From assembly GCA_016858145.1 (NCBI GenBank), contig JAEHOE010000021.1, positions 496,001 through 560,000 of the forward strand: DNA of 64,000 nucleotides, given 5' to 3'. Numbering within the stretch: position 1 is the first letter of the stretch; each line of letters opens with the position of its first letter. The notes beneath the pieces were generated by a model that was not told the origin of the DNA, did no database searches, and was given only the letters and a program-made list of their open reading frames with translations. The position numbers and the translations under genes were made by a program. Origin of the DNA: Edaphochlamys debaryana (lineage: Eukaryota; Chlorophyta; Chlorophyceae; Chlamydomonadales). This document shows, piece after piece, positions 1 through 64,000 of this stretch.

Positions 1-722
1 CAGCGCTGGGGGATGACTTCTACGCTATCGCCAACTACATTCCCGTCATCAACATTCAGGTGCGTGTTCAGGTTGCGGCAGCCTCTAATTTGTGTTTCGC
101 GGGGGAGCGACGAGGCAGCACGGGGGGTGGCGGTAAGTGGCGGTGTGTGTGGTCAGGTGGCCGTATGCGTCTGGGTAGTCTGGGTTTACGGGGAGCTGAG
201 AGGCGGCGCATGCCCGTGATGGACCTCCAGGTGCGGCGTGTGCGCCGGGCTGGGCGAGACGGCCTAGGTAGCGCCGTGTTTTTGGGTTATCCGGGCTCGG
301 GATGTGGTCGGGGCGAGTCAGGCGCAAGGACTGGGCGGACCGGGAATCGCCAGGGCATGCGTCTTCAGCCCTCTGAGTGCTGTGACCACGCACGGCGTCT
401 GCATGCCCGCCTAGCCCCCTCTCCGGTGCGGGCCGGCATCGCGCCTGAGGTTGCTTGAGGGCAAGGGTGACGTGGAGCGAGGCTGGACGCTGTGACCATG
501 TGAGTGGCTGACCGCCCTTGCCCCGCCGCCCACGCACCGTCGAACGCTCCGCGCCCTCAGGTGGAGGACGGCGAGGGTGGCGAGGGCGGAGAGGCCCTGG
601 ACCTGGGCGAGTTCATGGTACCGGTGGACCCCCAGGCGGCGGACGCAGAGGGGTCTCCAGCGCGGCTCCCACAGGCCCCGCCGGGAGCGGCTTCAGGCGC
701 CAAGCACGCTCGTCAGCAGTAG
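1..722 (+). CDS. 3' end of an unrecognised gene (last two exons)
   Basis: Exon to 59 reads ALGDDFYAIANYIPVINIQ and stops at a good donor (cag|gtgcgt). The next acceptor is at 558-560, and the terminal exon 561-722 continues in the same phase (0/0). It encodes an acidic Gly/Glu-rich stretch followed by GEFMVPVDPQ and a tail ending KHARQQ, then TAG. The first exon looks like folded protein and the last like a disordered acidic tail. I do not recognise the family; most of the gene lies left of the window. The splice pair is supported by phase and by the abrupt change from non-coding to protein-like sequence at the acceptor. Confidence 0.55.
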
Positions 723-2403
723 CGCGCATGTATTGTCAGCGGATATACGGTACTTGAAGGCAGGCGGCGGCGGCGGGGCGCGGCCCCAAATGCGCCGGGT
801 TGAGCCTCCGTGCACCGTGCGCGTGACGCCCCTGTGTCAGTCGTCTGCCGTCAACGCAGTAGGGCGTGCACGCCGTTATGTGCGGTATCGCATGTGCCGA
901 TGAGCGTCAGGTGCTGGCCGGGCCGGGCTTGGCAGCACGCTTTCGAGCATGCATGGAGCCTCGCGTGATGAACCACTGCTGGCGTTCACACCCTACCTAT
1001 CTAGAGTAGCCAGCCCGACGCACGCGGCGTGGCCGGGACCTCAGACGTTTGCTGTGCTGCGGTGCGATGGTTGCTGCGCCAGAGACTCCCCTCGCCTCGG
1101 AGACCTTCGTTGTGGCATTTAGCGAGCGAGGTACCGAGGTAGCCGAGGTGGGTGGCGGGCGGTCTCTCACTGCATAATGGACGCTTGCAAATCCCAATCA
1201 ATTGGGGCATCAGTCTCGACGGCTACGCTACCTAGCTGTTTGGGGAGGGCGGAGTGGCCCCGCCAGATCCTCATCAGGGAGAGGGGTGGGCTCGGGGATA
1301 GGCCTATCCTAGGACTGCAAGGGTGCTCCTGCGGGCGGGCAAGATGCGGAGACGGCGGATGTATGCAGGCCGACTCCAGGCAGCCTTCACTCCGTACATT
1401 TCACTCCGTACGCGCGATGCTCGGGCTTCAACCCATACCTCCATAACCATACATCATACGTACACGACCTTCTGCGACGGTACGCATCGCCGGGCTAAGT
1501 AAGCAGCGTCGAGACAAAGAAACAAAGAACCTCACGCCAGGCATCGAGCTTTCAGAAGCACCCAGAGACAGGTCTCCCGCATCATGCTTGCGTGGCTTGG
1601 CTCCGCACTTGCAAGGGCGGAGGCCACACATGAGAGTAACGCAGACATGCGCGGCGACTACGCTTGCGAGTTGCCGACCCAGTGGCTTTCAACAGTGGCG
1701 CTGGACTGCTGCTGCTTGCTATGGTTGCGGCCTATATGTCCGTGATGGTATCAGGTGGGCTTGCAGCCAAGCGGCGGGGTCGGACCCGCGGTTCCGCCGC
1801 ACGGCTGATAACTTGAGGGAGGCGGGAGCCCATAGATGACGGAGACATGAATTGGGACAGCCTCTGACGTAGCAATTCGGGTGGTCGGCGGACATGTCAG
1901 GAGGAAAGTCGCTCGAACAATTTGAAACTGTACAGTTTTCACATGTGAGGTTGAAGACGCAACATAGAAGGCGCTCTGCACGCTTGCTAGCGACAGAAGG
2001 CGCTTCAAGCGACTGCGGTTTCGACACGCACGCTCGCGACCCGCTCGGCCCCACATCGATCCCCGCCCCACTACTCAGCAGAGTTACGGTGCGCAGGTTA
2101 TGGCAGCGAGGAGCCTGGGCAGCCGACCCGCTAGACCCGCCGCTGCGCGCTGTATCAGCGATCAAGCCAACGCACAGCGATCCTCGTTATTATCCTCGTC
2201 ATCAACCCGTCGTCCATCCCCGCGGCCTAAACCGTGCAGTTTCACCGCCGTAACCGTTCCCGCCGCCGACCGCCATCTGCCAAGGGCCGGGGCATGTGTG
2301 TTGGGGTCAGCCAGCGGTTGGAGTTACATGTAGAGAACAGCGAGGGGATCCCTCTTTCTCCGGAGAGCTTGGGCATTTAGGCTGGGTCCAGCCGCTGCGC
2401 CAG
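723..2403. other. gap; possible signal-peptide exon for the next gene
   Basis: No convincing complete gene. The only protein-like piece is about 1682-1754 (+), reading AFNSGAGLLLLAMVAAYMSV. It follows a possible acceptor (gacccag) and ends at a donor-like tcag|gtgggc in phase 1. That phase is exactly what the first recognised exon of the next gene (2404) needs. A hydrophobic leader would also fit a surface protein. No matching ATG exon could be fixed, so the 5' end of that gene stays open. Confidence 0.25.
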
Positions 2404-5400
2404 AATGCTACAGCCACCCCGACTTCACGTTCCTCAAGTGGCAGGACGGCCAGCCGGTGCACGAGCTGGGCCCCGGCAGCGTGGGCGCGTGCCTCGCCAA
2501 CTGCAGCTGCAGGGGCTTCAACACGGACTCAGGTGGGTGGTGGCCTGCTGGCAAGGGCGAGGGAGGTACCGGTAGTAGTGTTGAGGGAGGCCTGGCTCGT
2601 ACGGCAGAGTGCGGCATGCAGGGGCGCAGGTTGGGTTGCGTAACCTGACGTTCACAGTCACACGTCCCGACCGCCATGGTGCCCCCTGTGCAGAGTAAGA
2701 CTGGTGTGGGACGTTAAGATGCAGCGCGGAGGAGTGGGGTAATCGGCTGAGAGGAGGGCGGGGTCGGTGGGAATGGGGTAAAGGAAGAAAGGGGTCTGTC
2801 CTGACATTGGTCTAAGCGGACAGGATGCATATATCGGCTGTCTCCTCCGACGGCCTGCCTCCAACGCCTTCAGTCTTTGATACCACCCCGTTCACTCCAC
2901 CTATCATTGCACGCCGCCACGTCCCACCCGCAGGATGTTCTCCAACGTCAGCGCCCCGGTTGCCGCTCCCTACTTCGATTGGCACCCCTGCGCCGGCCTC
3001 TACGTGCGGAACGCCAGCTGTGTGCCAAGCCCACCGAGACCCCCAGCCCCCCCTTTCCCACCCCCGCGCCCGTCCCCGCCTACGCCAGTGCCCCCCTCGC
3101 CTCCCAGTCCCTCTCCACAAGTGTCCTCGCCCCTCCCGCCCAAGCCACCCAGCCCGCCCTCGCCCGCCCTGAACGCGCCGCCACGGCCGCCAAGCCCCCG
3201 GCCCCCTATCCCCCGGCCGCCGCCACTGCCCCCCTACCTGCCCTGGTCGCCCCGCCCGCCCAGTCCTCCGCCTCGACCCCCCGTCCCGCCCAGCCCTCCT
3301 CCCCGTCCACCCTTCGTGCCTTGGCCGCCGAGGCCGCCGCCGAGGCCCCCCTTCATGCCGTTCCCCCCGAGGCCGCCGCCCCAGCCCCCCAGCCCCCCTA
3401 GGCGCCCGAGTGAGCTGGGAGGGTTCGATGGAAGGCACGTCTACCGTGTACCCGGATCCCCATTGGCTGTGGTGACTGCTGGTGGCGTAATATGTATGTG
3501 TGTCCGTGCCCCACCTTTCCTGCCCGCTGCACATACAGGCATGTCCAACTGGGCGTGGATCAGGGCGCCCGTGTACGCGTCATCGCTCGCCTCTGTGCCC
3601 GAGTGGTGCGGGGACGTGTGCGCCCCCTCCAACCTGGTGGACGGAGACACCACCCTGCGGTGGACGCACTCGGCGGAGGGAGACCTCACGCCCTGGTGAG
3701 GGGGGAGCGAGGGCGGGGGCAGGGCGGGCCGGCAGGGGCAGGATTAGGCGCAAGTGATCGCAGCAGGACCTGCTGCTGCCAGCCAAAGGTACTGATGACA
3801 CGGCTTGGCACTGCATGCTGGATTGCGCTTTCGTTCCTGCCTCATGCCCGCTTCACTTGGGCCCTCGGCGATCCATGCGCCCTTGCGTGCTTCCTGCAGG
3901 GTTTCCCTCGACCTGGGCTTGCGCGTCGCTGTGGCACGTGTGGTCATCTACAACAGGTCCGTACATGCAGTGCGTGCGCACGCACGGCCCCGCACGGAAG
4001 GAAGTATGACCGACGAGCGCACGAGCACTTGCTCAGCTTCATGCGAACCTGTTTCCGTCCCCTCCGCAGGCCGTACGGCTACGGCTCCAGGCTGCGTAAC
4101 GCCGAGCTGCGCATTGGGGACAGCCCCGTCAACCGCACCGGTGCGGACGTGGCGGCCAACCCGCTGGTGTGGAAGCAGAACTTCACGGCGACAGACGGCC
4201 AGGTCATCACCGTGTACGCTGGGGACGCGCAGGGGCGCTGGGTGAGCCTCCAGAACTTCAACCCCGTGCCGCCGGGCAGCGGGGCCTACTACCTGCATGT
4301 GGCGGAGGTGCAGGTGTTTGGGGAGGCGGTGCCGGGTGAGCGGGGCCGTCATTACGGGGGATACTGGTGAGGGGTGCGTGGCTGCTGTGGAACAGAGCTG
4401 GGGCGGCAGGGCATGCAGGGTAGGCGGGATAGAGATGAACCACACCGCACCACTGCATGCCATCTTAGCGCGTGTACCGATGGTGTACCGCACCCCGGTC
4501 ATGGCCAGATTTGTAGCTTTCATGCGTCGTTATTAGCGGGTCCCTCCTTCATCCCGCCCTGCATTATTTGTTGCTTCCCAAACATTGCCTGTGTGCCATG
4601 CCATACACCCTCTCCGCCGCCCCCGCCCCGTGCAGTGTGCTACAGCCACCCCGACTTCACGTTCCTCAAGTGGAAGGACGGCCAGCCGGTGCGCGAGTTG
4701 GGCCCCGGCAGCGTGTACGAGTGCCTCGCCAACTGCAGCTGCAGGGGCTTCAACACCGACTCAGGTGCGTGGGTGGCAAGGGGAGGGAGCAAATGTTGGG
4801 TTGATCTGCTGGACTTTTGTTCGTTGCTTGAGTGAGTTGATATGGCGTCAAGTCAAGTCACACTGCGGTCTGAGATCTCTAGGTTGAGCACCACAAACGA
4901 CAACCGTATGCCCCCTTTCCCATGCTCTGCAGAGTAAGCCTGCTCACGCCGCCGGACGTGTACCGTAGCAGAGAGCGAGGCCCCACCGCGTTGTGTGCTT
5001 CAGAGTTCAGGATGGATGTGCCGTGGCATGTAGTCCTCCGCATTGCATAGTCTCTTGCCCTCGCTCAGATTCTCATTACACTCCCGCAGGATGTTCTCCA
5101 ACGTCAGCGCCCCGATTGCCGCTCCCTACTTTGAGTGGCACCCGTGCGCCGGCCTCTACGTGCGGAGCGCCAGCTGTGTACCAAGCCCAGCGAGGCCCCC
5201 AGCTCCCCCCTCGCCGTCTCCACGGCCGCAGCCAGTGCCCCCGTCGCCTCCCAGCCCCTCTCCACGGCCTCCCTGGCCCGCGCCGCCACAGCCTCCCAGC
5301 CCCCCCTCGCCTCCCCCCTCCCCGGCGCCTCCCAAGCCGCCAAGCCCTCCTCAGCCTCCCAGCCCCTCTCCACCACCCCCTTCCCCGGCACCTCCAAAGC

Positions 5401-6880
5401 CGCCCAGCCCTCCTCAGCCTCCCAGCCCCTCTCCACCACCTCCTTCCCCGGCACCTCCCAAGCCACCCAGCCCTCCTCAGCCTCCCAGCCCCTTTCCGCC
5501 ACCTCCTTCCCCGGCACCTCCCAAGCCACCCAGCCCTCCTCAGCCTCCCAGCCCCTTTCCGCCACCTCCTTCCCCGGCACCTCCCAAGCCACCCAGCCCT
5601 CCTCAGCCTCCCAGCCCCTCTCCACCACCCCCTTCCCCGGCACCTCCCAAGCCACCCAGCCCTCCTCAGCCTCCCAGCCCCGCTCCACCACCACCCTCCC
5701 CGGCACCTCCCAAGCCACCCAGCCCTCCTCAGCCTCCCAGCCCCTTTCCGCCACCTCCTTCCCCGGCACCTCCAAAGCCGCCGAGCCCTCCTTTGCCTCC
5801 CAGCCCCGCTCCACCACCCCCCTCCCCGGCACCTCCAAAGCCGCCGAGCCCTCCTTTGCCTCCCAGCCCCGCTCCACCACCACCCTCCCCGGCACCTCCA
5901 AAGCCGCCCAGCCCTCCTCAGCCCCCCAGCCCCTCTCCGCCACCTCCTTCCCCGGCACCTCCGAAGCCGCCCGGCCCTCCTCTGCCTCCCAGCCCCTCTC
6001 CGCCATCCCCCTCACCAACACCGCCCGGCACACCGCCACCCTCCCCGCCGGATGTGCCTCCGCCGCCGCTTCCAGACAAGCCGCCGCCGCCCCCGCCGGA
6101 TGTGCCTCCTCCGCCGCCGCCAGAGAGGCCGCCGCCGCCCCCGCCGGATGTGCCTCCACCTCCGCCGCCAGACATGCCGCCGCCGCCCCCGCCGGTTGTG
6201 CCTCCACCTCCGCCGCCAGACATGCCGCCGCCGCCCCCGCCGGATGTGCCTCCGCCGCCGCCGCCAGACATGCCGCCGCCGCCCCCGCCGGATGTGCCTC
6301 CACCTCCGCCGCCAGACATGCCGCCGCCGCCCCCGCCGGATGTGCCTCCGCCGCCGCCGTCAGACATGCCGCCGCCGCCCCCGCCGGATGTGCCTCCACC
6401 TCCGCCGCCAGACATGCCGCCGCCGCCCCCGCCGGATGTGCCTCCGCCGCCGCCGCCAGACATGCCGCCGCCGCCCCTCCCAGATGCAGGAGGTGAGCTA
6501 AAGGCTTGCCAGACGAGTTATGTACTGCCCACACGCACCTGAGTCCCTATTGTTTGTGTTCGTTTAAAGTGACAGGAAGCTTCCTGAAGGCGGCGCTTCC
6601 CGCTGAAGACCCAGAGGAGGCGGCCATCGATGGCGATGCGGGACTCAGGCCTCAAGCCGAACGGACGGGTGACGGGGAGAGCGCTCTAGGCGAGAACCCC
6701 AGCCCCAGACGAGATGGCACGAGCAACCAGAGTGGCGGCACCAACGCTGCTTGGCCTGCCGGCCTCATTGTGGGTGTTGCCGTTGGCGCGGCGGTGGCGG
6801 CCATAGCCGCAGCAGCGGTTGGTATGGCGTTGTGGTGGAGGGCAAGGGGCGCAGGGGCACGTGTGGCTCCTGGGTTCTAG
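2404..6880 (+). CDS. cell-surface protein: Cys module - F5/8C - Cys module - Pro-rich stalk - TM
   Basis: Exons: 2404-2532, 2694 (1 nt), 2934-3409, 3539-3695, 3900-3956, 4070-4335, 4636-4764, 4933 (1 nt), 5090-6492, about 6576-6880; at least 973 aa, 5' end unresolved. Two near-identical modules begin CYSHPDFTFLKW, contain CLANCSCRGFNTDS and end with a WHPCAGLYV..SCVP piece; they look PAN/apple-like but I am not sure of the family. Between them, exons 3539-4335 form an F5/8-type-C fold (WVSLDLG, VARVVIYNR, AELRIGDS, GRWVSLQNF, LHVAEVQVFG), a sugar/ligand-binding type. After module 2 comes a stalk of about 430 aa: eleven 21-aa PPSP-type repeats, then DVPPPPPPDMPP repeats, typical of O-glycosylated hydroxyproline-rich proteins. 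The last exon has one hydrophobic helix (GLIVGVAVGAAVAAIAAAAVG) followed by WRARG, predicting a single-pass protein with the ligand domains outside. Confidence 0.8.
2694..2694 (+). other. one-nucleotide exon (A), Cys module 1
   Basis: The flanking exons are out of phase: 2404-2532 ends ..gac tca g, and 2934 starts g atg ttc. One base is missing from the joined codon. The intron contains tgtgcag|a|gtaaga, a strong acceptor directly followed by one A and a strong donor. Inclusion gives GAG (Glu) and restores the Pro-rich frame. The same arrangement occurs at 4933. Confidence 0.7.
4933..4933 (+). other. one-nucleotide exon (A), Cys module 2
   Basis: Same phase problem and same solution as at 2694: ctctgcag|a|gtaagc lies between 4636-4764 (ends phase 1) and 5090 (needs phase 2). 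Outside this core the two introns are mostly unlike each other, so conservation of cag-a-gtaag argues for function. Confidence 0.7.
5316..6010 (+). repeat. 63-bp coding tandem repeat (PPSP stalk)
   Basis: About eleven copies of a 63-bp unit, each encoding 21 residues around APPKPPSPPQPPSP. Copies differ mainly at one Ser/Phe/Ala position and at Gln/Leu. High copy similarity suggests recent expansion. Confidence 0.85.
6034..6486 (+). repeat. 48-bp coding tandem repeat (DVPPPPPPDMPPPPPP)
   Basis: Roughly nine copies of a 16-residue unit alternating Asp-Val and Asp-Met between runs of six prolines. It directly follows the PPSP block within the same exon. Confidence 0.8.
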
Positions 6881-9092
6881 TCCATGGCACTCTGCTCGAG
6901 TGGCATGTACGGCGGGCGCGTGGGTCAACCTAGCCATCAGGCCTTTGCTTGGGTTTCGTTTCCGTTCATGTGTGTGCTCTAGTGATCATAGCAGCTACCG
7001 GGAGTACGCTTGTGTGAGCTACCATAGCTACCATAGCACCTACTGCGCCTGATTCAAAATCAAATGCACATCTTCGTCATCAATTGCATTGCAATGCGTG
7101 CACGGAGCACGTGTGCGCGCATTTTACTTGGCTGATGGAACGAATGCAGCAGAGGTACAGAGGATTCAGGGAGGGAGGGGTGGGGCCTGCGCCCATGCCG
7201 CTGGATTGATTGTGAAGGAGAAGCAGTTGCAATTGTACGTACCCATTCATGCTGCACTCGCCAGATTTACAGCTTCCGCAAGAGTGCCGTACCTGCATTT
7301 CAAGGATTCTTCCCCTTATCATGCATGCTTATTTATTTTGTTGACCTTGTTATCAAAGTGTGCTGCTGCCTTCAGGGGTGGCCTGCCAGTGGGACCCATG
7401 CCGCTGGACCTTGATTGGGGACGCCGGGCTCGCGTTGCAATAAAGTCCGCCACGGGACTAGTTTGACTTTGACTGGAATGTATGCGGGAGCAGTGACTCC
7501 TCTGTACGGTGAGGCCAAGGCTAAGGGGTTGAAGCCTCGCTGGTACCAGGGAGAAGTCATTGGTGCCGGAGGTGGTGGATGGATGCAGTACCGGTACCGG
7601 TAGGGTACGGCTGCCGTGTAGGCACTTTGGGGCACGTGTGTAGCTCTCCATGCCTCTTCTTGCTCTCATTACTCTCACCCCATGAACATTGCGTGCACCG
7701 TGCCCCCTTGCGCCAGTGGGGCTTCAGGCCATCAACCTCCAGCTTCTAGAACATAGGGCACCGTAACGCCCGCCCCAGGCAGGGAAGTGATGAATGAAGC
7801 AGGGCATCACCACAAGTCCGGGGTGCCGTCCGCTGGATGTGTGTCACCCTCAGGCACCACAATCCGGACCGCGGTCTCCCTCCCAGCAGCGCCATACCGC
7901 ATCCCAGGGTTGCCGATACGTATCATCAGTCCCCGTGTTGATACAGATACGTATTAATACGGATACGGCCTTTCGCTGCCGTAGTAATACGGCATGCGGC
8001 GCGGGGGTACCGGCCGGGCATGCAGGGGGCCGGCGGAGGGGGGGGGGGGGGTAAACGTGGATGGGGTGCTGGGGTGCGTCGGTCGGCAGCTCAGCCGTCT
8101 GTTCCGCCATAGCCGATGCCCTTCGCATTCCCTGCGCTTCTACGTGAACGCGGAGCGCATTCGCTCGTGCACAAGGCGGCAGTATGGGCTGCCGTACGCT
8201 GCCGTATCAGTACGGCTGGGCGCCGCCGTATTGAAGCCGTATTAAGCCGTACGTATTAGCGAGGAGGGGGCCGTATTGTATATCAATACGCGGCGCGTAT
8301 TGGCACCGGGGGCTGCCGTATTGTGCAACCCTGCCGCATCCACCCACCATCCACTTCAAGGTACGAAATGTCTTCCCCGTTGCATACCAGCGAGCGAGGC
8401 CCGAGGCCCACCCTTGGTCTACAGCTACTTGATCACAGGGCGCCTGAATGTCCAGCCGCAGCCACCGCGCGCCCCGCCCTAAGCCGTGAGATAGGGCGTC
8501 AACACCACCCGACCGTGGCCACGGCAGCGGACAGGGACTTGCTTGGCCACTGACCTTCCAGTGCTTCCAGCAGCGCTCAGGCACACCGTTGAGTCCGCCC
8601 TAACCAGATGGGCAACCGCCAGCCGCCCGCATCCGTTTCATCACCTGATCCGTCCGACACCCCGCGCAGCAGCAGCCTGCTGTTTGGGTCCTCGTCAGGT
8701 CAAAGGAGTCAGGGGATCTGCCCCCCAGGGGGAACACGCCCCGTTAGGGCCGCCCCGAGGTCACCCCCAGGGGCCACCCCCCAGGGGCGGTCTCAACGAC
8801 CGTGTCTAACGTGCGTCCTCTATCTCCGCCTGCTCAACCCGCGCTACAAGTGCGTCGTTTGGATAGAAGGATATGCAAGAATGAACCAGATTATCCAATC
8901 TCCTAGCAATCTGCTAGCTACACGCGAGGCCCCTCATCCCGACAGGCCCCCACAGACCCTCAAGCCCCGAACTGTTTCCCCTCTCATTCCCCGACCCGCC
9001 GTACATCCAGCTACACATACATGACACAAGACGGACGCCTTTCATTGATAGCCTGCCTGGAACTGCTTTGAGGGTCTCGCTCTTTCGTGAAC
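6881..9092. other. tail-to-tail intergenic region
   Basis: Lies between the 3' ends of two converging genes. No open frame has protein-like composition and matching splice sites. AATAAA occurs at about 7439, but its use is unproven. The stretch from about 7915 to 8330 has many short palindromic CGTATT/AATACG words, listed separately. Confidence 0.5.
7915..8330. repeat. cluster of CCGTATT / AATACGG words
   Basis: The heptamers ccgtatt and aatacgg and variants such as ccgtacg recur many times in both orientations within about 400 bp, with the palindrome cgtattaatacg near 7948. The cluster has no coding content. Confidence 0.5.
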
Positions 9093-12000
9093 CTAGGGCG
9101 CCCAGGGCTCCTCCACGACGTCCCTGACCCAGGGGTCGCGGTCCCTCCGCGCCTCCAGCTCCGCCACCACCTCCCGCAGCGGCTGCGCCTGGGGCCACTG
9201 GTCGAGCGAGGGCGTGTAGGCCAGGCTCCTGGAGAGGCCGTGGAGCAGCCTGGGAGGCGTGGGACGTGGGGGCGGGGAATGGGCCAATAGCTAGCGTTAG
9301 GTAGGTCAGGCCAGTAGCCCGGCGGGGCTACCGTATATCCCCCCGGCATCACTAGCTAGCGTGAGAGGGTCTTGCACCGAGCGGCAGATACAGAGAATCA
9401 AGGCAAGGGATTGACCCCGATGGAAACGAATGATGGGAAAGGAGGGTGGTTTGGCCGCAATCGGGGCGTCTGCAAACACCCAGCCCGCCCCTTGACCAAT
9501 GCCCCCGCACGCACCGGTACCAGTAGCAGGCACGGCCGTTGGCAGTTAGGTAGGTTGCGGCGGTTTTGACCCCCGCCGCCGCTATGCGCCGTGCCTTGTC
9601 GTCATTCTCCCGGGCCCAGTCGAGCTTTTCCAACACATCCTCCGGCCCGGACCCGTGGGCCCAAAACTCGAGCATGTTGACCCCCGGCTTGAGGAGCCTG
9701 GTACAGGTTAAGGGAGGGGCAAGGGACCGGCGAGCAATCAAAAGGGAGGATAAACGTGCGATCGGTCCGCCGCGGCGGCGGACCCATGGCGTGCTGCAAC
9801 CGGTTGTGTGGCTAGACCGGCCGTACTCGCGTACTCACGTCCGGTAGTAGTATGCGTAGTAGCCGGACGCCTCCTGTATCATTGGGGAAGGTTAGCGTGG
9901 TGGTTGGGGCGAGGAGGGAGAGAACAAGGGTGTGCTCTCGGCGGAGCGGAGGCGACAGAGGCGTCGTACTTGTGGCCATGCTCCAATAACGGGTCTTTCA
10001 GATAGAGGGGCTGCTCTAGGAGCTCTAGGGGTGCTGCCTCGGGGTGCCGCACTAAGGGCGCAGTGAGGCTCATTCCCATGCCAGCAAGGTCCTTTCCCCG
10101 GGGCGAAGGAACCTCTCAGGGGCTGCAACGGCTCGCTTGCCACGTGCATGTGCTAAAGCCCGGGCTGCAAACTCGCCTGGCCCGTGACGCACCTTGAACA
10201 CCAGGGATCCGATGGGAAGGAGCTGCTCCAGCCGAGAGGAAATCCTGCAGCGGGGATGTGTGGGGTGCCGTACCAAGGTGGTGATACGATGCTGTTGATG
10301 GGGTGGGAAGGATGACTCTTGCCAGGGCCGGCCCGCACCCCAGCCACGGTTTCGCTGCACCACCCGAGAGTCACTCATCCCGCCCATGCATGGCTGCTCA
10401 CCCCTGCCCTTCCATGTTTGCAAGGTATTTGATGCTCGCGTGATGAAGCAATGGTCGTTTGGCGGCAGCAGAGACGTCGATTCGGCCCGGGTTCTGCGGC
10501 CAGAGCACGTTATTTGTTCCAAAAAGAGCACATAACGAAGCCGGGAATTACAGACTGTTTTCTACGACCGTGGTGACTCCGCTCCCGAAGACGGGTTTGT
10601 GTCCATTTCTGCCCCTGGACACCGGACACGAACCCGTGCCATACATCCTTCCCAGCAGGTGCCACGGGCTGACGGGGGTCGGCGGGGTGCCCCCCTCTAC
10701 GTCCGGCGACCGTAGCCTGCGCTTACTTGCTCCCTACGGCTGTGGACTCATGCCCCAGGTACCCACTCCGGCCCCCGACCCGGAACCAGGGAACACGCCC
10801 GCCCGTACCTTCGCAACCACATGATCCGTGAAATGCGGCGCCCGCGCCCTTACCCTGCTTTGTGCCCTCCGCGGTACCGGATCCCCAAGAAGAACCCACT
10901 CCCTTCCCCGCAGCGACACGCACCCGCCCGTACCTTGGTAGCCACACGTTCCATGAAGTACGTGCGGGTGGGGCAGGAAACGCCCTTGTCACGGCACACG
11001 TCCGCCTTGCCGCCGATGCCCAGTTTCATGGTGGAGCGGTCTCGAGGCACGCGGTGCAGCTGGTAGTCACTGGGGAGAGCGGCGGCGATACCGGTAAACA
11101 GACGTAAGGCGCCGGGACGAGGTGAAGCATTCACCGTTTTTGTACACCTGTCCTTAGCCTTCCGTCCCAGTCAGTGCCGGTATCTTCCTCTTTTCCTTCT
11201 TTTCTCTCTTTTTAAAAAGTGGCTCAATGGCCAGAAGGTTTCGGCCCTGCGGGGGCTGCCTTTCTGGACGGCCGTGGCGGGGGCCTGTGGGTGGGTGAAG
11301 ACAGAGGGGTGTGCGCCGGGGAACACTTTCCAACGGCAGGCCGTGGGGCGGGCGGCCCCCATGGCCAGAAGGTTTCAAGCCTTTGGAGAGGTGTTTCTGG
11401 CTCCATGGCCAGAAGGTTTCGGGGCTCCCAGAGGGGATTTCTGGCTGTCAGCCAGAAGGTCCTGACGGAAGATACCAGCACTGGTCCCAGTATCGGCCGA
11501 CCTCCTCCCTACGCCTCACTCGTTCCTAGCTAAGCCTTGCTCCTCGGCCTGGCCCGGTGCGCTCACGTGAACCGGCCGAACAGCACCTCCTTGCGCTCCT
11601 CCCAGGGGATGCGGGCGTACTCTGGGATGGCACCCAGAGACGTGTTGTCGTAGTTCCTGTACGGCGGCGCGTACGGCAATGCTCAGTATTGTCAAAAGGG
11701 CAGCATTGAGGGCTGCCCATGAGGAGAGGCAAAACGCGCCCGCCCAGTGCTTGCCGTGCACCCGACTCACTTGTTATAGAAATGGAAATTGGGGACGAGA
11801 AGCAGATCCGGCCAGAAGTCAGACTTGCAGATGCCCATGATGGGGTAGGGCGGCGGCGCAAAGGACGCCCTCGCTCCTTTTGTGCTGGGCATACCGGGCA
11901 CCGGGCCGGAGGGCAGGGTCGGATGCGAGGTGTTGACGATGGTGGGGGACACCTGAGAGCATGGCGAGGGGGCAGGCCGCGGCAGTGCACGGCCGTGTTA

Positions 12001-13105
12001 AGGTGCTGCATGCGAGCCTGCGACGGTTGGGTTTGCGACACCTACGCTTGTGGCCCGCCTTTGCCGCGCACCAACCTCCGCCTCATCAGCAGAAGCACGC
12101 GAGCGTCCCAACGATTCTGGCCCCAAGCTCTCTGAGGCTGACGATGGGGACCGCGCTACAGGGCGGAGCTTGCCGACCCCCTTCGCTCACATGTCGCGGG
12201 GTATCCGAGGTTGTGAAGATGAATGGCACGTCAGGGAGGTGCTTCCCAAACGTTTCCTGCTCGAGGGGATGGGCGGGTGTGAGGGGGGTTCATCAGTAGT
12301 GGTGACTGTGGCGTAGCGTGCCCACTTGCGCCTCAGGTACCCTCGCACGTACCACACATGTGTGCCCCCTTGTCCCCCCTTGTCCCCCTTGTACTCCGCG
12401 GTTTCGGGAGTCCAGCTTGGACGGGCCCCGTCGCTGATTCTCTGGAGCGTGGAGGGGGGCTTCCCTCCCACCGCTAGCCAGCGTGCCCTCGCCCTCGCCC
12501 TGCCCCGCCCACGCCACGCGCCTCCAGGTGCAGCAGGGTCCGCATGTTGGTGAGGTGTATTGCCGCATGGTGTTGCATGGTTGGCCAGTCTATGGGGGTT
12601 AGCAGCATAGCCTTGCCCCCGAAGAACCTGGTACTCCGGGAGGAAGGGCACCGGGCGTGGGACGGGGTGGCGCGTTGTTAGGGCAAAGCGCGAAACCCTG
12701 ACGGTTGGCAAGTGCCCACCAGTCGACTGAGGGCCCGCGGACTCACCCCACAGTTATACCACGAGCGGCGCGCGTGCCGAAGTGCTCGCTCGCCCAGCGC
12801 GTCGCTTTGAGGTGTGTGCCCAGAGCGCGATGGATGGCCAGGTCCGCGTCCACTTGCGCGTAGGTGCGTTCATATTGACTGCAGCCTAGGGATGCATGTA
12901 TGGCCAGCTGCTGGTGCGCTTTGTTGACTTTGGTGCCTCTCGATTGTCCGCTCGTTGGCGATAACTGCGCCAACGCGAGCCACAGCCACAGCCACATCCA
13001 TACAAAGCCTCCTCTTCTTCGCGTTGTTTGAGCGTCTGCGACGTGTACCGCGGACTCTGGAGGGCTCGCATATTTCGCTGTAGTGCGGACGCGACAACCC
13101 CACAT
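9093..13105 (-). CDS. GT90 (CAP10/rumi-type) protein O-glycosyltransferase
   Basis: Twelve exons on the minus strand: 13105-12747, 12627-12522, 12441-12349, 12256-12191, 11952-11771, 11656-11567, 11069-10934, 10493-10402, 10244-10193, 9873-9839, 9697-9515, 9249-9093. All phases agree and give 516 aa. Family features in order: LPDVPFIF..SD; PIMGICKSDFWPDLLLP-like segment; IPWEERKEVLFGRFT; HHASIKYLANMEGQG then SSRLEQLLPIGSLVFK; YYAYYYRTLLKPGVN; EDVLEKLDWARENDDKARRI; ACYWYR. These match the nucleotide-sugar-binding half of GT90 enzymes, which add glucose or xylose to proteins in the ER/Golgi. The N-terminus has a hydrophobic stretch (VWMWLWLWLALAQL), a signal peptide or type II anchor. Starts at 13105 and at the internal Met of that stretch are both possible. 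One intron (after 12522) uses a GC donor. Confidence 0.85.
11215..11465. repeat. imperfect short repeat inside a GT90 intron
   Basis: The core atggccagaaggtttc occurs three times, with a fourth diverged copy (gtcagccagaaggtcctg), each followed by a tract ending in tttctgg. The repeat occupies the intron between 11567 and 11069. No coding role is apparent. Confidence 0.5.
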
Positions 13106-13821
13106 GACTCTCTATACACGTTAGTCTATACACGTTAGTGGCTATTGTTGCGATAGGTATGGTCGGGCTTATGTGTTTGCCGGCTCCATCCCGCATGACT
13201 GGCTGGTACCCCGCCCGCCACGTGCCATCTTGTCCCCCCCTTTCACCCTCGCTGTCCCCCCGTGTCCACTCTCGTCCACCCCTGTCACACCGCGTGCGCC
13301 AAGAGCGCTCGCTCGTCCTTCTGGCCCCACTCACGAAATCTGTTGCAAGGACCCGGTGCTGGTGCATGAATCTTACCCCGCCTGCCACGTGCGTGGCAAT
13401 CGACTTTCTCACCCCGGTTCACCCCCGTTCACCCCTCGCGCTTGCCCCCTGTCCACTCCTCTCTGCCGTCCCGAAGGCGTCACAACCCCGCCCGTACTGT
13501 TGGCCTGTCCGCATACCCCTGAGCCACGCAGGCCCGCCCGTCCGAACAACTGACAAGGGTGGCCCGCCTCCGTGAGGCAAGCGGGAGGGAAAGCGGCTGA
13601 GCCCGTCCAACACGACGCACCCGGCCCTACTCCGTTCCGCAGCTCGTGTGGCTAGCCCCCTCGGGCTGCCTCGGCACAATTTAGTGCGCTCGTCAGGGGG
13701 CCAACCCCTCAGGCTCCTGGACATGGGCGCGGTGGCCAACCGGGTATTGTGTCGTGCTATGGGTTTTTTGGTCTCGGCCCTTGCACTGGCTTGCTTGCGA
13801 ATTCCGCTCAACCCAAGGCAC
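13106..13821. other. intergenic, between two minus-strand genes
   Basis: Holds the 5' flank of the GT90 gene and the 3' flank of the membrane-protein gene. C-rich on the plus strand, with several direct variants of ccccgtccactc. No gene, RNA or clear promoter motif was seen. Confidence 0.4.
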
Positions 13822-15618
13822 CTAGCTCGACGGCGGCTTGGGCCGTGGTCCAGCCGCCACCGCCGCTGCCAGCACAGCCGCAGCCGCCAGCATGCATGCG
13901 ACGCCACCGCGCACGCAGCCCCACTTGAACATGTTCGTGCCGGAGGCCGCCGCCACCGCGGCCTCCCACGCTGCCCCCGACGGCGCCACGCCAGCCAGCG
14001 CCTCCGCCGCGCTGTACCAGAGCGTCAGACCCACCTGCGGGGCCGTCAGGTGCTTGAGTGCGGCCGTCAGATGACGCCCAGGCAGGTCAAGCCAACACGG
14101 CATGTATGCGGCTGCAAATAAAGGGTCCCTGCGACGCCCGCCCGCAACCTGCGCACCTGCTGCACACCCTCTGTGCCATCGATCCACGCCAGCACAACCG
14201 GCATCGGCACCAGCGCGCCGCATGCAAACGCCGCCGCGCTGCCCAGCAGCGGCCGCCACAGCGTGTCGCCGCCGCCGGGAGGGCCTGCGCCCCCGTCCTG
14301 GCTGCTGTCGGCGGCGGCAGCGGCGCCTGCGGGGATGCATGCAGGATGGGCACATGGGTGGCTTGCGAGTACGGCGCCTGCGGGGGCCATGCACGGCACC
14401 TCGCTCGGCGCCTTGGCTGCGGCGCCCGCTGCAGCGACCGCCGCACCCTCGCGACCCGCCCGTGCCCCGCCCCTGCCCCGCCCCTGCCCCGCCCCTGCCC
14501 CGGCCCCACCCGCCCCCACCCGCCCGTGCCCCGCCCCTGCCCCGCCGCCCGCCGCCCCTGCCCCGCCCCTGCCCCGCCCCTGCCCCGCCGGCCCCACCGG
14601 CCCCTGCCCCGGCCCCACCCGCCAGTCCGGCCGCCAGCCGGTTCATGAGCACGAGGAAGGCGCCTCGGTAGCCGCACATGTAGGCGGTGACGTCGATGGC
14701 CTCAATGGCCTGCGGACAGCGAGGGATGTGGGGTGGGGTGGGTGGTGTGGGTGGGGTGCCGCCGGTGGCACGAGGACGGCGTGGGGGGGCTGCGCCTTGG
14801 CGTGCGTGCAGTAGCAGGGGAGCGGCAGTAGCGGCGCGTGGGCCTGCTGGACGAAGGGCTCCGAGGGCTCCAGCGCTGCATGCTGATGAGCGTTCCCTCC
14901 CCACGCACCACTCACCACGCACCCACCAGGTACAGCGCGCGGCCTTTGGCGCCCCAAGCGCCCAGAGCGGTGCCCACGTCCTCCGCCGAGTAGCCGCCAC
15001 GCAGGTCCAGGATCTGAGGGGCGCAGGCGCCGGAGGTAGTGAGAGGGATACACAGGCTGCTGGGGGCGGGGGCGTCCATAAACCTGGCCAGGCACGCAGC
15101 AAGCAAGGGGAGGGGAAGGACGAGGCCAGCGGTGTGGGTTGGGATCCTATGGGGAGCCCGCGTGAGGGCCGGGGGCGGTGCGGGGTACGTTGCCGTGGTG
15201 CATGGCTCCTCACCTGCAGCGCTGTGGCGTCACCGGCGAAGCCATTTTCGGCCGCTGCGGCCAGCATCTCGTTTGACAGCAAGTCGAAGGAAGCCAGAGA
15301 CGCAGCCGCGGCGCCCGCACACACCGCGAAGAAGGGCCAGCTTGTGACGGCGTACATGCGCGGAGAAGGCACCAGCGAGGCCGTGAACTGCTGCGCGAGG
15401 GAGAGGGTGCTCGCGTCCGTGGCGCTGAAGCGGGGCGGTCGGGCACTGGATCGCCTGCAGAGGGGGGCAGCGAAGCGCGGCACGGGCAGGGTGGCGCCAA
15501 GCCGACCGCCCAGAAGTTGTGTTCGGGTAGACATGCCATACTTGGCGGAGCTTGCCAAGGCGCAGTCGCGCGAGGCTGGTGGCACATGGGCGAGCACTGG
15601 CATTGCTGAAGCCAGCAT
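13822..15618 (-). CDS. four-helix membrane protein, possibly plastid-targeted
   Basis: Five exons: 15618 (or 15534)-15214, 15013-14927, 14709-14619, 14326-14157, 14034-13822; phases agree, 321 or 293 aa. The shorter start gives an Arg/Ser/Ala-rich leader (MSTRTQLLGG..) that resembles a chloroplast transit peptide. Hydrophobic segments: SWPFFAVCAGAAAASLASF, YRGAFLVLMNRLAAGLAG, LLGSAAAFACGALVPMPVVL and CMLAAAAVLAAAVAAG. A soluble patch reads LDLRGGYSAEDVGTALGAWG then GRALYL. This resembles a small bacterial membrane-protein type with a GY..AxA..L..LG..GR..Y motif, but the assignment is from memory and weak. The function is unknown. Confidence 0.6.
   Translation of the reverse strand: MLASAMPVLAHVPPASRDCALASSAKYGMSTRTQLLGGRLGATLPVPRFAAPLCRRSSARPPRFSATDASTLSLAQQFTASLVPSPRMYAVTSWPFFAVCAGAAAASLASFDLLSNEMLAAAAENGFAGDATALQVRSHAPRQRTPHRPRPSRGLPIGSQPTPLASSFPSPCLLRAWPGLWTPPPPAACVSLSLPPAPAPLRSWTCVAATRRRTWAPLWALGAPKAARCTWWVRGEWCVGRERSSACSAGALGALRPAGPRAATAAPLLLHARQGAAPPRRPRATGGTPPTPPTPPHIPRCPQAIEAIDVTAYMCGYRGAFLVLMNRLAAGLAGGAGAGAGGAGGAGAGQGRGRGGGRRGRGGARAGGGGWGRGRGGAGAGQGRGTGGSRGCGGRCSGRRSQGAERGAVHGPRRRRTRKPPMCPSCMHPRRRRCRRRQQPGRGRRPSRRRRHAVAAAAGQRGGVCMRRAGADAGCAGVDRWHRGCAAGAQVAGGRRRDPLFAAAYMPCWLDLPGRHLTAALKHLTAPQVGLTLWYSAAEALAGVAPSGAAWEAAVAAASGTNMFKWGCVRGGVACMLAAAAVLAAAVAAGPRPKPPSS
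14455..14620. repeat. gcccctgccccg minisatellite in an intron
   Basis: Many near-copies of a short C-rich unit (gcccctgccccg) with cc/cca variants. It lies just after the donor of exon 14709-14619, and the same tract read as coding gives only Gly/Ala/Arg/Gln repeats. Confidence 0.7.
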
Positions 15619-16582
15619 CCTCTTTACAGCCTACGCTATTCTTATCAGTGGAAAACGTGCAGCTATAAAAGGGCTCGTGGCGAGTCGCGACTGACCAAGC
15701 TGCCGTTCAATGGCCCGCATGCTTCGCGCTGATAGAGTGGAGCCGGGGCACGCTAGCAGTGAACCCAGTGCGTCGGGTAGTGAGCCGCCGCTAGGAGGAT
15801 TTATAGTTTCGGCCCGACACACGTTCGGGACGTACGCGTTCCCGCCGCCCGTCCGTCCCAGGGCCACGCCGTGGCGCTTTACATCCGCCTCGCAGGTGAG
15901 CTTGCGCCACGTTCTGGGACCCGCGGACGCCTGCACGCACACGCTGGGGGCCTCGGGCCTCCTGCCTGTCGCTCGGCCTCTCCCTCTTTCTGTTGCGTTG
16001 CGCACAGCCTAGTTGCGTTCAGCTGCATCCCCCTTCGTCGTCGTCCGGACTACGCTGCACGGCCCCTGCGAGCACAGAACCCCCCGCCCGTCCGTCCCAG
16101 GGCCACGCCTGCCTCCCCAGTCGCCCAGCCACACTCCCGCACTAGGATTTGCAGCAACACAGCAGCGAGGTACATCGCTCCCTTTCTGGGACCCCTGCCT
16201 TGCTGGGGTCTAGCAAGTGTACAGCAACCATTGCATGAGTCATGCATGACTATGCCCGAACAACGTGGCCGCAATTGCTTGGCCCACCCAGTCTTTCTCC
16301 CCCCTTCCCTCTCGCCTAACAACTCTGCACCGCAAAAGCATCGTAGGTCCGGAAGTATTTATCGTCCCTGTCCAACAACATGCCCCAACTGCACTCACTA
16401 TGGCCCAAGTTCCAGTGTGTTACGCGCCTAAACGCTACCATGCAACATTTCGAGATCCTACGTCCCTACACCGGTACACCGCGTCAATAGTTCCGAGCGG
16501 GTCAAGTCAAATGCACCACGACAAGCAAATGCCGGTTCTGCACATCCTAAGAATAGGCGCACCCACTGCTGCTAGCTCAAGC
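15619..16582. other. intergenic region with an inserted element
   Basis: No protein-coding exon recognised. The main feature is the direct-repeat-flanked element at 15847-16109, described separately. Confidence 0.4.
15847..16109 (+). mobile_element. direct-repeat-flanked element, copy 1 (intron-like ends)
   Basis: A perfect 24-bp direct repeat (starting gcccgtccgtccc, ending ggccacgcc) occurs at 15847-15870 and 16086-16109. The interior, 15896 to about 16077, runs gtgagcttgcgcc ... gcgagcacag, so it begins GT and ends AG. It matches, in inverted orientation, the element at 35732-36043. Compared with that copy it lacks about 90 bp in the middle. No transposase-like ORF is present. Confidence 0.6.
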
Positions 16583-19500
16583 CTACACGCCGTGCCGAAG
16601 CAGGGCGGACGCAGCCGAGGCCGCCAAGCCCGTCAGCAGCGGGGTCCCGCCTCGCGCCTCCTGCCGCCGCTCATCCCCGCTGTCCTCCGACTCGCTCCCG
16701 CTCCCGCTGTCGCTTTCGCTGTCCAGCTCACCAGCCCCGCCCTCTGTCCCCTCTCCGTGCCCCGCCTCGCGCTGTAAGCCGCCCTGCTTCGTGCCCGATC
16801 CGCTGTCAGCTGAGGCATCCGCCGCCCGGCCCTCAGCCCCAACACCAGCGCCCGCGTCCGCTCCAGCTCCCTCCGCGCCCTCCTGGGCCCCTGAAGCCGA
16901 GGCGGGGCCCTCCGTGCCGCGTTGCGCCTCCGCCTCCAGGGCCGCTGCCGCCATGGCTTCCTCCAGCAGCCGGGTGCGGGCCGCCTCGGACAGCGCAAGG
17001 AGGGCGTTCAGGGCATACACATCCACTCGGCGCCGCTCGCGGGCGGCGGCGGCGCGGTTTCGCTCCTCGGCCTGCGGCGGTGGGGGACACAAGGGGGGGC
17101 ATGGCTTAAAGGGATGACGTGAGCGTACGTGAGCGTGGCCGCGTGGGTGAGGAGCTCTGATACCGATGGAAGTCCAGCAGGACCGGGCCCCTAAGAAAAC
17201 AGAACAGCACGAGCGGTCCGAGCCTCCTTGGTGCACGGACGCTCCCGCGAGACCCCCTCGCCGCCTCCCGACTCACGTGCTTCTGCTTGCGCGCGGCCTC
17301 CTCGGCCTCCGCGGCCCGCGCCGACTCCCGCTGCGCCGCGTTGTAGGCTGCCAGGCGCTCCTGCGTGCGCCTCACCTGCCCGCCGAGGAGAAAGGGGTGG
17401 TGGTGGTTGTGGTGGTGGTGGTGTCAGCGCTCAGTACCAAGCGGAGAGTAAATATCTTCCCCCCGGGACTCTAGCTGTATTGCGCTCCCTTGTTACCGAG
17501 CTATTCGCGCCAACCAGCTACTTACGTGCTCGCCGGGGTCCCGAGCGGCCCGCGCCCCGGGGCCGTCGTCATCGGCGGTTGTTGCCCGCGCGGCCCCGCC
17601 TCCGCCGCCACCGGCACCACCCGCCGAGCCCCCGAGCTGCTGCGTGGAGAAGTGGCGCGCGGGGCTGGCGTGCCGGCTGTTACGGCGGGAGGGCGAGGCG
17701 CTGCCCGCTCCGTAGGACGAGGCCGAGCCAGACACCACGAGCAGATGTTCCGGGCCTCCGCGGCCGCCTCCGCCGCCTCCGCCACCGCCGTGGACCCCGC
17801 TGGCGCTGCGCAGCGCTGCTCCCAGCCCGGCCGGCGCCGTTTGGGACAGCGGGTTGGCGGCGCCGGGCCGAAGGCACGAGGGCGGCGCCAGGCCCTGCAG
17901 CTCGAGGCCCCCCGCCCCGAGCGGCCAGCCCTGGGCCTGGGCCAGGGCCTGTGACGCGGGCCCCTGCAGGGGCTGCGCCTGCTGGCCTTGGAGATGGTGG
18001 CCTTGGTGTTGGTCGCGCAGGTGCGCCACCACGCGGCTAGGTGGGCCCACGGCCCCGCCCGTTGCGCTCCCGCCGCCGCTGCCGTCGCCGCTGCTGCTCA
18101 AGGTGGCGCTCCGGTCGACGCTGGGTGCGGGGCCGTGGCAGCCGGACAGAGGTGCCAGAGTCATGGGCGGCGACATCAGGCCGGACGGCAGGAATTCGAG
18201 AGGCGACGGGGAGCGTCCGGGCTCAGGCGGTGTCGGCGGGTGAGGCAGCGGGGCAAGGTGGGGCAGGGGGCGCGTGTGAAAGCCGCCTCCGCTCCCATCT
18301 TCGCCCCATGTGTGGTCCTCTCCGGCAGCCCCTGCCCGCCCCAGGGCCGCCGCGGTAGCGGCCGAAGGGCTGCACGCCGCGGTCCCCTCGGGCTCAGTCA
18401 GAAGCGGCGGCAGCTGGGCGGCGTAAACCATCGACGAGGGGTCCCCGCCCGCGCCTCCGCTTGCACCCCCGCCGATGCCAGCAACCGTCAGTGGTGTGTG
18501 GGGAAGCGACAAGCAAGCGCTCTGGAGCGGCGGTGCCGCCATGCCCCCCACGGGCACTCCGGAGGCCAAGGAAGAGGAGGGCCGAGGGGCGTCCAGGCGC
18601 ATGGGGGGAGAGAGCGGCTCCAGGGAGGGGCGCCTCGCGCGTGGAGGGTGGCCTGACGCCGTGCCTGGGCGTGAACCCGCAGCACTCACTCCCGGCCCCG
18701 GCCCCGCCCGGGGCTCGGATGCAGCCGCCGAGGACACGGACAAGCTGGCTTGGTGCTGCAGCCCCGAGCTTGCGTGCGAACCCGGTGGTGGGTGAGTGGG
18801 CCCGTCCAGCAGCCGCCCGGCCGGCCGCAGGGGCGGCGTCGCCGTGGGTCTGGGGAGCGAAAGGCTGAGGGAGGGCGGCGCTGCGCCCAGATGTCCGCGT
18901 GACAGCTCGTCCCCGCTGCTGCCCGCACTGGCCCCACGGGCGGAGCTCCCCGCACTGGCGGGCCGAGAAGCGGTGCCGGAGGCAGCTACAGCTGACAGCG
19001 AGCCGTGTGGGTGTGGCTGCGGATGCAGGTATGGGTGGTCGAGGCCACCTGTCGTTGTGGGGGTTGCTGCCACGCTTGGGGATGACGGTGCGGGCACCCC
19101 GTGCGGGGCCTTGGGCAGCGGAGGTCGGCCCTGCGGTGCCGGCCCCGGCCCTGCTGCCGCCGATGGGGCCACGTGGGAGAGTGCCGCTGCCGCGCCCGCC
19201 CCTGCCACGCGTCCCGGCGGGGTGTCCCCTCCAGCAGACGCGGGTCGCGGGCTTAGCAATGCCGCGCCTGGAGAGGGGTAGCTGCCTCGCGGAGTGGTGA
19301 CGGGCGAGATGGTTATGGCTGGTGCCGTCCCCACCGGCCGCAGCTGCGGGGTCTGCTTGAAGCTCCCGCCTCCGCCGACGCCTCCCCCGCTGCGTCCCGG
19401 GGTGCCGCCCGTCAGCGAACGACGCAGCGGCGAGGTCCCTGCAGATGCGGCACTGGCGGCGGCGGCAATGCCGGAGCTTCTTCGCCGCGGGCTCGTGGGC

Positions 19501-21320
19501 GTGTGCGGCGTGGGCGGGGTGGACGGCGTGGCGGGCACAGCTCCGGACCCCAGCTGCGTTCGACTGCCCCGCGCCCCGCGCCTCCTTCGCCGCGGCGTTC
19601 TCCTCCCCTCCTTGCCGCCAGCGCCGCTGCTGCCTGCTGCTTCCGGCAGGGCGTTGCCCGGCCCAAGGCCGGTACGCCCCTCAGCGCCATCGGTTCCTGC
19701 CCCAGGCCCCGTGTCTTCCTCAGACGCGCTGCCGCTGTCACTGCAGCTACACGCCTCATCCGACCCCGTTCGCGCGGGAGGGTCGGTATTGGCGCTGGCT
19801 CCGGTGCCGGGCACAGCCACCGACAGGCCGCGGCCCGAGGCTGGCCTCAAGCCTTGCGGCGGAGCGTCGGCTGTGGATGCAGTGCAGTGGGGGGCTGAAG
19901 CGGAAGCAGCGGGTGGCCCGGGGCCTTCCCCGATGACCCCATGGTCAGCGCTGCCCTCGTGCGTGTGGGCCCCCGCGCTCCAAGACGTGCCCTGATGGGG
20001 CTCTGGCAATGAAAGACACGTCGAGCTGGCGCCCGCGCCGGCTTCCCCGACGCCTGCCCGGCAGCCGCTGGTTGGACGGCAGTGTGGGCGGTTCCCGGCC
20101 GCACCCAAGTCGTGGTCCGGTGCCCACGACCCGTGTGGGTGCGGCTCCACGGAACCGTGCGGCTGCGGAGGCGCCAGCGCAGCGCCAGCTGAGCCCTGGG
20201 CTGCTGGCGCGTCGGCGCCCGGCCCTCCACCGTGCCGCGTCCAGGACGGTGCAGGACTTTCTCCGTGGAGTGGGGAGCCAGCGACAGCTGCTGCATACCC
20301 CAAGCTCGGTGCCGTCGACCCTGGGCCTCCGCCTGGCCCCGGCTCCGGGGCACGAGCCCAGGGCGGAGGGGGCAGAGGCGGCGGCTCCTCCGCACCACCA
20401 GCCCCAGGCCCTCGCCCCACGGCGCCGCCGCCCTCAGGCCCGTGCAGATGGATGGCGGCAGCGTCAGGGGCGGCACAGGAGTGGGATGGGCCAGCCGCCG
20501 TTCGGGTGGAAGCGGACGGACCACCAGCGGCGGAGGCGGATGAGCCTGTGCTGTTGGCACTCCCGGCGAAGCTGCTGGCGTCGCTGGTCGAGGAGGCTGT
20601 GCCGCGAGAGGCGAGGCTGGAGGAAGCTAGGCTGGAGGACGTAGAGGCGCTGCGTTGTAGGGACTGGAAGGAGCGGATGTGGAGCCCCACGCCGCCCGAG
20701 GAGCTCCCGTGCGGGCCAGGAGGCGGCGGGGGAAAGTGCGGCGGGTGCAGGGGCGGTGCTTGGGGCTGGGCTGGATGCTGGGAGTGAGGGGCGTGGGCAT
20801 GGCGAGACGGCGGAGTCAGCAGCGATCCGCGGCCGCGGTTCGGTCCAGGAAAGACGTCGTTGGGGGCAGCACCAAAGGAGCCGCCGCTTGCGCTGGACCT
20901 CCGATGCTGGCTAGCGACTGCTGCTGCCGCAACCAGGGTTGCGCTGCCGCCATACGGTCCGCCTACACCGTCAGCGCCTGTCGACGTGAGCCCCAAGGTT
21001 GCCGCAAGCGATGCCGCGCCCAGAGCTCCAGTCCTTAGGCTGGCGCCCAGGCCCACCACCAGCTGTTGAGAGGAAGCGCGGCTGGGTGCTGTCGAGCTGC
21101 CGCCCAGCTTAGCAGCGCTGTCGAGGCCGTCATCCAGGCTACGTGTGACGCTGCCGGACCTGGTCGAGGGGGAGGGCGGTAGAGGGCAAGGTGGAATGAA
21201 GCGGGGGGCATGAACGGTTCGAAGAACTGGTCGAGTCTGGTCCCGGAGGTTGCGTCGGGGAGCGGGGAGTTGAGGGTCAAGGCAGGCGGCATGGCACACG
21301 CCCGGCATGCTGGAACCCAT
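16583..21320 (-). CDS. large disordered Ser/Pro/Gly protein with charged C-terminal helix
   Basis: Exons 21320-17526, 17375-17277 and 17071-16583, all phase 0, predict up to 1460 aa. A strong acceptor-like site (ccctcgaccag) at about 21160 means the first exon may instead begin at 21159 with further exons upstream, so the N-terminus is uncertain. Exon 1 is almost entirely low complexity: Ser, Pro, Gly, Ala, His-Pro runs and SPSRRNSRHASP-type basic/Ser motifs that look like phosphorylation substrates. Exons 2-3 encode a charged helix (RRTQERLAAYNAAQRESARAAEAEEAARKQ is split by the limit into RRTQERLAAYNA and EAEEAARKQKH) leading to RERRRVDVYALNALLALSEA, then an acidic Ser/Glu/Asp tail. No enzyme motif is visible; a scaffold or regulatory role is a guess. 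Confidence 0.55.
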
Positions 21321-22014
21321 CGTGTCGGGCGCAACCCCATCGGTTCACATCTTTCGTCGATGTGAGCTTACCTGACTGCCGCAGGCCTCCCGCGGACTTC
21401 CAGCGGCATTGGCTCACGCGGCCAGGTCTAAGCGGTGCCAGCACAAGCCAGGTCTCCCACTCCTCAGCATCGCGTTACGTGCTGTTCCAGGATATGGATT
21501 CTGTCGCTTTGGCTCAAAGGGCCCGCGTCGGGCATTAACATGGTTACACGTTGTTCAGTCGCGCGTGTGCGACATCGACGTTGCGAAAGCTTACGAACAT
21601 GTAGAAGTGAGTTTGTATCGACTTTTTGCGCATTCCCCTCCCGCGGTGGACGAGCATCCTGCATCGGGCTTGCTGCGAGAGGAGGAGAAGTAGGGCGGGA
21701 CTTGTCCGTGATTTGCGCGTTCGCATACACGGACTCTGCCCAGGCTGTAGGAATAGCATGCTTGTTGCTGCGCCTGCGCGTCGCGTTCTTGCGAAGCAGG
21801 CGCGAGGACTTGCACACGCGGTCTGCACGCGATCAGCCATCCCTGTGCGCCCCATTGCGCGTGGATCAACAGCTTATCTTCGATCCGGCTGCCCGGCTCC
21901 TGCGAGGAGGACCTACAGCACCGGGTAAGGCAAGGCCCTGCCTCGAACCAGCCCTCCCCGCCACGCCGTCCGCGAAACCCCGCCCGTCCCCTCTCCTCGA
22001 ACCACAGGCCAGCC
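21321..22014. promoter_or_regulatory. divergent promoter region
   Basis: About 0.7 kb separates two genes transcribed away from each other (disordered protein, minus; AARE, plus). A 5'-UTR intron for AARE is plausible: caccg|ggtaag at about 21924 and accacag|gcc at 22008. No TATA box or known operator could be assigned. Confidence 0.35.
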
Positions 22015-25000
22015 ATGCCCGCGGTCTCAACTTCTGCTACGGGCGCGGATGCAGCGGCCTCGGGCCCCGGGGCGGCGCCCCTGCCCGTGCCCGCTCTCCC
22101 GGAGGTGCCGTCGGGCATGGAGGCCGAGGCCGCTCTGCTGACTGCCCTCAGTGAGGCTCCCACGGTCAGCAAGACGGTGGTCAGGTCCGCACCCGGTGGA
22201 GGCGTAACCCTTACGGTGAGTCTCGATTCTCAGACCTCTTGCATGTGTTTGGAGCTCCGCCTGGGATGGTGGCCGCGGACGATATGGCAGATTGCGCTAT
22301 CAGACACGGGTAAACAGGGGGCCCTTCCGTTGGTGGGGCATCAGCCCCTCGTTACCACGGTGGCGCTGTTCCCATGGCCCTCCCCGTGGTCGCTAAGACC
22401 AACCCTCAACTGCAACCGCCAACCGCTCACCGCCAGGTGACTATGCAGCAGCGCAACCTCCCCGCGAACGCCCAGCGCCGCTACAACATCACGGCCAGCG
22501 TGCTGCCGCCCGCGGAGGCCGGAGCCGGAGCCGGTGCCGGGAAGGCGGAGGGGCCCCTCATGGCCCTTGTCGGTCTGCCCCAGGTGTGAAGGGGCGCCGA
22601 GGCCGTGTGCTGAACGGCAAAGGGGCTCACGACATCGCAGCGCGAACGGTAGCTGGAGTAACCTTCGCTGCAGAGCCGTCGTGCGCAGGGGTCTGACGAG
22701 GACACCCGACAACCCAGGTGGTTTCCGTCCTTTGCAGCAGCCAGCTTCTCTGGTGTCCTCGCCCCCCCCACCCTTGCAGGAGCTGCACGCGGACGTTCAA
22801 TTGGTCAGCGTTTCTCCCTCGGGTGGGTGCATGGCTTTACGCAACGCATGCGGGCAGTGGCCGCGTCAAGGGACAAGCCTGGTTAGCCGGGGCTTGTGGC
22901 TATGCCCGCCACACGGTCGGTCACGCCACGACTTTCAGCTCCCGCCCTCCTCCAGCCACACCTCCTACCCTCCCCACCCCCCCGCCCTCCCGCCCACCCC
23001 GTCGCGCCCGCCCCCTACCCCCCCCCCGCCCCAGGCTCCCAGCAGCAGGTGCTCCCAGACTGAACGCCTGCTGCTTACATGCCCCCCCCCCCACCCGCCC
23101 CAGGCTCCCAGCAGCTGGTGTTCCTTAAGGCCCCCTCCGACGCCACCTCGGCGCTGCTGCAGCTGTGGCGGGGCGGGCGCATGGCCCTGGAGCTGGCGGT
23201 GCCCAAGGCGAGCGGGGGCGGGAGGGGCGGGTTGGGGTTTGGGGTTTGGGGGTTGGGGGTTGGGGGTTGGGGGTTGGGGGTTGGGGAGGCGAGCTGGAGG
23301 GCGGGAGGGGGAGATGGCGGTGCCCAAGACGAGCGGGGAGAAGGGGGGATTGGGTTGGGGTAGCGGGAGGGGAGGGTTGATGGCGGTAGAGATCCGGCGG
23401 GAGGGAGGGGGGCTCACGGGACGAGCGGGCGGGAGGGGTGGGGGCAGCTTGCGGCATGGGAGAGGGTGGCGGTGGCGAGCGGGGTGGTGGTGAGAGCGGC
23501 GAGCGGGCGGAGAGGTGAAGGTGCTGGGTGGCGCTATGTACGGTTGCGTCGAGGGCCAAGCCCGGGTGCTGCCCCATACACTCCCTTTCCACCCCACCCC
23601 ATCCCCCTCCCGCACAGGCGTTGCATGGCCCGCTCGTGAATGACGGCTACTTCGCCTCCGGGGCGGCCTGGGCGGCGGACGAGAGCGCGGTGGCCTACAC
23701 CGCAGAGGCAAGCGCAGAGCGGGCCTTGCACCCATGCCATGTCCTTGTCCGTGGCAGAGGCAGTGGCAGAGGCGAGCGCAGGGCGGGCCTTGCACGCTGC
23801 AGCTGGAGGGGAGCGGAGGGACACGCCCATGCCATGTCTGTGTCCGTGGGACCTCCCCTACCTCCCCTCTTGGGGGGCACGAGCCCGGTCGCCGCATGCC
23901 CTGAGAGCGGCCATAGGTGGTGCGCGGACGTGCTAGCTCCTCCCTCCCACCCGGAAGGTGCAAGGTTGCCCTGGCGTCGGCGCGATCCCGCTCAGCAACA
24001 AACACTCCTCCCTCCCACCCGCTCGCGCCATTCCTCCCTTTCCCCGCCCTCCTCTCCTCCCCGCCCTCAACCCCCGCCCCGTCGACCCCTGACCCCGGAC
24101 CCCGCAGCTGCCCGCCCCCGAGCGCACGCCCGCCTGGGGCGGCCCCGACGCCCTCAAGGACGCGGCAGGGCCCCGCAGCTGGCGAGGCGTGGGCGCGGCG
24201 GCGGAGGACTGGGGCGAGCTCAACACGGGCAAGCGCCCGCCCGCGGCCTTCGTGCTCGACCTGAACCGCAGGGAGGTGGTCAAGGTGCGTGCGCGCGGCC
24301 GGGGGGTGGGATCGAGGCTGGGGCTGCGGCCCGGGCTTAAAAGCCCCGACACTGCATGCTGCGCAGCGAGTCAACGCCTGCCCGCTCGCCCCTGCTGCGC
24401 AGTCGCACTGCCTGCCGTGCCTGCGCTGCATGCCTGTGCGCCCTGGCCCCCACACTCCTGCTCCTCTCTCGCATACAGTCTCCCCACCCCTTCCTTGGTT
24501 TCGACTTCCCTCACATCATCCGCCCCTGCCCTTCATCTCCGTGTCCAGGTCCCCGGGCTGCCCGAGGAGCACTCGGTCGGTCAGCCCACCTGGTGCCCCC
24601 CCCGGGCGCCCTCCTCCTCCACCACCACCGCCACGCTCACGACCGCCACCGGCGGCGGCGCGCCCACCACTGCCGCCGCCGCCACCACCGCCACCTCCAC
24701 CGGCGGCGGCCCCAGCGGCCTGCTGCTCGTCGCCTGGCCGCACGCTGCGCCGCCCTCCTTCCCCCGCCTCGCCGCCGGCGCAAGCCCCAGGAAGCTGGGC
24801 GTGGTGTTCTGCTACAACCGCTCCGCGCACCTGTACCACGTGTCCGTCACGCGCGGCGCAGACGGGTGAGCCCGGAACCCCTTTTCCCCCCCTTCAAAGA
24901 ACTGCCTTCCCGCCCGACGTAGGCTCAACACCCCGACGTTTCCCCTCGGTCCCCGCCTTCCTTGATCTACCCCGTCTTCCCTCCGCTCCCTCCTCGCGCC

Positions 25001-28000
25001 CCGTCAGCGCCCTGCAGTTCGGCGCCTCCGCCACTCGGCTGTGCCCGGAGCTGGAGAGCTGCCTGAGCCCCACCTGTACCCCCGGGGGGGAGGCAGTTGT
25101 GTTCGTGTCGCAACAGGAGGCCGTGGCAACGGGTGAGCTCCGCTGGGCCCCTGGCGGGGGGTATCGTACTGGTATGGTTTTGGGGAGGTGATGGGAGCGG
25201 GGGATTGGAAAGTGAGCGCTGCTGGGCCCCTGGCAGGGGGGTTGGCTTGGGGTAGGTGCCCCAGGACACCGATCAGAGGCGAAGTCCTGCTTGTTTTCCC
25301 CAGCCTGCGCCGCTCGTGCTCAACGCGCTGTTTCTCCTGTCCGGCCCGCCCTCTACGCGCAGGCACGCACGGTGCCACGGGGCGGCTGTACCGCCTCGGC
25401 TGGACGGCGGAGGTAGGTCCGGAGGTGCCAGCAGCAATCACCCGGGCGTGGGCGCTCCTATGTATATGAGCCCATCCCCAAGGCTGCCACGTGCCCTCTC
25501 TGTAGGTCATTGTTAGTGCGCCCGACCCCAACCCTCCCCTGCCGTCCACGCAGGGCCCCGCCTCCTCCCCGCCCAAGCTGCTGCTGGACGTTGTGCAGAA
25601 GCCCGGGAGCCCCACCGCCTTCCCCGGGCTCTACACTGCAGGGGTGCCGGATGACGGCTTCGTGGGTGAGTGCTCACGGTGACCCCTATTGGGGTTTGTC
25701 GGAGTTAGTTGGGGTTAGCTGCAACTAACTCGGCGAGGGAAGGCTCGCGCTGCTTCAGGAACGCCACCGGCGGGTTTAATGTGACCTACTTCTAAACTCC
25801 ACTTGTTGTTGGACCAACCCTTACCGTACTGCGCGCGTTCGCTTTCCTGCTCGCTCCCCATCCCCACCAGGCCCCTCCACGCTGCTCCTCAACACGCAAT
25901 GGGGCTCCGTCACCGCCATTGCCGCCCTCGACACCTCGGCCCCGGGTCCCGCGGGGCCCGTGCCGCTGACCCCTGTGGACGCCTCTGCCCCCGGCGCCGC
26001 CTCCTGGTCACTGCTGGGCACGGCGCCGGGGCTGGCGGTGGCGGCCCGGGCAGCGCCGGACGGACCCACCAGCCTCTACGTCGCACGGCTGCCGGTTAGT
26101 ACTAGTACGAGGCCGGGCTGGGCCCGGCTGCTGCCTCGCTGCTAGGACGCCGGGACCAGCGCGCCCATATCCTGCATGCCACAGCACCTTTCCACGCTGT
26201 AGATATGCTACGTGCTAGCCCGCCAATGTTTTGCAAATGGCCACCGTGCGTTGCCTTGCAGGACGATGTCGCCTCCCTCACCGCCCCCGGGGCCTCCCTG
26301 GACTGGCAGCCCCTGGAGCTGGGCTGCCCCGGCCTCGTGGCGGCAGGGGCCGCGGGGGCGGAGGCGGGTGTGCGGGGGGAGCTGCCGGCAGCTGCCCGGG
26401 AGCTGCTGGAGGGCATCGAGTACAAGGTGGGGCGTGGAGGGGAGTGGGGGAGGGGCGCTCAAGGTTTTAGCAAGGCACGCAGGGGGTTTGCTTCCAACCT
26501 ACGGGCTCAGTGTGGCAGGGTTTGAGCACGGTACGCGTCGGTGGGGGGGAGGGGGGGTGCAACGCTGTACAAGGTGAGGGATGGCGGGTAGGCGAGGTAG
26601 GGTCAGGGTGGTTCTTCGTCAGGTAGTACAAGGTGAGGTGTGTGGGGGACTGAGTGGGTCGGCTTCAAGACGAGCCGTTGAGGTTCCGCCTGCTCCCCCC
26701 CTCCCGCTGGCTGGGGCCCTCCTGCTCCGGCGCCCGCAGGTCATCCGCGTGAAGCCCCGCGTGGGCGACACCTCGGTGGGCGCCTTCGACTGCCTGGCGT
26801 GGATGCCCAAGCAGCGGAGCGGTGAGCGCGCGCGTCCCGGGTGGGAGAGAAGGGCGACGACGGGGATCCTTTCCCTTCCTCACCTCGCATCTTGCATGAG
26901 GAATAGGCAAAGAGGACACAGGGAACAAGGGGAAGGCCCGGGAGGAAACCGCGTGGGGAAACCCCACTGGTCGATGGTTTCACGCGCCAGCCATGCGGCA
27001 TTTGACCCTCCACGGCCGCACGTGGCCCCTGCCCGCCGACCCCGCAGGCCCCCTGCCGGCCGTGGTGACACCCCACGGCGGCCCCCACACCGCCGTAACG
27101 CTCGGCTGGTACCCCCCCTACGCCTACCTGGCGGGCCTGGGCCACGTGGTCCTCTCGCCCAACTATCGCGGCAGCACGGGGTACGTTTGTACGGCAGTGC
27201 CGTACGGCACATGCTGTACGGCAGGATTTCCGTACCGACGTGCTCGTACTGGTACCGGGCCAAGGGGAGTTGGTGTGCCTTGATGCTTCGCCCAGATGCC
27301 CTCACGAACTCGTGAAAGTCCCCCCCGATCCGCTGAGACCTGACGTGCGCCGGTGCCTGTAGGTACGGCCAGGCCGCGCTGGCCAGTCTGCCGGGCAACA
27401 TCGGATCTGCTGACGTGGACGACTGCGTCGCCTCGGTCGAGGCGGCCGTGGCGGAGGGTGAGTGCTTGGGCGCCTCGCGGCCAGGGCTCCGGCCAGGGCT
27501 CACCTGCGGGCCCCTTCCCTCCCGCTCAACCCAAACCCTTCCCCCGCCCCCCCCCCCTCATCCGCTACCCAGGCCTGGTGGACGCCTCCCGTGTGGCGGT
27601 GGTGGGCGGCTCCCACGGGGGCTTCCTGACCGCCCACCTGTTGGGGCAGCACCCGGACAAGTGAGGGCAGGGGCTAGAGGGGCAGGGAAGGAGGGGGGGA
27701 TAGGAGTTGGGGAGGCAGGTAGGAGGGTAGAGTGTCTGCCGCTGACGCCTGACTGTCCAGCTCCAACTGAGGCCCTGGCCACCGTGAGCGTCGCGCGCTG
27801 TATGTGCCACGTGTTGCATGTGCCGAGGGCCCGCCTCTCGGCCTCCAAGACCCTCACACCACGGCCTTACCCTGCTCTCTCGCGGGCAGGTTCCGGTCGG
27901 GCGTGATGCGCAACCCCGTCACCAACATCTCCGCCATGATCGCCGCCTCGGACATCCCCGATTGGTGCTTCGTGGAGGTGCTGGGCAGCGAGGTGCGTGT

Positions 28001-28738
28001 GCGGGGCGGCGGTGGGAGTGGTGGTGCGGAGGGTGAGGCGGGAGGCTGTGGGGCGGGGTTGAGGGTGGCAGAGTGCGTGCCTGCGGAGGTAGGCAACGTG
28101 GGAGCTTCTTTGCGAGTGCCGGAGAGCGAGCCGGCCGTACCAAACCTCATGGGCTCAACTAACTTCGTTACCGCAAACTCGACCCCGCGCCGCAGGAGGG
28201 CCGCCGCCGGTGCTCGCCCGTGCCGACGCCCGACGACCTGGCGGCCATGTACGGCGCATCTCCCGTACGGCACGTTGACCGGGTCAACGCGCCCGTGTTC
28301 ATGATGCTGGGCGCCAAGGACCGGCGCGTGCCGCCGCCCGACGGGCTGCAGTACATGACGGCGCTGCGGGGCCGCGACGTGGCGGCGCACGGGCCGCCGC
28401 CGCCGACTCGCATGATTGTGTTCCCCGAGGTGAGCGAGGCGCCTGGGCAGTCGAGAGGGTGCGGGGCAGGCCTAATGCAGGGGCACTCAAGCCCGTTCGC
28501 ACATCACCACGGAGGAATCCATGGCTCGACTCAACTTCGTGCGGGGCATGCGCTGCGTGCGGTCTTTATCATCGCCGCATGCTACGCATGCCCTCTGCCC
28601 CTGGGCCCCCACCTGCCTTCTCACCGTTCGTGCCCGCAGGACGCCCACGGCCTGGACAAGCCTCAGACCGAGTACGAGCAGTGGCTCAACGTGGTGTGGT
28701 GGCTCAAGCAGCACGCGGGGCCCAAGGCTGCCCACTAG
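22015..28738 (+). CDS. AARE: acylaminoacyl-peptidase (acylamino-acid-releasing enzyme, S9C)
   Basis: Nineteen exons, all in phase, 881 aa: 22015-22215, 22437-22583, 22780-22822, 23104-23207, 23618-23707, 24108-24284, 24549-24865, 25008-25132, 25363-25412, 25554-25665, 25871-26094, 26262-26426, 26740-26821, 26991-27180, 27363-27457, 27573-27660, 27890-27992, 28196-28429, 28640-28738. The C-terminal third is a prolyl-oligopeptidase-type alpha/beta hydrolase: SPNYRGSTGYGQ, nucleophile Ser in GGSHGGFLTAHLLGQHP, MRNPVTNISAM, SDIPDWCFVE, Asp in LGAKDRRVPP, His in DAHGLD. The N-terminal part fits the family's beta-propeller, with VNDGYFASGAAWAADESAVAY typical. The enzyme removes N-acylated residues from peptides, usually in cytosol or plastid. 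It is longer than usual (about 730-760 aa), partly through a Thr/Ala/Gly insert at about 24610-24715. Exons ending 23207 and 23707 use GC donors. Confidence 0.92.
23237..23290 (+). repeat. GGGGGTT-type tract in an AARE intron
   Basis: Tandem gggttt then ggggttg units repeat about seven times just after the donor at 23207. G-quadruplex formation is possible on the transcript strand. Confidence 0.6.
23969..24001 (+). repeat. dispersed 33-bp motif, copy 1
   Basis: Contains ctggcgtcggcgcgatcc followed by cgctcagcaacaa. It sits in an AARE intron about 100 bp before the acceptor at 24107. Two further copies lie in introns of the GH81 gene (48901, 59618), all in the sense orientation. Confidence 0.7.
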
Positions 28739-29532
28739 AGGGTGGGAGTGGAGCGAGGCAAAAAGAAACGCGCGACGGGCGCGGCGAGAGGAGGTGTTGG
28801 CCAAGGATGCGCCGTCGTGGATGGGTTGGCCGGGTGGGCCAGCGGGAGGCGGCGGGTGATGCGGGCGAAGGTAGGGGAGCGGGCGGCCTCGCTCGACTGC
28901 TTGTTCCTTGTCCCGAGTGGGTTGGTTCATTGCGTGGCTGATGCGCATCATCGAAGAAGGCTGGGGCGGCTTCATTTATCTGTCACACCGTGCAACGCAC
29001 CGCCTGGCCTCGGCCCCGGCCTGCCGTACGTCGTTCCCCATCAGCCCTCCGGGGCTTGCCCTTGTGTGCGGCATACGTCCTGCTGCCCAAGCCTGCTCCG
29101 GCTACTCCAGCGTAGCGAGAACCCTCCGGCCGTGTCCGTGGATGAAGGCGATGGAAGCGAGAGCGCGCCTACGTACGGCGGTGAGTCACCGCCGCCCGTA
29201 CCGTCGCACAATGCGCCCCGTTTTGCCCGACACAGTCGGCACGAGTAGCGACCATCAGTCCTTCATTCCAGCCATTAACCTGACTACTTAACCTGACCGG
29301 CTAGCGCAGACCGCCGAGCGACCGCAAGGTTCGAGCACAGTTTTAGCTGAACCGACCGCGCTAACAATCACATATAGGCGGTAAGAAGCAGCTATCATTT
29401 ATTTAGAACTATCAAAAACCTTTCTCTTGCGCTTCTGTCGCGACCACGCGAACACATTTATTGACTCTAACGTCAACGTTGCCTCCTGCTGTCATAGCTA
29501 TGTAGTGGGCATGAACGTCTGAGCGCCTGAGG
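28739..29532. other. intergenic region
   Basis: Contains the AARE 3' flank and the upstream part of the next gene. The composition becomes AT-richer around 29260-29520. No coding exon recognised. Confidence 0.4.
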
Positions 29533-30735
29533 ATGCCAGGGCCGCGGCGGTCGCGACGCGCGGACGACATGCGTCCAACGAGTGGTGCTTCGCTGCGCCT
29601 TCTTGCTGTGCTGACCGGCATGGTGATATCCATCATCCACCCCTCCCTCCAGTCATGCCGCCGTCTCCTGCTCCACCTCCCACGCCGCCCCCGTCTCCGG
29701 CGCCGCCCTCGCCCTCGCCCAGACCCCCACCCGCGCCGTCCCCTCCCCTCCCCTCTCCAGCCCCTCCCGTGCCTTCGCCACCCTCGCCAGAGCCCAAGCC
29801 GCCACTTGTGCCGCTCCCACCCCCAGGCACGCCGCCCCCTCCGCTTGATACGCCGCGCCCTCCGCCTGGTACGCCCCCCCCCCGCCCCCACCCGTCATCC
29901 CACCCCCGCCGCCCCCCGATACGCCACCACCGCCACCTCCCGGCACCCCCCCACCGCCCTCACCAACCGGCGGTTCCAGCTCGTCGGAAGGTGCGCGTCA
30001 GGGCTTCCTTAGCACCGTATGCACCCACGATCTAGTTTGCTTTGGATGTTGTGAGCGGACGTGGGCACCCTCTTCCCCTTGCAGGGTCTGCAAAGGCGGC
30101 GTCTGCAAATGTCGAAGCCAGTGCTGACCCCAACCCCGTCTCCACCAGTCAAGCAACCGACATCGCCACCAAGAGCAGTGAAGGTGAGGCTGCACGTGGA
30201 CCCAAGACCCAGCCGGATTGATGAGATGCCCATCCTCACACATGGCCCCTTGCTTGGGAGTCTTGATACCGGATCGCATTTGTCATGTTCCACGGCTTTG
30301 TCATCTTCCGCATGCATCCCGCCCCCCCCCCGCCCCACAGCGCTCGCTGGGGACCCGGGGCCAACCTATGGTGCTGGGCCGAGCCCTTCTGCCGGGCCGA
30401 CGAGTGCACCTCCCGACCGCCGGGAGCTACGGGGGCTAATTGTCGGCTGCAGCGTGGCCGGGGCGGCGGTGTTGCTGGTTGCGGCGGGAGTTGCGGTCAT
30501 GACACGGCGCCGTTGTGTTGTGGGGACTGCTGGTGTGCGCGTGGTGCCGTTCACCACTATCAGCCGCTGGGCAGGCGGTTTGCTGTTCATTATTTCTCCG
30601 GATAGGAATTCATCCCACTCTTGTTCGTTTCTTACTACTGGACACTCCACTATTAAGCCGTGGATGGGCTTACCTAGAGCTGTGCTTCTGATACCTCTTT
30701 CCTGTGTACGGGCACTGTCATACCTGACCCTTTAG
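29533..30735 (+). CDS. Pro-rich single-pass membrane protein (frame disrupted)
   Basis: A leader (GASLRLLAVLTGMVISIIHP) lies in one frame at 29533-29652. A PPSP/PPTP block starts at 29655 in a second frame. After a run of ten C at 29874-29883 the Pro-rich reading continues in a third frame (VIPPPPPPDTPPPPPPGTP) to 29990. Exons 30085-30183 and 30341-30735 then follow in clean phase. The last exon has one helix, LIVGVAVG-like: GLIVGCSVAGAAVLLVAAGV, followed by TRRR. The layout resembles the stalk and tail of the 2404-6880 gene but without Cys or F5/8C modules. The breaks may be homopolymer errors in the sequence, an unseen intron, or true decay. Confidence 0.5.
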
Positions 30736-31633
30736 TACTGTGACTTTCTGAAAGGAGCTTTCCACTTTTCTCTTTGTCTTTATCATCAGCCTTCATGATT
30801 GACAGTTGCAATGGGCCTTTTTGCCCCTATCCTGAACCGACTGACCCAGGGGTGACCACCCGTGGACAAACCACCCTCACTCACCCACGGTATGCTAGAA
30901 TACTCTTCGTTTCAGAGACCAGAAAGAGATCTCTCCGTGCTCTACCCCTTCTGCATTTTGTAGAACAGTAGTCACGAGCAACTGTCTGGATCGGACGACC
31001 AACAGTGTGCCTCTATCCCTTGATGCATGGGGGCCGGCCGTGTGCGGACTTATGGCCTGAAGAGTGCTTGCTCACCTGTCACCCCTACCTCCTGTTCCCT
31101 GCTTGGAGCATGGAGTTTTTACGTTCACTGTGGCTTGGCCTCGAGGTTACCACCTCCCAAGTGCTGCAATCATCAGCGTGCTGTGTGTGCCAGGCCCACG
31201 GCAGGCGTCTCGTCCTGCCCCTTGGTTGGGTGGGAGCGTGTCAGCTGACTCAGCACTTCTGCACTTAAGCCAAAACGCTTCTTTCGCTTCGGGAGGTGGA
31301 GGGGAGGCGGGTGAGGGGAGGGCCTGTGCGGCGGGAGGTGGCGGGGAGCAGGAGGGGGAGGGTACGTGCGACACGCGTGCCGATCGAAGGACGCAGGGCG
31401 GGCGGAGTGGACGATCACCACGATGCATGTACCATCTGTGACAGCATGCTTGCAACATAGCTCATGATGTCTACTGCCAGCCTGCACTTCAGACTTTCGC
31501 AAGAGGGCATTCGCGCGCAAACCACACCACCAGTTCCTTTCTACAGTTTTGCATCTCTACCCCATTTGAATAGCTCATACCTGACACAATGTAGCCTCTA
31601 GCTGGGATCACGCGTGTAGAGGTGGCGACCGAA
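30736..31633. other. intergenic region
   Basis: Relatively AT-rich for this window (about 30600-31000). No exon with protein-like composition and matching splice signals was found. Confidence 0.4.
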
Positions 31634-34600
31634 ATGCGCCAGCGGGCATTTCGCGTGGCCCTTGTTTTCTACCTCGTATTTGTAGCTGCGTCGCTCACCC
31701 ATGGCGACGCGCTGCGCCCTGTCGGCGGTCGCTACGCGTCGGTAGTCGGTCAGCCGGAAGACATCCTGGCCGGCGTCGTAGACCCGCCTTCTCCCGAGGA
31801 GCTCGCTGCGAACGCGAAGAAGCTAGCGATTGTGTATCTGGTTACCAAGCTGGCGTACAAGTGTAAGCGGTCACCTGGCTTGTGTGTGTGCGGGAGGGGG
31901 GCACGGAGGGGTGTTGAGCTTCACTGCCATGTGTATGTGCCGCCTGTACCCCGGAGGGCCCCACAGGGCTTCGCTCTGCCCCCACCTCAGCCAGACCCCA
32001 CCTCCACCCCCAATTCCTGTGCTCCGCCAACCCCTCACCCAGCCTTCAGCTTTGCTATCTGTCACTCAAAACCCCAACTCCTGCTACCGTGTCCCAGCTG
32101 AGTTGAATCCCAAACCCCGGATCCACCGCTCGCAGCGCACGACCGAGTGGCCCTGCTCCGCGCCTCCCTCCGCCTGGTCTCGGCGCACCTGGCCCCCGCC
32201 ACCCCCTGCGTCGCCTACGTCTTCACGCGGGACAGCCGCCTGGCGCAGCTGCGGGCGCAGCTGGCGGATCTCGTGGATCCAGGCGGCGGGGATCTCGTGG
32301 ATCCAGCTCGCGGGGCGGATCTCGTGAATCCAGGCGGCGGAGGGGGCGCCACGTCAGCAGCGGGCGGAGGATCAGGGACCGTGGCGGGAAGCGGGGGAGC
32401 GAGTGGCGGCGGGGGACAGGGGGGCGGGGCGGCGGCGGCGGGTGCGGAGGCGGGGGCGGGGGCGCCGCTGCTGCGTGTGCGCGTGCTGCCGCTGGCGAAT
32501 GGGAGCTGGGCGGTACCCGAGTGGGCGAGAGACATGAGCCTCTGGAAGGGGTGAGAGCAGGGGCTGTCAAAAGGGGGGAGGTTGATGGGGATTGCAAAGG
32601 CGCAGGGGTGGCAAAGGGGTGGCAGGGTCACGGTGAAGGCGTGGGGATTGCAGCCACACTCCAAGACTAACCCCCCTACCCTATCCCCCCCCCCTATCCC
32701 CCAGCCGCTGGCCCCGCAGCTACCGGCTCATGGGCGACTGGCGCCTGAGCTACATGCCCCGATTCGCCAGGGCCATGGGCCACAGGTGAGGACGTAAAGG
32801 GGGGGGAGGGCTGCTCGTATGAGCCGGGACGGGATGTGGGGGGTGGGGGGTGGGGGGTGGGGGGTGGGCGGAGGCAGGAGGGTTTTCTAGCTTCCTTGTG
32901 GCTGGAGTTCGTGTGTGTGCGCAGCTTGAGGGCTGGCGGCGTAGTGGCGGCGACAAGGGGCACCTGGAACGGCTGTGGCCGGGCCTGTCTGACTGAGTGC
33001 CGTGCACTTCCTTCCCCTTCCTTCTCGACGTGTCCCCAGGTACCTGCTGCAGCTAGATGATGACTCATACATCACCGGGCCGGTGAGCAAGAGGGGAGAG
33101 CGGACTTCAGGAGTTTGCGTGACAGGCCAGGGACCCGCAGCCCGTCGCCACCCTCTGACCTCCTGCTCCCAGCTCCCTTACCCTACCCCTCGCTCCGCCC
33201 ACATCACAGGCCAGCTCACCCCCCGCCCTCCTCCCCAGTTGCCCCTTGTCCACCACCCCCCTCCCTCCCCCCTCAATGTCTACCCCTGTCAGGTCAACCA
33301 CGATCTGGTCACAATGTTCGATCGGCATGGCTACTGGCTGGGGGTGCACACGTGGACCACGGACCCGCCCCTGGTCACATGGTGGGGCGCGGGTAGGCGG
33401 GCGGTCGTACAGGCATTACTAAGCCGGTCTGCTAGCTGGCATCATGTGTGGAGGATGTGGCCTGGAGGGGCGCTAGCAACATGATACACACTACGCTGTT
33501 ACATTACTTGTGTTCCTCTTCATTCCTGTGACCCGCAGGGGCCTGCCCGAGCTTGCCAAGTTCTTCCTTCTGACCTACCAGGTGGGTGGGTGGGTGGGTG
33601 GGTGGGTGGGCCCCAGGGTGCCGCGTGTGAGCGGACCCACTTCCACGACGGGGGTCCCACCCTCGGGGGCCACCCCTCGCTGCTTCCTACCCACCCACCA
33701 ACCCGCTCACCCACCCAGCACAAGACTACCCTCCCCTCCCCCTCCCCCGCCCCCTTGCCCCCGACCGCCCCCCAGGTGGATCCCGCACCCATCTCCCTCT
33801 TTGCCACCCATGCCAAGCCTTCATCAAGCCCTTCCCCCCCCCTTCCCGCCCCCTTTCCCCCCCCCCCCCAGGTGGACCCCGGCACCCTCCTCAGGGACCA
33901 CTGCGCCCCGCCCTCCCTGGACGGACTGCACTCGGGGCTGGGGGCCGTGGTGAGACGGAGAGCGAGCAGGCGGGAGAAAGGGGGGGGAGGGGTGGGAAGG
34001 AAGGGGCAGGGAAGAGGACCTTACGGCTGGGCCCTCACCAGCTGGAACTCAGACCGCTGCAACGGAGCGGAGCGTGCCTCGACCCGCCTCATCCCTCCCA
34101 GCCTCACCGCCCACCTGCCCCTCCCCCACACACCACCGCGCGCAGTTCCAAATCTTCCACGCCCACCCCTGCCCACCAACCAGGCTAGCCCCTTCTGTCA
34201 GGCCCAACCCTATCAAAACGCCCCTGCCCCAAATTCCCCAATCCGCCATAGATCACCCCTGCCGCACCTCCACCCCCCTCCCAGACCCAGGCGGATGAGG
34301 GCACTCTCTTGCTGCTCTTCCCTTCATCGCCTTCAACGCTCAACGCAACCTTTATGACCACCACCACCACCACCCGCTCCCCCCCCCCACTAACGATTCG
34401 ATGCTCTCCCGCTTATCAGCTTCAAACACCCGCTCCCCCCCCCCCCCTGCGCTCCCCCACCTCCACCCCCCCCTCAGGCCCAGGCCGACGAGGCGCTCCC
34501 TTCCCAGCCTTGCCCATCTGCTTACCCCGACTCGGTGCCCAACTCGGTAGCCCCTCTCCATCCCCTTCACCCCCCCCCATCCCCACCCCCAGGCCCAGGC

Positions 34601-35223
34601 CGATGAGGGGGAGCTGCGGGCGCTGGCGGCCCGCTACGGCCTGCCCCGGGCGGGGGAGGGGGGGTGGGACCGGCGCGTGCCCGCGGGCAACTGCGTGCTG
34701 CTGGGCCTGGACTGGTGGTTCGGCGCAATGGTAGGGGGGGAGGAGAGAAGGGAGCCGTGGAGGAGCCATGCCTTTCCACCGTGGACAAGGGTTGGGCTAC
34801 TGGATAGGCCGGCGTTCGTTGGCACCTGCCTAGCGTATGGTAGCCTGCTGAACGCTGCGGTCTTGGGCCCGTCCTAAACCATATCGCAGGTTCAGCGGTT
34901 CGTACAGTTGTGTCGTACGAGTGGCGGATCCATGATGTACAGATGGTGAGCAGTAGGCCGATCTAGACCCCAGTGCATCCACTGCCGTACCCACGCTGTC
35001 TGCAACTCTCCTCTCCGTGGGCCTGGGCGCCAAACCCAACGCCTACCCCTCCTTCCCCCTGCCGCCCTCCCCGCTCCCCACTCCACACAGGAACGAGCAG
35101 GCGGTCGTGGGCATGGCAGCACACATCTTCGTGTCGCCCGAGCGCCTGCACGCCCTCACCTTCCCCTTCCAGCACCGGGGCGAGGCGACGCAGGCTCTGC
35201 GGGCCGGCGGCCTGCAGCCCTGA
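31634..35223 (+). CDS. secretory glycosyltransferase, GT15-like (tentative)
   Basis: Exons: 31634-31862, 32136-32550, 32705-32785, 33040-33082, 33293-33392 or 33396, 33539-33581, 33872-33949, 34593-34730, 34890-34945, 35091-35223; about 439 aa. The N-terminus (FRVALVFYLVFVAASLTHG) is a signal peptide or anchor. The core reads CVAYVFTRDSRLAQL, then after a Gly/Ala insert SYRLMGDWRLSYMPRFARAMG, YLLQLDDDSYITGP (a DDD metal/nucleotide-sugar motif) and DLVTMFDRHGYWLGV. Order and spacing recall GT15 alpha-1,2-mannosyltransferases, but I cannot exclude another GT-A family. The junction 33392/33539 is out of phase unless a GC donor at 33397 or a small exon is used. Such an enzyme would act in the Golgi on glycoprotein sugars. 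Confidence 0.6.
32268..32342 (+). repeat. coding repeat DLVDPGGG x3
   Basis: Three consecutive units of about 27 bp (gatctcgtggatccaggcgg and variants) inside exon 32136-32550. They open the low-complexity insert that splits the glycosyltransferase domain. Confidence 0.75.
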
Positions 35224-36451
35224 GCGCGCGCGAGGGAGGCGTGTGGAGGGCGTGGCAGGGGCGCCCAGAAGCCCAAGCCGCGAGGGTGTTGTGTGTGCGG
35301 CGGAGTTGAGCAGCGAGGTAGTAACGGCACAGGGGGTAGGAGCGCGAGTGAGGAACCTAGCTGGGAAGAGTGGGAGAGAATGGTGTCGAGGTGCGCACGG
35401 ACTGGACCAAAGGAGGCATCCATACCGGAGTATATCGGCTTACAAGGCGTTGAATGTGGGAAGCGCAGGATATTATTAATGCTGTTTTGTTTTGGTCCCG
35501 ATGAACCTGGTTTGATGTCGTCGTGTTGGCTTACAGGCGCAGGGCTGTGCGGATTCATGGAGGGGGGCAGGGAGGCGCAAAATGCGATGCCGGGTTTCGG
35601 ACTTTTAGCGTGTCGGTAAGTCTCCTCGAGATCCAAACAGTTTCCTTTGAGGGACGCAACCCACATGTAGAGGCTTTTGGAGTATGGGAAGGGCTTTGCG
35701 AGGCGGGGCGTATGTGGGGGCGGGGAGAGGCCGGTTGGGCCGGGGAGGGTTCTGTGCTCGCAGGGGCCGTGCAGCGTAGTCCGGACGACGACGAAGGGGG
35801 ATGCAGCTGAACGCAACTAGGCTGTGCGCAACGCGACAGAAAGAGGGAGAGGCAGAGCGACAGGCATGGGCAAGCAGCCGCACGGGTGATCCTCAGGGCC
35901 GCACCACGCAACGCATTTGGACTCGTCACTTATCTTTCCTCTGCCATCTTGTGGTGCCGAGGCCCCCAGCGTGTGCGTGCAGGCGTCCGCGGATCCCAGA
36001 ACGTGGCGCAAGCTCACCTGCGAAGCGGTTGGGCCGGGGAGGGCCGGGGGCGGAGGGGCGTCATCGAGGTAGTCGAGCGGTCGGCGAAGGGCCCGCGACA
36101 GATCACCGAAAGTCAACAAAACCTGAGCTGCATGCCCCATGCTCCCTCTACATGCACGTTAATTCACTATTGAGCTTCTCCTCCGCTGTTACTCGCTTCG
36201 CGCCTTGTTGGTCCGCACGCCAGCATTTCTGGCAGAGCTTGCTGGCAGAAGGCGCCGCCACCTGACGCACGCTTCTGAGATACCTTATACAAACCTGAAA
36301 CGTCTGGGTGACTGTCAGCTAGCGGCGAACGCTGGGCTGGTTTACTGGCACATTCGCCGAATGTGCTCGCAATGACCAGCGCGCTGCGGTGGACCATGGA
36401 GCAAGCAGGACCGTTACCACGATAGTCTTCTGGCGAGGTACAGCAGCCGCG
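35224..36451. other. intergenic region with an inserted element
   Basis: No coding exon recognised. It contains the second copy of the direct-repeat-flanked element at 35732-36043. Confidence 0.4.
35732..36043 (-). mobile_element. direct-repeat-flanked element, copy 2 (intron-like ends)
   Basis: A perfect 18-bp direct repeat cggttgggccggggaggg occurs at 35732-35749 and 36026-36043. Read on the minus strand, the interior starts cttcgcag|gtgagcttgcg and ends gcgagcacag|aa, so it has GT and AG termini. It matches copy 1 at 15847-16109 in two blocks of about 68 and 118 bp with few differences. About 90 bp between the blocks is missing from copy 1. The flanking repeat differs from that of copy 1, as expected of target-site duplications. 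Confidence 0.6.
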
Positions 36452-37943
36452 ATGATGGTATCGCTGTGGCCGACCGACCGCCCCGACCCATCCACATGTC
36501 GCGCCAGCAGCCCCCAGCGGCGCCGCTGCCAGCATTCGGACCGCCGCTTCCGCCCCTCCCAAAAGGCGCACCCCCTCCCTCTATCCCTCTTCAACCTCCT
36601 CGCCATCGCTCTGGTGACCCCGGCTATGGGACAGTGCCCGGCGGTACCGGCGCTCTCGCCTGCGGTGGAGAGCGGCTGCACGCTCACGTACGACACCCTG
36701 TCCTGCCTGCTGGTGCTGTGGTGTCGGCGGTGCAACTCGCCCGTTCGCATCTCCTACAACATCATTGACGTGGCCATGTGCTCTGAAGGCGGCAGGGACA
36801 CGTCGGGTGAGGAGGGGCCGAATGGCCTGCGGGTCTAAAACGAGAGGGGTCCGTCTGTGCTACCCGTCGTGAGCTCTGATAGATGAGGCATCGGCTCGTG
36901 GCCTTTTCGTCTAAGAACCTCCGCTCCTCATTCACCCCACCCTTTCTTGCTCGGATTTTACCCTGTGTCCCTCAGTCGTGCTGGACTGTGCGGGCCGGGT
37001 CACATGCACGACCGCCAACACGGAGGGCCCGGCACCTCCCCCCTCGTCCCCCGCCCCCGGGCCGCCAGAGGAGGGCCCGAGGGAGCCTCCCTCCCCTCGC
37101 CCCCCCTCGACACCTCCACTCGCCGCCAAGTCCCCGTCTCCGCCGGCCGCCTCGCCCCCGCCCCCGCTTCCACCCCAACCCGCCCCCTCGCCAGCGCCTG
37201 CCCCCAGCCCCCGTCCACCCGTGCCCGCCCCGCCCCCAAAGCCTGGAGACAGCAAGCCAGAAGCTCCGCCACCGGAGTCATTTGATCCGCCCTCAGAACC
37301 CGGGTCCGGGATCCCAGGCCGTCCTGTGCCGCGTCCACCCGTGCCCCCTCCGCCGTCACCACCATCCCCGCCAGGATCTGGATCTCAGCTTCCTGCCCCA
37401 CCGAGCCCACATCCCAAGCCCCCAGCGCCCCCCAGCCCGCATCCCCAACCTCCGCTGCCGCCGAGCCCCAAACCCGCACCACCATCTCCCCCTGCGCCGC
37501 CCTCACCCCCGACCCGGCCCCCTCAGCCGCCTCTACCCCCGGCTCCGCCTCCCCACCCCCCGCTTCCTCCGAGTCCACCTAGCCCCGCCCCAGATCCGCC
37601 CAGCCCGCCCAGCCCGCCCCCGCAACCTCCCCAGCCCCCTAGCCCCCCCAGCCCAGCCCCTCACCCACCAGATCCACCAAGCCCCCCCAGCCCAGCCCCC
37701 GCTCCTCCAAGTCCGCCAACTCCGCCGAGCCCAGCCCCGCGCCCGCCCAGCCCCCCCACGCCCCCACCCGATCCCCCCCACCCGCCCAGCCCTCCTGCGC
37801 CCCCGTCCATCCCGCCGCACCCGCCCAGCCCCCCCTCGCCCGCACCCATGGCCCCGAACCCCCGGCCCTCGCTGCCCGGGGCTTCGGACCGGTCCCTCGC
37901 CAAGAGGCGGAGGCGCAAGCGCCCCACCTCCAGCCCCGCCTAG
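36452..37943 (+). CDS. secreted Cys-rich / hydroxyproline-rich glycoprotein
   Basis: Two exons, 36452-36806 and 36976-37943 (phase 1), about 440 aa. A hydrophobic stretch [15 protein letters not shown] precedes QCPAVP, a likely signal-peptide cleavage site, although about 45 residues lie before it; the true start may be further in or on another exon. A domain of about 75 aa with eight cysteines follows (QC, GC, SC, WCRRC, MC, DC, TC). Then come about 290 residues of PPSPxP/PPxPP repeats, and a basic tail [17 protein letters not shown]. No membrane helix or GPI-type tail is seen, so export into the wall or matrix is likely. I do not recognise the Cys domain as a standard pherophorin module. 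Confidence 0.7.
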
Positions 37944-40250
37944 ACCCAGGGGGACGGACTGGGCCCTGGGCTCCGCCCCGGACTCGGAGCCGGCCCCAGG
38001 CACTTGGCCCCCAGCGGCGTTGCTTGCCGGGGCAGCGTGGCTAGACGCTGAGGGAGACGTCAAAGATGAGTCAGGAGTGGAGGGGACATCACGCCTCTGT
38101 GTGCCGCTCCTGCCGTCCCTGCACCTGGGGGCCGGAGTCGCTGCTGGCTGGAGGGCTGCGGAGAGGCGAGGGGGTGGGCAGCGGCTGGGGGAGCCAGGTG
38201 GCGAGGTAGGTCCAGCCGGCCTTGCGTGCATGAAGGGGGGCTACAACCGCGACAATCAGGGGGCAAGCGCGTTGTCCGTCATGCGGTGTTGTGTAGTCTT
38301 GCATACTCATATGCCTCCATATCCTTTGTCTGCCCCCCTCAATCTACTGCTTGGCAGGCAAGCTGTCTTTCGAATGCGGACTGGACACTGATTAATGAGG
38401 ATGTGGACCATCGGTGTCGACCCCTGTGGCCGGTTGGTTACCAACGGGTCCCGCTCGGGTCTAGCCCGCGGGGGCAGGGGGCAGGGGCGGGGTAGGAGGC
38501 TTCCACCCTGGAGTGCTTTGCTTGAGAGCCGCTGCACAGTGCCATGCCGGCGGGCGGTGCCATGCGAGGTTGGCAACACGGGGCTAGTCGAGCCTGATGG
38601 GGCGTTGAGCAGAGCTTGACGAACATGGGAGTCGTCGCGAGGGCAGCTGAGGGTGGGCAGCTGATGTTGGGCGAGCGCTGAGACTGGTGCGGGCAGGAGG
38701 AGGCTTGGGGCGCTTGCGCGTCGGAGCCAGACCACGAGTTACAGCGAACATTGGTGTTGGAACAACGCATGGGCGTGATGACACATGGGCTTGATATGCG
38801 GGTCTCGAAATGAGGAGCAGCGGGCTGGCGCTTGGGCTGAGGAATGCGTGGGGTAGTGGAGATGGATGGGGTCAGGAGGGCGCACAGGGGCAAAACCCGA
38901 CAACTTTGAGCGCTGCTGTTAGATACAGGATACAGTTACAAACGCGATGACCCAACCCGCACGCTCCGTTAGGGCCAGAGTTGAGGTCACGCAAGCGCAA
39001 GAGAGCTACCCCGTAGGGCCGAAGGTGGTGCATAGCCGCCCTCAAGGTTGTCGGGTTTTGCCCCTTTGACTTAGCTGTGACATGAAGACTGGTTGGACAG
39101 CCTTTCCTTGCCCACGATTTGCCGCCCTGAACTCAGAAGTGCTCAGCTAGCTAGAGCCTAGAGCATCAGCTGTAGGAGCAGGTCTGGTGGTGACCGGGGA
39201 TGGAAGGCACAGCCCTGCACAGCCCCCGCCGGGGGCGACCGGGGGCGATCGTGTACCGGCAGGTGGTTGGCGAGGTGCTGAAGAAGTGGGGCGGCGTCGT
39301 GGGTGAGGTGGCGCTTGGAGTGGGGCCGCCATGTTGTGATGCGGGTTTTGCCGCCCTTACCCCCGCCCCCCGCCCCCGCCCCCGGCCGGTGCGCGGCGTT
39401 AACCGACAGACAACGCGGTGCGCGGAGGCCAGAGCCAGTGTAACTGCGAGACATGGCTGAAGCTAATTGGGATCTTCCAGCTCACAATCAGACTGAGCCA
39501 CCTTGCAGTTCCCGTTAGCATTGGCCACGGCCATGTGCCATGCGATGCAGGCTCCTGATGCGATGTGGTGCTGGTCGAGGTCGCGCAGGCGGTGCACCCA
39601 GTGCTGCAATGCCTCGTAGCTTGTGCACTACGCGAGGGCTGCGCTCACTCCTACGGCCCCCGCCAGGACCACAACTCGGTTGCACTCGCGGGGGCGCCTT
39701 CGAGCGGTGCCTCAACCCCCCCCTTTGTCGGGACCCGGCTCGGTCCGTCCAGCTGCGCCCGTCGCCTTTCGTAACACACACTTTTGGTTCCGACCCGGCC
39801 GGCCAGGTAGGCTCCTCTGCACGACCTTGTCTGCATTTGGAAACTCTTCTCTTGTGACGCAGGGCCGTGTGCGCTGGCTGAGTCTTGCCATATTGGCAGG
39901 CGGACGATAGAGGGAGAGTGTCACAGACTTGTTACAGACAGTACATCAGGCAATAGCTATACTCCGGGCCTAGCTTGTTCGGTCGCGGAGCCCGAGAGGA
40001 ACCTCACGGCGCACGTCGACGCACACACTGGCCGTGCTTGTCGCTCTACACCATCCTTGCAAGCATCGTAAATTAAATACTTGCTGACACAAAGAGGCGG
40101 GGCAGGAGCAGTTCTGCACATCAGCAGCGAACTGAAATGCTCGAGTTGCACAGGCGCTGCTCCTTTCCAGGGCCCAATTAGAAATACCTAGCAGCCGCAA
40201 GGCTGCGGGCCTGGTAGGGCGAGTAGCGTTTCTGCTTGGCCTTCAGCAAC
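37944..40250. other. intergenic region with a MITE-like element and a possible coding remnant
   Basis: No complete gene found. It contains the inverted-repeat element at 38886-39067. On the minus strand about 39630-39465 reads YEALQHWVHRLRDLDQHHIA then GACIAWHMAVANANGNC before TAG. That looks protein-like but is isolated. Confidence 0.4.
38886..39067. mobile_element. MITE-like element with about 25-bp terminal inverted repeats
   Basis: The left end aggggcaaaacccgacaac then tttgag, and the right end reversed, agree at 24 of 25 bases. They enclose about 130 bp of non-coding DNA. I could not identify a target-site duplication, so either the element edges differ slightly or one flank has decayed. 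Confidence 0.55.
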
Positions 40251-43200
40251 ATGGCAGGCACCCGACTTCGTGCGGGAGCGCTTCTGGCGCTCTCTAGCCT
40301 TTCGTGGGCTCTAATTACATCAGCAGCAACGGTGGCGTTCACTGAGTTCAATACGACGTTCACCCCAACGACGGGTCCACTCCAATTAACGCGCACCGAT
40401 ACCACTGCCGTCGCGGCGCCTGACACGTCCAAATGGCCCGCGACACTGCGGCGCGTTGGGGGCGGCAGGGCCAGCCCGACCAACGCCTGGTAAGGGCCGA
40501 GCGGGACAAAGCGTGTCGCTGCGGGGGCACACACGTGCCAAACCCAGCCCTCAGCGCCCGCGCTTTGAGGCGAACGCCCAGTTACAAGGGCGGAAGGTTG
40601 CCCCAACGCAACTGGACGTTCAACTTGAAAGCTCCTCGCGTTCAGGCACAGATACAACGCTGCCCTCCCCGCCTGACCGCTTCGCAGGTGGACCCCCTTC
40701 CTCCTAGACTTTGGCACGGACCCACCCGGGGTGAGGACCAGCGGGGGGGGGGGGACGGCGGACCTCTAGCACCGGTACCCGTGCACATGCACTTACTCCA
40801 GGATAACCGATCAGCAGCCCCTAGACATGCAAGCGCTCGCAGGGAGGGGGCATCGGCCATCAGTCGCTGTCGGCGGCAGGATGGCGCCAGCGGCTGGAGC
40901 CCCCAGGGCGGACGGACCGCGGCTGGCGGGCGCAACTTTGTCTCGTTAGGGAATAGAATTCGAGGGCCGCGTACCTGAAATCTGAGACGCTGGGCGCATC
41001 AGCCCTTGGGCGGAGAGTCGCCCCAGGGCCACCGCTGAGCTGCACCGGATGCCCGGAGCCACTGCTCGGGGAACGGCCAAGGGTCCGTGAGCCGCTGCTC
41101 CCCAGGCCTCTGGCGCACAGCCTCGGATGCGGGCAGAGGAGGGCAGGGGAGGGCAGGGGGGGGCAGCCGGACCGCCCTCGGCCCTTGGCTTCCCGGACTC
41201 CCGACTACTGCCGTGCCTTCACACGCGGGGGTGGCGCGCCTCTGCTGCCGCCTGCTGGGCTTGGGCTGGGCTGGCGTAGCGCTAACCAGGCGGGAAGGAG
41301 TGGGAAGGGCTCGGGGCTCACGCCTGGCCGTTGCTGCGGAGGCTGGCCTAACACGCTCAGCCCGGGAAAGGCTATGTGCTAAGTCCCGGAGCCTGACCGG
41401 AACCCAAGTTGGAGCCTTCAGGCGGTACACGCGTGCCGAAGCCACTGTTTCAGTGCCCCAGCCGCACGTCACCATAGCCTAGAGCAAAGGGACGGACGGA
41501 GCTCTGAGCACCCCGCCCGGTCCCGTGCACCTTACACGCAACGCATCCAGACCCCACACGCAACGCATCCACACTTTGCACTTACCGTATCCTCTCCCGT
41601 CCCTGTCCTCTAGATCGACATCAAGCCCTTCATGGTCAAGGTGCTCCCCACGGGCCTGCGGGCCGCCCCCGCCAAGGACGAGACGGCCGCCAACGGCTGC
41701 ACCGGGACCAGCTGCATCCGCCACACCTACACCTACCAGGTGGGCCCAGCGCCTGGGCCCGAGCGGGGCCTGTCTGGGCCCACGGTTGAAACCCCGGGTC
41801 CCAGAACTCCAGCCTGAAGCCCGGGAGGGCCCCGGAACCGCTCTCCAGCCCCCGCCTTTGCCCATGGCTTGCCTTTAACTAGGCTGATAGCCCTCTTGAA
41901 CTCCTCCTTTCTGCCTACCTGCTGCCGGCAGTAACCCCCTCCGCTTGCTCCCCCGCCCCTCCAGGGCATCATCACCACCGCCGAGGGCCTGGCTTCCGTG
42001 GGGCTGGAGTCGTACGACGACCTGGGCGTCACCCTGGTCTGGAGGGACGGCGCGGGGGCGGTGCGCATGAGGGCGGTGCTGGTGCAGGTGGGTGGGGTTT
42101 GGGGGTGGGTGGAGGGCTGGTGGTGGGGGTGTGGGGAGGGGGTGTTTTGCGGTGGGGAGGAGGGGGGCTTGAGCGAGGGTTATGGAAGAAGGAGTCTCAA
42201 AGGAGGTAAAAATGGGCGAAAAGGAGGGAGCACGTGACGGTGTAGAGGGAGGGAAGAAAGTCTAAAGCCTCTCCCCTGCATTTGCTCCTGGACAGGGCTC
42301 GCCCTACCTGACGGTGGAGTACGTCGGAGCCACGCCGCGGTTTGTGATTGATCAGCAGGTGATGCCAGGCGTACCCCTGCCGTACACCGGATCCCTGTCC
42401 GGATCTAAGATCAAGGTGAGCGCGCCCTTCTTTGGGGCTGGCGTTGGGGCTGAGGCATGGTACAAGACGGGACGGGTAGGACGGTTGACCTCACGAGAAC
42501 TCGGCTTCGGCACCGCGCTACAACAGCACCTAGCAACCGTTGACCTGTGCCCTTGGCACGTGGCTCGCCATCCAGCCCCCTCTTATACCAACTGCTCTCC
42601 CTCCCTGCCGTACAGCTTGCCGCCTCCATGTACACGTGGCTGCTGTACAGCAGTGCGAGCGTTACGGTGAACCTGGAGTCGGTCACGAGCCCCTCGGTGC
42701 AGATCACGGCAACTGCCAGTACGGCCTTCACGGGCCGCTGGCGCCTGGCGGGTGGGTGCCTGAGGGGAGGAAGGGGGGGGGGGTCTGCGGGTCTCCGCAG
42801 GCGGGCGAGTGAGGGGAAGAAGGGGGGGGTCTGCGGGTCTCCACAGGCGGGCGAGTGAGGGGAAGAAGGGGGGGGGAGGTCTGCGGGTCTCCGCAGGCGG
42901 GCGAGTGAGGCGCCTGGCGGGTGGGTGCCTGACCAAACGAGCGGTAGAAAGGGCGGGGGAGGGGTCTGCGGGTCTGCGGGACTCCTGTGGTTGGCGGGCT
43001 GGCGGCAGACGAGAGGCAACGTACAGAGGGGCGAAGTGGGCGATGGCCTGCTGGCCGGGCAGGAGACCCAGACGGCTTGTTGTGCGGGTCGCCGGGTTGC
43101 AGCGTCGTCGGGTTGGGGATTGTCGTGTTCTGAGCTCTGGAAAGGACGGCTTGGTCTGGAGCTACGGCCAGTGGTTGTGGCGGTGGCCTTGCGTCAATAG

Positions 43201-46200
43201 CATGGCCCTGGCCTGCATAGACCGCTCTGCATCATAGGGTGCCTGTGCCTCTTACCGGTCGCCCGCTCCCTTGGCCCCTCCTTTCGGTCCTCCTTCGCTG
43301 GCGCAGTGCAATTGCACCGGCTGGCGGTGCCGTACGGCTGGACGGTGGCGGGCGTGGCTGCCAAGGCCTCGGCGTGGGAGGCCCTCCTGGACACTTACGC
43401 CAACACCATTCCCACGGGTGCGGTGGTCGGGGTCATGATAGGGCGCAGGGGGGCGGACCAGGGAGATGGATAGAGCATTGTGCAGATGGAGGGCTCCAAT
43501 CAGCTTGATCATGGGCAGGAGGCAAGCGCGGAAGCGTTTCCAGCCGTGCCTCGAAGACGCGCTGCATACCATTCCCTGACTGGACCGCCCCTCCCTCTGC
43601 GTCTCTGCAGGCGGGCGGGTGCGCCTGGGACTGGAGGACGTCGTGGCTGCGGGACAGACCGCGCGACGGGTCGTACTGCAGTACGAGTACGGCACATCGC
43701 TGCTCAACGCCGCCCAGCCCGACTCGGGGCTGCTGCTGCTCGCCATGCCGCACCACCGGGAGCGGTTGGTCCACCCCAGCCCCATGGCAGACCCCATGGT
43801 GCTCAAGGGCGTCCGCGGCAACCTCCATTCGGTTGTAACCACCAACGGCATCTGGCAGTTGGCGTACGACATGCCCGCGGTCACGTGGACCGGCCCCGGA
43901 TCCATGACCAACGCCGCCTGGATCCAGGCCATCGTGACTCAGCTCGCGACGGACGTGGGCGAGACCCTGGACGGATCCAACTGGGTCTTCCGCGTCTCTC
44001 AGCAGACCGCAGACATGGTAAGCGACGAATTGCGTGGGCTTGGTACGCAAAGAGTGCCCACCAGAGCATCTTAATGCCGTCCTTGTGCTTGGGAGGCCCT
44101 TTCAATGGGAACAGTAAATCCACCTCCAAGCCCGGATCGGAACCTCTGCCCCCGCCCCCCGCAGGCGCGCTCCGCCCACATCGCCGCCGAGCTGGCCCCG
44201 CTGGTGACCGCCAGCCAGGCCAGCACGCTCAGCACGCAGGCCGGCACGCTGCGCGGCCGCGTGAAGGGCGTGCTGGGCTCCTGGCTGAGCGCCGCCACCG
44301 CCACGTCCACGGGGCTGCTGTACGACAACGTGTGGGGCGGCATCACGTCGTACGGCTCCACACGCAACCAGGAGGACTCCAACGCGGCCTACTGGTGGGG
44401 GGGGGTGAAGGGGCGGGGGGGGGACGGGGGGTGGGGGTGGGGTGTACGTGCGACGCATTGCCACTGCCGGCCGGAAGGGTCCCCCCAGGCACCCATGTGC
44501 CCCCACCCACCTAACCGAGTGCTCCTGCCCGCGCCCCGCCCTGTGCCTGCATCCCTCCCGCCTCCTTGCCATTGCCCCCCCCCCGCCCCCCAGGAACCAC
44601 TTTGCGCACTACGGCCCCTTCATCTACGCCGCAGCGGTGGTGGCCAAGCAGGAGCCGGCATGGGCGAACGACACCGTCAAGGTGGGGTGCAGGGTCAGGA
44701 GGAGGGAGGACGGGGGACCGAGGGCAAGGGATTCATGAGGCTGTGGCGGTTAGGAAGGGGCGGGAGGGCTGACGGAGGGTGACATTCAATCCCCCTCCTC
44801 GCCTCCTATGAACCGGCCTTCTATCGTGGACTAGTGACAGTAGTGGGGCGTTACTAATGCACCGCAGGCGGCCGTGATGGGCCTGATCCGCGACATCGCC
44901 AGCCCCCGCCGCGACGGATCCGATCCGTACTTCCCGTTCGTACGGCACATGGACTGGTACGAGGGCCACGCCTGGGGCAGCGGAGTGCGCGATCCCGACC
45001 ATCCCGGCCACGTGCACCTGTACGGCAACTCCCACGAGGTGAGGGGGTCGGGGGGGGGGGGGGTGGACGGGGGAACGCCGGTGGTGTTGGTGGGCGTAAG
45101 GAGTAGAGAGGTGTGGTCAAGATTTGGGTGGGTGGGTGGGTGGGTGTGTAAGGTCGGGAACCTGTAACGCTCCTCTTCCCCGTACCTTTTCCTACCCACC
45201 CCTCCCCCCCGCAGCGCCCCGGCCAGGCAGTGGCGGCCTACTACTCCATTGGTGGGCCCAGAGGGAAGGAGGCGGAAGGGGGTGGGGGCTCAGGGGGCCC
45301 AGGTCCGGGCCGTGATCCCCGGCATCGCTGAACTACGCAGGGTCGAGCCACTCCCCGGACCCCTGCGCGCCTCAGCTCCCTCCATCCCCCCCGCACCTGC
45401 CTCCCCATCCCCCCACCCCTCAGCTCTGTGGGGCGCGGCCCTGGCCGACCCCGCGCTGCAGGCCTGGGGGCAGGCGCTGGCGGCCGTTGAGGCGGCCTCC
45501 AGCAGGATGTACTTCCAGGTGGGTGGGGGCCTGATGGGTGCTTGGGGGGGGTGGGGGTGGAGGGTATGGGGGGGCTGGGGGGGTTGGGGAGGGTGGAGCA
45601 GGGTGCTGGCCGGACGTTAAGCCTGAGTTCAGCAGGCTGTATTTCCAGGGGGGGCAGGCAGCCATGTGGGCTACAGTATTGGGTAGCGCCAGGCCACGAC
45701 GTCTCACTTCCCAACCTCCGCGCACCCGCCCTCCCCCCACCTTCCCCCCTCGCCCCCGCAGGTCCCCGCCGCCGGCTCCGCGGCCTACCCCGCCGGGCCC
45801 CAGCAGTACACCAACGACGGCGTCAACTCGGCCGGCACGTACGCCGGCTACCCGGAGCACAATGCCACGCCCAAGCGGGTGGCCGGCACCGTCTACCAGT
45901 CGTTCGTGGGTGAGCGTCTGAGGGGGAGGAGTGTGTGCGTATGTGCAAAGATGGACGGAAGGAGGAGGGAGGCACAGAGGAGGACGGTTGTGATTTCAGG
46001 GAATGCAGCGGAGGGGGGGGGGGAGTGGAGGGCGGGGGGGCAAGGAAAGCAGCAGGGGTCTGGGCCTGGTGTAGAGGCTCGAGAGTCGTGGCCATCAGGA
46101 GGGTTGGGGAATGGAAAGCGAGGGCGCAGCAGGGGTGCAGGGGGTGGTCTGGAGCCGGCCAGGTGCGGGCCTGGGGTAACCGAACTACGCCCTACTCACC

Positions 46201-47155
46201 TCCATCACCTTGTTCCCTGCGATCCACGTTGCCCAGACTTCTACACCTTCTCCGTCAGCCCCTTCAACGACGCGGTAGTGCTGCACCTGCTGCCCCAGGT
46301 GCGCCACGGCTGCGAATCTCAAAGATAGCTTCCGACAGCTATTTCCCCGCGATCCAACCGCTCTCATCGCGCTTTGTGCGTTGCTTCCGTGTGCCCTGCT
46401 GCACAGGTGCCGTTCCTTCCAGGTGCTTCAGACCTGCTGCACAAGCCGACCTGGGTGAACGAGGCCACAGACCTCATCGCGCCCAGCGCAATCGCGACTG
46501 GCACCAACAAAGCCGCGTGGGAAGCGTATCGTGCGATCCTTCGTTCTTATACCAACGCTTCTGGCGCTGATGCGGCTTGGAGCACGACGCAGGCGCAGGT
46601 CGCGGGCACAGTGAACACCGTGGACCTCGATGCAACCTGGGTGAACGCGAGACACAGCAAGACCAGCATTCTCTACTGGATCGCAACTCGCTCGTTCGGA
46701 GGCCCTGCTCCGGTGCCCACGCTATCGCCCCCGCCCTCGCCCCTGCTCTCACCACCGCCGTCGCCCAACCCCTCGCCCCCGCCCTCGCCCTACCCCTCGC
46801 CACCACCGTCGCCGACCCCTTCGCCGCCACCGACGGTCTCGGCGCTCTCCCCGCCCCCCTCTCCAACCCCGTCACCGCCCCCGACGCCAACCCCGTCCCC
46901 TCCCCCCTCCCCCACCCCGTCGCCGCCACCCTCGCCCGCACCCTCGCCCCCGCCCTCGCCCGCCCCTTCCCCACCGCCCTCGCCCCCGCCCTCGCCGACC
47001 CCGTCCCCCCCACCGGCAGTCTCCATGCCCTCCCCGCCCCCGCCCGGCGCGCCCCCGCCCTTCCCCCCCTACACGGGACCCCCCACCTCCCCCATCAGCC
47101 CCAATGTCGGCACGGGGGCTCCCCCCGACACCCTCACAACCTTCCCCAACACGAA
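40251..47155 (+). CDS. GH81 module 1 with linker 1 (catalytic Glu replaced by Gln)
   Basis: Exons: 40251-40489, 40688-40730, 41614-41739, 41965-42087, 42296-42415, 42616-42751, 43307-43417, 43611-44017, 44165-44394, 44594-44681, 44868-45038, 45215-45251, 45424-45518, 45762-45909, 46237-46298, 46407-47155. The Asp of RHMDWYEGHAWGSG is present (44952-44954). The E-x-x-x-E pair is E-R-P-G-Q: Glu codon 45036-45038, Gln codon 45224-45226. The C-terminal part also departs from the other modules. The linker (PPPSP repeats) begins at about 46705. The module is probably weakly active or inactive, perhaps binding only. Confidence 0.8.
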
Positions 47156-50100
47156 GTAAGCTCCCATCTGCCAGGAGCATTTCGGATGGCACGATGTCTG
47201 CTGCCCTACTAGCAATCTGCCAGCAACATACTAACATGTCAGGCATCGAAGTTGGCGTCCTGCCACAAGCAGCACCCAGGACGGCAAACACAGGGTTGAC
47301 CGGACCGTGCCGGCCACTAGCAAAGGGTATTGAACAGGAATAATAGTGGAGACTGAGGATATCCCTCTTTACATTTCTGTCCCTTCCCGCTCGCCTGCGG
47401 CCACCTCCCCAAACCCCGCCATCCCTTGCCGCCGAACTCTTCACCCCCCTACCCCGCCCTGCAGGTCCGGCGACTGGTCCCGCTCCCCCCAGCTGCTGCC
47501 CCCCGGCTTCGGCCCCGCCCCCACCAACTGGTGGTGGTCGGGGTGGACGCACACCAGTCGGAGCGGGGTGGTGGGGCAGGAGCCGGTGAGGCGGGGCCTG
47601 GATGGGGCCTGGTTGGGGCCTGGGTGGGGCCTGGATGGGGGCCTTGTCGCACAGCGCCATGGGGAGTGGCTTCTGAGTTTTGTGGGGTTGTTGCCACCTG
47701 CACCTTGATCCTGAAGTAGGGCCCGAGGAAGAGTAACAGGGAGATGTTTGCGTCAGGCAACGCGGCAGGGCTCCGCGTGGAGAGGTTACACCGCCCCCAC
47801 GCCCCATCCCCTGTATGCACCCCTCCCCCTCCCCCCCTCCCCCCCAGGTCTTCATGTCCCCCTGGGCCGCCAAGGTGCTCCCCTGGGGCCTGGACGCCGT
47901 CCCCCCCGGCCTCGCCAGCGGCATGTCTGACACATCCATCACCCTCACCTACGAGTGGGTGCCGTGCAAGTGCCGTACGGGGTGCCGTACGGATCGGGTC
48001 GGGGCTGCTTGCTACTGGTATCTGCGGGAGACTCCGCCATGGCTTACGCTCGTGGCACGCACAGCCGCAACAGGGCTGGATCTAAATCTGGATCTGGATC
48101 CAGCGCTTGTCACCCGCGCTCTCCATACCGATCCCCCTAACCCCCCTCCCACCCCCATCCCCTCCAATGCAGCTACAACATCACCGTCACCTCGGCGGAG
48201 GCGCTCACCTCGCGCCGCGTGGTCAGCGGCAACGAGCTGTGAGTGGCAACCACACTGGATGCGGGGGCGGGCATTGGGTTGGGGTTGGGGTGGGGGTGGG
48301 GTACTCCGCGGGCCCTGTCCACCCTCACAGCGTGGCCGTGCCTCCCTGCTCCCCTCTCCCCCTCTTACCCCTCCTTCACCCCCCTCCCTCCCCCCCCCCC
48401 CAGGGCCGTCACGTTCGAGTGGCTGACGGGTGCCGGGGTGCCGGGGGTGTCGCAGTACATGCTGGCGACCATGCTGCAGGTAGGGGGGGCGGACACAGGG
48501 ATGGGAGGAGGTGGAAGCGGGGCAGTTTCAGGGGAGAAAGGGAAGGAGAGAGGGTTCGTGGTTCAGAACATGCTGGCGACCATGCTGCAGGTAGGGGGGA
48601 GGGGGGGGGGAGGGGAGGGAGGGGGGACGGGATGGGAAAAGGGGAGGTGCCTCCTTCATGGGGGGGGGGGTTTCGTGGTTCAGTACATGCTGGCGACCAT
48701 GCTGCAGGTGTGTGCGGGTTTGAGGTTCAGGAGAGGGGGGAAGGGAGAGCACAGCCCAGCCGTACACAGGAGAGCCGTACATAAGAGGGCACAAGGGGAA
48801 CGCCTCACCGCACGTGGTGGCCACAATGCTGAGCCGTGGGCCTCGCCCCACGGCCACCTCCACTCCCCTGCTAGCCCCTCCACCCCATCCCCCCAAGAGT
48901 CCCTGGCGTCGGCGCGATCCCGCTCAGCAACAACAACCCCATCCGCCCCCCCATTCCCTGTACCCCTCTTCCCTCCACCCCTTACCCCTCATCTCCCCCC
49001 CCAGGGCCAGCCGTTCCTCACGGTGCGCTACGGCGGGCTGACGCCTGTCATCCGGCAGCCGCCCGGGGGCCCCCTGCAGCTGGTTGGGGGCAGCGAGACG
49101 TCCACACGGACCGTGTTCGAGGTGGGTGTGTGTCGGAGGGGGGGGGGGGGGGCAGGGAAGGCAGTCACGGGGGAACGGGTTGGGGGTCGGATCAGGAAGG
49201 GGGGAAGGAGGGGAGGGAGGCAAAGGGCTTGGCGGAAGGGTGTAGACGATAAGCGGTGAGCCTTTCTCTTCCGAACCGGCCCTGCCCCCCCCCCTTGTCA
49301 CGCAGTACTCCAACGTTGCGGGCATTAAGTACCGGTTCTACTTCTCGAGCGCAGTCACGCTGGTGGGGGCAGGGGGGGGGGAGGGGGAAGGGGGCAGAGG
49401 GGCGTGGGAGGCGGATGCGTGAAGGTGGGAGGGCTGGCATGGGGTTCAGAGTCCGGGGCGTGGGGCTCGGGCAGAGAGGGGTGGGGTTCGGGCTTGGTGC
49501 GATGTCCCTCCCACACGCATGGCTCGCCGCCTCCCCCCGCGCTTCTCGCTCCACCCCACTCCACCCCCACCCCCCAACCCCTCAACCCCCCAACCCCACC
49601 CCACCCCTAGACCGTGACCCCCTCGGTCATGTCCGCCTCCGCGCCCTTCACCGGCGTCCTCCGCATCGCCCTCATCCGCAACCCCCTGGCCCCCGGCGCC
49701 CCCCTGCTGGCCTACAACGCCACGGAGGAGGGGCGCGTGAGGGAGACGTACAACTACTACGCGGGTAGGGGGGAGGGAAGGGGGGGAGGGAAGGGGGGGA
49801 GGGAAGGGGGGGAGGGAAGGGGGGGAGGGAGGTGCTCTGGGAGCGGAGGGGTGCGATAGCGGGGGTGAGGAACGGGGGCTTGTAAGGGGGACGCGGTCCG
49901 ACAGCGTGCAGGGAGAGGGGTTACCGGGCCCCCAATTCCCTCACCACATCTCACCTCACCTTCCCTTTACCTCCTCCGCCCCCCCCTCCCCCCCCTAGAC
50001 GTGTACCCCACCGGCGCCAGTCTGACCATCGCCCACCAGTCCGCCGTACAGTCGCCCACCGGATCACCCCGCGGCTTAGTCACCATCACCTTCGCAACCG

Positions 50101-53100
50101 CCTCCATGTCGGGCGCCGCCAGCCCGCGGCCATTACTAATGATGGCCATGCCGCACCACCGCACGCACCTCACGGCGCCCGTGCTGCCGCAGCCGCCCGC
50201 GGCGGCGGGCCTGACCACGGTGGGCCCAGGGGCTGGGCCTAGGTGGGGTTGCCCTGGGCCTGACGGTGAAGGAGAGTGTGAGGGTGGCACCAAACCTGAG
50301 AGCGCCGGGTGCGAAGAGCGCCAGGAGCCACCTGCTGTCGCGTCAGCTTCTACTAGGTTGACGACGGTTAGCCCCGCGCAGGAAGCAATGGCTGGCGCAT
50401 TTCCTGCATGGCTGACCTTTCTACCCACCAAAACCACCGTTATCCCACAGATCTGGATGGACGATCTGCGCGGGCCCCTGTGCCACGTGGCGGCCTCCGA
50501 GTGGACCCTTGCATACGACCTGGGCCCACTGGGGTCCACCGGCTGGGCCTCGCGCGGGCCCATCCGGGACCCGGTCCAGCGGTCCGGTGTCCTCTCGGCG
50601 CTCTCCACGGACCTGGGTGCCCCCCTGGGCGGGCAGGGGGTGGCGGACAGCGCATACTATGGTGGGGAGGGGAGGGGGGAGGGCGAGGCGGGGAGGGCGA
50701 GGGAGGAGGGTATAATAGAGGGACAGGGGGGTAGAGGGATGGGTGGGGAGGGGAGGGGGGAGGAAAAGTCCGGTCCGCTGAGTCCTCCCATCTCCGCCCC
50801 AGGCTGTGCCCCCACCCCCTTAACCCATCCCATCCCTTCCCATCGCATCCTGAAACCTTAACCCCGCGCTGGAGTGCGAGGCTCACGGTCCACTTACGGC
50901 GCCCGCCCCCTGCCCACACCCCACCCCACCCCCTTATCGTTTCCCGCTCGAAAAGGTACCCACCCCCCACCCACCCCATCACGAAGCCCCATCCCTTACC
51001 CCCCCCCGCCAACCCCCCCTCCTGCCCCCCAGGCTACGCCGACCTTGCTGCCATGGGCCGCCTCACCGTCATCGCCGACGAACTGGCGGCCTCGGAGCCC
51101 CCCGGCAGCGCCACCCGCGCCGACCTCATGACTAAGGCCGCGGGGCTGCGGGCCACCATGGTGACAGAGCTGGGCCGCCGCTTGCGTACGACGGCCGAGG
51201 TGTTCTCGTCCCTGGCGTACGACAGCACGTGGGGCGGCCTGGTGACGTACATCGACGCCAGGTGGGATGCGGGGGGATCGCCTGTGGTACGGGGAGGAAC
51301 GATCAACAAGTTCTGACCTTGAATCACTCGTGGTCTGACTAAGTTACGCAATCATGCTGGTCTAATCCCCTCGCAGCACCCAGAGCAGCCGTTTCTTCAG
51401 TAACTTGGAGTACAACGGTGCGTACCCCACGTTTGAAAGGGATGGGGTCCACTGGTTTTAGGATGCCGGTTGCAAGCCACGTGCTCCTAGTTAGTACCCC
51501 TACCCCGTGCCTGATCCCCTTTGGCCTTGGGCCCAGGTCCAATCCGCCACACCCACACACCAATCCAACCCTCGCATGCCGCCCACCCTGCCGTACGCCG
51601 TACACAGATCACCACATCCAGTACGGCTACCTGCTGTACGCCTGCGCCGCCGTGGCGAGGGCCGACCCCGCCTGGCGCGACGCGCAGCGGCCCGCCCTGC
51701 TGGCGCTGGTGAGGGACTTCGCCAACCCCAACCGGGGGGACGCCTACTTCCCCTTCGCGCGGCACATGGACTGGTGGGGGGGCCACTCCTGGGGCAGCGG
51801 CGTGGAGCCCTCCTCGCTGGGCAAGCTGCAGGTGAGGGGTAGGGGTAGGGGGGGTACGTACGGGGCAGATTGTGATCTTATCTAGGTTGGGGGTACGTCT
51901 GGGGGGCTAAGGGGGAGGGGGTGGGTGGGGGCTGGGGCATTTAGTTTGTGGCTTTCATGTTCTCAGGGACAGGGCCCTAGGGGCCCAGGGGTGCGGGTTT
52001 TGGTGTTGAGGGGAGTGGGCCAGGTTCTTTGCAGGAGGTGGCTTGCGGCCTCGAACCTGCCCTTCCAACCACCCACCCACCCATCCAAGCACCCATCCAA
52101 CCACCCATCCCTGACTCGCTTCCCCCTCCAGGAGTCGGCCTCCGAGGCGGCCCACGGCTACTACGCCGTTGCCCTGGCAGGGGAGGTCCTCGGCGACACG
52201 GACCTGGCCCGCTGGGGGCGGCTGCTGGCGGCGATCGAGCTCTCGGGCGCCAAGCACTACTGGCAGATGCCGTCGACCAGGTGGGGTGGGGAGATTGATG
52301 GGGCGACGTGCACTGGGGTGAAGTTTTGTCGGCAGACGCTGGCGAGGGTTGCAGTGGGTTGCCTGCTGACAAAAGTCTTCGACCCGGACGGCCTGCCCCT
52401 CACACCACCGCCGCCCCGCCCCGCCCCACCCTGCCCCTCCCCCGCAGCACCATCTACCCCACCCAGTTCCGGGCTCGGCGCGTGGTGGGCACCCTGCGGA
52501 GCGCCATGGTGGGTGGGGGGACCTGCGTGAGGGAGGCAGGGGAGGGCGGGGGAACGAGGAGGGGGGGAGGGACAGAGGGGACGAGGGGGAGGTGCAGGTG
52601 CAATGCTGTGGTGGGTGGGGGGACGCGGTCGGGAGCTCGTAAGTCGTGCGAGGGAGGGAGGGGGCAGAGGCAAGGATGGAGCGAGGGACAGTGGGGAGGG
52701 GCGTGGGGGAGGGGTGAAGGAAACGAGGTGAGGGCGGGTGGATAGGAACGGGCGCAACCCTGCACAATGGCACCCTGAGCAGTGCTATGCTGGGTGGGTG
52801 GGTGTGGGCCGCAGCGGGAAGGGCGGAGGCGAGGCGGGCCCCTCAACTCCCCTCTGTCCGCCCGCCCGCCAGGTGGAGTTCAACGTCAAGTACGGCAACC
52901 AGCCGGCCGTCGTACACAGCATGCAGTGGCTGCCGTACACGCCGCTGACGGAGCTGCTGCTGTCTGACCCGGCCTACGCCGCCGAGGCCGCCGCCGCCGC
53001 CACCGCCGTACCGCTGACGGTTGGATCGCGGCCCGGGTGGGCCCAGTTCCCTCAGCTCACTCGCGCCATCGACGCGGCCAACAACGCAGAGGTGAGGGGG

Positions 53101-56100
53101 CGTGTGAGGCGTAAACTTCACGGATGTGTGGGAGTGGGCGCTGGGGTAGTAGGTGTGGAAGATAGAAGGTAGTTGGTTCCCTTGTAAGGTGGAGAGGGTA
53201 GGGGGAGTGTTCGCTTGCGGTGTGAGGGTGTCTTGGTTGCTGAGGGGAAGCGATATGCCGTGGATAAGCCGAGGTGAGGTGTGTGAAATGCCGTTTCCGC
53301 CGGTTGCCCACGTGCTCTCCGCCATCTGCCCCCACCGCCCCCTCCTCCCCCAGGCCTTCTCCTACATCAGCGGCCTAGCCACGGGCACCGCCAACTTTTA
53401 CGGCTGGGAGTACCCCACCCACCCCAAGGCCCTGCAGCTCTACTGGATAGCCACCCGCTCCTCCCTCGCGCCGCCGCCCGCCCCCGCGCCGCCCAACGCG
53501 CCGCCGCCGTCTCCGCGGCCGCCCTCGCAGCCCCCGCCCAGCCCCGCCCCGCCCCCGCCCCGGCCGCTCCCGCCCGCGCCGCCCCCCGTGCCCTTCCCCC
53601 CGCCCGTGCCGCCCCCCGCCCCGCCGCTGCCCCCTGCGCCGCCCCCGGCCGTCCCCGCCTTCATCCAGCTGACCCCGGCGGTGGACGTCACGGCGCCCCC
53701 GGCGTCGCTGACGCGGTTCGACAACTCTTGGCACACCACCTACATCAAGTGAGCACGCAACCTTCTAGTGGTGATAGTCTGCTGATTAAGTTAGAGCCCC
53801 ATGTAGTTTCTGTTCTGGCATCCGCCCTGCCTCAACCCCCGTTACCCCTCCCCGTGTGTTGCCTCCGCCCGTGATCCCCCTGTCAAACCCGTCAACCCCG
53901 TCAGAACCCGTAAAGGGTCACTCCCTGTTTTCCCCCCCCTCTACCCCCCCTGCAGCGGCGTGCAGAAGGTGTGGAACCACGTGCCCAGCCTGCTCCCGCC
54001 CGACCAGGCCTTCCCGGGGCCAACCAACTCGTGGTGGAGCACGTGAGCATGCAGGGGGAGGCAGGGGAGGGGAGGAGGGGCGCGCAGGTGCATCAGGATC
54101 GGGTATACCGCACTTGGCCTTGGGGTCTACATAATGGGGATCCAGGCCTGACTGGATCCAGGCCTGACTGCATCCAGGCCTGACTGGATCCAGGCCTACC
54201 ACCTTGGGGTACAGCACCAGGGGTAGGGTGGTGGGTAGGGTGTCAGCCCTGGGCGCTGCGACCTTGCCTGCTTGACTCAACTGCCACCCATCCCCTTGAC
54301 GCCCGCTCGCGGCTGCGTGTGGACCTCAGGTGGACGCACGCGGCGCCCGCAGCGGACAAGCTGGGGGAGGAGGCGGTGGGTCGGGGTCCCCCGTAGGGTC
54401 AGGGAGGACCGAGGGCGCTGTAGTCTTCTCCCCAAGCACCGCCCTCCGCGCCCGCTCTCTCCCCAAGCCACCTCACGCACCACGCTTCCCACGTCCTACC
54501 CCACCCCCAAACCACGCCCCTTCCCCCCTCCCCTCCCCCCGTCCCCCCCCGTCAGGTGGGCATGCTCCCCTGGCGTGCCAAGGTGCTCCCCACCGGCCTC
54601 GAGGCCACCGCCCCCTCCGTGGGATTCGACTGGCGGCCCACCTACGGCTTCCAGGGCTGGACGCTGCCCTTCAGCGTGGGGGCCAGCGAGGGACTGACCA
54701 GGTGCGGTGGCGGCGCGTTTGTGTGTCTCAAGGGGAGCGCCTCAGCGGCGGAACGGGGCGCCCCGCCCCTTGCGCTAGCGCTGTGTCGGGAAGCGCCTCG
54801 GCGGCCGCACCCCCCATCTGGCCGTCTGGGCTCAGAACCGCAGCCCTTCCTCGCATCCCCACCATTCTCTTGCTCCCCCTTCCCGGCCTTAGGGCTCAAG
54901 CACGACAGCCTCGGGGTGTCCCCGTCCCCTCCTCACGCGTTGACACCCCCCCACACACCACTCCCCCTCCTTCCCCCTACCTCCACCCCCCACTCACGCA
55001 GCCGCTCCGTGCTCAAGTACGACCGCCTGGGGGTGTCCCCGTCATCCTACCCTACCCTTGCCACCCCTTCCCTCCCTCACAAACACCCCCCCCCTCCCCC
55101 TCCTTCCCCCTACCCCCCTCTCCCCCTGTCCCAGCCGCTCCGTGCTCAAGTACGACCGCCTGGGGGTGTCATGGCGCTGGCTCACGGCCGCCGGCGCCTC
55201 CGCCCCCTCGCCGCCCTCCATGGTCGCCCACATGTACCAGGGCGCCCCCTACCTCACCCTGCTCTACAGCGGCCTGTCCCCGCTGCTGCAGTTCCCCGGG
55301 GCGCAGGAGATCACGGGCAACCTGAACAACGTCCCCGCCGGCACGGTGTTCACGGTGGGTGGGTGGGTGGGGTTCGCGAGCGTCCATGCCCGGCCCGGAA
55401 GCTGGCTTCAGAGCCGAGGTAGAGTGGGGGTGTACTGGTATTGAGTGCGGTGTGGGGTCGGAAACCGCTGCGCCCGCCTCTTTCCCTGCAACCCAGCCTC
55501 AACCGTAACGCCCGAGTGCACACCCGAGGACACCCCACCCCAGACCCCACCCTTTCGCGAACAAGTCGTGTGCTGACCTCTCGCCCCTGCCACCCACCCC
55601 ACAATACTCCACCGTGCGCAGGTGTCGCTGAACACCTCAGTCACGCTCAAGCTCTATTTCTCAAGCTCCGTGCGCCTCACCTTCACGGCCAACAGCATCG
55701 GCATCAAAAACTCTGCCATCTTCTCGGGTAAGGAGCGCGAGATCTGACGCGGCGCGGAGCCTGACGGGAGTTACAAGAGGCATTGACGGGCAGCGACGGG
55801 GCCAGGGTTCGGCAAGCGTACGCCAAGCCCAACCGGGGCACGGCGGGCGGTACGGGGGTGCGTCCACGCCCGTGCGCGCAAGTCGGCTGCGGTCAGTACC
55901 GGTACCGGTACCAGCCGCGCCTCGCCCAACCGCCCAACCGCCTAACTGTCAAACGGCCAACCGCCAACCGCTCCAACCGCAGGCGTGCTGCGCATCGCCA
56001 TGGTCCACTCCACCTGGTCGCCCCTCACCAACACCGCCGGCACCGCACGCACCGACATCGAGAAGGCCTACGACGACAACGCGGGTGGGTGGATGCGGGC

Positions 56101-59100
56101 CCCTTGCTGTTTTAACATCTTGCTGTATTTGGATAAAAGCTAGCGACAAGCGCTGGGCGCCCCCATGGGGGCGAAAAAGGGCTAAGCGAAAAGTAACCAT
56201 CTCTTCCAGCGTCCTGGTGGGGGTCATGGGGGCCCTTATTATCTGACTTGCCCCTGCATCGTGTTGCTGTATTGGGTTGAAAGTGCTCTGCTGCGGCCCT
56301 CTGCATGTTCGGGCTGCCTTATTGCAGCCCCTAGCTCTTGGTCAGCAATCGGTAGCGATCAGTATGCTGCCTGACACGCCCGCCCCCCCTCCTGACCCCC
56401 AGACCTGTACCCCACGGGGGCCTCCGTCACGTACGGCTACCGCACGTCGGCGTCTGGATCCGAGGTCGGGATCGTTGATCTCACCTACACGGTCGGATCC
56501 ATGTCTGGGACCAACAAGGGCCAGCTCATGATGCTGACCGCGCCGCACCACCGCACGCATCTGTCGTACCCCGCCATGCCAACGGGCACGCCTGTCGTAC
56601 TGCCCAGCATGCGCGGCGAGCTGAGGCACGTGCTGGGCGTGCGGTGGGTGCTCGAGTATGCGCTGCTTGCGGTGGGCTTCAGCCCCGCCAGTGCCGTACC
56701 GCCCGGCAGCTGGCGTACGGCACTCATCAACAGGTGCGTGGGTGGCGCGCGTGGGGGCGGAGGGGAGAGACGATGCTCAAAGTCGGGGAAGCTGGCGGGC
56801 TGGTGCAGCTCACAGCCGGCTTCCGGTCCCCCTTGCTCATCAGCGTTGCGCTTTGATGCTCGCCTCCGTTCAAGTTGGGGTCATGTCCCTCCCTGTTCCC
56901 CCACGCGCTGTGCCCCTCTTCCCCCCCCCCCAGCCTGCTGAGTGACGCCTCCTCCTGGCCGGGGCTGGAGCCCAACGAGAGCCCCTACTTCGGGTGAGGG
57001 GGGGAGGGAAGGGGGGGAGGGGTACGGGAGATAATAGAGGGGGCCGGTCCGACAGCCCCGCAGATCTGCCGCCCAAATCTCGGCTTATGACCTGCCCATT
57101 CCATCCGGATCCACCGGGCCAGCGGTCGTGATTGGGCAGGTTAACGTAAGCCGAGATTCGGGCCGAGGAGTTGGGGCAGCCACAGCGGGTGCACGCCTCT
57201 CCCCACCTTTTCCCCGACCCACATCCCATCTTAACCCAACCAACCCCACCCGCAGCTCGTCCGACCTGGCCGCCATCGGCCGCATGTCGGTCATAGCGGA
57301 CGAGCTGGCGGCTACGGAGCCCGCGGGGGGGAGCAGCGCCAAGGCGAGCCTGCAGCAGGCCGCCGCCGCGCTGCGGTCCCGGCTCAAGTCCAAGCTGGAC
57401 GTACGGCTCTCGTCCAACGCCGCGACGCCCGCCTCCCTGGTGTACGACATCACGTGGGGCGGCCTCATCACGTACAAGGACGCTAGGTGGGGGTTGCACG
57501 TGGGGAGGGGGGAGGGGGAAGGGGGAGGGATTCGGGAGCAGGGCCGGGAGTCTGCACCACCTGTCCCGCCGGCTCCCCCAAAACCCGTACCTGGGAAAAG
57601 GGCTGGATGAGCGCAGCCGTCCCTCCGTGCTCACCGCCAGACCAAGCCCAGGCGGACCCAGCCCCTCCCCCCCCCTCTCCCTCCCCCCCCCCCCCCCCCT
57701 CAGCACCAAGACCAGCAACTACTACGGAAACTCGGAGTACAACGGTAGGGGTTAGGGGGAGGGGGAGGGGGGCTTTGCAGGAAGCCAGGGGTGGCGGAGG
57801 GTCAACGGGAGCCTCGGAGGTGGGGCTGGGGGCGAGGGCGTGAGTGCTAGGGAGCAGCTGTTCGGAGGCCGAGGGGGCCGCAGCCCCGCCCGGAACAGCT
57901 GCGCGTCCTCCACTCAAGATGCACACCTACCCCTCTGTCATGCTCATCCAATCCTTGCTCACGTGACCGCCGTCCACCCCTCCGCTTCCTCCCCTGCCCA
58001 ACCCCCCTCCAGACCACCACTACCACGGGGGTTACCTGCTCTCCTCTGCCCCCCACCCTGCCCCCCTCTCCTTCCCGCCTCCTCCACCCCCCCCCTCCCC
58101 CCTCCCCCCCCTCCAGACCACCACTACCACTGGGGCTACCTGCTGTACGCCTGCGCCGCCATGGCGCGGGCCGACCCCGCCTGGCGCGACGCGCAGCGGC
58201 CCGCCCTGCTGGCGCTGGTGAGGGACTTCGCCAACCCCCGCCAGGACGACCCGCACTTCCCGCACGCCCGCATGTTGGACGTGTGGGGGGGGCACTCGTG
58301 GGCCAGCGGCTTCACGGCCTTCGCGGACGGCAAGAACCAGGTGGGAGGGCGTGTGTGTAGAAGCTGGTTGGGGTTGGTTGCGGAAGGGGCTGTGGGGAGG
58401 GAGCCTGGATATTCCATGGCCGGATATCGCGCGTTTGCCTCTCGAGTCGGTGCTCGGCTTTTCGGCCCTGCCCAGCTGCTTCCCGCCCGCGTGTCTCCAA
58501 ACCTCCCGTCTCTGACACACCCCGGCCTCTACCCCCCGCCCACCAATCCACCTGACCAACCAACCAACCAACCAACCGACCAACCAACCAACCAACCAAC
58601 CCCCAGGAGTCTACCTCTGAGGCCGCCCACGCCTACCACGCGGTGGCACTGGCGGGCGAGGCCCTGGGGGACCCCCACCTGGCCCGCTGGGGGCGGCTGC
58701 TGGCGGCGGTGGAGACCTCGGGGGCGCAGCACTACTGGCAGATCACCACGTCCAAGTGCGTGGAGGGGGCGGGGAGGGAGGGAGGGGGCAGTTCACCACC
58801 GCCGCCAGGCGTGTGTGGAGAGGGGGTGGGGGGTGGAAGGAAGATGGGGGGGGAGGGAACGGGCGGGCAAGGGTATGGAAGGGGCAGTGCTGCAGGCAGA
58901 TCACCAGGAGACGGGGGGGGGGGCGCAGGAGGTGGGGGCACATGGGGGAGGTGGGGGCATGGGAGATCCTGGGGGGAGGGATGGGGGGGAGGGTGATGCG
59001 TTGTCGCGGCGAGTCCCTCCTGTGCCCTCTCAGCCGCTGCAAACCGCCGGCCCTTCCTCACATTTTGTCCACCCACCCCACACGCCAATGCCGCAGCTCC

Positions 59101-62100
59101 GCCCTCCCCAAGGTCTACCCCGACGTGTTCACGGGGGGCAGGGTGGTGGGCGTGATGTGGAACAACAAGGTGGGGGGGAGGGGCTTGGGGTGGTGGGGGA
59201 ACGGGCGGGGGGTGGGGTTGGGCGGTTGCCACACGCGGTTGCCCCGGCGTGGGCGGTCGAGGCGGAGGTCCCGGGGGTTCGCGGGGAGCGGTGGCGCCTA
59301 ACCCGAATGGCCCTGATTAACGGGGAGCAGGTTCACCCACGCCCAACTGCCTCATAACGAGCAGTCAACAAACTAACCGCCAACCACCAACCGCCGCCAG
59401 GTCGAGTACGCCACGTGGTTCGGCAGCAACCCCGCCCTCATCCACGGGGTGCAGTACCTGCCCTTCACGCCCTTCAGCGAGGTGCGTACAGAGGCCGGGG
59501 CCGGTCCGTGGGCCCCTGCTTCTGTACTACCTGTAGCCGGGCCTATAACGCACCACCGTGTACTTAAGCCCGCACCTGTCCCTCCTCCACACCCATGTAC
59601 CTATACATGCAAGGATTCCCTGGCGTCGGCGCGATCCCACTTAGCAACAAAGACCTCCTCAAACCCCACCCCAGGTCCTGCTCCGCCCATACTGGCCGGC
59701 CGGGTCCCCTCCCCCTTCGCCCGGTACACCCAATCCCCCCTCCCCCTCAACCCCCCCCCCGCCCATCCTCTCCTCCCCCTTCCACCCCCGCCCCCCGTTA
59801 GGTCCTGCTCCGTCGGGACTGGCTGGCCGAGTCGGTACCCGTGGCGGCGGCAGGGGTGGCCTCCGCCGACTCCCCCGTGTGGGCCCAGCTGGTGGGCCTG
59901 GCCCGGGCCATGCTGGACCCGGCCGGGGCCTGGGCCTACGTGGCGGGCCTGCCGGACCGCGACTCGGCGGGCGTCAGCAACTTCTACGGCGGATGGGCGG
60001 CGCACCCGCGCTCCGTGCAGCTGCACTGGATCGTGAGTGGGGGGGGGGGGGGCGGGGAAAGGGAGGGGGGGAAGGGGGGGGGGAAGACTCATGTGTTCGT
60101 GTGGTGTCGGCCGTGACCGCACCCGCGCTCCGTGCAGCTGCACTGGATCGTGAGTGGTTGGGGGGGACGAGGACGAGGGAGAGGGGCAGGGGTAAGGGGG
60201 GGTGGGGGTAGAAGGCTGGCCTTGGAGTGCAAAGCGTGGTGGAAATGCTGCAGAAGCGTGGAAGGAAAGCCTCCCTGAGGGGAGAAGGCAGGGCCGACCT
60301 CAGCGCTGACATCCGGCCTCTGACCCCCGCCCTGTGGTCCCCCGCAGGCGACGCGCAACACGGCACCCAGCCCCCCGGGCCCCCCGCCTTCCCGCCCGCC
60401 CTCGCCCCGCCCGCCCTCGCGCCCGCCGCCGCCGCCGGGCGTCCCGCCGCCGCCGCGCCCGCCCCGGCCGCCGCCGCCGCCCTCGCCGCCGCCCTCCCCG
60501 CCCGACTCCCCGCTGCCGCAGTCCCCTGTGCCGTACAAGGCGCTCGCCGTACAGTCCATCGGTACGGCAGAGCCGCCGCCGTCCGTAGCGCGTTTTGAAA
60601 ACCAGTGGTACAAGCAGGGGTGAGTCAGACGAGGGGTGGCGTAGATGGGGGGCCTGGCCTTGATTCCCAGGGGCGTCGGGGCTGGCCGGGTATGCGGGCT
60701 GCTCCAACTCCCCTCCGGCCCCGCCTACCCATCCTTTCTCCCCCCCTCCCCCATCCACTCACCCCCACCCCCTCCCCAACCAGCGACGATTCCGGCTGGG
60801 TCAACCGCAGCATGGTGATCGAGGGCCTGCACCCCAACCTGGCCCGCCCCTTCCCCACCAACCTGTGGTGGAGCCCCTGGGCGCACCCCACCGACACAGA
60901 CCCGCCCCGGGCGGGGGACCTGCAGGCAAGAGGGAGGGGGGGAGAGGGGAGCAACAGGGGGGAAAGGGGGGAGGAGGGACCGGCCTTGGGCGCGGGAGGG
61001 ACGGGCCTTGCGCCCCACACCCAGCCCACACCCACTCCCTGCTCACCTCAATCCCCACCCCCCTTGCCCCCCCCCCAGGTGGCAATGCACCCCTGGCGCG
61101 TGCGGCCCCTGACGGAGCGCCTCGAGGTGGCCACCCCCGGACTGGACGCGAGCGTGGGGGGGATCGCCATCGTGTCGGTGAGGGGGGGGGGGCTGGAAGT
61201 GGGGAGGTAGGTTGGCAGGTGTATGTGTGAAGGCCAGGTGTATGTTGCTGCTGCCTCTCTGTGTGCAGGCACTCACTAGCACACCCTTCCCTTCCCCCCC
61301 CAGGCCTACAATCGGAACATGAGCATTGGCTGCAAGGAGGGATTCGCCAGCCGCACCATCCTCAGCGGCAACGAGATGTGAGAGGGGGGGTTTTGGGGCG
61401 GGGGTGTGTGAAGGGCTGCTCGCCTAAGCCACGGAAACGTCAGCTCGGCAGTTGGGGCTCAGGCATTCGGCACCCGTGCGCGGGAGGGCCCGGGGCGGGC
61501 GTCCGGGGGCTGCCGTTCGGCCCCACTCCTCGGCCCCACTCCGTGTTGGCTTCCCTCCATCACACACAGCCCATCACACACGGCTCCCCTTGCCCCCCCC
61601 CCTCCTTGCCCCCCCCCCTCCTTGCCCCCCCCCCCCCTCCTTGCCCCCCCCCCTCCTTGCCCCGTGCTCTCAGGGGTGTGACGTTCGAGTGGGCGGGCGC
61701 TGCCGGCAAGATGGTGGCCACCATGCTGCAGGGCCAGGTGGGGGGTGGGATTGGGAGGCGGGTGGTTGTCGTGCATAAGAGGGGGGGGCACGTGGGGGGT
61801 GAGGGGGGCATACCATACCGCCGGATGTGCTTGCAGCCCTGCTAGCAACGTGGCCCCTGCCCCCTCCAACCCCCATCCATTCACCCACCCTACCCTACCC
61901 ACCCACCCACCCCCAGGCCTTCCTCACGGTCCGCTACACCGGGGTGACGCCCCTCATCCCCCAGTTCCCGGGGGCCCCCCTGATTGAGGGCACCACGGCC
62001 GACACACTGCCGGGGGGCAAGACCGGCCGCGTGTTCAAGGTGGGGGGGGGGGGGGGGCGTGGGGCTTGGGGTTCGGGTGTGTGGGGGGGGAATGAGGTTC

Positions 62101-64000
62101 GGGTTGGGGCTGGGGTTGGGCGAGAGGGAAGCGGGAGCGGGGAGAAAGGAGGAGAGGGCAGGACAGGACAGGAGCACAACGGACGGGGCAAAGTTGTGGG
62201 GTTTCCGAGTGATCTCATGACTGATGCGCTGGATGGAATCCGTACCGGTGCCGTACCGTACGACAGGTGACCTCGAACGCCGGCATCACGTTCAAGTACT
62301 ACTTCTCGTCCGACGTAACGCTCAAGATCAGTCAGACGCTGATCGAGGCCACGGCGCCCTTCACCGGCGTCATGCGAGTGGCCGTGATCCGGTCAACGCT
62401 CGTCCCGGTCATGTCGTACCCTGCTGACGTGGCGGCGGCCGTGGAGGCCACGTTCGACGCCAACTCGGGTGAGGGGCGGGGGGTGTCAAGGGGCTGGGGG
62501 CAGTGGGGAGGGGCAGTGGCAAAGGGGGGGGCAAGGATGGGACCGCAAGAGGCACGCGTAGGGGGATGGCACGGATTGCTCAATCCATGCACCGGCACTC
62601 CCCCACCCTCCTCCCCTCCCCCACCCCCGCCCCCAACCCCACCCCAACCCCGCAGACATCTACCCCACGGGCGCCTCCATGTCGTACGGCTACCAGGATG
62701 CCGTACAGAGCAGCACGGGCGGCGAGCGGGGCGTCGTACGGATCAGCTTCTCGACGGCTTCCATGTCTGGATCCAGCACGGGGCGGCTGATGATGATGGC
62801 CATGCCCCACCACCGCACGCACCTCGCCTCCCCCGCGCTGCCCCAGAGCCTGTGCGCCGGCTGCACCACGGTGTGTCACTAATCTCGCTATCATGGTGGT
62901 GTTGGTTCCCCCGTTGTTCTGGATCTTAAGTGAGGAGTTGGGATCTAGATGGACCAGATCCGAGTCCGGAATCAGCGCTGGATCCGGATTCCAGGGTACG
63001 CATCCCGGTTTGTGACGTCCTCCGACCGCGATTCTGCCCGGCCATGCACAGGTTATCTTCGACGACCTGCGCGGCCCGCTGCACTCGGTCCTCGGATCCG
63101 ACTGGATCCTGCTGTACGACCTGACGGAGATCACGTGGAACGCGCCCCGGGGCCTGACGGATCCAGCCCAGGCCCAGGCCGTGGGCCTGCAGCTCATGCA
63201 GGACGCTCAGAACTGGCCGGGGCTGCTGGTGGGGAGGGGGGGAGGGGGAGGGGGGGGCTTAGGGGGAGGGGGGGCTTAGGGGGAGGGGGGGGGCTTAGGG
63301 GGAGGGGAGGGGGAAGAGAGGGGAGCATGTGGGCAGCCAGAAGGGAGGCCTGTGCCCTCATTGCACACTGCGTCGTGGTGAACTTTGAGCTCGGCCAGTG
63401 GGGGTGACATTGCAGGAGAGGGGGCCACCGGGGCCTTGGGGCCGGTGGCAAGCGACCCTTTTTATACACCGAGGGCGGAGCCCACCCCGGCGCACCCATT
63501 GTTTCGCATGCACCCGCCTTCCTGCATGCACCAAGCACCCTCTGCGCCCCCCCCACTTCCCCCCCCCCCCCAGGCCGCCGACAACATGTACTTTGGCTCC
63601 TCCGACCTCGCCGCCATCGGCCGACTCGCCGTCATTGCGGACGAGCTGGCGGCGTCGCCATTGGGGCCCGCGCCCTTCGACACCGCAGCGGACATCACGG
63701 ACCTGGTGAGGGCCCGGGCGGGGCCCGGGGGGGCCTCAGTGCCGGGTCCGAGTCGGAAAAACCCGACTTGAGCCCACGCCCCTGCCTAGCCCCAACACCG
63801 GCACATCGGGACACGCAAACCCATTGCCCGACCAAACCCAGCCTCACTCCCAAGCCGTGACCCAAATCTCAAACCCCAAGCCCAACTCAATGGCTGACCC
63901 AGACCTCCCCACCCCACCCTCCAGGCCGCCTTCCTGCGTGACCGCCTCAAGACCCGCCTCACGCCCCGCCTCGCCTCTACGCCCGACGTCAACGCCGCCA
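40251..64000 (+). CDS. giant protein with four tandem GH81 endo-1,3-beta-glucanase modules (3' end outside window)
   Basis: At least 58 exons in continuous phase, about 3010 aa within the window. Starts at ATG 40251 with a signal peptide (AGALLALSSLSWALITSA). Each module of about 800 aa carries GH81 landmarks: TN.WW near its start, MPHHR or APHHR, HYG/YGY.LYACAA, a RHMDW.GHSWGSG-type motif with the conserved Asp, and E-S-x-S-E. The modules are joined by Pro-rich linkers, and every linker crosses to the next module through a phase-2 intron after an F-x-N motif. TAA at 47157-47159 is best read as part of the donor aa|gtaagc, because the equivalent junctions at 53748 and 60619 splice in the same phase. 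GH81 enzymes cleave beta-1,3-glucan internally; the leader and linkers predict export to wall or matrix. Exon coordinates are given with the four module entries. Confidence 0.85.
42743..42932 (+). repeat. junction-derived tandem repeat in GH81 intron 6
   Basis: The exon 6 end (gcgcctggcgggtgggtgcc) recurs at about 42911. Between the two lie three units of about 45 bp containing ctccgcaggcgggcgagtg, which resemble the acceptor of exon 8 at 43603-43620. Confidence 0.7.
47465..53748 (+). CDS. GH81 module 2 with linker 2
   Basis: Exons: 47465-47585, 47848-47954, 48173-48238, 48404-48479, 49005-49121, 49306-49362, 49611-49764, 49999-50219, 50451-50661, 51033-51261, 51377-51417, 51608-51831, 52132-52280, 52448-52508, 52873-53091, 53354-53748. 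Conserved residues: MAMPHHRTHL, DHHIQYGYLLYACAAVARAD, RHMDWWGGHSWGSG (Asp 51769-51771) and ESASEA (Glu 52132-52134 and 52144-52146). All expected catalytic positions are present. The Pro-rich linker spans about 53465-53650 and ends TRFDNSWHTTYI before the splice. Confidence 0.85.
48451..48708 (+). repeat. triplicated exon end with donor (GH81 module 2)
   Basis: cagtacatgctggcgaccat followed by gctgcaggt occurs at the real exon end (48452-48481) and again, nearly unchanged, at 48564-48593 and 48681-48710. All three are followed by G-rich intron sequence. Confidence 0.8.
48901..48932 (+). repeat. dispersed 33-bp motif, copy 2
   Basis: Identical to copy 1 at 23969 over the shared core (ctggcgtcggcgcgatcc then cgctcagcaacaa). 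It lies in a GH81 intron about 70 bp before the acceptor at 49004. Confidence 0.7.
53956..60619 (+). CDS. GH81 module 3 with linker 3
   Basis: Exons: 53956-54042, 54330-54375, 54556-54701, 55135-55354, 55622-55727, 55983-56084, 56403-56733, 56934-56993, 57256-57486, 57704-57744, 58117-58340, 58607-58755, 59097-59169, 59401-59481, 59802-60032, 60348-60619. Conserved residues: DHHYHWGYLLYACAAMARAD, LDVWGGHSWASG (Asp 58278-58280) and ESTSEA (Glu 58607-58609 and 58619-58621). Exon 56403-56733 is continuous where modules 2 and 4 have an intron. The Pro-rich linker spans about 60370-60530 and ends ARFENQWYKQG. Confidence 0.85.
54139..54200 (+). repeat. 16-bp minisatellite (gatccaggcctgactg)
   Basis: Four near-perfect units in the intron between 54042 and 54330. 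Confidence 0.8.
54891..55175 (+). repeat. triplicated exon start with acceptor (GH81 module 3)
   Basis: cgctccgtgctcaagtacga, continuing into cgcctgggggtgtc, occurs at the real exon start 55135. It also occurs at 55003 with its own cag acceptor, and as a diverged copy at about 54892. The two upstream copies run into C-rich intron sequence. Confidence 0.8.
56085..56402 (+). other. AT-richer insert in GH81 intron
   Basis: This intron is markedly less GC-rich than its neighbours. It holds two related words, ttgctgtatttggataaaag and ttgctgtattgggttgaaag, about 145 bp apart, beside gggccc-type ends. A retroelement tail or fragment is possible but unproven. Confidence 0.35.
57071..57163. repeat. 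intronic inverted repeat (about 28-31 nt arms, 34-nt loop)
   Basis: gcccaaatctcggcttatga then cctgccca pairs with tgggcaggttaacgtaagcc then gagattcgggc, with a few mismatches and a 3-nt bulge. It lies in the intron between 56993 and 57256. Confidence 0.65.
58559..58602 (+). repeat. CCAA microsatellite
   Basis: About ten accaa units directly before the acceptor of exon 58607-58755. Confidence 0.85.
59618..59650 (+). repeat. dispersed 33-bp motif, copy 3
   Basis: Same core as at 23969 and 48901, with two changes near the 3' end (cacttagcaacaa). It lies in the GH81 intron before exon 59802. Confidence 0.7.
60784..64000 (+). CDS. GH81 module 4 (N-terminal part; runs off the window)
   Basis: Exons: 60784-60925 (GC donor gcaaga), 61079-61177, 61304-61377, 61674-61737, 61917-62039, 62267-62468, 62656-62870, 63052-63228, 63574-63705, 63925 to the edge. 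Contains NLWWSPWAHP, DIYPTGASMSYGY, AMPHHRTHL, IFDDLRGPLHSV and SDLAAIGRLAVIADELAA. The catalytic half lies beyond 64000, so its activity cannot be judged here. Confidence 0.85.

Follow-up and report, generated by a model that had tools for sequence, protein, structure and literature searches.

The question raised by this locus is whether two single adenines in a gene of Edaphochlamys debaryana, each lying between a splice acceptor and a splice donor, are exons in their own right. The window is the whole stretch of 64 kb that was analyzed (C21:496001-560000), and the genome searched comprised 141.9 Mb in 502 contigs; the available text of PMC8226300 gives 142.14 Mb and 527 contigs for the published assembly of this alga. 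The gene extends on the + strand from at least 2404 to 6880 and encodes a probable surface protein. With both one-base exons included, two Cys modules, each followed by a Pro-rich stalk, stand on either side of an F5/8 type C domain; the second stalk is the longer one, and after it come a hydrophobic C-terminal stretch and a stop codon. The two modules are labeled W1 and W2, and those of a sister gene described below P1 and P2. The features, in window positions and with a slash at the splice borders, are the following:

2404..2532, + strand: module 1 exon A, after the acceptor CAG/AATGC; codons CYSHPDF...CRGFNTDS from 2406; ends in phase 1 with G
2533..2693, + strand: module 1 intron a, 161 nt, GTGGGT...GTGCAG
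2694..2694, + strand: module 1 predicted one-nucleotide exon, A, putative middle base of GAG (Glu)
2695..2933, + strand: module 1 intron b, 239 nt, GTAAGA...CCGCAG
2934..3409, + strand: module 1 exon B and Pro-rich stalk 1, G/MFSNVSAPV...ASC
3539..4335, + strand: F5/8 type C (discoidin-like) domain, identified by Pfam, in three exons (3539-3695, 3900-3956, and 4070-4335)
4636..4764, + strand: module 2 exon A; codons V/CYSHPDF...CRGFNTDS from 4638; ends in phase 1
4765..4932, + strand: module 2 intron a, 168 nt, GTGCGT...CTGCAG
4933..4933, + strand: module 2 predicted one-nucleotide exon, A, putative middle base of GAG (Glu)
4934..5089, + strand: module 2 intron b, 156 nt, GTAAGC...CCGCAG
5090..6492, + strand: module 2 exon B and the long Pro-rich stalk 2
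6576..6880, + strand: last exon with the hydrophobic stretch, which by eye looks like a membrane anchor, and the stop TAG

Exactly one base (modulo 3) is missing between the flanking exons of both modules, as the initial annotation had proposed: exon A ends TCA/G and exon B begins G/ATG, the module 1 borders being TCA G/GTGGGT at 2532 and CGCAG/G ATG at 2934. The same one-base shortfall is found in all four modules (W1, W2, P1, and P2). Both adenines lie where that annotation had placed them, within CAGAGTAAG at 2691-2699 and 4930-4938, and a scan of both strands of the 64-kb window returned these two sites only, both on the + strand. Adding the A gives the claimed GAG codon and restores the frame, which reads on into the Pro-rich stalk and then through the F5/8 domain and module 2; with both A's in place it stays open for 973 codons, through the probable membrane anchor, up to the stop. 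Omitting A 2694 brings a stop at codon 122, inside stalk 1, and omitting A 4933 brings one at codon 876. The predicted spliced junction reads AACACSGACTCA-GAG-ATGTTC in the window gene and ACGGAAGCA-GAG-ATGTTC in the sister gene. Frames, borders, conservation, and the need for one base are established by sequence, and from them we infer the splicing itself: the single A's of CAG-A-GTAAG are very probably real one-nucleotide exons that restore the frame in both modules.

The stop that follows skipping of the first A, also found inside stalk 1 of the sister gene (at codon 238, counted within the part of its frame that was examined), would suit a different arrangement in which the A is used in part of the transcripts, and skipping and inclusion form a switch between a truncated and an anchored protein. 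Transcripts of VPS55 with and without a 1-nt exon are described for several plants in the accessible part of PMC8831610. Nevertheless, the sequence examined shows no sign of regulation, and skipping may just cause RNA decay, so that we regard such a switch as unlikely.

The initial annotation described a strong acceptor and a strong donor around each A. An AG-N-GT arrangement with good sites is indeed present, but the donor loses rank once its exon-side bases count: among all AGs of the four introns the micro acceptor ranks 3/29, 2/25, 5/57, and 1/39, and among all GTs, under a simple score that includes exon-side bases, the micro donor ranks 9/34, 4/28, 10/45, and 10/30. GTAAG is the donor after all four one-base exons and at none of the 17 other introns of the two genes that were examined. 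Two special kinds of splice element were considered and discarded. A zero-base recursive splice site (AG/GT) does not describe the locus, where one base separates acceptor and donor, and neither does a spliceosomal twintron: acceptor and donor are complete in both introns, so there is no split site, and two consecutive introns suffice.

A protein search of the genome identified the sister gene on the same contig, 400 kb away (C21:98.5-101.7 kb), for which no annotated protein was found in our protein search. It holds two copies of the Cys module, in the locus L010 (C21:94000-103999), and in each of them CAG-A-GTAAG lies between the two exons, with the A at C21:98779 and C21:101298. The conservation initially claimed for a pair of modules thus holds, while the number becomes a set of four. 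Intron a measures 159-168 nt across the four copies; intron b varies between 156 and 583 nt, the upper value belonging to P1, where a run of tggagggggg units, seen by eye at about L010 4820-5045, enlarges it. Between the sister-gene copies there is a single synonymous difference in the 72 module codons and another in the 159 F5/8 codons, and the module introns of P1 and P2 resemble each other at the level of shuffled sequences (0.611 vs. 0.609 and 0.621 vs. 0.594). The initial description of introns that otherwise differ around a preserved core is therefore correct for the core in all four copies and, for the divergence, clearest between P1 and P2; W1 and P1 introns are alike elsewhere too (intron a identity 0.78 vs. 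0.61 shuffled).

Some side observations concern the sister gene itself. The exons of its two units (L010 3490-7623) are near-identical, as are the F5/8 introns by eye, but outside the core its module introns show no likeness; this pattern may reflect patchy gene conversion or intron replacement. Its F5/8 units (L010 3907 and 6417) seem to use a GC-AG intron, AG/GCGCGT, where the window gene has AG/GTCCGT.

Once the first 12 and last 20 bases of the four introns are trimmed, GCAGAGTAAG is the only 10-mer common to all of them. YAG-N-GTRAG occurs exactly once in each, and in the 64-kb window three times on the + strand and four times on the - strand, two of these seven being the module 1 and module 2 sites. 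Dinucleotide shuffles of one such intron contain this pattern in 3.8-5.5% of cases, all four together in 0 of 5000 trials, and a word of 10 is shared across four shuffled introns in 0 of 2000 (maximum 8), although it is important to note that shuffle figures overstate independence because the four introns are related by duplication; taken in pairs, the introns give a weaker signal, the longest shared words having 12 bases in P1/P2 (matched by 42/500 shuffles), 11 in W1/W2 (15/500), 12 in W2/P2 (3/500), and 14 in W1/P1 (2/500). Conservation of the one-base exon is a comparison within one species, among four copies of shared ancestry. Genome-wide, CAGAGTAAG is unremarkable, with 193 and 141 occurrences per strand vs. 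136 and 151 for the reversed control. A second pair of neighboring CAGAGTAAG sites, on the contig C11 (633240 and 638059), was dismissed, since the sequence there is repetitive and nothing around it resembles this Cys module. A mobile origin of the introns was likewise set aside, as those of W1 and W2 match only themselves genome-wide at E 0.001; this search is insensitive, as it failed to recover the intron of the sister gene that aligns with module 1 in pairwise BLAST, and diverged intron copies may exist.

Homologous domains encoded by a single exon indicate how many codons belong at the joint. The predicted module aligns with such a domain on C11 over 48 residues, ungapped across the joint (42%, E 2.5e-5), and an independent profile was built from two uninterrupted C11 domains alone. 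For W1, W2, P1, and P2, respectively, this profile gives 35.0, 37.3, 33.2, and 33.2 bits with one codon added, 30.6, 33.1, 29.1, and 29.1 bits with none, and 30.8, 33.2, 29.2, and 29.2 bits with two, so that it peaks at one inserted codon in all modules, about 4 bits above none or two; these are three distinct tests and not four, because P1 and P2 encode the same module. The directly joined products of W1, W2, and P1 reach 11.4, 14.3, and 12.8 bits. The profile matches 33 places in 21 loci (E up to 1, some of them weak), 30 of which span the joint: 26 are contiguous, 3 are gapped only after a conserved K, and 1 is uninterrupted by eye. With no interruption at the joint among these 30 places, the intron pair looks private to the small family formed by the window and sister genes. 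In the profile output one related domain, on C100, seemed to be interrupted at the joint, but it proved on reading to lack an intron at that place. We also observed a genome family of PAN-like Cys domains with the motif C.GFN..GW.K, in L032-L052 and other loci, several of them in tandem and often below Pfam detection.

Another conceivable source of an open frame is one long intron with another donor or acceptor, CAG-A-GTAAG being a relic. Each of the four copies does have at least one private single-intron route that keeps the frame. Under strict rules (donor GTNNG, acceptor YAG; extra exons of 3k+1 bases, under 160 nt), there are 4 single-intron options in W1, 8 in W2, 3 in P1, and 1 in P2, yet none is common to all four; extra-exon options number 5, 1, 1, and 15 in the same order, and only the single A is common to the four. 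A second candidate in W1, CAG-A-GTGCGG (A at 2608), equally good for the frame, was rejected, as it is absent from the other three introns. The private single-intron options that were scored with the C11 profile fall below the one-base exon: W2 donor +4 gives 34.5 bits vs. 37.3 and is the strongest competitor scored, P1 donor +16 gives 24.9 vs. 33.2, P2 acceptor -16 gives 24.7 vs. 33.2, and W1 donor +76 gives 21.8 vs. 35.0. Loose rules, which admit any GT/GC donor and any AG close to the borders, yield 12 single-intron options common to the four copies. However, all 12 use donors 44-95 nt inside exon A and delete the conserved Cys motif, CLANCSCRGFNTDS or more; the profile scores, which cover donor -44 in W1 and W2 and donor -95 in W1, are 11.5, 11.3, and 11.9 bits. 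Nor do these options account for the conservation of exon A right up to its CAG end. The edges of both exons are sharp: mean pairwise identity is 0.82 over the last 10 bases of exon A vs. 0.38 over intron bases 11-20, and exon B opens with 10 bases at 1.0 vs. 0.42 for the bases 11-20 before it. Under the rules tried, the single A is the only frame-restoring option common to the four copies that keeps both exons whole, and a single long intron appears quite improbable.

It might also be that the frame is truly broken, the modules being decaying pseudogene segments or the products of assembly errors. Nothing upstream of the window gene matches the 5' part of the sister gene, and the annotated model of the window gene is disordered, both of which would suit such decay. 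Against it, the frames are open on either side of the gap, the same one-base offset occurs in four places, and the exons show signs of selection: between the window and sister genes, dN is 0.008 and dS 0.25 in the F5/8 domain, and dN is 0.06-0.07 and dS 0.20-0.35 in the Cys module (W vs. P pairs). W1 and W2 show a weak sign of constraint (dN 0.048, dS 0.094). Variable sites by codon position are 2, 2, and 11 in exon B, and 4, 4, and 4, without bias, in exon A, whose frame is therefore deduced from its in-frame connection to the F5/8 exon (W2, P1, and P2) and from the C..C.C.GFNT homology. We find a broken frame scarcely credible, the least probable of the readings discussed here. The one-nucleotide exons, in turn, are supported by their presence in all four copies, by the conserved exon edges, and by homologues that need one codon.

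The disorder of the annotated model may have its own explanation. The public model HYH03_005915 breaks at both predicted one-base exons, a point in their favor: it begins at the ATG of module 1 exon B and omits stalk 1, and in module 2 it links exon A with an acceptor that ends at 5231, so that stalk 2 is for the most part read in the wrong frame. Each Cys module loses half its length. The joins used instead count against the one-base exons, though none of them restores the domain. According to the accessible part of PMC8226300, which describes stranded RNA-seq of 7.4-8.2 Gb for each of three species including this alga, the E. debaryana annotation was made by BRAKER with STAR-mapped RNA-seq, and we infer that HYH03_005915 belongs to that annotation and hence carries RNA-seq hints. 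The available text of PMC8831610 states that STAR maps reads over a 1-nt exon correctly only when that exon is annotated; a failure of the model would thus be expected and says little against the exon.

The F5/8 type C domain lies above the Pfam cut-offs for PF22633 (41.9 bits, cut-off 27.8, E 1.6e-10) and PF00754 (33.2 bits, cut-off 28.2, E 6.4e-8). The Cys modules are PAN/apple-like: W1 on its own is without a Pfam match, the C11 domain pair matches PAN_2 at E 0.011, below the cut-off, and PAN_4 matches 3 of 14 aligned related domains (best E 7e-4). A profile search of solved structures found the glycosyltransferase R655 (E 8e-6), with factor XI as a weak match (E 0.3). We looked for an exon upstream of 2404 and for the start codon of the window gene and found neither. 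Homology to the sister gene ends sharply at 2406, and a search of C21:488000-497999 at E 0.001 (low-complexity filtered) gave nothing that matches the upstream part of the sister gene; the window gene may have been rearranged at its 5' end. The case for module 1 is slightly weaker because of that missing upstream exon; if the window gene truly starts at module 1 exon B, only the second one-base exon matters there.

The initial annotation called such exons extremely rare. The kind is already known (PMC4674806, PMC8831610, PMC12940212, and PMC5033589), and several within one family are still unusual. As far as the accessible portions of these papers describe them, the known cases share some traits with ours and differ in others. 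In Arabidopsis APC11 (PMC4674806), one A likewise stands between AG and GT, is required by the frame, and was missed by annotation, whereas there is one per gene, in a different gene of a land plant, proven by cDNA and by mutants, among them replacement of the A by T and its deletion, where our case is drawn from sequence. The plant VPS55 microexon of 1 nt (PMC8831610) also has a strong conserved donor (GTRAGT; here GTAAG) and is absent from annotations, but it occurs once per gene, in land plants, and is alternative in some of them. Fusarium CYP621A (PMC12940212), called the second example in that paper, resembles our genes in its one-base phase mismatch, its conserved candidate, and a length set by an uninterrupted relative; it differs in having G instead of A, one such exon per gene, orthologues in many species, and SRA reads. 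Candida transcripts (PMC5033589) similarly have one base between two introns, whose order of removal is discussed there; these are snoRNA hosts, unlike the window, where no Rfam family reaches its cut-off in 2400-5200. The 1-bp exon of placozoan mitochondrial cox1 (PMC5436844, available part) is one base long too, but it is mitochondrial, with trans-splicing introns, and not nuclear spliceosomal. Annotations of some species, three plants included, contain 1-bp exons without experimental proof, according to the accessible text of PMC3064661.

Within the open-access literature searched, no chlorophyte was seen to have a single-nucleotide exon, and no gene to have two. The ten-species screen of PMC8831610 covered C. 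reinhardtii but, as the available text indicates, did not take it into the clustering; an unlisted algal 1-nt exon may exist in that screen. In searches against proteins, the matches were three from E. debaryana, including that of the window gene, and a weak one to a frog F5/8 protein, with no orthologue elsewhere; this absence is weak evidence, because the candidates covered were limited to 0.55-1.75 times the query length. The exons of the window and sister genes would join a known kind; their unusual side is that a chlorophyte transcript would carry two of them and the family four.

The proposed splicing can be set out as follows. The coding sequence of the Cys module would be cut twice, the cuts one base apart: intron a would end in CAG, one A would remain as an exon, and intron b would begin with GTAAG. 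Removal of both introns would join G-A-G and keep the frame, and either order of removal would yield GAG. A likely route is intron definition, with the two introns removed in succession, by analogy with the proposal for APC11 in the available part of PMC4674806. Since exon A ends in CAG in all four copies, the donor context CAGA/GTAAG is the same before and after the removal of intron a. As a more speculative thought, to which we give a low probability, the ten-base core GCAGAGTAAG may be a self-contained splice element that outlives the turnover of the surrounding introns, given the near-identical exons of P1 and P2 and the little that their module introns have in common besides it. The need to pass through two one-base exons in every transcript might then act as a checkpoint, admitting only fully spliced RNA to the anchored surface protein.

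One-base exons silently wreck gene models, as they very probably do in HYH03_005915. With four copies, differing introns, and two exons in series, this family offers a natural test of the spliceosome on an exon without room for exon definition and, if confirmed, would add a chlorophyte alga to the organisms with one-base exons.
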